Part shown: positions 1 to 37,797 of the stretch, piece after piece
Layout: each line of letters starts with the position of its first letter
Position numbering within the stretch: the stretch's first letter is position 1
NCBI GenBank assembly: GCA_012270875.1
Contig: JAAXHI010000367.1
Span: 1-37,797, forward strand
Direction of reading: 5' to 3'
DNA length: 37,797 nt
Origin: Candidatus Poribacteria bacterium
Lineage (GTDB): Bacteria > Poribacteria > WGA-4E > WGA-3G
Program-made: the position numbers and the translations under genes
The notes under the pieces: model-generated
Databases searched by the model: none
What the model was told of the DNA's origin: nothing
The model's input: only the letters and a program-made list of their open reading frames with translations

Positions 1-932
1 CCCTCTCCTGGAACAGCGTCGTTGCGGAGAAACTGATCCCGCTCTCTCTCAAGTTCCTCCCACATCCGCTTAATCTGCTGGTAAGCGGCGGGTTCCGGGT
101 CCGCCCGCGGCGCAGTATCGACAGCGGTGAGAATCATATTTGGGTAGACAAGTACTAAGAATCCCCAGACGAACATCGAGAGGATGAGCGCAGTGCTGGT
201 TCGGCGTGTGATTGCAGAAATGAACATACCGATGAGGTAGAACAGCGACAGATAGATGAGCGACGTAAGCACAATCCCACCGATACGTAGAAAATCATCA
301 CTGCTCAAGGAAACCATAGCAGAAGTCGTCAGCAAAATGAGCATCAGGAGTAGACTCATCAACAACGGCACGAGCAAGCAGACCATCGCACCGATATATT
401 TGGCGATCAAGATATACCCGCGTCTCACGGGATGCGATAGCATCAAGCATAGCGTGCCGTGTTCATATTCTCCGGCGATGGCATCGTAGGCGAAAGTGAG
501 TGCGAGCAGGCTGAGGATTCCTTGAAAAATGAGCACAATGTCAATTGAAGTGAGGATATTGAAATACGGATTATCCGCCTCGTGCTTGTTGGCATCCCAA
601 ATTGTCGGCGTAAAAATATAAGAAACTCTAATTTCGTTCCCCAATCGCTTATCTAAACCGGTGTTGAAAATGCTCAACGGATTTGGTGGTCGATCAACGA
701 TAATCGTTCCCCAGTGACTAAGCATTCCATCTGAATAGGTTTTGTTCTCCAGGCGGAGTTCCTGCCGATGGGTTTTGATAGCGGTGTTATAATCTGCCAA
801 CCGCAGTTCATAGTCCTTGATGAGCACAACCGTATTCGCAACGACAAGCAACAGCATAATCACAACAGCTGCCGCAAATCGGAACGTCATGAGATTGTCA
901 AGTATTTCTCGGCGAATGAGTGTTAGAAACAT
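1..932 (-). CDS. ABC-2 type transporter permease, C-terminus beyond window
   Basis: This is an open frame running off the left edge, so it is missing from the ORF track. It starts at ATG 932 (MFLTLIRREI), with AGGTGG about 8 nt upstream. The product is nearly co-linear with the permease at 2737-4239: an N-terminal membrane segment (FRFAAAVVIMLLLVVANTVV), an extracytoplasmic loop containing PPNPLSIFNTGLDKRLGN, then membrane helices around the motif AGEYEHGTLCLMLSHPVRR, typical of NosY-like ABC-2 permeases. The role is inferred to be the membrane part of an ATP-driven exporter. No ATPase gene is visible in the window and it may lie beyond position 1. It is a paralogue of the upstream permease, and its 5' flank carries a decayed copy of the sigma-factor tail, which points to duplication of a sigma-end/permease-start block. 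Confidence 0.85.
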   Translation of the reverse strand, partial: MFLTLIRREILDNLMTFRFAAAVVIMLLLVVANTVVLIKDYELRLADYNTAIKTHRQELRLENKTYSDGMLSHWGTIIVDRPPNPLSIFNTGLDKRLGNEIRVSYIFTPTIWDANKHEADNPYFNILTSIDIVLIFQGILSLLALTFAYDAIAGEYEHGTLCLMLSHPVRRGYILIAKYIGAMVCLLVPLLMSLLLMLILLTTSAMVSLSSDDFLRIGGIVLTSLIYLSLFYLIGMFISAITRRTSTALILSMFVWGFLVLVYPNMILTAVDTAPRADPEPAAYQQIKRMWEELERERDQFLRNDAVPGE

Positions 933-943
933 CGTATTACCAC

Positions 944-1066
944 CTAATCTGATAGGAGGGCTTCAACCAGCCAAATTAAGGGCTGACGGCTTATGAGGTC
1001 CGAATCTATAAAACTGTATTACCAATTCGGGACTTATCAATCAAGGCAAAAATGGAGTTTCTTTTC
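944..1066 (-). pseudogene. Decayed 3' end of a sigma-factor gene copy
   Basis: Read on the minus strand in the right phase, this non-coding stretch ends QPLIWLVEALLSD followed by TAG. That matches the last residues of the sigma/TPR protein at 4247-6427 (QPLIWLVEALLSDA). Upstream, NW and YS residues also align, but stop codons interrupt the frame. The nucleotide match to about 4257-4370 is obvious (shared GCTTCAACCAGCCAAATTAA). The position just before a permease start is the same as in the intact copy. I read it as a relic of a duplicated sigma-permease unit. Confidence 0.75.
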
Positions 1067-1092
1067 GGTGTTCACAGAAAATTTGTTGAACA

Positions 1093-1176
1093 CACGTTAA
1101 ATGTTGGTGAAATGCTAATATTTTAGCATTTTAGGAAATTATGTCAAGTGAAAATTCAAAAAAAAAATTTAACGTG
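1093..1176. repeat. Inverted repeat with inner hairpin in intergenic gap
   Basis: The AT-rich gap between two permease genes holds a perfect 10-bp inverted repeat, CACGTTAAAT at 1093-1102 and ATTTAACGTG at 1167-1176. A smaller hairpin lies between the arms (AAATGCTA/TAGCATTT, 1110-1131). It could be a terminator for the permease ending at 1199, or a short mobile-element relic. No poly-T tract follows the inner hairpin on the minus strand, so termination is not certain. Confidence 0.4.
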
Positions 1177-1198
1177 AATTAACCTAATAGAGGCCTCT

Positions 1199-2635
1199 TT
1201 AGATGTCAACGCGGATGAAGAAAAGAAAAGCACCTGCGAATAACACTACAAAAAACAGCAATAATAACAGAATATCCGTAGCAGCAGTATTGTATGCTCC
1301 ACTGAAACTGATGCGGTCTTCAAATTTCGGAATTGATTCAAAACGCACGGGTTTTTGTGATGTCCCTTCTTTGGGACCGAGTGCGTGTGGACTCTCTGGA
1401 TCGGCACGATCGGTTTCAATGAGAAACGTTCTGAATTCACCGGCGTATCGGCGCACCTGCTTTAAAAATTGGACGTGCCGTGTAAAACCGGTGCCAGCAA
1501 GGGATTCGATAGCATAACGGACGCTTGACGCAGGCGATATGCGGGTTATGGATCTCGCCAGTTGAATCTGGGCAATCTGGGCATCTAAGTACTCTTCATT
1601 CAAACTTTCATTGCGTTTGGCATCTTCCACGATGTATTTCGTCCAGAACAACGTCCCTTCTGTTGCCGGAATCTCCCGTGAAGGGGTTTTGTCGTCATGC
1701 CGACGGCGGATATATTGTGCGTCAAGATTCTGGTACAGACTTTGCCAGCGGGCATTGAATTCGGCACTGGTCATCGTCGGCTGTAAACCACTGGTCATTG
1801 TGCCAAGCGTAGAGGGCAGCAAGACTACCCAAAAGGTCCAAATCAGTAAGAGAATTGTGAGACTCGTTGATGAGTTACTCACACAAGAAGATATGAGCAG
1901 CCCCAGTCCGAGAAAAATTGACACATAAACAAAAGCGATAAGAACGATAACTCCCAGTCGTCCGCACTCACTTGGTCCGAATGAAATACTTCCTGAAGTG
2001 TAAAGGAGAAAGAGGTTAATTAATGCGGTCATCAAAAAAGGGATACTGATAGTTATCAATGCTGTGAGAAACTTGCTTAGCAATACGGTGCCGCGTGAAA
2101 CGCTGTTCGACAGTATCAGTCGCAGTGTGCCGTGTCCTTGCTCCGAGGAGATTGCATCGAAAGTGAATAGGATAGCAATCAAACTTAGAACGACAGAGAT
2201 GATATTACTCCAATCAACGTTTGTGTAATCCGGCATGATATTCCACAGGTTTGGGTTGGACTGTGGATATTCCATTCGCCATATCGCTTTGAATGAAAAA
2301 CGGGTCGGTAACATAACCGAACGATCACTAACGCCGTCAGCGGATTCAGGTATAAATGTCTCACTGCTGCTGGTGCAAAAAGAGAGTGCAGAGGGCTTTT
2401 TGTAGAGTGTGCCTGGTCCTGCTATCAGCAGATTATACAGCGTATCAGCGTTTGATCTCATTTTATTTAAGGACATTGAGACCTTTTTTTGATATGCTGC
2501 GGATTGTGCTTTGTATTTGCCAAGATACCCGATTGCGTTGACGATCATCAGAACGAGCAGCAGTATCATTGTAAAGGCGAATCGCAGACTGTTCAGGTGG
2601 TCATAGAGTTCGCGTTTTGTAATGTGCCAAATCAT
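1199..2635 (-). CDS. ABC-2 type transporter permease (NosY-like)
   Basis: This is a predicted integral membrane permease of 478 residues. The ORF track begins at 2884, but the protein family start is MIWHITKREL at ATG 2635. The upstream 83 codons would translate the end of the previous gene and a repeated leader element. An N-terminal helix (FAFTMILLLVLMIVNAIGYL) precedes an extracytoplasmic region of about 100 residues. A core follows with SSEQGHGTLRLILSNSVSRG, the ABC-2 signature region, and several helices; a second soluble loop of about 150 residues precedes a final C-terminal helix ending in FFIRVDI. It is more diverged than the two flanking permeases. Translation probably uses AAGG 12 nt upstream, supplied by the leader repeat. 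Substrate unknown. Confidence 0.85.
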   Translation of the reverse strand: MIWHITKRELYDHLNSLRFAFTMILLLVLMIVNAIGYLGKYKAQSAAYQKKVSMSLNKMRSNADTLYNLLIAGPGTLYKKPSALSFCTSSSETFIPESADGVSDRSVMLPTRFSFKAIWRMEYPQSNPNLWNIMPDYTNVDWSNIISVVLSLIAILFTFDAISSEQGHGTLRLILSNSVSRGTVLLSKFLTALITISIPFLMTALINLFLLYTSGSISFGPSECGRLGVIVLIAFVYVSIFLGLGLLISSCVSNSSTSLTILLLIWTFWVVLLPSTLGTMTSGLQPTMTSAEFNARWQSLYQNLDAQYIRRRHDDKTPSREIPATEGTLFWTKYIVEDAKRNESLNEEYLDAQIAQIQLARSITRISPASSVRYAIESLAGTGFTRHVQFLKQVRRYAGEFRTFLIETDRADPESPHALGPKEGTSQKPVRFESIPKFEDRISFSGAYNTAATDILLLLLFFVVLFAGAFLFFIRVDI

Positions 2636-2710
2636 TTTTTTAATTTTCCTTGCGGTACGGTCAGGTGAAACTTGGCAAGGTAGGTTCGTTACTGGGTTTT
2701 CCCAAAACCC
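2636..2710 (-). repeat. Leader element copy 1 (AAGG 12 nt before start)
   Basis: This is the most diverged of four related leader copies. On the minus strand it reads CCCAGTAACGAAC, then ACCGCAAGGAAAATTAAA, and ends at the ATG of the permease at 2635. The final 24 bases match the copies at 16973, 22500 and 28959, with AAGG exactly 12 nt from the start codon. A GGGTTTT/AAAACCC hairpin (2694-2710) lies at its 5' side, just after the preceding permease stop at 2737, and could end upstream transcription or form part of the element. Confidence 0.55.
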
Positions 2711-2736
2711 TCTTAACCGACTACCAACTACCATTT

Positions 2737-4239
2737 CTATACTTCCTGCCGCACGAAGATTAAAAACGTTATCATGAACAGTACAATGTTGATAAGCAGT
2801 AGGCAGGCAATATCGCCGCTGGCGCGTTTTGCCCCGATTAATACGTCTGCTCGGTGGTAAGAGAACTGAGGCAAATCGCTCCAATCGACTTTTCCTTGGT
2901 CTTTAGCGAACCATTGCCGCGAGGAAAAAGCCGCCTTATCAAAGAAATAATCAATAATCGTTTGCCGATACTGTTGGACTGTTGTGATGAAATCCTCAAT
3001 GCCATGAAAGTCTGTTCCTGCCCACGCTTCAGTTGCGAAATCATACATTGCCGCTGGTGAGAAACGCATCAGGTTTTTAGCAAAATCTGCTTTGCGAACG
3101 TGGACCTGATTCAGAGTTTTCTGACGAATTTGCCACGTTCGCTCTGCTGCGCGGATCCGTCGGGGTTCTGTGAACTGAAAATAAGCCTTGACATGAGGCA
3201 TCAGGGGTTCTGCCTCGGGCTTGATACCGATACTGCGAGTTTCTGCCTTAGAATACATGAGTGTTGTCGGATTGGAAGTATGAAACGTACCCACAGTTCC
3301 GCCATAGCGTATATTAGCGTTCAGGTCTTCGCCCTCAATTTCATCGTTCCTTAAAAAATCTATCCGATCTCTTTCAAACGCTTCCCAAATCTGTTCAATT
3401 TCACGATAAGCGGATGCCAACTGAGAAGACGTATCCCAAAGCCGATTGACGGCGAATACGCTGAGGCTTGGATAGATGAGAACCAGGGTACTCCATATCA
3501 CCATTGCCAACATCAAGGCAGTCGCAGCACGGCGAGTGATCACGGAGATTAACAAACCTATTAGATAGAAAGCAGAGAGATAGATAATTGAGATTAGCAA
3601 AATGCCACCAATTCGGAGCCAATCGTCACCACTCAGCAAAATTGACCCAGATAGAGAAAATAGAATCAGCACGAGTAGCAGACTCATGAGTATCGGAAGA
3701 ATCAGGCACGCCATCGCGCTGATGTATTTTGCCAACAGAATAATGGGACGACTGACGGGGTTTGCCATCGTTAACCGGAGCGTACCTGCTTCTCGTTCTC
3801 CAGCGATGGCATCGTGGGCAAAAAGCAGTGCCAGTAGACTGAGAATTACCTGAAAGATTAAGATCAAATCAACACTGGTAAACAGGTTGAGGAAAGGGTT
3901 ATCGGCGCTGTGTGATTTAGTATCCCAAAGCGTTGGGACAAGGGTATGCCTGAAATTGATAGAGTTGCCAAGTCGGCGGTCCAAACCGGCATTGAAAATG
4001 CTCAACGGGTTCGGTGGTCGGTCCAAAAAGATTTTCAGACTCGAATAGGTTCTCGCGCTCGAAACTTCCTGAGAGTGTTGTTGTACAGCAGTATTATAGC
4101 TTGTCAGGCGACGTTCATAATCGTCAATCAGTACAACAGTATTCGCAACAACGAGCAGCAGTGTGACAACTATTGCAACGAGAAACCGAAAGGTCATTAT
4201 ATTGGCGAGTAATTCTCGCCGAATGAGTGTCAGAAACAT
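2737..4239 (-). CDS. ABC-2 type transporter permease
   Basis: The protein has 500 residues counting from ATG 4239 (MFLTLIRREL). The track start at 4272 lies inside the sigma gene and is unlikely. The start is only 7 nt after the sigma stop codon, so the two are surely co-transcribed. An N-terminal helix (LVAIVVTLLLVVANTVVLI) is followed by a loop with RPPNPLSIFNAGLDRRLGNS and then helices around AGEREAGTLRLTMANPVSR, the ABC-2 permease hallmark. A long soluble loop (roughly residues 265-450) precedes the last helix and a positively charged end (FVRQEV). It is the closest relative of the partial permease at the left edge. The likely role is export or membrane-lipid/peptide handling with an unseen ATPase. 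Confidence 0.87.
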   Translation of the reverse strand: MFLTLIRRELLANIMTFRFLVAIVVTLLLVVANTVVLIDDYERRLTSYNTAVQQHSQEVSSARTYSSLKIFLDRPPNPLSIFNAGLDRRLGNSINFRHTLVPTLWDTKSHSADNPFLNLFTSVDLILIFQVILSLLALLFAHDAIAGEREAGTLRLTMANPVSRPIILLAKYISAMACLILPILMSLLLVLILFSLSGSILLSGDDWLRIGGILLISIIYLSAFYLIGLLISVITRRAATALMLAMVIWSTLVLIYPSLSVFAVNRLWDTSSQLASAYREIEQIWEAFERDRIDFLRNDEIEGEDLNANIRYGGTVGTFHTSNPTTLMYSKAETRSIGIKPEAEPLMPHVKAYFQFTEPRRIRAAERTWQIRQKTLNQVHVRKADFAKNLMRFSPAAMYDFATEAWAGTDFHGIEDFITTVQQYRQTIIDYFFDKAAFSSRQWFAKDQGKVDWSDLPQFSYHRADVLIGAKRASGDIACLLLINIVLFMITFLIFVRQEV

Positions 4240-4246
4240 CGCATTA

Positions 4247-6427
4247 TCACGCATCTGAGAGGAGTGCTTCAACCAGCCAAATTAAAGGCTGACCCTTCAT
4301 CAGATACGGACTTACCAAACTGTATTGCCAATTTCCAGTTTTATCAATCAAGAGAAAAAATGATGATGTTGTTTCAATCTGATAAGCCTTCCTCACCTCT
4401 TGGCGTGGGTCAAACAGAACGGGCCAAGGGGGTGCATGTTCAGCCAGAAACTCCTGTGCTTGGTGAGGCGTGCCACCATCACTGATGCCCCAGACAACGA
4501 CATCATCGTTTTTGCTGAATTTCTCGTAGACAGTTTTGACCTCCGGAATTTTATCGCTGTATACCCCAAATCGCGAAGTCTCAACACTCAGCAAAACAAC
4601 CTTCCCAATCATCGCTGATAGCGAGTAGGTCTCGCCTTCCAGAGTTTCTAACCGGAAATCCGTTGCTTTCTTATTCAATCTATCCGTGATAAATTTCTGA
4701 CGAAATTTTTCGAGATCCGCCGCTTCTCGGCTCCGATATTCGGCTTCGGTAGCTTCAAGGAATGTCTCAAATGTATCAGTGGTTTTCCCTCGTGCCATTT
4801 GATGATAGACGCGCTTCAATCCTGCTTGCGCTTCAACGTGAGGCTTGGGAGCAAAGTGGGCATCGGCATAGTAACGCATTGCTGTTTCCCAATCTCCTAT
4901 GCCTTCTGCTGACCGCCCCAACATATAGAAGTAATTGATGGTACGCTCATTGAACCTTCCCCAGAAGGCTTCCAAAAAATCGGGGGCATTTTCGAGAAGT
5001 CCATCGTATGCTTCTCGCCACCGTTCTTGCTGGAGGTAGACTTCAGCGTGTAAGCGAGAGAAGTCCTTGTTGGCTTCTTCTACAGTTCCGTTGTTGTTTT
5101 CAATGAGCCATATCTGTTCCTCTTTTTCCGATAATCTGATTGCAGCACACGCTAAAATCTCCAAGGCTTTATCTAACCGATTGTTAAACTTTAATCGCCA
5201 TTTAACCGCTTCCTTATAAGCCCAACCGAACCACTGCTGTGTCTCCTTGCACATAGCAAGATGTGCCTTTAAGAGTCCGTCAATAAGTCCATCAAGGTAA
5301 TCATCGCTTGCGAGAGAACGATCTTGCTCGACTAACCTCAGCATTTGTTCGTATGCTAATAGATACCAAGATAATATTGGGGCATCCGAGGCGGTAAACT
5401 CATCAATGACGCGTTGGTAATAGTGCCACTGATGAGATGCATCTTCACTCCGTTCAGCTAATCCTAACAATGCTGTTAGATAAGCTTCAGTTTTGGGGTA
5501 TTGCAACATCTTATCAAACAAACTGTTTGGGACATTCTTGGTGCGGTTAGGAAGGCTCATATATCCCCAATAGGCAGTGTCTAAGACTTCTGAGGTTTCG
5601 GGTTGTGTCCGCAGCGTATATTCGATTTCCGAGCAAATCTTTTTTTTCGCCTCTTCTTCTGGAAACATTTCGCCTATAAGCCTCCATCGAGAACCATAAG
5701 CCTCTAAGTTCGCCGGATTGGATTCCAGTGCCTGTGCGCTAATCTCTAAAGCCTTATCAAATTCGCCGGACCTATGATGGTTTGTAATCTGTATTGCCAG
5801 ATTCTGTTGTTGATTATTACTTGGCATTTGAAAAAATTCTCCTGTCTCTTGTAAACGCTTTCGTGCCCGGTGGAGTCGACTCACAATCGTATTCACCGAT
5901 ACACTTAAACAATCGCCGATCTCCTTTGTTGTCATTTCACCGAGATAGTAGAGGGTCATTACCGTCCGTTCACTCTCCGGTAGTTTTGTCAGAAGTTCTT
6001 CAACGATTTCACAACGACGCTCAATTGCTTCTGATTCACGCTGCTCCAATATATAACGCTCGTAAGTTAAGTTATCTATTGCTTTTACAGACGTGTCATC
6101 CAGCGGTTGCATCACAGGCCTTTGCCTTCGTATCCAAGTGATGCAAAGCCGATTCGCAATCACGTAGAGCCACCCCGCAAATTGGCAGGGGTCCTTAAGC
6201 GTCGCAAGTTTTTCGTATGCTTGGAGAAAAGCGTCTTGCGTAATCTCTTCGGCATAGTGGAAATCGCCTATCTTTCGCCACACAAGGGTATGAACACTTT
6301 GTTGATACTTTTGGACTAAAGTGTTAAACGCCTCATCGTCGCCTGACAAAATTCCGCGGATTAACTGAGCATCGTCTTCTCTTTTCACGAGGTTTTCTCC
6401 TAACAAGCGGGTTCGGTATGTTCGCAT
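4247..6427 (-). CDS. ECF-type sigma factor with TPR-like repeats and Cys-less redoxin domain
   Basis: This 726-residue protein is three times longer than a normal ECF sigma factor. Residues 30-100 are sigma region 2 (DDEAFNTLVQKYQ, EEITQDAFLQAYEKL). Residues 145-195 are region 4 with a helix-turn-helix (LPESERTVMTLYYLGEMTTK, SVNTIVSRLHRARKRL). Residues 205-560 are helical, TPR-like repeats (FDKALEISAQALESNPANLE, GDWETAMRYYADAHF). Residues 605-726 resemble an AhpC/TlpA thioredoxin fold (ATDFRLETLEGETYSLSAMI, VLFDPRQEVRKAYQI). The usual WCxxC site is absent: the position reads VETSRFGVYS and the domain has no cysteine. It likely directs RNA polymerase to its own operon, with the C-terminus acting as a sensing or regulatory arm; this is inference. 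It heads the permease cluster. The start ATG lacks a clear ribosome site. Confidence 0.88.
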   Translation of the reverse strand: MRTYRTRLLGENLVKREDDAQLIRGILSGDDEAFNTLVQKYQQSVHTLVWRKIGDFHYAEEITQDAFLQAYEKLATLKDPCQFAGWLYVIANRLCITWIRRQRPVMQPLDDTSVKAIDNLTYERYILEQRESEAIERRCEIVEELLTKLPESERTVMTLYYLGEMTTKEIGDCLSVSVNTIVSRLHRARKRLQETGEFFQMPSNNQQQNLAIQITNHHRSGEFDKALEISAQALESNPANLEAYGSRWRLIGEMFPEEEAKKKICSEIEYTLRTQPETSEVLDTAYWGYMSLPNRTKNVPNSLFDKMLQYPKTEAYLTALLGLAERSEDASHQWHYYQRVIDEFTASDAPILSWYLLAYEQMLRLVEQDRSLASDDYLDGLIDGLLKAHLAMCKETQQWFGWAYKEAVKWRLKFNNRLDKALEILACAAIRLSEKEEQIWLIENNNGTVEEANKDFSRLHAEVYLQQERWREAYDGLLENAPDFLEAFWGRFNERTINYFYMLGRSAEGIGDWETAMRYYADAHFAPKPHVEAQAGLKRVYHQMARGKTTDTFETFLEATEAEYRSREAADLEKFRQKFITDRLNKKATDFRLETLEGETYSLSAMIGKVVLLSVETSRFGVYSDKIPEVKTVYEKFSKNDDVVVWGISDGGTPHQAQEFLAEHAPPWPVLFDPRQEVRKAYQIETTSSFFLLIDKTGNWQYSLVSPYLMKGQPLIWLVEALLSDA

Positions 6428-6721
6428 TCGCCAAAAGGCTTAATTGAATTGAATGTTGAGGTTGGTAAAATTATTAAACCGTGTGGCACGAGATTTATGC
6501 CTGCTGTTATTAAAGACGCGATTTTAGGGGGTAAAAATTGCATAATCTGAAAAAATCGGAACAGGACCTATTTTCAGATATTTTATCCCGTTCATTCGTA
6601 GGTTACAAAGCCGGAGATTTTGAAAAAAGGTTGAAAAAAACTTTGCTGAGAAAAGAGTGTTAGGGAAGAATTGCGCGTTGTGTTCAGATTGCTTGAAAGC
6701 GGGGTGAGTTGATTTAAAATA

Positions 6722-6766
6722 CTAAGGCTGCTTAGTTGTCCGAGGTGGATAACTAAACAGCCTTAG
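6722..6766 (-). terminator. Strong hairpin after the DUF4159 gene
   Basis: A 20-bp stem (CTAAGGCTG...TTAGTTGTCC paired with its near-complement, 18 of 20 positions) with a 5-nt loop lies 42 bp past the stop at 6809. On the minus strand it is followed by TATTTTAAA, a weak U-tract. It most likely terminates the DUF4159 transcript. The rest of the 6428-6721 gap holds the presumed promoter of the sigma operon, but I see no convincing -35/-10 pair. Confidence 0.6.
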
Positions 6767-6808
6767 ATAAGATGCGCGGTTAAAAAACCGTGCTAAGAGA
6801 CAAATGCT

Positions 6809-8287
6809 CTATTCAAAACTGCCGACTTTCGCGGCTTCAGGTGCGCGTGTCGGGAGTTCTTTCTTGGCTAACGTGTCTTCTGGCACATAACCGGAATAGT
6901 CAGAAATCTGACCGTGCGTCAACGCATACACCACGACGTTTGTCATGAAACGATACACACCGGGTGAATAGTGGACACTACGTGTCGGGAGACTGACAGA
7001 TTCCATTGCGCACATGTAGTCACGACGGACAACGATAACGGACAACTTTTCACCGACGGAGATACCTTCGAGGTAGTTCCGTTTCGGTGGACGTGTGCCC
7101 CACCAGAAGATGTCGAATCCGACTGGGGGTCCGCCCATCTCATAGAAGTTATCGTAGACTTCGTGATCGTTAGCAATCCGTTCGATCTGATACTCAGGCA
7201 TGACGTAACGCATCTGTGCGAGGAAGAGACGAATCATCGCCTGCGCAGGAGCGTTCACACCGCAGTCGTCAAAGACGAGGAATCCACCTTTTTCGACGAG
7301 GTAGCGGCGCATACCGGCAGCTTCAGTCTCGGTGAGACGGCTGTCCATTTTACCACCACCATACTGCCGTCCGAGCAAGTTACGTGAACGGACGAGAGAC
7401 GGATCGTGTCCTGTCATAAAGACGAACGGTGTTTTGAAGAGGTTAGCATCGGTAAGTTTCAATGCGCCGCCTTCAACGTTCATGTCGGTTTTGATTTTCG
7501 TACGTTCGTTGAGCCACTTCGTCAATGCGTTCAAGGAAGAGGCATCTGCCCACCAGTCAGAGAGACTGTGTCGGATCCGTGTGAAACGGAATACGCCGCG
7601 GATGTCTTTACCTTTACCGATAACGCGACCACCGGGTTCGCCTCTCGGCAGGGGTGGCACTTCAACGTTACCGAGGGTGATGTTTTCAACGACATCGCCG
7701 AGGGCATCGCGTGCTGCACCGACGTTTTCGACCATTGCGAGGCCGGGTGGACGTTCAAAAGCGACTTTCACCTGTACTGCAGTCCCTGCAACACCACGAC
7801 CGATGTTAGCCGGTCCGGCGGAAGGGGCACTTGCGACAGGCGCGGAGAACGCCAAGGCACCAGGAGCATCCGATACGGGTAAATCCGTATGTGTTACAAC
7901 CGTCGGCACCGGGGCGTTGGGTGTAACCACTTTCGGGACATTCGGGTTGATTGGCGCGTCAACTTTGACGGTCTGGTTTGAGAATTCGAGTACCGTCTGC
8001 GGTTGGAAGCTGGACTTCGCGACAAACGCAGTCGTTACACGCGGTTGCACCTGAACCTGTTCGACAACGACCGTGTTTTGCGTCGGGACAGTCGGCTTAA
8101 TAACCGGCTTCACGACGGGTTTCCGTACCTTAGGCTTCGGCGGCTCCTTCGGTTGGAGCACTTCAGCTCCGACGAGGTCTTTAAATTGTTCCGTTTGCGT
8201 GACTAAGTAAATGCCAGCAACGAATATAATGACCGCGTGGAGTATCAATGAAGTCATAAAGGCACCAGAGGTTCTTTTTACACTCAT
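6809..8287 (-). CDS. DUF4159 protein with TonB-like N-terminus
   Basis: The 492-residue protein starts at ATG 8287, with GGAGG 7 nt upstream. A single membrane anchor (residues 10-32, FMTSLILHAVIIFVAGIYLV) is followed by a Pro/Lys-rich stretch (PKEPPKPKVRKPVVKPVIKP) like the periplasm-spanning part of TonB proteins. Next comes a low-complexity linker of about 140 residues. Residues 225-430 are a DUF4159 domain (RHSLSDWWADASSLNALTKW, EKGGFLVFDDCGVNA, FDIFWWGTRPPKRNYLEGIS). DUF4159 proteins commonly sit in gliding/MoxR-VWA-type clusters and have a glutamine-amidotransferase-like fold; no enzyme activity is established. The VWA protein at 15736-16815 has a near-identical anchor (AFLTSLVLHAVAI), so the two may be parts of one cell-envelope system. 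Confidence 0.8.
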   Translation of the reverse strand: MSVKRTSGAFMTSLILHAVIIFVAGIYLVTQTEQFKDLVGAEVLQPKEPPKPKVRKPVVKPVIKPTVPTQNTVVVEQVQVQPRVTTAFVAKSSFQPQTVLEFSNQTVKVDAPINPNVPKVVTPNAPVPTVVTHTDLPVSDAPGALAFSAPVASAPSAGPANIGRGVAGTAVQVKVAFERPPGLAMVENVGAARDALGDVVENITLGNVEVPPLPRGEPGGRVIGKGKDIRGVFRFTRIRHSLSDWWADASSLNALTKWLNERTKIKTDMNVEGGALKLTDANLFKTPFVFMTGHDPSLVRSRNLLGRQYGGGKMDSRLTETEAAGMRRYLVEKGGFLVFDDCGVNAPAQAMIRLFLAQMRYVMPEYQIERIANDHEVYDNFYEMGGPPVGFDIFWWGTRPPKRNYLEGISVGEKLSVIVVRRDYMCAMESVSLPTRSVHYSPGVYRFMTNVVVYALTHGQISDYSGYVPEDTLAKKELPTRAPEAAKVGSFE

Positions 8288-8421
8288 TCGTTATTCCTCC
8301 AAGGGATGTTGGTTGCGTATCCTAAAAAAATAAAAGTTGTTGATGCAGAAGATGTATGCAATTTCTATGCCAATGTGAAAAAGACTGAATTTGTGGTAAT
8401 CTCCGCATCAAACAGGTGAAA

Positions 8422-8472
8422 CTGCACAAAAAGGGGCAGCCCACTTTTTTTAAGCTGCACAAAAAGGGGCAG
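8422..8472. repeat. Two 18-bp direct repeats, 33-bp period
   Basis: CTGCACAAAAAGGGGCAG occurs at 8422-8439 and again at 8455-8472, separated by a T-rich 15-bp spacer. The outer flanks GAAACTGC and GCAGTTTC also form an inverted repeat, so the block can fold as one hairpin or two. It sits between the lipoprotein stop (8499, minus) and the DUF4159 start (8287, minus), and may be a terminator or a regulatory-protein site. Confidence 0.5.
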
Positions 8473-8498
8473 TTTCTGGCAAAACGTACAGAATGTTA

Positions 8499-9164
8499 TT
8501 AGACTTTGTCCGCTGTTGTCGTAAAGAAATTACCTGCATCCTTAAGCCGCGGTTTGCCTTTGTGAAAGCCAAAGATACCGAGGTTGTTTTCGGTGATGCT
8601 ATCCAACTGATGAATTTTCCATCCATCCTTGGGATCTTTCATCAAATACAGGTGTGTTTCTCCAGGGAACGAGCCTTTGTAACAGTTATAGCCTATCGCA
8701 CTGGCTTCAATCTTACTCCCCTTATAGCGAATCCAGAAATCTGTCAATTTATCGTTCTGTCCCCACTTTGAACCCTTCGTTCCGATACCGATCCACAAAC
8801 CTTCAATCCCGATTTCAACATTTCTCCATCCTTTGGCTAAAGGCACGGGTTCGTTTCCAGCAAAGATTGTTCCGAAGATGATAGTGGTTGTTTCAACGGT
8901 TTCCTGAATGCCTCTGATATCTTCGTCGTTAAAGGCTGCATAGAATGCGCTGTAGACTTTCTGAATCGCCTGTTTTTCCGCCTCAAAGTCGATCGGTGGT
9001 TTTTCAGCAACAGCGGGTTCTTGAGCCGTAGCAGTGCTTGAGGTGCCCCCCGTTGTCTTATCGGGTGCTTCCTCTTCACTATCGCCACCACAACCCACGA
9101 TGCTGATGCTCATGATGCCGACTGCGAAAATGACAAGCACGAGCCACGTTAATCTCAATTGCAT
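8499..9164 (-). CDS. Lipoprotein with NTF2/SnoaL-like domain
   Basis: The protein has 221 residues from ATG 9164, chosen because GGAGGA lies about 9 nt upstream. The track start at 9221 adds an implausible leader. The N-terminus is a lipoprotein signal (LVIFAVGIMSISIVGCGG) with the lipobox cysteine near residue 26, followed by an acidic, Thr/Ser-rich linker. The remainder (IQKVYSAFYAAFNDEDIRGI, WRNVEIGIEGLWIGI, DGWKIHQLDSI) has the alternating pattern of NTF2-like/DUF4440 domains, which bind small ligands or act as ketosteroid-isomerase-like folds. No catalytic residues are recognisable. It is a likely membrane-anchored stand-alone gene with its own consensus promoter at 9323-9351. Confidence 0.75.
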   Translation of the reverse strand: MQLRLTWLVLVIFAVGIMSISIVGCGGDSEEEAPDKTTGGTSSTATAQEPAVAEKPPIDFEAEKQAIQKVYSAFYAAFNDEDIRGIQETVETTTIIFGTIFAGNEPVPLAKGWRNVEIGIEGLWIGIGTKGSKWGQNDKLTDFWIRYKGSKIEASAIGYNCYKGSFPGETHLYLMKDPKDGWKIHQLDSITENNLGIFGFHKGKPRLKDAGNFFTTTADKV

Positions 9165-9322
9165 TTCTTTAAATTCCTCCTTTAGATTTGTCACACAACC
9201 TACAGCATTCAATAGCCACATTTATTTATCGTCAAACCTGATTGTGGCACTTTTGATGCGCAGACAAAAACCAATTGCTGAGTGACTAATGCATATTTTC
9301 TATAGACGCTACTTTCATAGAC

Positions 9323-9351
9323 ATTATAACTTGTTTTAAAAAATGTGTCAA
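9323..9351 (-). promoter_or_regulatory. Consensus sigma-70 promoter for the lipoprotein gene
   Basis: On the minus strand there is a perfect TTGACA, a 17-nt spacer and a perfect TATAAT. It points at the lipoprotein gene starting at 9164, giving an untranslated leader of about 150 nt. This is one of the two best promoter matches in the window. Confidence 0.7.
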
Positions 9352-9387
9352 ATTAATTTGTCTTTGCGGTCAAATCTTGCTATTTTC

Positions 9388-10503
9388 TCAAGGCAGATAC
9401 CCACCATTCTCAAGCGTCTGAATTACGTCAGCAACTTGAATTGCGGACATACACCCCTCTTCTCCGAATCGGCAGGTCGTTTCAGGACAAGGGGGACAGT
9501 CAAGTTTCTGTCGAATCGTCTGACACTTTGGTCCCACTGGTCCAAAACGGGTTGGATCACCCGGTCCATAGAGTCCTATTGTCTGTGTATCTACCGCCGC
9601 CGCAAGATGCATCGGACCACTGTCGTTACCGATAAACACATTACATTTAAGCAAAATTGATGCCAATTGGGTCAAGGTCGTTTTCCCGGCAATATTATTT
9701 GACTCCGCCCGCATCAGTGCTCGGATTTCGGTGATTATTGGGATTTCATCTTTCACGCCGACAAACAGAATTTCTGCACGTTTTTGGGCAATGAGCCAAT
9801 CCGCCAATTCAGCATACCGCTCAGGCATCCACCTTTTTATCGGAATAGGGGAACCCGGGTGGATAGCAATTAAAGGACGTTCTCCGTCAATTTGAAGCGT
9901 TGAAAGAAAATCAGATGCCCATTTCTGGTCTTCTGTTGTTATTGAAAAGGTCGTCGTTTGTATGGAGGTCGGTATACCTGCTTTGTGTAAGACATCAAGG
10001 TTGCGTGTCGTTTCGTGGGTTCCAGTAAATTGAGGAAACCCTAATTTGTTCGCTACTTGCAGGGCTGCTCGATTGAGGCGTTTCGGGGTCATTCGCAATA
10101 AAGCGAACCCAACTGTCCGCCAATCACCTCGGAGTTCCACCAACAGATCGTATTTTTGACGATGTAACTCTCGGTAAAGTTGGAACGTTTGCTTTAATGA
10201 AGTCGGTTCCCCTGTACGGCAGAAAGCCGGTGAATTATATTCCAAGACTTTACTGACATTAGGATGTTTCTCCAACACCACGCGACTCCATGCGCCGGTG
10301 AGTGCGTGCAGTTCGGCGTTCGGATACGCTTGACGTAAATTGGAAAACACCGGCGTTGATAACAGGACATCTCCGAGATGATCAAGTTTGATAACGAGGA
10401 TGCGCTCTGGGGTGAAGTCCTTGGGCAAACGTTTCCAATAAAAGAGCCACTGCACGACAGCGGAAGCGATTAAAGTGAGAGTTTCGGAGAGATACTGAAA
10501 CAT
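9388..10503 (-). CDS. Glycosyltransferase family 9 (heptosyltransferase-like)
   Basis: The protein has 371 residues from ATG 10503 (MFQYLSETLTLIASA), with GAGG directly upstream; the track start at 10596 is a TTG. The N-terminal Rossmann half begins ILVIKLDHLGDVLLSTPVF, the classic GT9 opening. The C-terminal half has HPGSPIPIKRWMPERYAEL and FIGNDSGPMHLAAAV, the donor-binding region of ADP-heptose:LPS heptosyltransferases. The end holds a Cys cluster (CPPCPETTCRFGEEGC) seen in many GT9 members. It would transfer a sugar onto lipopolysaccharide core or a similar glycolipid at the inner face of the cytoplasmic membrane; the acceptor is not predictable. It stands alone, divergent from the haem-type lipoprotein gene. 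Confidence 0.85.
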   Translation of the reverse strand: MFQYLSETLTLIASAVVQWLFYWKRLPKDFTPERILVIKLDHLGDVLLSTPVFSNLRQAYPNAELHALTGAWSRVVLEKHPNVSKVLEYNSPAFCRTGEPTSLKQTFQLYRELHRQKYDLLVELRGDWRTVGFALLRMTPKRLNRAALQVANKLGFPQFTGTHETTRNLDVLHKAGIPTSIQTTTFSITTEDQKWASDFLSTLQIDGERPLIAIHPGSPIPIKRWMPERYAELADWLIAQKRAEILFVGVKDEIPIITEIRALMRAESNNIAGKTTLTQLASILLKCNVFIGNDSGPMHLAAAVDTQTIGLYGPGDPTRFGPVGPKCQTIRQKLDCPPCPETTCRFGEEGCMSAIQVADVIQTLENGGYLP

Positions 10504-10605
10504 CGACCTCAGTTTAGCCAATCCACGAAGATTTGTCAAGCGGTATTCTACGTTATCAACAAGGTCTCTGAACCGGCAACTGACTATCGGAATCAAAACT
10601 TCTGC

Positions 10606-10634
10606 TTGACTATTTTATCCCAAGATGTTATCTT
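10606..10634 (+). promoter_or_regulatory. Candidate sigma-70 promoter for the first CX4CH lipoprotein
   Basis: TTGACT, a 17-nt spacer and TATCTT lie in the divergent gap about 110 bp before the ATG at 10742. The spacing is ideal, and the -10 has two mismatches to consensus. Confidence 0.4.
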
Positions 10635-10741
10635 TTCTTTAGTCAGAACGATACCAGATTAGAAGAAGTTCCGTGTGTTAACTACAATCGGCTATTAGGA
10701 AACTCTCATAACTCCTAAAGTTTTGGGTAAAAGAGGTAATT

Positions 10742-11398
10742 ATGATGATAAGCATACAAAGATTTTTCTTATTGATTATTGGATTACTATTTTGTGTACT
10801 GGGTTGCGCTCGCGAGCATGTTGATATGCCTATGCTTGATGATCATGCAGCACCTATGGAAACACATGAACCTGTTGACATTGAGGCTGCTTTTGCGCAA
10901 AACCTTTTGCCGATCCTTACGGCGAGATGTGCGCTCTCTGGATGTCATGTCGCTGACGGTCCTCACGGTTTGGATTTCAGGACGTACGCATCTTTTGTCG
11001 CCGGAGGCGAGCACGGTCCGGCGTTCATTCCAGGGAATGCTGAAGCAAGTGAGGTTATCGAACAAATCGTTGAAGGCAAAATGCCGCCGCCGCCGCGTGA
11101 TCCGCTAACCGATGCCGAGATTCAACTTTTTAGAGATTGGATTAATCAGCAGGAAGCTCAGGATCATGTTGTCCAACACGAGCATGGCGATGAAGAGGAC
11201 ACAGACGACGAGCATGACGAGCATAGCGATGAAGAAGATGCTGACGGAGATCATGATGCTGATGATGACGACGAGCATGACGAGCATGATGACGTGGATG
11301 ACGATGATGGGCATGCCGGTGATGACGACGAGCATGATGACGACGATGACAACGGTCATGACGACGATGACGACGAGCATGACGATGATAACAACTAA
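10742..11398 (+). CDS. PSCyt1-like haem-type lipoprotein with Asp/His-rich tail
   Basis: The 218-residue protein starts at ATG 10742 after AGAGG. A lipoprotein signal ends at Cys22 (IGLLFCVLGC). Residues 47-138 form a small domain like the planctomycete-type cytochrome c (PSCyt1) region: LPILTARCALSGCH, then GLDFRTYASFV, FIPGNAEASEVIEQI, GKMPPPP and LFRDWINQQ. Its haem-like motif is CX4CH (Cys63, Cys68, His69) rather than CXXCH, and Met114 is a possible axial ligand. Residues 141-218 are almost entirely Asp, Glu and His, with repeated DDEHDEH blocks, suggesting divalent-metal binding outside the membrane. Covalent haem is inferred, not shown. It is the paralogue of the gene at 11984. Confidence 0.75.
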   Translation: MMISIQRFFLLIIGLLFCVLGCAREHVDMPMLDDHAAPMETHEPVDIEAAFAQNLLPILTARCALSGCHVADGPHGLDFRTYASFVAGGEHGPAFIPGNAEASEVIEQIVEGKMPPPPRDPLTDAEIQLFRDWINQQEAQDHVVQHEHGDEEDTDDEHDEHSDEEDADGDHDADDDDEHDEHDDVDDDDGHAGDDDEHDDDDDNGHDDDDDEHDDDNN

Positions 11399-11455
11399 AA
11401 ACAGGTTTTCTTAAACAGGACTTACGCATTTTTCCATGATAACGAACATATAATG

Positions 11456-11490
11456 CACTGCAGGCGGGGTTTGAAACCCCGCCTGCAGTG
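11456..11490. repeat. Perfect 35-bp palindrome (GGTTTGAAACC core)
   Basis: Both arms are CACTGCAGGCGGGGTTT and its exact complement around a single central G. It lies 58 bp after the stop of the first CX4CH lipoprotein gene and is followed by GGGAGCTGCG. A shorter palindrome with a closely similar core (GGTTTCAAACC) follows the second paralogue at 13003-13027. It may be a terminator, though no T-tract follows on either strand, or an extragenic palindromic repeat family. Confidence 0.65.
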
Positions 11491-11983
11491 GGAGCTGCGT
11501 AGGTCCTATTAAAGTCATTGATATTTCACTCCATTGTTGGGGTTGGTATGAAATCAGCCCCAAAAATGCCCTCCAATTCCGAACCCCGGAACAACGACGA
11601 AAAAGGTTCTTCTCCATTCCACAACTTTTTATTTTGTTCATTTTTTGAACAGATTTGTCCATTTTTTTCAGAAAAACCAGATCAACCAATAAAAGAATTC
11701 AGTTTCGATTTTCCATCCAATTTTATAGAGTCGCCACGCCTAAACGCCCACTCCTACCAGCGTATCACTGATTCAATTATTGCTTTTATAGGCAAACTAA
11801 ACACTTCTGCATCCGCTATTCTTAGGATTGGCATCATACTTGCTTTTTTTTATGTATTGTTTGAATCAAGTCCTATAGAACCATAGAGTGTTTAGGGTAA
11901 AAGGTAAAAGAGCATTGAACTTGAAACTGCCCTATAAAATTATTCAACCAAATTTTTAGGCAGCATTATAAGGAGCAACTATT
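11491..11983 (+). other. Gap between lipoprotein paralogues; no convincing gene
   Basis: The only frame is an unconvincing 122-codon ORF (11518-11886) without a ribosome site or family-like sequence. The region is AT-rich and ends with GGGTAAAAGGTAAAAG, loosely like the GGGTAAAAGAGGTAAT before the first paralogue. AAGGAG at 9 nt before ATG 11984 is the ribosome site of the next gene. Confidence 0.4.
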
Positions 11984-12964
11984 ATGTTTACAAATACACG
12001 AAGGTCTTTCCTACTTATCATAGGATTGTTATTTTACTTAGTTGGGTGTGATTCCGAGCGAGGCGGTCTCTTATTGCTCGATAATATTTTATCTGAAAAC
12101 GAGCAGGTTCCGGCTATGGAAAGTGTTGAGACCGCTAACGCTGAAATTACTTTTGAACAGAACCTTTTGCCTCTTCTCACGCAAAGATGCGCGTACGCTG
12201 GTTGCCATGTTGCTGGCGGACCCAAAAACCTTGACTTCAGCACATATCAAGCTTTTATAAAGGGCGGAGATGAAGGTCCCGTATTTATTCCAGGCAATGC
12301 GCAAGGCAGTGCTATTATTGACGAAATCGTCTCCGGTAGAATGCCCATCGGTGGTCCGCAGCTGACCAATGCGGAAATCCAACGCTTTACTGATTGGATT
12401 AACAATCAAGAAGCAATCCCGGATAGATCCTTTGATGAACCACCTGAGACACAAACTCCAGAATCTACTGACGGTACAGTTTCTTTTCAGCAGGACCTTC
12501 TGCCTATTCTCACGGCGCGGTGTGCCTATAGTGGTTGTCATGATGCTAACGGTCCCGACGACCTTGATTTCAGGACATACCAAACTTTCATACGAAGCGC
12601 AGAGGACGAGGATGTATTTGTCCCAGGTAATGCCCGAAGCAGCGATATTATTGAAGAAATTGTCTCTGGCAGAATGCCCCCTGACGGTCCTCCATTGACT
12701 GCTGCGCAAATTCAACTCTTCAGAGATTGGATTAATCAGCAAGACCCTGCCGATTTTCCTAATCTCCGTTATGATGATGACGACTACGACGATGATGACT
12801 ACGACGATGACGACTATGACGATGACGACTATGACGATGACGACTACGACGATGATGACGATGACGACTACGACGATGATGATGACGATGACGACGATGA
12901 TGATGACGACGATGATGATGACGACGATGATGATGACGACGATGATGACGACGATGATGACTAA
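11984..12964 (+). CDS. Double PSCyt1-like lipoprotein with poly-Asp/Tyr tail
   Basis: The 326-residue protein starts at ATG 11984, 9 nt after AAGGAG. The lipobox cysteine is Cys22 (LLFYLVGC). Two copies of the same domain follow: residues 56-142 (RCAYAGCH at 68-75, GRMPIGG) and 168-253 (RCAYSGCH at 179-186, GRMPPDG). Each has a CX4CH motif and a conserved GRMP methionine. The tail (263-326) contains only Asp and Tyr: five-residue YDDDD units, then an almost pure Asp run. It is encoded by a mixed GAT/GAC tract, so the acidic protein rather than the DNA repeat seems to be selected. It is probably a surface or periplasmic electron-transfer or metal-binding protein. Haem attachment to CX4CH is an inference. 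Confidence 0.75.
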   Translation: MFTNTRRSFLLIIGLLFYLVGCDSERGGLLLLDNILSENEQVPAMESVETANAEITFEQNLLPLLTQRCAYAGCHVAGGPKNLDFSTYQAFIKGGDEGPVFIPGNAQGSAIIDEIVSGRMPIGGPQLTNAEIQRFTDWINNQEAIPDRSFDEPPETQTPESTDGTVSFQQDLLPILTARCAYSGCHDANGPDDLDFRTYQTFIRSAEDEDVFVPGNARSSDIIEEIVSGRMPPDGPPLTAAQIQLFRDWINQQDPADFPNLRYDDDDYDDDDYDDDDYDDDDYDDDDYDDDDDDDYDDDDDDDDDDDDDDDDDDDDDDDDDDDDDD

Positions 12965-13002
12965 ATAACAATGCAAGTATCTTCGTTATTTTACGCAATC
13001 AT

Positions 13003-13027
13003 AGGGGCTGGTTTCAAACCAGCCTCT
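13003..13027 (+). terminator. Hairpin after the double-domain lipoprotein
   Basis: AGGGGCTGGTTT and its near-complement form an 11-bp stem, followed by GTGTTTT on the plus strand. It lies 39 bp past the stop at 12964. The core GGTTTCAAACC resembles the 35-bp palindrome behind the first paralogue. Confidence 0.6.
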
Positions 13028-13072
13028 GTGTTTTAACCTTCCTATTCCTTTTTCAGACAACTCTAAACGCGT

Positions 13073-13102
13073 TTGCATTCAGTAGATGGGTTCTGCTATA
13101 CT
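13073..13102 (+). promoter_or_regulatory. Candidate sigma-70 promoter before the PEP-synthase-like gene
   Basis: TTGCAT, an 18-nt spacer and TATACT lie about 40 bp before the ATG at 13144. This agrees with the terminator just upstream and the start of a new two-gene operon. Confidence 0.4.
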
Positions 13103-13143
13103 ATTTCCAATCGTTTCTACCCTTCACAGACGCATTTTAGTTT

Positions 13144-15720
13144 ATGCAATTTATCAAACACTTCTCAGAAATTGACGAGGCTGACTTGCCCCACGCCGGC
13201 GGAAAAGGATTGAATCTCGGAAAATTGACGAGGGCGGGGTTTCGAGTGCCGCAGGGATTTTGTGTCGTTACAGATGCCTATCGGTTTTCTGTTCGGAATC
13301 TACAGGAACAGAATGCGGATGCTATTAAAGAACTTGTGTTGGCACCGGAACTTGTTGCGGAAATTCAAACGGCGCGAGGGCAACTGCAGACAAGCACAGT
13401 CGCCGTCCGTTCGAGCGCGACCGCGGAGGATTTGGCAGAGGCGAGTTTTGCGGGACAACAGGACACCTTTTTGAATGTAGCGTCCGATGGACTCTTAGAC
13501 GCACTCAAAGCGTGCTGGGCATCGCTCTGGTCGAAACGGGCTATTGCCTATCGGCAAACACAAGGCATCTCCGATGAAGGATTGGCAATGGCGGTTGTCA
13601 TTCAGGAGATGTGTAACGCCGATGTCTCCGGTGTGCTTTTCACTGTCAGTCCTTTTAGTGCGGATGTCTCTATTGTTGAATCGAATTGGGGGTTAGGCGA
13701 ATCGGTTGTTTCGGGTACCATTACACCTGATAGTTTCCATGTATCACGGGAGACCGGCAAGATTGTGGAAAAGAACATCGCTACAAAACGCGAGATGGTA
13801 ACCGCCACCGGTGTGAGCGAAGTGTCGTCTGCACAGCAGGATGTTTCGAGCCTGACGGAGGCACAGTTGACGGAACTCACACAACTCGGTATGCAAATCG
13901 AAACCCTTTACGGACAGCCGATGGATATTGAATGGGCACTTGTGGACGAAGCGTTTGTGTTGCTGCAGGCACGCCATATCACCACACCTATCAGCTCAAC
14001 CGCTACCTCTGAAGAAGCATATTCTGCCCGTGGCACCGATAAAGATGCCGTTGAGAAACGCCGTCAAGAGGAAATTCGGATATTGGCAGCGCGTGCCGAG
14101 GAACATGGAACCGTTTGGTGTCATCACAACATCGCAGAGGTATTACCGGCTCCGTTGCCGATGACTTGCGCGATTGTCAAGGAATTTATGTCGGGAACCG
14201 GTGGATTGGGTAAGGCGTATCGCGGTTTAGGATTTCATCCGAGCGAACGCGTAGATAACGAGGGGATTCTCGACCTGATCTGTGGACGCATTTACGTTAA
14301 TTTGAACCGCGAGGCGGAACTTCATTTCGACGGTTTCCCGTCTGCACACGATTTTAATGCCTTGAAACAGAACCCGCAGCAAGCGATGTACGCGCAGGCA
14401 CAAACTGATATTACCCGAAGCACCGCCTCATTTTGGTTGAAACTACCACTTCATATTATCCGTATGAGTAAGGCAGAGATGCGTCTACGGCAGTATCGCT
14501 CAGACTTTGACCAACGACTCACGGCAGAGATATTCCCTGCGTTTCAAGCGGAGATTGAAGCGGAACGTGAACGCTCGTACGCTGACCTGTCAGATGCGGA
14601 ATTAGTTGCAAAATTTCGGACATGGCGCGCCAAAACATTGGACGATTTCGCGCCGAAAGTGCTCACGGCTACGCTGCTTGCTGGCTTTTCGCTGCAACGA
14701 TTGGAGGCGGCACTCCAGAAGGGGCTGGATGAGACAGCGGCTAAAACCCTCGCGAACCGACTGATGAGTGGGCTTGCGGGGAATCTCACCGTTGAAACCA
14801 ACGAAAAATTGTGGCAGGTGGCGACAGAGGACTTGGCACTTACCGACTTCCTAAAAGATTACGGGCATCGTGCAGTTGACGAGTTTGAATTGGCGCAACC
14901 GAGATGGCGCGAAGATACGACCTACCTCGAACAGGTGATTGCCTCTTTTCAGCAAGAAGTTTCAGGCGCAAACAGACAACAAGAAAGCACGACACATTTC
15001 GCACGACAAGTAGAACAACGTGAGTCGGCAGAGGCAGAACTCAGCACCGTTCTTGGAGAGAAAGCGAATTTGCGGAAACAGATCGAAAGTGAACTGGATT
15101 TCACAAGACGTTACATGCCTTTCAGAGAAACAGCGAAATTTTATCTCATGCTCGGTTATGAACAGATTCGGCGCGCCTTACTTGAATTAGATAACCGCTA
15201 TAAACTTGATGGTGGCGTTTTTTATCTCGTGCCAGATGAATTGGAGCAACTGATTGATGGCGAAGTTTTTGGTGAGGTTATCGCCGCGCGAAAGGCTCAG
15301 CGCGAACTGATGCTACAGATTGAGGTGACCGATGTTATTTTCAGTGATGCATTGGAAGATATCGGCAAACCGATGGCAATAGGTGCAGCGGAGACATATA
15401 CAGGCGTAGGTGTTTCTGCGGGAGTCGCTACAGGGAAAGCGCGTGTGCTTCTGAAACCAACAGATGTGCAACCATCTGACCGTGATTATATTCTGGTATG
15501 TCCATCAACTGATCCGGCATGGACACCACTCTTTCTGCAAGCAGCAGGACTCGTGATGGAGCGCGGTGGACTCCTATCACACGGTGCCGTTGTCGCGAGA
15601 GAGTATGGTGTACCGGCTGTAGCGAACATTCCGAACGCAACTCAGCGTATTACAGATGGACAGATGCTTCGGATTGATGGAAACCAGGGGATCGTCTCAG
15701 TTTGTCACGAAACCTCTTAG
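13144..15720 (+). CDS. PEP synthase/rifampin phosphotransferase-like dikinase
   Basis: This 858-residue enzyme has the three-part plan of rifampin phosphotransferases (about 865 residues). An N-terminal ATP-grasp domain carries GGKGLNLGKL, VRSSATAEDLAEASFAGQQD and ESNWGLGESVVSGTITPDSF. A divergent helical middle covers about residues 320-750. A C-terminal swivelling phosphohistidine domain has GGLLSHGAVVAREYGVPAV with catalytic His813. The PEP-binding TIM barrel of pyruvate phosphate dikinase is absent, so it is not a simple PPDK. The middle substrate domain decides specificity, and I cannot tell whether it accepts a rifamycin, another small molecule or pyruvate. It ends 15 bp before the VWA gene, so the two share an operon. 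Confidence 0.85.
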   Translation: MQFIKHFSEIDEADLPHAGGKGLNLGKLTRAGFRVPQGFCVVTDAYRFSVRNLQEQNADAIKELVLAPELVAEIQTARGQLQTSTVAVRSSATAEDLAEASFAGQQDTFLNVASDGLLDALKACWASLWSKRAIAYRQTQGISDEGLAMAVVIQEMCNADVSGVLFTVSPFSADVSIVESNWGLGESVVSGTITPDSFHVSRETGKIVEKNIATKREMVTATGVSEVSSAQQDVSSLTEAQLTELTQLGMQIETLYGQPMDIEWALVDEAFVLLQARHITTPISSTATSEEAYSARGTDKDAVEKRRQEEIRILAARAEEHGTVWCHHNIAEVLPAPLPMTCAIVKEFMSGTGGLGKAYRGLGFHPSERVDNEGILDLICGRIYVNLNREAELHFDGFPSAHDFNALKQNPQQAMYAQAQTDITRSTASFWLKLPLHIIRMSKAEMRLRQYRSDFDQRLTAEIFPAFQAEIEAERERSYADLSDAELVAKFRTWRAKTLDDFAPKVLTATLLAGFSLQRLEAALQKGLDETAAKTLANRLMSGLAGNLTVETNEKLWQVATEDLALTDFLKDYGHRAVDEFELAQPRWREDTTYLEQVIASFQQEVSGANRQQESTTHFARQVEQRESAEAELSTVLGEKANLRKQIESELDFTRRYMPFRETAKFYLMLGYEQIRRALLELDNRYKLDGGVFYLVPDELEQLIDGEVFGEVIAARKAQRELMLQIEVTDVIFSDALEDIGKPMAIGAAETYTGVGVSAGVATGKARVLLKPTDVQPSDRDYILVCPSTDPAWTPLFLQAAGLVMERGGLLSHGAVVAREYGVPAVANIPNATQRITDGQMLRIDGNQGIVSVCHETS

Positions 15721-15735
15721 CGAGGAAAAAGGGAT

Positions 15736-16815
15736 ATGTTATTTGATACCTATTGGGATAAACGACAACAAAAGCGTAGGAAAACTCGCAGAGCGTTTCT
15801 AACGTCGTTAGTTTTGCATGCCGTCGCGATTGCGATTATGAGTATCGGTTACATCCGATGGTATCGTCCGATGCTACCTTCGGAACCGCTTGTGTCAGAG
15901 GCTATTTCGGTAACGGAACTCCAACGTTTTCACGTCAGTAGTACCCGCAAACGTTCGATGCCGACGCGGCGTTCCACACCTCTGCACACAAAGCGTTCCG
16001 CTGCAGCGAGTCAAAATGCTACAAAGTTAACGCATTCAGCACCGCCAACGCTGGCAAGTGCTTCGATTCCAGTCTTGAAGACGGACGCTCGGTTACCGGT
16101 GGCGGAAACCTCTCTCCGTGAACACACGACAGAGACCCCTACGTGGAAAACAATTGCGACAGCACGGGCAAAAGCACCGACAATCACGCCTAAGCCAAAA
16201 ACTACGCAGGAACAAACTGCAGCAGGCGAGGCTACGGGCAGTAAAAGTCCAGCGCAACCGATTGATAGAGATGCCCGGATGGGAGAAGCACTCGAAGGGA
16301 TCGCGGAGAGTATCGCTGACGGTGAAACCGAAACTGCTGTTGACCTCGTTTTTCTGCTTGACATTAGTGGGAGTATGATAGATAATATCCGCGCAGTCGG
16401 TAGACAACTCAATCAGATGGTATCGGTATTTGAAGAAAAAGGGGTTGATTTCACGCTCGGCATCGTTATTTTCAGGTATCTTGAGAGTGATACGATTATC
16501 CATCCACAGACGCGAGATAGTGAGAAATTCAGGCGGTTGCTAACGACGCATGTTGTCGCTGCTGCTGGTGATGAACGCGCACATAACGCCATTGTAAAAA
16601 CAATCCGTCGTGTCAATTTTCGTGAAGGTGCGAACCGCCGATTTGTACTTGTTACCGATGAGCGTACCAAAGGTGCCTACACATTATCAGAAGTGTTGAA
16701 ACAGTGTTTTCAGAATAACATCACTGTCGATGTCATCGGCATCAATCATACCACGCATAGGGCGTTAACAACTAAAACTGGAGGCCTCTGGTTTCCTATT
16801 CCGATACAGGAATAG
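15736..16815 (+). CDS. Membrane-anchored VWA-domain protein
   Basis: The 359-residue protein starts at ATG 15736 after GAGGAAAAAGGG. A basic N-terminus (KRQQKRRKTRR) and one membrane helix (FLTSLVLHAVAIAIMSIGYI) are followed by a Ser/Thr/Ala/Pro-rich linker to about residue 175. Residues 203-350 are a von Willebrand factor A domain with the MIDAS start DISGSM (209-214), a later Thr-containing loop and LVTDERTKGAY. VWA domains bind a metal and mediate protein-protein contacts at envelopes. The anchor is nearly identical to that of the DUF4159 protein at 6809-8287. Coupling to the upstream dikinase-like gene is unusual, and no functional link is established. Confidence 0.8.
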   Translation: MLFDTYWDKRQQKRRKTRRAFLTSLVLHAVAIAIMSIGYIRWYRPMLPSEPLVSEAISVTELQRFHVSSTRKRSMPTRRSTPLHTKRSAAASQNATKLTHSAPPTLASASIPVLKTDARLPVAETSLREHTTETPTWKTIATARAKAPTITPKPKTTQEQTAAGEATGSKSPAQPIDRDARMGEALEGIAESIADGETETAVDLVFLLDISGSMIDNIRAVGRQLNQMVSVFEEKGVDFTLGIVIFRYLESDTIIHPQTRDSEKFRRLLTTHVVAAAGDERAHNAIVKTIRRVNFREGANRRFVLVTDERTKGAYTLSEVLKQCFQNNITVDVIGINHTTHRALTTKTGGLWFPIPIQE

Positions 16816-16883
16816 CGATCAGCAATCAGAAATCAGCGTCTGGAAAAACAGTTTTCAGTTAAGGGATTCACTTTTAAGGAAAA

Positions 16884-16973
16884 CTTAGCCCGTAACGAAG
16901 TGGAGGGCGGATCTACGGAAAGGTATTTCAAATTTCCAATCCGCCTTAACGAACCGCAAGGAACTTTAAAAAT
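16884..16973 (+). repeat. Leader element copy 2, before isomerase/epimerase
   Basis: This copy reads TAGCCCGTAACGAAGTGG, GGGCGGATCTACGGAAAGG, then ATCCGCC and GAACCGCAAGGAACTTTAAA up to ATG 16974. GGCGGAT and ATCCGCC can pair as a stem. AAGG is 12 nt from the start codon, as in the other copies. It appears to be the most compact, best-preserved form. The preceding 16816-16883 bases hold only degenerate ATCAG-type repeats. Confidence 0.65.
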
Positions 16974-17738
16974 ATGAAATGGTCGTTGAATACTTATCAA
17001 ACTTGTCAAGAATGGGAGTTAAGTCGGATCCTCGACACCGCTGAGGCTACCGGCTATCACGGTGTCGAATTATTGATGGACTACAAGCAGAAACACGGAT
17101 TCGAGTGGGATACGCCCAGAGAGGCTTGGGACGGATTAAAGGCACAGGTAGATGCAAGTGGCGTTGTAATCTCTTCGCTGACGAGTTGCCAAAATTTCCA
17201 CTCCGAAAACGCCGCCGATCGCGAGGAGACCGTCCGACGCGTTACACGCGTCATCGACATGGCGGAATTCATGGACTGCGATCATGTTCGCGTGCTCGGC
17301 GACCGGTATACTGACGAGAATCGTGATGCGGTCGTCGGTTATGTCACTGACGGACTGAAGGCATTCGGCACTTATGCCGCTGAAAAGGATATTACAGTCT
17401 CTATTGAGATGCACGGTTCTTTTACAGATCCAGACTCGGCGATGCAAGTCATTGAAGGTGTAAATCTCCCGAACGTCGGTTTTGTCTTCAATTCACAATT
17501 CGTCGGTTGCGATGCTGGCAGTATTGAACCCCTGTTTTCACGAGTAGCCGCTCACATCACATCGGTGCATACGCATCGTGTAGAAGAACCAGCGACATTT
17601 GATCTCTATCGTCAGATGTTCCAATGGCTCAATCGCATCGGTTTCTCAGGCTACATCTCCAACGAATGTGCTTATACCGGACCGGATCCCGAAAAGGTGC
17701 TTGCACTCTACGTTGGGCTTTTTAAAGCGTTTGTTTAA
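16974..17738 (+). CDS. Sugar phosphate isomerase/epimerase (xylose isomerase-like TIM barrel)
   Basis: The 254-residue protein matches the AP-endonuclease-2/xylose-isomerase-like family throughout (ATGYHGVELLMDYKQKHGF at the first strands). Probable metal ligands are Glu in VSIEMHGS, the NSQF segment where Asp is more usual, His in SVHTHR and Glu in SNECAY. Such proteins isomerise or epimerise sugars or keto-acids, or act on inositol derivatives; the substrate is unclear. It is the first gene of a tight three-gene operon (2-bp gap to the next), preceded by a leader element that supplies the AAGG ribosome site. Confidence 0.82.
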   Translation: MKWSLNTYQTCQEWELSRILDTAEATGYHGVELLMDYKQKHGFEWDTPREAWDGLKAQVDASGVVISSLTSCQNFHSENAADREETVRRVTRVIDMAEFMDCDHVRVLGDRYTDENRDAVVGYVTDGLKAFGTYAAEKDITVSIEMHGSFTDPDSAMQVIEGVNLPNVGFVFNSQFVGCDAGSIEPLFSRVAAHITSVHTHRVEEPATFDLYRQMFQWLNRIGFSGYISNECAYTGPDPEKVLALYVGLFKAFV

Positions 17739-17740
17739 AG

Positions 17741-19102
17741 ATGGACACACCACAATCCGCACATCTCTATAAACGGGTGGCAATCCCGGACATATTTCTA
17801 AACGAAACCGATGGACAGGCGTGGGGTGGCGATATCCGCATCGGTGATTTGACAGGCAACGGCACTGTCGATTTTTTGGTGTATAAGTCGCTCGGCGGTA
17901 TCCATCCGTGCTTCCTCGGCGCGTTTACGCTCGAAGGCGAACCGCTTTGGTCGTTTGGTGACAAGCAACTCGAAATCAGAGACGCGGATGCCAAGGATAC
18001 TCACTTAACAACGCTCTCACCTGACCGCCCGGGTCCCGTCGCTATTTACGACATTGACGCGGATGGGCAGGCAGAAGTTATCTGTTTTTGGGTAGATACA
18101 GATGCTTCGGAGGTGAGTAAATGGGATCTGTCTGCTGTCCACCTAATGATTTTAGACGGTGCGACGGGTGCTATTAAACACACCGCTGCACCAGAGGCGT
18201 TACGGCAGTGTGATGCATACGCTGAAGGTGAACGCCATATCTCTAACTATGTTCATCAACGGTTAATGATCGCTAATTTCTCAGGAAATGCCCAACCCCA
18301 GGATTTTGTCGTAAAAGTAGGTGTGAACCTGCTCGCCTTTAATCATAGACTGGAACTGCTCTGGCAGTACACCGACGAGTGGTTTCGCTATCCGAAGCAT
18401 TCTGCGTATATTCCGGCTGTCGGTGATTTTAATGGCGATGGGCTTGACGAGGTCAATGGTGGCAATTTCGGGCTTGCTGCGGACGGGACGGTGCTTTGGA
18501 ATCGTTTCTTTGGCGATAACATGGACTCGGTCTTAGTTTCGGAGTGGGATGGCGATAAACGAGCGATCCTCTCCGGGGGTGGACAGGTAATTGATACCGA
18601 AGGGAACACAATTCTTTCACTCGGTTTCGATATTGTGCCACACGGACAAGAAATCCGATGCGGTAAATTATTCTCGGACACATCTGAGGATGCCTTAGTT
18701 ATTCGTTACAACGGACACCATCCTGATCTGATGGTAGTAGACAAAAATGGACAAATTAGAAGCCGCTTTCATGTCGATGAAACACCGAACAATACTGGGT
18801 TGGAGGTGATCCGTTGGAATGGTGCGGGGGACCCTGAACTAATTTACAGCCCATCTGCGCTTTTCGATAATGATGGAAACAGAATCGTGATATTCCCTGA
18901 ACTCCCACCCCCGACCGGCGGTAAAATGGGGTGGTATCACTGCTTCCCCGCGGATGTCTGTGGCGATGCCCGCGAAGAGGTTATCCTCTATGATCCTTAT
19001 AGTGATGCAATCTATATCTACACGCCATCTCCTTTTCAACCCGATCTGTTTGATAGGTATCAGCATACCGAAAGGCAATATAATACGCGATTAATGGATT
19101 AA
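17741..19102 (+). CDS. FG-GAP/VCBS-type beta-propeller protein
   Basis: The 453-residue protein shows repeated calcium-loop-like motifs: GDLTGNGTVDFLV, YDIDADGQAEVICFW and VGDFNGDGLDEVNGGNFGL. These are typical of FG-GAP propellers and of the family PL11 rhamnogalacturonan-lyase fold. There is no signal peptide, so it is either cytoplasmic or exported by another route. No lyase residues can be assigned, and a carbohydrate-binding or lyase-like role is only suggested by the propeller and by its neighbours. Its start is 2 bp after the isomerase stop and its stop is 1 bp before the next gene, implying translational coupling. Confidence 0.7.
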   Translation: MDTPQSAHLYKRVAIPDIFLNETDGQAWGGDIRIGDLTGNGTVDFLVYKSLGGIHPCFLGAFTLEGEPLWSFGDKQLEIRDADAKDTHLTTLSPDRPGPVAIYDIDADGQAEVICFWVDTDASEVSKWDLSAVHLMILDGATGAIKHTAAPEALRQCDAYAEGERHISNYVHQRLMIANFSGNAQPQDFVVKVGVNLLAFNHRLELLWQYTDEWFRYPKHSAYIPAVGDFNGDGLDEVNGGNFGLAADGTVLWNRFFGDNMDSVLVSEWDGDKRAILSGGGQVIDTEGNTILSLGFDIVPHGQEIRCGKLFSDTSEDALVIRYNGHHPDLMVVDKNGQIRSRFHVDETPNNTGLEVIRWNGAGDPELIYSPSALFDNDGNRIVIFPELPPPTGGKMGWYHCFPADVCGDAREEVILYDPYSDAIYIYTPSPFQPDLFDRYQHTERQYNTRLMD

Positions 19103-19103
19103 A

Positions 19104-20372
19104 ATGATGGAAACCAATGGTATCAATAAATTTCTACTGATCTCGATTGATTGTTGGCGGTATGACGCGCTCAGCCGGACCAACCCGCTTCTCAACACGC
19201 CGAAGTTTGATCTGTTGACCGAAGATTTTTCGCTCGCTGAGAAGTTCTTCGTGTCAGCACCCGCGACCCGACCCTCTCATACTTCTTACTTCACAGGACT
19301 TTATCCATTTGAACACGGGGTCTACGGGCAGACTTATCTCAAGATGTTTCAAGGCATTCCGAACCTGTTTCAAATTTTCAATGACGCAGGTTACCATATT
19401 ACGGGACGTTCCGAACGTCCGGAAGTGTTCCGATTTCTCGATTTTGAGCCGTTCATCACATCGGTTGATCCGAATGCAGGGGCGCAGCATCTCGGTTCAC
19501 TTGAAGACCTGATACAACACCTAAAACAACCTTCGGATACACCGCAGTTCTGTTTCCTGCATTTTTGGTATACACATGGTGGGTACGGCATGAGCGGGAT
19601 TCCAGGCGCGCCAAGTCTCAAGTCGCTTGTTGATAACGGTAGGATGGATGAAGCGTTGCGTATCTATTACGCCGCTGCGACACATATTCTTGAGTTTAAA
19701 TTGGTTGAAATCCTGAAGCAACTTAAACTCCCTGAGTGGGCAGTCTTCATCTTCGGGGACCACGGGGAGGGGATCTGTGAAGAACTCATCGATCACGGCA
19801 GCACGCTGAATCAGAATGTACTACATGTGCCGTTGTTAGCGCATATCCCTGGCATGTCAGACCTCGAATTCCCGAAACCGCCGATTTCGGCGATAGACCT
19901 GTTCCCAACGATTCTCAACCTTGCAGGTATTGAGGTCGATTATCACGGATATGGACAAAATCTGCTATCTCCATCAAAATTTGATGAAAACCGCTTGGTA
20001 TTGTCGGAGTTGGATAGTCTGTACGGTATCGGTTTTCTCAGTCGAGATAACTTGGAAATGCCCCATCATCGCGTAACATCTCGGACAACAGTTGACAACG
20101 AGGAGATTAACAGGTATTCGGAAGGCGTTCGGCTCTGGTCACTGACGGATGGTGAACATCTCTATCGCGAGGACGAGCAGACAAGTGAGTTTGTATATCG
20201 GCGTGTCCTGAGCGGTGAAGACCTCACCTGCGAAGACCCTGACCGATTCCGCGACGCTTATGACGACCTCTTGGTGAACTCCAATTACCAGCACCTACAA
20301 GCGCAGGAATCCACAACTGAAGAGACAAAGATTTTAGAGGGTAAATTGCGGGATTTAGGGTATGTTGAGTAG
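19104..20372 (+). CDS. Sulfatase-like hydrolase with Thr nucleophile
   Basis: This 422-residue member of the alkaline phosphatase superfamily begins LLISIDCWRYDAL, with a metal-binding Asp16. The usual sulfatase CxPSR formylglycine site is missing. The nucleophile region is SAPATRPSHTSYFTGLYP, with Thr55 in the position used by phosphodiesterase/phosphonate-type relatives. The second metal site is GDHGEG (Asp219, His220) and DHGSTLNQN (His231). It therefore probably hydrolyses a phospho- or phosphono-ester, or transfers such a group, rather than being a matured sulfatase. There is no signal peptide. It is the last gene of the isomerase/propeller operon, which may act on one decorated sugar. 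Confidence 0.8.
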   Translation: MMETNGINKFLLISIDCWRYDALSRTNPLLNTPKFDLLTEDFSLAEKFFVSAPATRPSHTSYFTGLYPFEHGVYGQTYLKMFQGIPNLFQIFNDAGYHITGRSERPEVFRFLDFEPFITSVDPNAGAQHLGSLEDLIQHLKQPSDTPQFCFLHFWYTHGGYGMSGIPGAPSLKSLVDNGRMDEALRIYYAAATHILEFKLVEILKQLKLPEWAVFIFGDHGEGICEELIDHGSTLNQNVLHVPLLAHIPGMSDLEFPKPPISAIDLFPTILNLAGIEVDYHGYGQNLLSPSKFDENRLVLSELDSLYGIGFLSRDNLEMPHHRVTSRTTVDNEEINRYSEGVRLWSLTDGEHLYREDEQTSEFVYRRVLSGEDLTCEDPDRFRDAYDDLLVNSNYQHLQAQESTTEETKILEGKLRDLGYVE

Positions 20373-20464
20373 GATAATTTTATGTCGCTAATATCGTGGA
20401 TTCGGATAAGAGAATACAGTCCATGTTTGCGGTAAAATAGATGTTGAAAAAAGAAATAGAAGGA

Positions 20465-20498
20465 AAAAAGAGAGCCTCCAGTTTGATAACCGGCGGCT
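20465..20498 (-). terminator. Rho-independent terminator after toxin gene
   Basis: On the minus strand, AGCCGCCGGTT and AACTGGAGGCT form an 11-bp stem with one mismatch and one wobble, followed by CTCTTTTTTCC. It ends the toxin-antitoxin transcript. The same hairpin can also close the convergent plus-strand operon ending at 20372, although with a weaker T-tract. Confidence 0.7.
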
Positions 20499-20506
20499 TT
20501 CTTGCT

Positions 20507-20773
20507 TTATCTTCTTCTCTTACTTCTTATCAGTGCCATATACCCGTCATGGTCTCCGATCCAAAACCAGACCAGACCTTCCTCGCTTTCAAATGCCAAC
20601 GTTCGATAATTCTCACTGACCTTTGCTCTCCACCACTCGCCAACCTTCTCAAGTTCAAGAGAAGGGTGCCTTGGATTTTCCTTCAGCAAATTAAATTTCC
20701 TGTCTGCGAGTTTTTGAATGGGGGGTGGAAGTTTATCATAACAATCCCAAAACTCAGGGGTGGTCTTATAGAT
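20507..20773 (-). CDS. RelE/ParE-type toxin, start codon unclear
   Basis: The conserved part (TTPEFWDCYDKLPPPIQKLA, NPRHPSLELEKVG, WWRAKVSENYRTLA, VWFWIGDHDGY) is a standard RelE/ParE-superfamily toxin of about 88 residues. The ORF track shows only the last 60 because the first acceptable codon it finds is a TTG. In frame, the open region begins right after a stop overlapping the antitoxin end and contains no ATG or GTG; ATC at 20773 or TTG at 20689 are the only candidates. Expression from ATC would need coupling to the antitoxin stop (8-bp overlap). Otherwise the gene has lost its start and is inactive. Toxins of this family cut ribosome-bound mRNA or inhibit gyrase. Confidence 0.65.
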   Translation of the reverse strand: MYKTTPEFWDCYDKLPPPIQKLADRKFNLLKENPRHPSLELEKVGEWWRAKVSENYRTLAFESEEGLVWFWIGDHDGYMALIRSKRRR

Positions 20774-21071
20774 CGGTTAACCTCCCAGACTCAATATTTT
20801 CAAGTATTTCGTCGCGAAGATGGTCAAGTCTCCCGGCTTTTATATCTTCGTCAATTTGCTTATCCCAAGCATCTGAACGAGCCTTCAAGACTTCATAGAG
20901 ATTGTCTTTTAGAGTTGTCAATAGTGCTTTCTCGGTAGTTCCTTCACATTTATTAACCTCTGGAACATCTGGAATCTGTCCACTCCATCCAGTGGACGTT
21001 CTTGTTACATAAGCAGTATAGGTTTCCTCAAACCGAGGATCCTCTATTATAACTGATATGATACGTGTCAT
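20766..21071 (-). CDS. Antitoxin partner (HicB-like start, helical C-terminus)
   Basis: The 101-residue protein starts at ATG 21071. Its beginning (TRIISVIIEDPRFEETYTAY, TGWSGQIPDVPEV) resembles the folded region of HicB-like proteins. The second half is helical and charged (DEDIKAGRLDHLRDEILENI), fitting a toxin-wrapping tail. Its stop overlaps the toxin frame by 8 bp, the usual order for RelE-type operons (antitoxin first). Its exact antitoxin family is not certain. A nested hairpin lies directly upstream (21080-21121). Confidence 0.6.
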   Translation of the reverse strand: MTRIISVIIEDPRFEETYTAYVTRTSTGWSGQIPDVPEVNKCEGTTEKALLTTLKDNLYEVLKARSDAWDKQIDEDIKAGRLDHLRDEILENIESGRLTDL

Positions 21072-21079
21072 CTAATCTT

Positions 21080-21121
21080 CGGGCAGGAGACCCAACCCTT
21101 TAGGTTTCGGAGGAATGCCCG
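21080..21121. other. Nested stem-loop resembling an IS605-type right end
   Basis: Outer arms CGGGCA/TGCCCG enclose the inner hairpin AACC-CTTTA-GGTT, followed by CGGAGGAATG and then a run of seven T. The CTTTAGG core and following GGAGGAAT resemble right ends of IS200/IS605 tnpB elements on the plus strand, but no tnpB lies beside it. It could equally be a leader hairpin or terminator next to the antitoxin gene. The surrounding gap (21122-21488) holds only doubtful short ORFs. Confidence 0.4.
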
Positions 21122-21488
21122 CTCCTTTTTTTCTTGGATTAAAAAAGTGGTGCTGTTTTATACCACCCGCACACTGGGTATCTGAATTCTGGTGGGATGC
21201 TTCTTTTCGGAAGTGCTGTCACCATCTCCGATCCGACCTGACCCAGTATCCATATCAGAAGATAAAATGCTGGTAAAGCCTCGTCTCCGAGTGTATGTTG
21301 CCCCATCCACATCACAGTATCCAAGTTTGATAGAGACTTGGGGAGCATCCTTAGCTATCGCTACTACCAGTTCACGATAACGTTTAACTACCATTGTTTA
21401 GGCTGCCACGCCCAGATACTGCGATATTGTGTGTAGAAAACTGTTTAACTTGTGGAGTGGACGTTTGGCATACGCTTCGCACAGGTTT

Positions 21489-21508
21489 CCCAAGTCTTTA
21501 GACTTGGG
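21489..21508. other. Hairpin CCCAAGTC-TTTA-GACTTGGG, IS605-like
   Basis: A perfect 8-bp stem with a TTTA loop is followed by TAGTTGAC. This layout is reminiscent of the right terminus of IS200/IS605 elements. No transposase or TnpB reading frame remains between it and 21121; the minus-strand 78-codon ORF (21158-21394) is not recognised. The rest of the gap up to 21696 shows no gene. Confidence 0.4.
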
Positions 21509-21696
21509 TAGTTGACTTGATTGAATTTAAACTATATAACGGGTCTTACATGCAACCCGCCCACTACCATTCCACAGAATTGTATATAATATACAACAGA
21601 TTTTACACCAAAGTCAAACCTTTTTGTTCATTGTTTCTACAAGAAACCCCGATTAGATATTTCAGAACAGGACATGGATAACGAGATAGTGTTGCA

Positions 21697-22005
21697 TCAC
21701 TGTAATCCGTGTTTATTGACTGGAAAGACACTTTCACTGTCGGGTTTGAAAGGATTGTTGTTTACTAACGGGATGTTCCCTTTTTTCCGTTCAACGAGTT
21801 CCCAGTCGCCTGTTTTCCAATGCTTTTCGTAGGCATAGATCACATTGAGACCTTCAAATTCCAGCCAGACGCACTTCGCTTGCGGGTGAATTTCATCGTC
21901 TATAGAAGCGACAGCGTGTTCATGATTTTCAGACCAGATCAGACATTGCCGTTTCGGTTCTCGTGCTTCCCCGTGCGGTGGTGTGAACAGGTCCCTATAT
22001 TTCAT
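21697..22005 (-). CDS. Hypothetical protein, second gene of phosphoesterase operon
   Basis: The protein has 102 residues from ATG 22005, which follows AGAGGTGG; the track start at 22011 is a GTG. I do not recognise the family. The sequence is soluble, with the blocks CLIWSENHEHAVASIDDEI and AKCVWLEFEGLNVIYAYEKH and no signal peptide. It begins 8 nt after the stop of the phosphoesterase, so it is translationally linked to it. Confidence 0.55.
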   Translation of the reverse strand: MKYRDLFTPPHGEAREPKRQCLIWSENHEHAVASIDDEIHPQAKCVWLEFEGLNVIYAYEKHWKTGDWELVERKKGNIPLVNNNPFKPDSESVFPVNKHGLQ

Positions 22006-22013
22006 CACCACCT

Positions 22014-22499
22014 CTACAACTCATGAATTGTTGCCTCAAGTGTTGCAATATCCACAACGGCGACCGTTGCTTTCCCTGTCGTCCAGCCACCTGTTTCACC
22101 CGGATTGACCAATAGAGATTCACTTTTCTGGATGTCTATCTGATGGGTGTGTCCGTAGACGACGATATCGTAATCGCCGCTTTTGGCGATAGGCATCGCG
22201 AGTTCAGGATAGTGCATCACGGCGATGTCTTTGTCACCAAGCGAAGCACTTGCCAGATTAGGATATACCTCACCACCGATGGCTTCAAACCGTTTCGCAA
22301 CGACGATGCGTTCACCATCATTGTTTCCGAATACACCAACGGCACGGCAATTGAGGTCCCCTAACGGATCAATAGCAAACGGAGCGATAAAATCACCAGC
22401 ATGGACGACCAAATCCACACCGATTTCATTAAAAAGCGCAACAGCACGTTTGACGTTCGGGATATTGTCATGGCTGTCAGACATAACACCAAGTTTCAT
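22014..22499 (-). CDS. MJ0936/YfcE-type metallophosphoesterase
   Basis: The 161-residue protein contains the full set of calcineurin-like metal motifs of this small family: MSDSHDN near the start, VVHAGDF, GNNDGER, a His in VMHYPEL and YGHTHQ, ending with the NPGE motif (LLVNPGETGG). It would hydrolyse phosphodiesters using two metal ions in the cytoplasm; the physiological substrate is unknown. The ATG at 22499 is preceded by leader element copy 3, which gives AAGG 12 nt upstream. Confidence 0.88.
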   Translation of the reverse strand: MKLGVMSDSHDNIPNVKRAVALFNEIGVDLVVHAGDFIAPFAIDPLGDLNCRAVGVFGNNDGERIVVAKRFEAIGGEVYPNLASASLGDKDIAVMHYPELAMPIAKSGDYDIVVYGHTHQIDIQKSESLLVNPGETGGWTTGKATVAVVDIATLEATIHEL

Positions 22500-22589
22500 A
22501 ATTTTAAATTTCCTTGCGGTTAAACGGCGTGGTTTGTATCTTGACGCTTTCCGCTCAAGATCCGTCCTCCACTACGTTACTGACTACGG
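22500..22589 (-). repeat. Leader element copy 3, before phosphoesterase
   Basis: On the minus strand this reads GTAGTCAGTAACGTAGTGG, AGGACGGATCTTGAGCGG, then ACCGCAAGGAAATTTAAAAT up to ATG 22499. It aligns with copies 2 and 4. A local stem ATCTTGA/TCAAGAT lies in its middle. The AAGG-to-ATG distance is again 12 nt. Confidence 0.6.
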
Positions 22590-22629
22590 TTTCGTTAAAG
22601 ATGGAAAACCAATTTTCATGCATTCCTAT

Positions 22630-23895
22630 TTAGGCGACTACTGAGATGGGGATCCTGTGGATAACATTTCCGAGGTAGCCTTTGGGGTTCCACGGTTGGC
22701 TGAAAGGCTGCGCGGCACCTGTATCGTCATAAGCGCGTGCCCATATCTCATAATAACCTCTGTTCGCCAAGGCGAGTTCGGTTTCCCAATGGTACCAAGC
22801 GTACTTATTTGATGGCTGGATTAATTGAGTCTCTTGCCATTGAAGTCCGAAATCTGTGGAGATAAGCACCTTATTAATTTGGTTCTCGCCTGCCCATGCA
22901 TGTCCTCTTATCTTTATAGCATCACCCACGTTGAATTCAAGAGATGCTTGTGGCTGCGTAATCAAGGATTTTACCTGCCACGCCGTCGCAATACGCATAT
23001 CCGCAACAGGCGGTTTATCTCCCGGTGCTGTGGGATAAGCCGGGATACGATAAGAATACCCGCTCATTTTTTCGGAGTCGTGAACCCTATCTCTCACCCA
23101 GATACGATTAAGCCATTTCTGCATCGCACTTCCGATCCATCCGGGAACAATCAATCTCGCGGGGAATCCGTGTGCTGCTGGCAACACTTCTCCATTCATC
23201 TTCAAAGCGATGAGCGTATGTTCATCCATCGCCTTTTCGATCGGGATGCCCCGTGAAAAAGGTTCGCTGCCATCATTCGGGACATCTTCCCCATAGTTTC
23301 CGGTATAGACGGCACTCGGCTTCAACCCCGCGGCTTTCAAGACATCTCGCAAACGCACACCCGTCCATTCACTACAAGCGACCGCCCCACGTTGCCACGG
23401 GGTACCACTCACCTCCGGCACAAATAGGCTTCTCCCGTTCCCAGCACATTCCAGGACCACTTCCATAGTGACCTGTGGAAAACGATCTAAGTCATCCATA
23501 GACAGTGCCAGTTTTTTATGAACTTCACCCTCTATAACCAATTTCCATCCATGGGGATCCTGTCTCACGGCTCGTTCTGGAATGCCGCTATTGTTCCGGA
23601 CGAAATGTCGTTCTGTGGGGGTAACATCGTCATTGAGGAGATGCGGCACAAACTCGCCGTTAAAGGGTTGCTCGGTATGAACAAGCATGTCGGGCTTCGG
23701 AAGTCCTGCAGCCTGCGGGTCTTCCAAAACGACGGGCATGAGGCCTCTATCCAACAAACCTCGGTCAACGGCTTCGCAGCCTGCACCAAATATCCCCAAA
23801 CTCGCGAGGAATGCGCTTTTTCCCATCTTGGCAAGAAATCGGCGTCTGGTTTCAAACCTCTCTGTCAAATTGGGTTGGCACTCTATTTTTCGCAT
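22630..23895 (-). CDS. Tat-exported sulfite oxidase-like molybdopterin oxidoreductase
   Basis: The 421-residue protein has a twin-arginine signal (ETRRRFLAKMGKSAFLASLG) and a following GAGC that could be a lipobox (Cys40), so it may be a Tat lipoprotein. Residues 110-290 are the oxidoreductase molybdopterin domain, with the Mo-ligating Cys150 in VVLECAGNGRS and motifs HGFPARLIVPGWIG and KWLNRIWV. Residues 310-415 are the Mo-co dimerisation (Ig-like) domain (KVLISTDFGLQWQE, WARAYDDTGAAQPFSQPWNP). There is no haem domain, so electrons must leave to an external cytochrome. The substrate could be sulfite or another small oxoanion/S-oxide. Confidence 0.87.
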   Translation of the reverse strand: MRKIECQPNLTERFETRRRFLAKMGKSAFLASLGIFGAGCEAVDRGLLDRGLMPVVLEDPQAAGLPKPDMLVHTEQPFNGEFVPHLLNDDVTPTERHFVRNNSGIPERAVRQDPHGWKLVIEGEVHKKLALSMDDLDRFPQVTMEVVLECAGNGRSLFVPEVSGTPWQRGAVACSEWTGVRLRDVLKAAGLKPSAVYTGNYGEDVPNDGSEPFSRGIPIEKAMDEHTLIALKMNGEVLPAAHGFPARLIVPGWIGSAMQKWLNRIWVRDRVHDSEKMSGYSYRIPAYPTAPGDKPPVADMRIATAWQVKSLITQPQASLEFNVGDAIKIRGHAWAGENQINKVLISTDFGLQWQETQLIQPSNKYAWYHWETELALANRGYYEIWARAYDDTGAAQPFSQPWNPKGYLGNVIHRIPISVVA

Positions 23896-23935
23896 GATTG
23901 TGGCTCATTTTTTATGTGTTTACAAAGAATGCAAT

Positions 23936-24778
23936 CTACCCCAATAACGCTGCGTTGGGTTCGCCACGGTAAAGGACAACGCTATACTGCAACTCCAAAG
24001 CTTCATCGGACGCAAGACGGAGCGGTTCGTAGTAGACGAGTGAGGGATGGATTAAGCAGTAATTCTCGCGATTGCGGACCCACCACGTTGTCGGATAACG
24101 CGGGTTATCGGGGTGATCGACGATAGCGACCCCGTAGGTCTCGTTGTCTGTGAGGTGTTGTGTTGTGAAGCTGCACCAACGGCTCTGTTGACCGAAGATG
24201 TCCATCGGTTCAGTGCGTCCGTCTGCATCCAATAGATTGCCCGGCGTGATGCTATTGTCGAATCGGATCGCCATGCCGCTGTAGAATCTGCCGTCTGCCC
24301 CCGGTTCACCGCGTCGTAAATCTAAGACGACCTCACGATCGTTCGGCTGAAGTGTCAGCGACACAGAAATTTGCATCGCATCTGCTGTCGGTGGATGGAC
24401 GGTTATCTCTCGTTGTTCCGTTAGATGCGTTATGCCTTGCCAATCGATCCAGGCGTTCTCTGTTGTGAGATTCGCGCTGTCGGCATCTGCATTTTGCGAG
24501 ACAATCCGCTGATGCACAATTTTGCCGAAGCCTGTCGGATCGCTACCGGGTGCGGGTTGTTCCCAGAAATTGACTTCGTTGACCTTTTTCCACGCGACCC
24601 ATAATCCTTGGTGATGCACATGATCGCCGGGTTCGTTCATCGTAAGTGGAGGCGCACCGGGTAGGTTCAATGGATGACAGAATGGACGGTTGCCATCTTC
24701 AGGAAAATGGTAACCTAAGACCTGTTGTCCGTCCCAAGCGACAGTTAGACTGTGTTGTGTTTGTGAGAATGTAAACAT
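23936..24778 (-). CDS. PmoA/DUF6807 family protein
   Basis: The 280-residue protein has typical family features: SLTVAWDGQQVLGYHFPED near the N-terminus, then GDHVHHQGLWVAWKKVNEVNFW, LLDADGRTEPMDIFGQQ and VAIVDHPDNPRYPTTWWVR. The family is named after a methane oxygenase annotation, but members are found in sugar-catabolism loci and their biochemical function is unproven. No signal peptide is present. The start ATG has only a weak GGATAA upstream. Confidence 0.75.
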   Translation of the reverse strand: MFTFSQTQHSLTVAWDGQQVLGYHFPEDGNRPFCHPLNLPGAPPLTMNEPGDHVHHQGLWVAWKKVNEVNFWEQPAPGSDPTGFGKIVHQRIVSQNADADSANLTTENAWIDWQGITHLTEQREITVHPPTADAMQISVSLTLQPNDREVVLDLRRGEPGADGRFYSGMAIRFDNSITPGNLLDADGRTEPMDIFGQQSRWCSFTTQHLTDNETYGVAIVDHPDNPRYPTTWWVRNRENYCLIHPSLVYYEPLRLASDEALELQYSVVLYRGEPNAALLG

Positions 24779-24856
24779 ATTTTTATCCGTAATGTTGCTG
24801 ATTTTAGCGTCGATTCAACTAGGCACAAACTAAAAGTTTATGCTACAAATAGTGAA

Positions 24857-25654
24857 TTATGGTGTCTTATCTACATGAAAACCGTGTTCTGTGAGCGTAG
24901 TAGATACAGATGTCCAAATGGATCGTGTTTGTTCAACAGCCTCGGTAGCCTCTGCTTTAGTGGCTCCTTGCATGTCCTCTGGGTAACGGGCTTCAACTGC
25001 CCATCGGGTCAAATCTGACAGGTCTGGATGCGTGGTTTTGAGTTGCCAACTCTCAGGCAGCAAATCCCGTAAAACATTCAAGTCATGTGTTCTCCGAAAA
25101 TCGATCTGTAAGAAAATTAATGCTGCTTTTAACGCCTTTTCAGCACTTTGTTGGGCAAACCAACAGACTTGGCGAGGCGGAACGTATGGATGCTCTAAGA
25201 AGATTTCAGCGGTTGTTAAGTCTTCCTCCGCATGGCGGAGCCAACGTGCGGTGTCTGCGAGTCTATCGGCTGTTTGCATAGAAGACTTTACCTCCTCGTT
25301 GGGTACGCCGCAGCATTGATCCGATCCGCGTGCGACCGCGTTCAAGTTCTTCCAAAGGATTTTACCTTCTTGTTGGGCATACCGCAGCACTGATCCGATC
25401 CGCGTGCGACCGCGTTCCAACTCTTCCGGTGTGGATACGATGATGTCCTTTGCCACAGGCACATCAGATAGTGCGCGCCTAATATCAATGGCAGTTTTCC
25501 GTTTATCCGCGAGTTCCGAGAAAACGACGATCAGGTCTATATCGCTATTTTGATCTGCATCCCCTCGTGCCTGTGAACCGAAGAGGATAATCTGTAGCGG
25601 GTCAAACTCACGCACAATGCGCTCCGTCATGATTGAGATAAATTCGTTATCCAT
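24857..25654 (-). CDS. Nucleotidyltransferase-HEPN fused ORF
   Basis: One 265-codon frame carries two proteins usually encoded as an overlapping pair. Residues 1-100 are a minimal nucleotidyltransferase (FGSQARGDADQNSDIDL, the GS...DxD motif). Residues 126-265 are a HEPN domain (TADRLADTARWLRHAEEDL, WFAQQSAEKALKA, RRTHDLNVL). Residues 101-125 (NLNAVARGSDQCCGVPNEEV) are a frame-shifted translation of a 74-bp imperfect repeat of the nucleotidyltransferase tail. The HEPN gene keeps its own start, ATG 25279, behind GAGGAGG, so both fused and free HEPN may be made. Such pairs form MntA/HepT-like toxin-antitoxin systems in which the transferase AMPylates and silences the HEPN RNase. Confidence 0.8.
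   Translation of the reverse strand: MDNEFISIMTERIVREFDPLQIILFGSQARGDADQNSDIDLIVVFSELADKRKTAIDIRRALSDVPVAKDIIVSTPEELERGRTRIGSVLRYAQQEGKILWKNLNAVARGSDQCCGVPNEEVKSSMQTADRLADTARWLRHAEEDLTTAEIFLEHPYVPPRQVCWFAQQSAEKALKAALIFLQIDFRRTHDLNVLRDLLPESWQLKTTHPDLSDLTRWAVEARYPEDMQGATKAEATEAVEQTRSIWTSVSTTLTEHGFHVDKTP
25290..25437 (-). repeat. 74-bp imperfect tandem repeat joining NT and HEPN frames
   Basis: Copies at 25290-25363 and 25364-25437 share the core GATCCGATCCGCGTGCGACC and match over about 64 of 74 positions, with roughly ten differences there. Both encode the end of a nucleotidyltransferase (ELERGRTRIGS...). In the native phase of the downstream copy, the frame would end in TAG overlapping the HEPN ATG. 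The 74-bp offset (3n+2) moves the upstream frame into the HEPN phase. Confidence 0.8.
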
Positions 25655-25734
25655 TGCCCGCTCCTTTTATCCTTAGGGGCAGTTCTTACGCAAGTTGAAT
25701 AGGTTAACATCATCCAAAAAAGCGTTCATAGTCA

Positions 25735-25974
25735 TCATGATAGTCCTACCCAGAACCATGTTACCGTATCCTCATTTAAGACACCAACTGCACGATAGCC
25801 ACGAGTGATTCTTACCGACCAAATGCTTTCCTTGCTATTAATACATTTGAAATGCAAAGAATTATGAAACGGGTTGGATATCCATAACCGATAAGCCTTC
25901 TTGGCTTGATTCTTAAGCGTTTCGTCAAGGGTTTGATAAGCTGTCCAAAACGAAGGTAATGTTACAGACTTCAT
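25735..25974 (-). CDS. RelE/HigB-like toxin with frameshifted C-terminus
   Basis: The 79-residue protein overlaps the antitoxin stop by ATGA. It matches the family along its length (LPSFWTAYQTLDETLKNQAK, NPFHNSLHFKCI, WSVRITRGYRAVGV, VTWFWVG), but ends abruptly at GLS. Shifting phase by one base restores the expected family ending YHDDYERFFG and then TGA at 25710-25712. So a one- or two-base indel seems to have removed the last ten residues. Loss of this segment probably weakens or kills the toxin. In the related toxin at 20507 the equivalent segment, WFWIGDHDGYMALI, is intact. Confidence 0.7.
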   Translation of the reverse strand: MKSVTLPSFWTAYQTLDETLKNQAKKAYRLWISNPFHNSLHFKCINSKESIWSVRITRGYRAVGVLNEDTVTWFWVGLS

Positions 25975-26201
25975 AGCCGATCCAAATCCATCGGTTCTGA
26001 TTTTCCTTCTGCAATTTCCTGTTTGGCACGACGAGCGGCCGCCATAAGTTGTTCTTGCGTTCTGTCAAAGGATGCGTTCCAGCGAAGTTCATCCTCTAAG
26101 TCTGCAATGTACTCACGCAGATGATCTACAATCTGATTCTGCAACGCCTCGGGCAGTGTTTCCATCATTCGGGTCATCGTGGTAATAGCATTAGAAGCCA
26201 T
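25971..26201 (-). CDS. Antitoxin-like helical protein, partner of the toxin
   Basis: The 76-residue protein starts at ATG 26201 after GGGAGG. The N-terminus is helical (MTRMMETLPEALQNQIVDHL). The C-terminal half, LEDELRWNASFDRTQEQL and MDLDRL, matches the solo gene at 29150 (LEDEQKWNKAFAESQGKL ... MDIDEL), so both belong to one antitoxin family. Its stop overlaps the toxin start (ATGA). Confidence 0.7.
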   Translation of the reverse strand: MASNAITTMTRMMETLPEALQNQIVDHLREYIADLEDELRWNASFDRTQEQLMAAARRAKQEIAEGKSEPMDLDRL

Positions 26202-26219
26202 CGTTAGATCCTCCCAATC

Positions 26220-27044
26220 TTAGTTGAGGTATGGGTTAACGACTTCACGTTCGAGTGCCAAGCCTTCCCATTCGTCGTCGCCGGGACCGTCGTAGATGAG
26301 GGTATGCGGTCCAGCAAAACCGGCTTTCTGGGTGAGTTCAAGGCATTGCACGTAGTCTTTGGTGTCCATCTCGCGCGGTCCAGCGAAATGAGCTTTGGTG
26401 TGGCACGACTCTGCCAACGAAGCGATCGCAGCGAGGTCTTCGTATTTTGTATCGCCACGCCAATTACCGAAGTCAAGACAGAGACCCACCTTACCGTCTA
26501 ATCCACCTAAAATGGTGTTGACGTTTTCGGGGGTAGAGAAGATAGAGAACCAGTTTTCGCTCATTAAGCGGATGCCTGCGGTGTCAGCGCGTTCGGTCAG
26601 CTGCGCGAGGACATTGCGACTCTGTGCCAAGGTCTCCGTAGACGGATCCGCTTTACCGCCGATGACGCGGGCGCATTTCGCACCGAGTTCGCCAGCAATG
26701 TCAATCCACTGCTCAATCCACGCAATATCGCGTGCTGCTTCAGATGGGTGCGTGATGTCGCCATCGTCAATCAGCAAGGAGAAAAGTTCGACATCGGCAT
26801 CTGCAAGTGCAGCGCGGAGTTCAGCGAGATACGTTTTCTCAACAGAAGGCAAGTGGAAGTGACAAATCTCCAAAGTCCGAATGCCGAATTCAGCAACGCG
26901 TGCGGGGAGTTCCAAAAGTGGGATAGGTCCCTTATTATGGGTTTCGGTAGGAATCTGCATGCCGTGCGCGGGTCCGGTAAATCCGGGTTTCCCGAGTTGC
27001 CGATGCAAACTCCACGTTGAGACTGAAAGGCGCGGTGTTGACAT
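26220..27044 (-). CDS. Sugar phosphate isomerase/epimerase (second copy)
   Basis: This 274-residue TIM-barrel protein has GGAG about 10 nt before ATG 27044. It opens RLSVSTWSLHRQLGKPGF. The metal/active-site region shows Glu in LMSENWFS, Asp in LCLDFGNWRGD, His in SCHTKAHF and an acid near YDGPGDDEW. It is distinct from the copy at 16974 (no close identity apart from the fold). It follows the methyltransferase gene by 35 bp, but no functional link is apparent. The substrate is unknown. Confidence 0.8.
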   Translation of the reverse strand: MSTPRLSVSTWSLHRQLGKPGFTGPAHGMQIPTETHNKGPIPLLELPARVAEFGIRTLEICHFHLPSVEKTYLAELRAALADADVELFSLLIDDGDITHPSEAARDIAWIEQWIDIAGELGAKCARVIGGKADPSTETLAQSRNVLAQLTERADTAGIRLMSENWFSIFSTPENVNTILGGLDGKVGLCLDFGNWRGDTKYEDLAAIASLAESCHTKAHFAGPREMDTKDYVQCLELTQKAGFAGPHTLIYDGPGDDEWEGLALEREVVNPYLN

Positions 27045-27079
27045 AGTTTTAATTCTCCAAAATTACGACCCGAAGATCG

Positions 27080-28237
27080 CTAAACGTGATGCTCACCTAA
27101 TAACAGTTTGAAATACATATCTAATCCGGAGACTGCCTGTTGTTTTTCTATCGAATTTATCTGAAAACGCTTTTTCAGGAAAGGGTGATGTCTAACAGCA
27201 TCGCTGACGAAAGCAGGTTTATATTGCCTGAACAAGTTATCATCTATAAGCACATCACAATTCCCAAAATAGAAAGGGAGTCTATGCAGGTTTCTTTTGA
27301 ACACATCTACGTAGGCGTAATAATCCAATTTCTGCTTGTCAATTACAATCGTATTCGCGCTGTAGTTTTCAACAAAAGTGCGATTTCTTTTTAATGCGTT
27401 GATGTCTCGCATCGTCCAAAAAAATAGAGGCGCATCTTTTTCGGAGTGATGGCCATCTCTCTCCACATCTACCGGTCGATTCTTCTTGGGATATTTATCA
27501 ATGTAATTGTTAATATAATCAAAATCACCGAGACAAAAATCGCTTTTACCATCCGGACGAAAACGAAAAGAACGGATAAAGTTGTACGCCATTCCGCGCG
27601 TGTCTTTCTGGTAAAGGGCAAGGACAATTGGGAAAGGCGTGTGTTTCGCGGATTCAGGAAATTCCCCACTGCTGATCAATAGACCGTCTATCAATCTATA
27701 GTTTGTAGTGAACTCTTTTAAAAGTCTAAAATTGGTCGGCTTAATTAAATAGGACAGTGGATGCAACACACAAATAACGGCTGCTTCGAGTTTATTATAA
27801 GAACGGAGAAACGATATGCCTAAATCGCGACACGCTAAATCTTCATCGATGTCAAAATCGACATCTTTGATATTGTGGCGAATAAGGGATGTTTTATCAT
27901 TATAGGGCGGATTTCCAACGACGATCAAATCGGACTGCTGAGAAATACTGAATTTTGCCCTTGATACGTCGCACAAAGCGTTTGTTTGAAAAAAACGGGC
28001 TGCGTCATTGTTCTTTTTAGCGACACTGATTGCTGTTTCGTCTATATCGCACCCAATTGTGATAGCCTGTCCACAATCTTTCAGAAAATCCCCGTATCCA
28101 CACGCGCTATCAATGACAGTAGTCTGTGAATTCACATAAGGTGCAATCATCTCCCACGCTACATCTACAATTTCAGGCGGCGTGTAGTAACTCCCTAAAT
28201 TCACTCTGTTCTCATACGCTAAGTGTGCTTGACTCAT
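27080..28237 (-). CDS. N6-adenine DNA methyltransferase, no nuclease partner seen
   Basis: The 385-residue protein has an N-terminal YYTPPEIVDVAWEMI, the AdoMet-binding motif I DSACGYGDFL (residues 43-52) and catalytic NPPY (109-112, VVGNPPYND), the set found in type II/IIG gamma-class enzymes. The C-terminal half (residues 230-385) is an unrecognised target-recognition region. No restriction nuclease or specificity subunit is adjacent. The gene looks more AT-rich than its neighbours, consistent with horizontal transfer. It starts 10 nt after the hydrolase stop, without an obvious ribosome site, so it may be translated by coupling. Confidence 0.8.
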   Translation of the reverse strand: MSQAHLAYENRVNLGSYYTPPEIVDVAWEMIAPYVNSQTTVIDSACGYGDFLKDCGQAITIGCDIDETAISVAKKNNDAARFFQTNALCDVSRAKFSISQQSDLIVVGNPPYNDKTSLIRHNIKDVDFDIDEDLACRDLGISFLRSYNKLEAAVICVLHPLSYLIKPTNFRLLKEFTTNYRLIDGLLISSGEFPESAKHTPFPIVLALYQKDTRGMAYNFIRSFRFRPDGKSDFCLGDFDYINNYIDKYPKKNRPVDVERDGHHSEKDAPLFFWTMRDINALKRNRTFVENYSANTIVIDKQKLDYYAYVDVFKRNLHRLPFYFGNCDVLIDDNLFRQYKPAFVSDAVRHHPFLKKRFQINSIEKQQAVSGLDMYFKLLLGEHHV

Positions 28238-28247
28238 TTTTATTGAA

Positions 28248-29114
28248 TCACAACTTTTGGTCTATCCATGCGACGACTTTTTCCACCATGACAGCGGTGC
28301 CGTCGTCAGAAAAAACGTGATCTACGCCGGGAAGCTCAAGGAGTTCTGTCGGTTCGTTTGCGAACTGAAGGATGTCGTGGCTATCTTCAGGTGGAACAAT
28401 ATCGTCTTCTGTACCGTGAACCAGTAGCCACGGCACGGCAAATTTACTGGCACGTTTTGCAACGCTATCAATCGTTGCCATATCGTCCATATATGTTTGT
28501 GAGAGCGGACAATCCGGGTCGTCCCACATGAAACCTGCGTCGGGTGTAACATCGCCGAATTCGCGTTCTGCAAACGCTTTTGTATGCACCATCCCGGCAA
28601 GCGAGACAAGTACCTGGATCCGTTCATCGGTAGCGGCGCGCAGTACGCCGACTGCACCACCCATACTATGCCCGACATAGCAGACTTTATATGCGCTGAG
28701 TGTGTCAATAACGTTACCGAGATCCGCGACCTCTTTCGTGACAGTGGAATCTGTAAACGCTCCTTCTGATTCACCGTTGCCGGAGAAGGAGAAGCGCAGC
28801 GCAGAAATACCGGCTTCAGCGAGTCCTTCTGCTAAAGCGATGAGAGCAGGTCTATCTTTATTACCGGTGACCCCGTGTCCGATCACCACAATTCTATCGC
28901 CTTCACCTTCGTGGAAGGTATAGTCGAGGCGTTCACCGTGTTCATTTCTAATTTCGTTTTTTTTAATTTTCCTTGCGGTTCGATTAGGCAGATTGTATAA
29001 ATGACATGCCTTTTCGTAAATCCGCCCTCCATTTTGCGGCGTACTCGCCCATAAGCGATCTGCTTCATTACGGGCTACGCGTTGGCCAACCCTCGCAAGG
29101 GAAGGGAGTTGCAT
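28248..29114 (-). CDS. Alpha/beta hydrolase; N-terminal ~50 codons lie in the leader repeat
   Basis: The conserved hydrolase starts near RNEHGERLDYTFHEGEG. It shows VVIGHGVTGNKDRP (oxyanion region), FSFSGNGESEG, the nucleophile elbow VGHSMGGAV, the acid in HGTEDDIVP and the His in GVDHVFSDD, a complete Ser-Asp-His triad for ester or peptide hydrolysis in the cytoplasm. The ORF is open back to ATG 29114, but residues 12-52 translate leader element copy 4. At the position where other copies have ATG, this one has AAC (28956-28958). No ATG follows until well inside the domain, so the real start may be non-standard (ATT 28952), the upstream ATG, or lost. Confidence 0.75.
   Translation of the reverse strand: MQLPSLARVGQRVARNEADRLWASTPQNGGRIYEKACHLYNLPNRTARKIKKNEIRNEHGERLDYTFHEGEGDRIVVIGHGVTGNKDRPALIALAEGLAEAGISALRFSFSGNGESEGAFTDSTVTKEVADLGNVIDTLSAYKVCYVGHSMGGAVGVLRAATDERIQVLVSLAGMVHTKAFAEREFGDVTPDAGFMWDDPDCPLSQTYMDDMATIDSVAKRASKFAVPWLLVHGTEDDIVPPEDSHDILQFANEPTELLELPGVDHVFSDDGTAVMVEKVVAWIDQKL
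28959..29082 (-). repeat. Leader element copy 4, with a 33-bp insertion
   Basis: On the minus strand this begins TAGCCCGTAATGAAG and carries an insertion of about 33 bp absent from copies 2 and 3. It continues with GGAGGGCGGATTTACG, ATCTGCC and GAACCGCAAGGAAAATTAAA. GGCGGAT pairs with ATCTGCC. It overlaps the N-terminal frame of the hydrolase and has AAC where the others have ATG, 12 nt after AAGG. Confidence 0.65.
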
Positions 29115-29149
29115 AAGTTCTAACTGACATACACTTCCTATTTATGGGT

Positions 29150-29368
29150 TCACAATTCATCAATGTCCATCTTTTGACTGTGCCCTGCTTTAATATCAGC
29201 ACGAACTTTGTGTGCAAGTTGGGCAAGTTTACCTTGTGATTCAGCAAAAGCCTTATTCCATTTCTGTTCATCTTCCAGTTCTTCAAGAATCACAGCAGCA
29301 ATGGCATCCTGTTCTTCAGAGGACAATTTATAAACTTCGCTGAGAGCTTTTTCAAGAAGTGGTGTCAT
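29150..29368 (-). CDS. Solo antitoxin-like protein, no toxin next to it
   Basis: The protein has 72 residues from ATG 29368; the track start three bases earlier is a TTG. LEDEQKWNKAFAESQGKL and MDIDEL closely match the antitoxin at 25971. The toxin that should follow is absent, and the next sequence on the minus strand is leader element copy 4 and the hydrolase. It is either an orphan or the remainder of a deleted module. Confidence 0.6.
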   Translation of the reverse strand: MTPLLEKALSEVYKLSSEEQDAIAAVILEELEDEQKWNKAFAESQGKLAQLAHKVRADIKAGHSQKMDIDEL

Positions 29369-29448
29369 CAATGTTTTGGGCGTAGAAAACTTTAACTTTA
29401 GTCAATCTTTCTACGCCTTCTCTTCTTTTTCACAGGCTTGTTGATAGA

Positions 29449-29473
29449 TAGGTGTCCTTTTACTGGGCACCTA
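29449..29473 (-). terminator. Hairpin after the Mo-subunit gene
   Basis: TAGGTGTCC and GGGCACCTA form a 9-bp stem (one wobble) with a 7-nt loop, about 55 bp past the end of the molybdopterin subunit. No strong T-tract follows on the minus strand, so it may also be a processing hairpin. Confidence 0.4.
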
Positions 29474-29527
29474 CCTATATTCGGATGTGTGCGGCACGAA
29501 TGCCTCGCAAATATCCTTGTATAACAA

Positions 29528-31831
29528 CTACGCACCATGTCCGTTGCCCTTCAAGGCATTGACAACCTTTTCGGGTTTAATCGGCAGCTCGTTAATCCGT
29601 ACGCCGATAGCATCTTTGACAGCGTTCGCCATCGTCGCTAATGTAGGCGTGATGGGGGGTTCGCCAACGCCTTTGGCACCGTACGGACCGTTCGGAGCCG
29701 GAACTTCAACAATAACAGACTCTACAGTGGGTAGATCCGCAGAGGTTGGGACGCGGTAATCAACGAAACCGGGATTGACGTTACCGTTTTCGTCGTACTG
29801 CATCTCTTCCATCATTGCCCATGCGTAACCTTGAACTGTTCCGCCTTCGATCTGCCCTTCAACCGCCATCGGGTTGATAGCGAAACCGACATCTTGCGAA
29901 GCGACGAGCTTAAGAACGCGGGTTCTACCGGTACCGGGATCAACTTCAACCTTAGCAATCTGTGCCGCGAGTGCCGGTGTGCTGGCTTGCCGTGCGAAAG
30001 CACCTTTTCCGACAATCGGACCACCAGTCGTCGAGAGGCTATACGCCGCAAGTTCTCCTAACGAGATAGACTTCGGTTGTTCCGCACTGACGACGTGGAC
30101 TGCCCCATCTTTGAGCTCAAGATCGTCCACATTGATATTGAGTCGTTCTGAGGCGAGTTCGAGAATCCGTTGATGCGCGTCCTCAGCGGCTAACTTCGCG
30201 GTATTGCCCATTGTGAACGTCACAACGCTGCCGCCTGAACCTGTAGAATACGGTGCAGAATCCGTATCGCCGCGTCGAATTGTGACGCTTTCATACGGCA
30301 CCGTCAGGATCTCAGCGATAATTTGTGAAATCGCAGTATCCGTTCCAGTGATGTCCATAGACCCGTGGAAAATACGGACACTCCCATCTTCATGAACGGA
30401 AACGTAGACACCACCAGGACCGCAACCGTTCGTCCAATCACCGACTGCGACACCCCAACCTTGGTTCTCATCGGCTTCGCGATCCCACCAACCGGCAGCA
30501 TCGGCGACAGCCTCCAGGGTCTCTTTATAGCCGACTTTAGGTTCGTTGCTACCCGCTGGAACCGGATCACCCTCTTCACGCATGTTAATGAGACGGAATT
30601 TAACGGGATCCATGCCGATACGTTCCGCTATCTCGTCGAGTTGAGATTCGCCTGCAAAAATGGCTTGTGGCGCGCCCGGTGCTCTATAAGCAGCTGTACC
30701 GGATTTGTTGGTGTGAACGCCGTAAGCGTCTACCTTGAGGTTCGGAATCTTATAGACCCCGCGGACCCGAATGGTGCTTCCGATAGATGCGCCAGAGACG
30801 GAGCCGGAATCCCAGAAAGCGAGTGCCTCGCGTGCGAGGATCTGCCCATCATTCGTGGCTCCTGTTTTCAGTTTAATAACGCACCCGGGTGCCGGTCTGC
30901 CGTCGGTGAATTCCTCTTCGCGCGTCATTTGGACGCGAACCGGACGACCTGTTTTCTGCGAGAGTAGTACGGCTGGAATGTGTGTAATAATAACACCGAA
31001 ACGTCCGCCAAAACCGCCACCCATTGTCGTTCCGATGACGTTAATTTGCGTCAACGGGATACCGAGGGTGCCAGCGATACCGGATCGGATCGCGAAGGGA
31101 CCTTGCGTGGATGCCCAGACAGTAATCTTCCCAGATGAATCCGCACTCGCAACAGAGACGTGCGGTTCCATGTACGTCTGATGGACCCGTGGGATTACAT
31201 AGGTGTCCTCAACGACGATATCTGATTCAGCGAACCCTTTTTCAACATCGCCTGCTTCGGTATGGCTTTCAGCAGAAATATTATAATAAACTTCGTCAGG
31301 ATAATTTTCTAATTCTGCTTCAAGTTTGCTGATTGCATCGCTGTGGTCGTTCTCTTTATCACGAGAGAGTTTCCGAATTTCTCCGCTGACTTCTCGCCGA
31401 TTGGGCCCATCTTTTGTGTCATCACCATGCAAGCGCGGTGCTGAAGGTTTGATGGCTTCCATAACGTTTTGGACCACCGGTAGTACTTCGTAGTCAATTT
31501 TAATGAGTTCAGCGGCTTCTTCAGCGATATCGGGATCGGTTGCGGCGACAGCAGCAATCGGTTCACCCAAGTAAAGCACTTTATCGGTTGCGAAAACGCG
31601 TCTGCCACTTGGCACGTCATCTTGGGTAATAATTGCCCTGACACCTGGCAATTTTTCGGCTTCGCTGGTGTCAATGCTGCGTATATTGGCGTGTGCATGT
31701 TTGCTACGGACAAGTTTGCCGTAGAGCATACCCGGCGGATGAACATCTGCGCCGTATTGGGCGGCACCTGTTACTTTCTCGACCGCATCAACCCGCGCCA
31801 CTTTTTGACCAACAACAGTATATTCTGACAT
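29528..31831 (-). CDS. Xanthine dehydrogenase-family molybdopterin-binding subunit
   Basis: This 767-residue large (CoxL/XdhA-type) subunit starts at ATG 31831, behind AAGGAG at 8 nt. Motifs include GAAQYGADV (N-terminal hammerhead), GGGFGGRFG, AYRAPGAPQAIF and the C-terminal GAKGVGEPP with the likely catalytic Glu724. The cofactor would be molybdenum with MCD or MPT. CoxL's active-site loop VAYRCSFR is absent, so this is not a form I CO dehydrogenase, and an aldehyde or N-heterocycle hydroxylase is more likely. Residues 138-187 carry an insertion (REVSGEIRKLSRDKENDHSD...), rich in charge and predicted helical, where relatives go straight to the NIAAHTE-like strand. It is the last gene of a complete FAD/2Fe-2S/Mo operon. 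Confidence 0.9.
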   Translation of the reverse strand: MSEYTVVGQKVARVDAVEKVTGAAQYGADVHPPGMLYGKLVRSKHAHANIRSIDTSEAEKLPGVRAIITQDDVPSGRRVFATDKVLYLGEPIAAVAATDPDIAEEAAELIKIDYEVLPVVQNVMEAIKPSAPRLHGDDTKDGPNRREVSGEIRKLSRDKENDHSDAISKLEAELENYPDEVYYNISAESHTEAGDVEKGFAESDIVVEDTYVIPRVHQTYMEPHVSVASADSSGKITVWASTQGPFAIRSGIAGTLGIPLTQINVIGTTMGGGFGGRFGVIITHIPAVLLSQKTGRPVRVQMTREEEFTDGRPAPGCVIKLKTGATNDGQILAREALAFWDSGSVSGASIGSTIRVRGVYKIPNLKVDAYGVHTNKSGTAAYRAPGAPQAIFAGESQLDEIAERIGMDPVKFRLINMREEGDPVPAGSNEPKVGYKETLEAVADAAGWWDREADENQGWGVAVGDWTNGCGPGGVYVSVHEDGSVRIFHGSMDITGTDTAISQIIAEILTVPYESVTIRRGDTDSAPYSTGSGGSVVTFTMGNTAKLAAEDAHQRILELASERLNINVDDLELKDGAVHVVSAEQPKSISLGELAAYSLSTTGGPIVGKGAFARQASTPALAAQIAKVEVDPGTGRTRVLKLVASQDVGFAINPMAVEGQIEGGTVQGYAWAMMEEMQYDENGNVNPGFVDYRVPTSADLPTVESVIVEVPAPNGPYGAKGVGEPPITPTLATMANAVKDAIGVRINELPIKPEKVVNALKGNGHGA

Positions 31832-31884
31832 GCAAGTCTCCTTTCACTCTGATAAATGTTAGGTATGTCAATACTTCGTATCTG

Positions 31885-32127
31885 CTATTCTTCTGTGTTA
31901 TTCTTGGCAGATGGAAGGACTATTTTTCCACGTTTTATCGCGGCATGAACTTTTTTGCAAACACGAATGGTTTTTCCATCGACCTCATGTTCATACAGTA
32001 ACTTCACACCTGTGCGACCAGATATGGGACAAGTGCCTCGTCCGTTATTATAAAGACCTTCATGAACTGTGCCGTTCGAGTCTACATATAGATGCCTTAT
32101 ACCGCTTCCACGATGTGTTTTCGCCAT
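31885..32127 (-). CDS. Unknown 80-residue protein inside the Mo-hydroxylase operon
   Basis: It has a strong AAGGAG ribosome site 9 nt before ATG 32127, so it is a real gene. The protein is basic, with two cysteines (TCPISGRTGVKLLYEHEVDG and VCKKVHAAIKRGK). There is no signal or membrane segment. It sits between the 2Fe-2S and Mo subunit genes, in the same orientation. I do not recognise a family. A role in assembly or cofactor insertion is only a guess from position. Confidence 0.65.
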   Translation of the reverse strand: MAKTHRGSGIRHLYVDSNGTVHEGLYNNGRGTCPISGRTGVKLLYEHEVDGKTIRVCKKVHAAIKRGKIVLPSAKNNTEE

Positions 32128-32174
32128 CTTCTTCTCCTTTCTAATTTTGGGGCAGATCTGATCTGCCCGTTACT

Positions 32175-32654
32175 CTATGAAGTTGCCCGTATCTCTTCTG
32201 CCGCTTGCAGAATTGCTTCAAGAATTTTTGTGTATCCTGTACAACGACAGATATTCCCGCCGAGTGCATGTCTGAATTCTTCTTCGGTCCTATCGGGATT
32301 TTCATCTATGAGTGCCTTCGATGCCATAATAAAACCGGGGGTACAGAAACCACACTGATAGCCGCCTGTTTCAATAAACGCCTGTTGGACAGGATGAAGT
32401 TCACCGTCACTGGCTAAACCTTCGATTGTGGTAATCTCTTTTCCAGAGGCTGTAACACCGAGTACCATGCAGGACGTGACGGCTTTGCCATCAACGATCA
32501 CGGTACAGGCACCGCAGTCCCCTGTGCTGCATCCCTCTTTAGTTCCAGTCAAACCGATCGTATCGCGAAGTACAGCCAGCAAGGTTTTGCGCGGTTCAAT
32601 GAGTAGATCGTGTTCATCACCGTTGATAGTTAGACTGACTGGGAGTTTTGCCAT
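32175..32654 (-). CDS. (2Fe-2S)-binding subunit of Mo-hydroxylase
   Basis: The protein has 159 residues from ATG 32654, which has AAGGAG 8 nt upstream; the track start at 32696 is too early. The N-terminal plant-ferredoxin-like cluster uses Cys42, 47, 50 and 62 (GCSTGDCGACTV ... SC). The C-terminal four-helix cluster uses Cys101, 104, 136 and 138 (CGFCTPGF, GGNICRCTGY). It passes electrons from the Mo site to FAD. Confidence 0.92.
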   Translation of the reverse strand: MAKLPVSLTINGDEHDLLIEPRKTLLAVLRDTIGLTGTKEGCSTGDCGACTVIVDGKAVTSCMVLGVTASGKEITTIEGLASDGELHPVQQAFIETGGYQCGFCTPGFIMASKALIDENPDRTEEEFRHALGGNICRCTGYTKILEAILQAAEEIRATS

Positions 32655-32725
32655 ATCTTTTCTCCTTGACTTATTCTTATTGGACGTGCGAGACATGAAG
32701 ACTCGCCTCGCATTAGATATATTTC

Positions 32726-32766
32726 AATAGCAAGTTTCGGCTTGCGAGCTACGCCGAAATGCTATT
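32726..32766 (-). terminator. Hairpin between FAD and 2Fe-2S subunit genes
   Basis: AATAGCAAGTTTCGGC and GCCGAAATGCTATT pair with a 2-nt bulge around an 11-nt loop, immediately after the FAD-subunit stop (32767). No T-tract follows, so it may be an intra-operon hairpin that sets subunit ratios by RNA stability rather than a full terminator. Confidence 0.45.
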
Positions 32767-33618
32767 TTATCCGTTTGCTCTCTCTGCAGCTTGTTCGAGG
32801 GTCCGCCTTGTAAGGACATCGACCATTTCTTTGCGGTGTTCAGCGGAGCATCGCAGATCGGATATCGGACTGGATGCTGCTGCCGCTGCTTCGCCAGCTT
32901 GTTCGAGAAGTTCTGGTGTCGGTGCGTTACCTTTCAGGAGATCCTCCGCTTCTGTCGCACGAATCGGTGTAGGGGCAACCGCAGCGAGGCCAATTCGGGC
33001 ATCTGTAATTGTCCCGTTGTCCATATTGATAGCAGCGGCGACACCAATAAACGCTAAGTCCATGACTTCGCGGATTTTGTGTTTGATGTAGTGGGAACCG
33101 GATGCCGGACTTGGTAACCGAAAGCGTGTGATAATCTCACCGGGTGTTAGAACAGTCTGTCCCGGTCCCGTAAAAAGTTCGTTGATCGGCACAGTTCGTT
33201 CGCCATCGGCACTTGCGATGTCAACTTGTGCATCAGCGACAAGCAACCCCGCGACCGTATCCGCTGCGGGGGAGGCGTGTGCGATGTTCCCACCGACGGT
33301 TGCAAGGTTTCGGATTTGGATAGAACCGATTTCCGAGGCACCTTCCGCTAACGCTGTGTGGTGTTGCTGAATATCCGCAGACAATTCAATTTCGCGGACC
33401 TTCGTCATCGCACCAATGTTAATGCTATCGCCATCAGTGGTGATACCAGCCAACCCCGGAATCTTCTGTAGACTAATCACAGACTGAGGCGTTTCGGTGA
33501 GCGCCTTCATACCGATAACGAGGTCCGTCCCACCTGCGAGGAGCTGCGCGTGTTCCGCCGCAAATAGACGAGACGCCTCCGCGAGCGTGGTAGGTTCAAA
33601 AAACTCAAAACTTTTCAA
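32767..33618 (-). CDS. FAD-binding subunit of Mo-hydroxylase
   Basis: The 283-residue medium (CoxM-type) subunit uses a TTG start at 33618, supported by GGAGG 8 nt upstream. The FAD-binding motifs are LLAGGTDLVIGMK (PCMH-fold glycine loop) and ATVGGNIAHASPAADTV, followed by the CO-dehydrogenase flavoprotein C-terminal domain (LKGNAPTPELLEQAGEAAAA). It is the first gene of the operon FAD, 2Fe-2S, unknown protein, Mo subunit. Confidence 0.9.
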   Translation of the reverse strand: MKSFEFFEPTTLAEASRLFAAEHAQLLAGGTDLVIGMKALTETPQSVISLQKIPGLAGITTDGDSINIGAMTKVREIELSADIQQHHTALAEGASEIGSIQIRNLATVGGNIAHASPAADTVAGLLVADAQVDIASADGERTVPINELFTGPGQTVLTPGEIITRFRLPSPASGSHYIKHKIREVMDLAFIGVAAAINMDNGTITDARIGLAAVAPTPIRATEAEDLLKGNAPTPELLEQAGEAAAAASSPISDLRCSAEHRKEMVDVLTRRTLEQAAERANG

Positions 33619-33674
33619 ATTTAATCCTCCATTTCATGTTCCTTCAAGCAAATTTTTAGTTTGAGGAAGTCCCT

Positions 33675-33930
33675 TCATTCAGACACAAGCCCGACTTGGA
33701 TGTCTGTTAGATTGATACCCCACTGACCTGGATACCGATTGCTTGGATCGGGGTGATCTATCTGTGCAATCTTCGCAACAACCCAGATAAGCGGACTCTC
33801 GCCACAGCACACCCGATGCCTTCCCCTTTAAAGAGTACCCGATTGAAAAGTAATTTGTCAACCTTAAATTCGTCGGATCTGCCTTTATGAAATCGGCCAA
33901 CTGGGTTGTCGGTTCCGTGTGGAGTGCTTC
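33675..33930 (-). pseudogene. Frameshifted gene remnant, includes copy of a Gfo/Idh tail
   Basis: One phase encodes a protein-like end, WVVAKIAQIDHPDPSNRYPG then QWGINLTDIQVGLVSE and TGA at 33675. It has no start codon and a stop upstream. A one-base shift near 33800 joins it to LRLTNYFSIGYSLKGKASGV. Separately, 33886-33930 matches 34840-34884 (the end of the Gfo/Idh gene, TEPTPGWPI) at about 37 of 44 bases with a one-base indel. The region therefore seems to be decayed coding DNA; I do not recognise the parent protein of the first part. Confidence 0.5.
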
Positions 33931-33961
33931 TTGGTGTAGGTATCCATTTCCGTTCCCCGTC

Positions 33962-34687
33962 TTAGGTGTCTATCTGTGCGCGTGCAAGTTGTTCTCGGAG
34001 GCGTTTGATTTCTTCTTCGGCTTTCTGACGGGTGATAGCTTCTTGCTCCGCGCGTGCCTCGGCGGCTTCCGCGCGTGCCTCGGCGGCTTCCGCGGGGGGC
34101 TGGAGCCACTTCTCCCCAACAGAGTCGTAAATCCCTAAACGCCGCTCTCGGATATGGAAATCTAAACCGAGAATATCTGAACGGATACCACCATCAACGC
34201 CCGGTGGAATAGGGATATAGACCCCATCTATTAACTGAAAGCCCATCAGCGGAGAAGGCAGATAAAGTGCCTCTGCATCATAGAGAAGGTAGTTCGGGAT
34301 ACCAAGCGTCGCGTAGAGGTCCATCTTATCTGTAAGGTCGTTCTGATAGGTCGTTTTACTTGAAAACTCCATCACAAAATCGGGCACTTTCCCCTCCTCC
34401 CACACTTTGTAGGTGTGGCGCTGCTTTTGCCCGATGCCGAAAGAGACCAGCACATCCGGTGCCACGACCGCACGTGGGTCGCCCTCCGTGTAATACGTCA
34501 GAATATCACCCGAGACATAGACATCCGGTCTCTGCGCGAAATGCGCTTTTAGCGTCTGCAAAAGCCAGATGAGGATTTCAAGGTGGAGGTCACTCGCTGC
34601 CATAGGTTCACCGTCCGTGTCAGGGTAGAGGTCCGCCGTATCTGTCGGAGCATAAGGCACGTTGGGCCAATTTGTGTAGGTATCCAT
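33962..34687 (-). CDS. Uma2-family (DUF820) putative endonuclease with coiled-coil tail
   Basis: The protein has 241 residues from ATG 34687 (MDTYTNWPNV), 9 nt after AAGGAG; the track start at 34714 is earlier. The PD-(D/E)XK-like core shows VAPDVLVSF, VPDFVMEFSSKTTYQND and a conserved Tyr-rich region (YATLGIPNYLLYD). The C-terminus is an Ala/Glu/Arg coiled coil with the perfect unit AEAAEAR repeated, encoded by a 21-bp tandem repeat. Uma2 proteins are multi-copy in some bacteria; they are presumed nucleases of unknown target. Confidence 0.82.
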   Translation of the reverse strand: MDTYTNWPNVPYAPTDTADLYPDTDGEPMAASDLHLEILIWLLQTLKAHFAQRPDVYVSGDILTYYTEGDPRAVVAPDVLVSFGIGQKQRHTYKVWEEGKVPDFVMEFSSKTTYQNDLTDKMDLYATLGIPNYLLYDAEALYLPSPLMGFQLIDGVYIPIPPGVDGGIRSDILGLDFHIRERRLGIYDSVGEKWLQPPAEAAEARAEAAEARAEQEAITRQKAEEEIKRLREQLARAQIDT

Positions 34688-34839
34688 CGGTATTCTCCTT
34701 GCTGTGGGATACATGATGCATGATTTAGGATCGAATCTGTTAATGCGTCGCGGCGCGACTTGTTATTGGGACAACAGCACCTTGATATACTTCAGTGTAG
34801 CATAAAAAAATGCTGCTGTCAAATGCCTTGAGCGTGCCA

Positions 34840-36084
34840 TTAGGGAATCGGCCAACCCGGTGTCGGTTCGGTGCGGAGTGCCTCTATTTCATACAGTTCT
34901 TCTACGCTGATTTCGCGTCCAAGTTTCGCTGACAAGAGCGAACCGCTCATAATCTCTGTAACCTTTAAACCGACATCACCATTACTAACGGGTTGCGCGT
35001 CGCTGTTACAGGCGTTGAGAAAATCGCGGAACTTATCAGGGAAAGACTGCTCTGGAAGTTCTAACGGCGTTTCGACGAGATCGCTTTGATAACGCCTACG
35101 ATTGCCTTGATCGTCGGTATCCCACTTCCCTTTCTCAAGAAAAAGTTTATTACCGCTGAACGAACCTTTGGAACCGAAGATGAAAATGCCTTGCGGGTGT
35201 TCTGCCAAATTCCCTGCCCAACCGTGTTCATACGTAAAGGACATGCCGTTGGTGAACCGGACAAAAATAGACACGTGTTCCTCGACATCGTTAATCTCTT
35301 CACCTGTGTATTCCGGGAGCATACCCCGGTAGGCGATACCGCTGATCGTAGCCGGTTGTGGAGAACCGAGGAGATAGATAGAACGGTTGATATCGTAGAC
35401 CCCCGTATCGTATACCGTGCCGCCGCCGCTATAAGCAGAATTGAGGAACCATCTGCCGAAGCCGAACATATCAACATTCGGTCTGCCCCGGACGCGGTAA
35501 CTCGTGAGTCTGCCGTAGTAGACATCGCCAAGGTTGCCAGCAGTGATGTAGTCTCGGATGGCATAACTCGTCGGATCGAGACATGTACCACCGCTCTGAT
35601 ATGCGAGTTTAACGCCAGCCGCGTCGCAGGCATCACGCATATTTCTCGCCTCTGTTGCTGTACGCGCCATCGGCTTTTCGCAGAAGACATGTTTTCCAGC
35701 CTGCGCAGCTGCAACAGTAGGTCCTTCATGGACAAACGGCGGGGTCGCGAGACTGACGGCATCTAAATCGCATTCCTTGATCATCTCATTGTAATCGCTA
35801 AAGATTTGGACACCGTTGTCGGCATATTCCGCCCAGAGCGCAGCATTGGCTTTCAGTTGTTCACGTGCTTCTGCGGTTTCCGCCTTTGCTGCGTCGGCTT
35901 TTGCGGTTTCCGCGCGGGACGCTGCGCCTGACAAAACTTCTCCATGTCGCCGCTTTACGTTCGCGTCTACGGTATCGCATACAGCGACGATTTCGGCGTG
36001 CTGCGGATGCGCGAGGTAGCCGTTGACGTGTGAACCGGATATCATGCCACACCCGATAATTCCGATTTTAATCCGTTTTGACAT
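34840..36084 (-). CDS. Gfo/Idh/MocA family oxidoreductase with Ala-rich insertion
   Basis: The 414-residue protein starts at ATG 36084, with AAGGAG at 13 nt. The N-terminal Rossmann fold has IGIIGCGMISGSHV and the family motif HVFCEKPMA. The C-terminal alpha/beta domain has the GGGTVYDTGVYDINRS segment, where the catalytic Lys/Asp/His set normally lies. It would oxidise or reduce a sugar or cyclitol with NAD(P). Residues 52-88 are an unusual low-complexity helix (AAKAETAEAREQLKANAALW) inside the nucleotide-binding half, after the second strand, where relatives have a short loop. It likely shares a transcript with the upstream aldolase. Confidence 0.85.
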   Translation of the reverse strand: MSKRIKIGIIGCGMISGSHVNGYLAHPQHAEIVAVCDTVDANVKRRHGEVLSGAASRAETAKADAAKAETAEAREQLKANAALWAEYADNGVQIFSDYNEMIKECDLDAVSLATPPFVHEGPTVAAAQAGKHVFCEKPMARTATEARNMRDACDAAGVKLAYQSGGTCLDPTSYAIRDYITAGNLGDVYYGRLTSYRVRGRPNVDMFGFGRWFLNSAYSGGGTVYDTGVYDINRSIYLLGSPQPATISGIAYRGMLPEYTGEEINDVEEHVSIFVRFTNGMSFTYEHGWAGNLAEHPQGIFIFGSKGSFSGNKLFLEKGKWDTDDQGNRRRYQSDLVETPLELPEQSFPDKFRDFLNACNSDAQPVSNGDVGLKVTEIMSGSLLSAKLGREISVEELYEIEALRTEPTPGWPIP

Positions 36085-36170
36085 TCTAATGCTCCTTGGT
36101 GGCTTTTTCGTAAGGTCAAGTTTCTAAAAGAGATTCTGCGCTTAAGAGCGTCGCTATCAAGAAATCGCGC

Positions 36171-36836
36171 CTACAATGAACCCGACGGCGAGGCACCAGC
36201 ACCTACTTTGACGTGTGTATCTGCCAACTGGACTTCTACATGCGCAATACACTCTTGAAGGTTCTTAAACGGAGAACTTGGATATGATTCTATGCTGAAA
36301 TTCAAGTCGTTCTCGCCGAAGGTTACCATATCCACCCCCGGTTTTGCCAATTTTTGGACATTAATCACGGCATCAACAGACTCAATCTGTATGATGAGGA
36401 TACCGGTGTTGTTCCACCACTCGGCATATTCAAGGCGGTCCATGCCGCGGTCGATGCTGTATCCACTACTGGGACCCCAACTCCGTTTACCCTTCTGCGG
36501 ATAGTAGAATGCATCGATTGCTTCATCTACCGTTTCGACTTTCTCAACCTGTGGCACAACAATAGCAAGCGGACCTAAATCCAACAGATTGCCTATCAGG
36601 TAAGCATTTCGGGTGTGTTTAATGCGGAGTTGCACACCGATACCGAATTCGTTTGCCATCTTGCAGTATTCCACGAGTTTGTCTTCGTTCGCGGGTCCAT
36701 GCTGGTGATCGTTTCCGATTAGATCATAGTCATCGCCACTGAGGACGGCTTCCATCTCGTCGCGGGTACAGCCGAAAGGCGCGCCACCAGCGATCTTAAT
36801 CGGTTCTTTATTATGAATGCGTTGTTTTAAAGACAC
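36171..36836 (-). CDS. HpcH/HpaI-type aldolase/citrate lyase family protein
   Basis: The 221-residue protein starts at GTG 36836, behind AGGAGG at about 8 nt. The family pattern is visible (DLIGNDHQHGP near the first metal site, QLRIKHTRNAYLI, IVVPQVEKVETVDEAIDAF, IIQIESVDAVINV with the metal-binding Glu, DMVTFGENDLNFS). It is shorter than typical members (about 250). It would cleave or form C-C bonds in 2-oxo-acid substrates. It is the first gene after a consensus promoter, followed by the Gfo/Idh gene. Confidence 0.8.
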   Translation of the reverse strand: MSLKQRIHNKEPIKIAGGAPFGCTRDEMEAVLSGDDYDLIGNDHQHGPANEDKLVEYCKMANEFGIGVQLRIKHTRNAYLIGNLLDLGPLAIVVPQVEKVETVDEAIDAFYYPQKGKRSWGPSSGYSIDRGMDRLEYAEWWNNTGILIIQIESVDAVINVQKLAKPGVDMVTFGENDLNFSIESYPSSPFKNLQECIAHVEVQLADTHVKVGAGASPSGSL

Positions 36837-36874
36837 AGGGATAACCTCCTGAGTTCCACCAGATTGTGATGTCC

Positions 36875-36902
36875 ATTATAGGCGGTTGCAGATTTTTGTC
36901 AA
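36875..36902 (-). promoter_or_regulatory. Consensus sigma-70 promoter for aldolase/dehydrogenase genes
   Basis: A perfect TTGACA, 16-nt spacer and perfect TATAAT on the minus strand lie about 40 bp before the GTG start at 36836. Confidence 0.72.
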
Positions 36903-37007
36903 GCGTTTTGAATTTTTGGAGTTGTAACCCCGATTATGACATCTCCAATCCTGATGCTGATTCACCAACAACTGCGTACTGAAAACTGACAACCATTCCC
37001 CGAAATC

Positions 37008-37036
37008 TTGAAAATTTTACGAAATTCTGCTAATCT
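37008..37036 (+). promoter_or_regulatory. Candidate sigma-70 promoter for the PhyH gene
   Basis: TTGAAA, a 17-nt spacer and TAATCT lie about 40 bp before ATG 37078, in the divergent gap shared with the aldolase promoter. Confidence 0.45.
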
Positions 37037-37077
37037 GTATTCTTAACACATTCAGGAACTGCGGAGAAAGAAAAATA

Positions 37078-37797
37078 ATGCATACCATCCATTCCACTTT
37101 GACCGAAGCGGAGAAGTGGTATTTCGATTTACACGGATTTCTCGTTTTGCGGAATGTTATCCCGAAGGACGAGATTGAAGAGATGCTAAAGGTGCTTCAA
37201 CATTGGTTAACAATCGATGAAACCGACATCCCACCGCCGCTTGACCGCGGGCGGCAAGAACCTTGTAAAACACACATCGGGCATATCCAATATGGACACC
37301 ACCTCTTTCAAGACCTTGCGATGAATCCTGAGATTATGCGGGTTGTTGCGGGGTTGACGATGAACGCGCCGCGCCTATTTCATTGCAATTTTACGATGAT
37401 GACGAAGCACGACGCGCCGCAACACTTTCATCGTGATGACAGCGGATTTAAATTCCCACCCGGATTTCGTAATCCACACAACGATTATCAAGCCGCTGCG
37501 GGACATATCTATTGTAGCCATATTGCGACGTGGGTGGCTTTGGTAGACGTGCCACCCGGCACCGGTTTTTGCCTCGTTCCCGGTAGTCATAAATCCCTGT
37601 TTCAGACACCGGCGAATTTACCTGTACGGCACGATCCGCCTACTTCGATTACACTCCCAATGACGGCAGGTGATGTGGCAATCTTTTCAACAAATCTACT
37701 TCATGATGCGAGTCCATGGACAGAGGATTACCCGCGGATGAATATTTTTCAACGTTACCAATTGAGCGCGTATTTTATAGTAGATCCCGAAAATAAG
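37078..37797 (+). CDS. Phytanoyl-CoA dioxygenase (PhyH) family protein, C-terminus beyond window
   Basis: This frame is absent from the ORF track because it runs off the right edge. From ATG 37078 (GGAG about 11 nt upstream), 240 codons are open. They carry the PhyH pattern: WYFDLHGFLVLRNVIPKDEI, then FTMMTKHDAPQHFHRDDSG, with the Fe(II)-binding H-x-D pair in FHRDD, WVALVDVPPGTGFCLVPGS and the distal His in NLLHDASPW. Such enzymes are Fe(II)/2-oxoglutarate-dependent oxygenases that hydroxylate lipids or small metabolites. The substrate is unknown. Confidence 0.88.
   Translation, partial: MHTIHSTLTEAEKWYFDLHGFLVLRNVIPKDEIEEMLKVLQHWLTIDETDIPPPLDRGRQEPCKTHIGHIQYGHHLFQDLAMNPEIMRVVAGLTMNAPRLFHCNFTMMTKHDAPQHFHRDDSGFKFPPGFRNPHNDYQAAAGHIYCSHIATWVALVDVPPGTGFCLVPGSHKSLFQTPANLPVRHDPPTSITLPMTAGDVAIFSTNLLHDASPWTEDYPRMNIFQRYQLSAYFIVDPENK

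Follow-up and report, generated by a model that had tools for sequence, protein, structure and literature searches.

A single open reading frame in which a nucleotidyltransferase (NTase) domain of the MntA type is joined to a HEPN domain occupies part of the window analysed here, a 37,797-nt contig (JAAXHI010000367.1) from Candidatus Poribacteria bacterium. The reading that we favour, with a probability of roughly 85%, is that of a genuine fusion of NTase and HEPN which originated when 74 bp at the 3′ end of the NTase gene were duplicated in tandem. Poribacteria are a bacterial phylum known from sponges. The features of the locus are listed below.

24857–25654, minus strand: fused NTase-HEPN ORF, 265 codons plus stop, open frame; kept in 32 distinct loci
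25355–25654, minus strand: NTase (MntA-type) domain, residues 1–100; Pfam PF01909, E 4e-11
25354–25427, minus strand: repeat copy 1, the native NTase C-terminus, in frame; dN/dS 0.07
25280–25353, minus strand: repeat copy 2, frame-shifted and read as the linker WKNLNAVARGSDQCCGVPNEEVKSS; dN/dS 0.39 in the fused frame
25291–25297, minus strand: Shine–Dalgarno (SD)-like GAGGAGG upstream of the internal HEPN ATG; predicted duplex -13.2 kcal/mol
24857–25279, minus strand: HEPN domain (PF05168), 140 codons, with its own internal ATG; E 7e-20
25263–25265, minus strand: TAG that terminates copy 2 in its native frame, 14 nt inside HEPN and out of phase with the fused ORF

One reading frame across a tandem repeat

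Within the 265-residue product PF01909 (NTP_transf_2) spans residues 12–84 and PF05168 (HEPN) residues 137–250, both with scores above the Pfam cut-offs, and the Class II pair of a PF05168 HEPN with a PF01909 NTase upstream is present in the window as a single ORF. The GSX10DXD motif of the NTase is provided by G26, S27, D38 and D40. The NCBIfam model of the MntA antitoxin (NF047752) scores the window NTase at 35.9 bits, below its cut-off of 60; comparison with solved structures gave weak NTase matches only, and a scan of viral contigs returned one match to an NTase fragment and nothing relevant.

The junction between the domains consists of two adjacent head-to-tail copies of an exact 74-nt unit, identical at 62 of 74 positions (the repeat finder reported two 70-nt copies at a spacing of 74, 86% identical), and the 84% identity of the adjacent copies far exceeds what would be expected by chance. 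The sequence-only reading had recognised this imperfect repeat but placed it some 10 nt away from its actual position. Copy 1 encodes the usual NTase C-terminus EELERGRTRIGSVLRYAQQEGKIL, and the linker encoded by copy 2 runs directly into the HEPN ATG. In its native frame copy 2 reads LEELERGRTRIGSMLRRTQRGGKVFYANSR, still giving …RRTQRGGKVFYANSR, and then TAG; this stop is present as had been claimed, yet it begins 14 nt within HEPN and lies just inside that gene rather than overlapping its ATG. NTase residue 100 and the HEPN ATG lie 75 nt apart in the window as against 1 nt in relatives in which the two genes are split. The suggestion that an offset of 3n+2 carries the NTase into the HEPN frame holds, 74 being of the form 3n+2 and the outcome a single open ORF of 265 codons on the minus strand.

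Protein searches returned ~30 full-length orthologues with 71–87% identity from two genera of the same family, and the sets compared here comprise 32 distinct fused loci in Poribacteria, a few of them cut by contig ends, and 11 split relatives. The same repeat is found, in varying states of decay, at the 31 fused loci other than that of the window. The inserts measure 44, 59, 71, 74 or 77 nt, always 3n+2, so that the linkers of the 32 fused loci (45, 60, 72, 75 or 78 nt) are without exception a multiple of three. Alignment with relatives carrying separate genes, which had been proposed as a check, showed that all 11 lack the insert: the HEPN ATG lies 1 nt after NTase codon 100, in a different frame, and the NTase stop overlaps HEPN. 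The window comes from a fragmented metagenome assembly (5.7 Mb, 597 contigs), a setting in which an assembly artefact or a missed base could make separate genes appear joined, the outcome that the sequence-only reading had named as fatal to the fusion. Because several fused loci lie on single-contig chromosomes (OX639992.1, OX638352.1, OY282386.1, OY282383.1 and G005), the fusion is not an assembly artefact; it recurs at 32 distinct loci in many independent assemblies and selection acts on the linker frame, such that error is excluded for the clade and its probability is negligible.

Stop codons are absent from the fused frame of the linker in all 32 loci but occur in 25 and 14 of the 32 in the other two frames. 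Differences were pooled over 13 pairs of relatives, the pairs being approximately rather than strictly independent, and gave a pS of 0.30 versus a pN of 0.14 in the fused frame (dN/dS 0.39, Fisher p 5e-7), compared with dN/dS values of 1.00 and 0.76 in the other two frames (Fisher p 1.0 and 0.15); by this measure purifying selection on the linker is confined to the fused frame. Constraint is strong in copy 1 and in the NTase (dN/dS 0.07 and 0.11 respectively) and less so in HEPN (0.29). Because none of the 32 linkers contains a stop in the fused frame, and purifying selection is seen in that frame alone, we read the gene product as the fused protein, with both domains encoded and maintained in one reading frame, as frame conservation and dN/dS by frame indicate from the sequence.

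Several related loci show other arrangements. In one fused copy (L015, the same locus as L041) a TAG inside HEPN leaves 70 residues, the copy decaying at its HEPN end. A further set (L073, L074 and L076, also L075, L077 and L080–L083) carries a split-type NTase beside a HEPN that is truncated (~28–35 residues matched) or unrecognisable, as if HEPN had been lost first and the NTase retained. The window genome itself encodes two more single-ORF NTase-HEPN proteins (L002 on G000:C215 and L003 on G000:C396), ~33% identical to that of the window, which likely represent a separate fusion.

Origin of the repeat and exchange of alleles

We propose that the starting point was a two-gene HEPN/MNT module in which the NTase gene overlapped the HEPN ATG. 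In a single event in an ancestor of this Poribacteria group, the last 74 bp or so of the NTase gene would have been duplicated in tandem, and the 3n+2 length of the duplication would have moved the NTase frame into that of HEPN; copy 2 would then have been free to evolve as a linker of ~15–26 residues, while gene conversion from copy 1 would now and then have restored the likeness of the two copies. In a tree built from NTase residues 1–75 and HEPN, from which the repeat was excluded, 29 fused rows form a clade (97/93) within split outgroups. One locus, L061, falls outside the main fused clade with weak support; it and L057 both carry a fused-type linker, and a second origin or recombination is possible for these two. 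A single origin of all fused rows is not rejected against two (AU p 0.45), and the duplication probably occurred once. The linker type with a 77-nt insert, 3 nt longer, is scattered over the tree (L014, L016, L022, L033, L039, L040, L057 and L061), which suggests that the linker segment moves by recombination or that this type is the older form.

Comparison of the copies bears on where the repeat came from. Among the 32 copy 1s, the one nearest to copy 2 of the window is that of the window itself, and both contain the block CGCGGTCGC; in L025, L010 and L009 the locus's own copy 1 likewise ranks first for its copy 2, and in L006 it ranks second. Variants specific to a lineage are common to both copies in the window (CGCGGTCGC again), L006, L010 and above all L025, whose copies are 99% identical, and at other loci copy 2 has decayed to 53–65% identity with copy 1. 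The sequence-only reading had also allowed for recombination between two paralogous modules in place of duplication in cis. Unequal exchange would likewise leave a repeat at the junction, and recombination at the level of the module is seen at the syntenic site described below; nevertheless, import of copy 2 from a paralogous module is not favoured by the lineage-specific variants that it shares with copy 1 in cis, nor by the ranking of own copies in the window and in L025, L010, L009 and L006, and we consider it distinctly unlikely as the source of the repeat, with a small residual weight for a single unequal exchange long ago and conversion thereafter. An origin of the repeat in cis is the most likely, and the pattern fits an old duplication which was partly re-homogenised by occasional gene conversion, a fresh duplication being a possible alternative for L025.

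As a process acting on the locus after the fusion, exchange between modules does have a place, swapping a fused for a split allele. Most fused loci and the split L027, L028, L029 and L064 adjoin the same DUF6807 gene, and at nearly all of them one and the same TIM-barrel gene forms the opposite flank; a tree of the flank places the split species among the fused ones, although a single clade of split species in that tree is not rejected (AU p 0.17). Between the split L027, L028 and L064 and the fused neighbours with which they share the syntenic site, sliding identity is ~90–94% across the initial 150 nt of the NTase gene, falls to 75–85% (mostly 75–80%) in the remainder of the module, between about nt 150 of that gene and the end of HEPN, and recovers to 84–90% downstream. 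Because this profile shows a replaced tract, recombination of modules has acted at the locus and exchanged alleles, and some species there carry a split allele that was put in place by recombination. Mere deletion of one copy of the repeat is not favoured as the source of these split alleles, given that a drop in identity followed by recovery fits a replaced tract. At a single other locus, the split L058 beside the fused clade, the NTase has an end of the copy-2 type (AAGGAGATAAAATCCGCT before the ATG) and looks to have re-split from a fused parent through recombination between the copies that deleted one of them. Directly upstream of the fused gene in the window lie a ParE-like toxin gene (PF24732) and a 76-aa partner (25735–26201, minus strand), a pair that is present or absent at the same site among related species.

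Internal HEPN start and putative function

The HEPN gene was correctly said to retain GAGGAGG (25291–25297) and its own ATG (25277–25279), which would permit a dual output, free HEPN from the internal start being added to the fused protein without replacing it. The ATG is kept in 27 of the 32 fused loci, the others having ATA (L018, L024, L026 and L056) or GTG (L057), and the predicted SD duplex of the window is the strongest among fused loci. In loci with the ATG the predicted pairing tends to be stronger than in synonymous recodings (median fraction of recodings as strong 0.16); in 25 of these 27 it at least equals that of the median recoding, and loci without the ATG have weaker predicted pairing. 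Against this, no single locus is significant relative to its recodings (best fraction 0.088) and the loci share ancestry, the SD-like tract came with the duplicated end of the NTase gene, and the ATG has been lost at four loci or more. Dual output is thus a tentative proposal with the odds against it; many species may produce free HEPN, which is dispensable in at least four and so not needed in all. An unlikely extension of it is a switchable putative toxin–antitoxin (TA) system, in which gain, conversion and loss of the repeat together with recombination of modules would toggle the locus between fused and split states, the fused state yielding both fused protein and free HEPN.

The fused product itself would be one chain that combines an NTase of the adenylyltransferase type with a HEPN of Class II at a fixed 1:1 stoichiometry. 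By analogy with the characterised Class I system HepT/MntA, the NTase would modify and restrain HEPN, perhaps at the tyrosine of an ARYP motif and either in cis or within an oligomer, a regulatory mechanism to which we would give even odds; within it, the NTase would nucleotidylate the attached HEPN, probably at the ARYP tyrosine. The GSX10DXD motif is present in the window and nearly all relatives, in fused and split forms alike, and both forms have the HEPN motifs RTHDL and ARYP. Y224 of ARYP is invariant in a 21-row alignment, its equation with the Class II tyrosine (PMC7641770) being an assumption. The labels ‘toxin’ and ‘antitoxin’ are inferred, and the PF05168 class of HEPN still needs validation as a TA system (PMC7641770). 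A serious rival, somewhat unlikely in our view, is a domesticated fusion in which HEPN has become a substrate-binding domain of the NTase and is a toxin no longer. In HEPNs joined to MNTs the catalytic residues are typically missing, and such HEPNs are unlikely to be active (PMC3710099); no fused or split member has RX4HXY in its HEPN, and HEPN evolution is somewhat faster in the fused than in the split form (dN/dS 0.23 versus 0.15 over the first 282 nt). However, the split relatives also lack RX4HXY and have the same RTHDL and ARYP motifs, so that no loss is visible on fusion.

Relation to known systems and significance

A covalent link between such partners had been thought unusual, a view that is not supported. 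Because MNT fusions of HEPN-T (PF05168) have been recorded before (PMC3710099) and, of the PF05168 matches listed for this bacterial family, nearly all lie in frames of ~250–300 codons, including all three in the window genome, the fused architecture is known and ordinary here. Compared with the recorded MNT fusions, the domain architecture is identical, but in the present case one can see split relatives, the duplication that fused the genes and a relative that has apparently re-split, and the HEPN motif residues are unaltered by fusion. The fused gene resembles the Class II HEPN/MNT systems (PMC7641770) in its Pfam pair, gene order, GSX10DXD, conserved tyrosine and lack of RX4HXY, and differs from them in forming one chain with a linker derived from an out-of-frame duplicate of the NTase end. 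With HepT/MntA of Shewanella oneidensis (PMC7641770), a Class I, type VII TA system, it shares a GSX10DXD NTase encoded upstream of HEPN; unlike that system, it has PF05168 rather than PF01934/DUF86, lacks RX4HXY, is fused and is known from sequence. EzeT of E. coli (PMC4826407) also unites toxin and antitoxin on one chain and is thought to be a fused two-gene operon, although its domains are unrelated, EzeT being a zeta-type UDP-N-acetylglucosamine kinase. A narrow literature search found no precedent for gene fusion by out-of-phase duplication.

What is new is the traceable mechanism of fusion and the natural comparison of fused and split forms, and not the fused architecture. Gene fusions are usually visible only as finished products. 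Here the fusing step, the erosion of the repeat, an apparent reversal, and a syntenic locus with both fused and split alleles are all preserved among related species, such that the DNA itself records how a fused protein came about. The natural pairs, which differ mainly at the junction, offer a test of what follows from tying a putative toxin to its modifying enzyme, be it for stoichiometry, for activation or for the loss of one partner.
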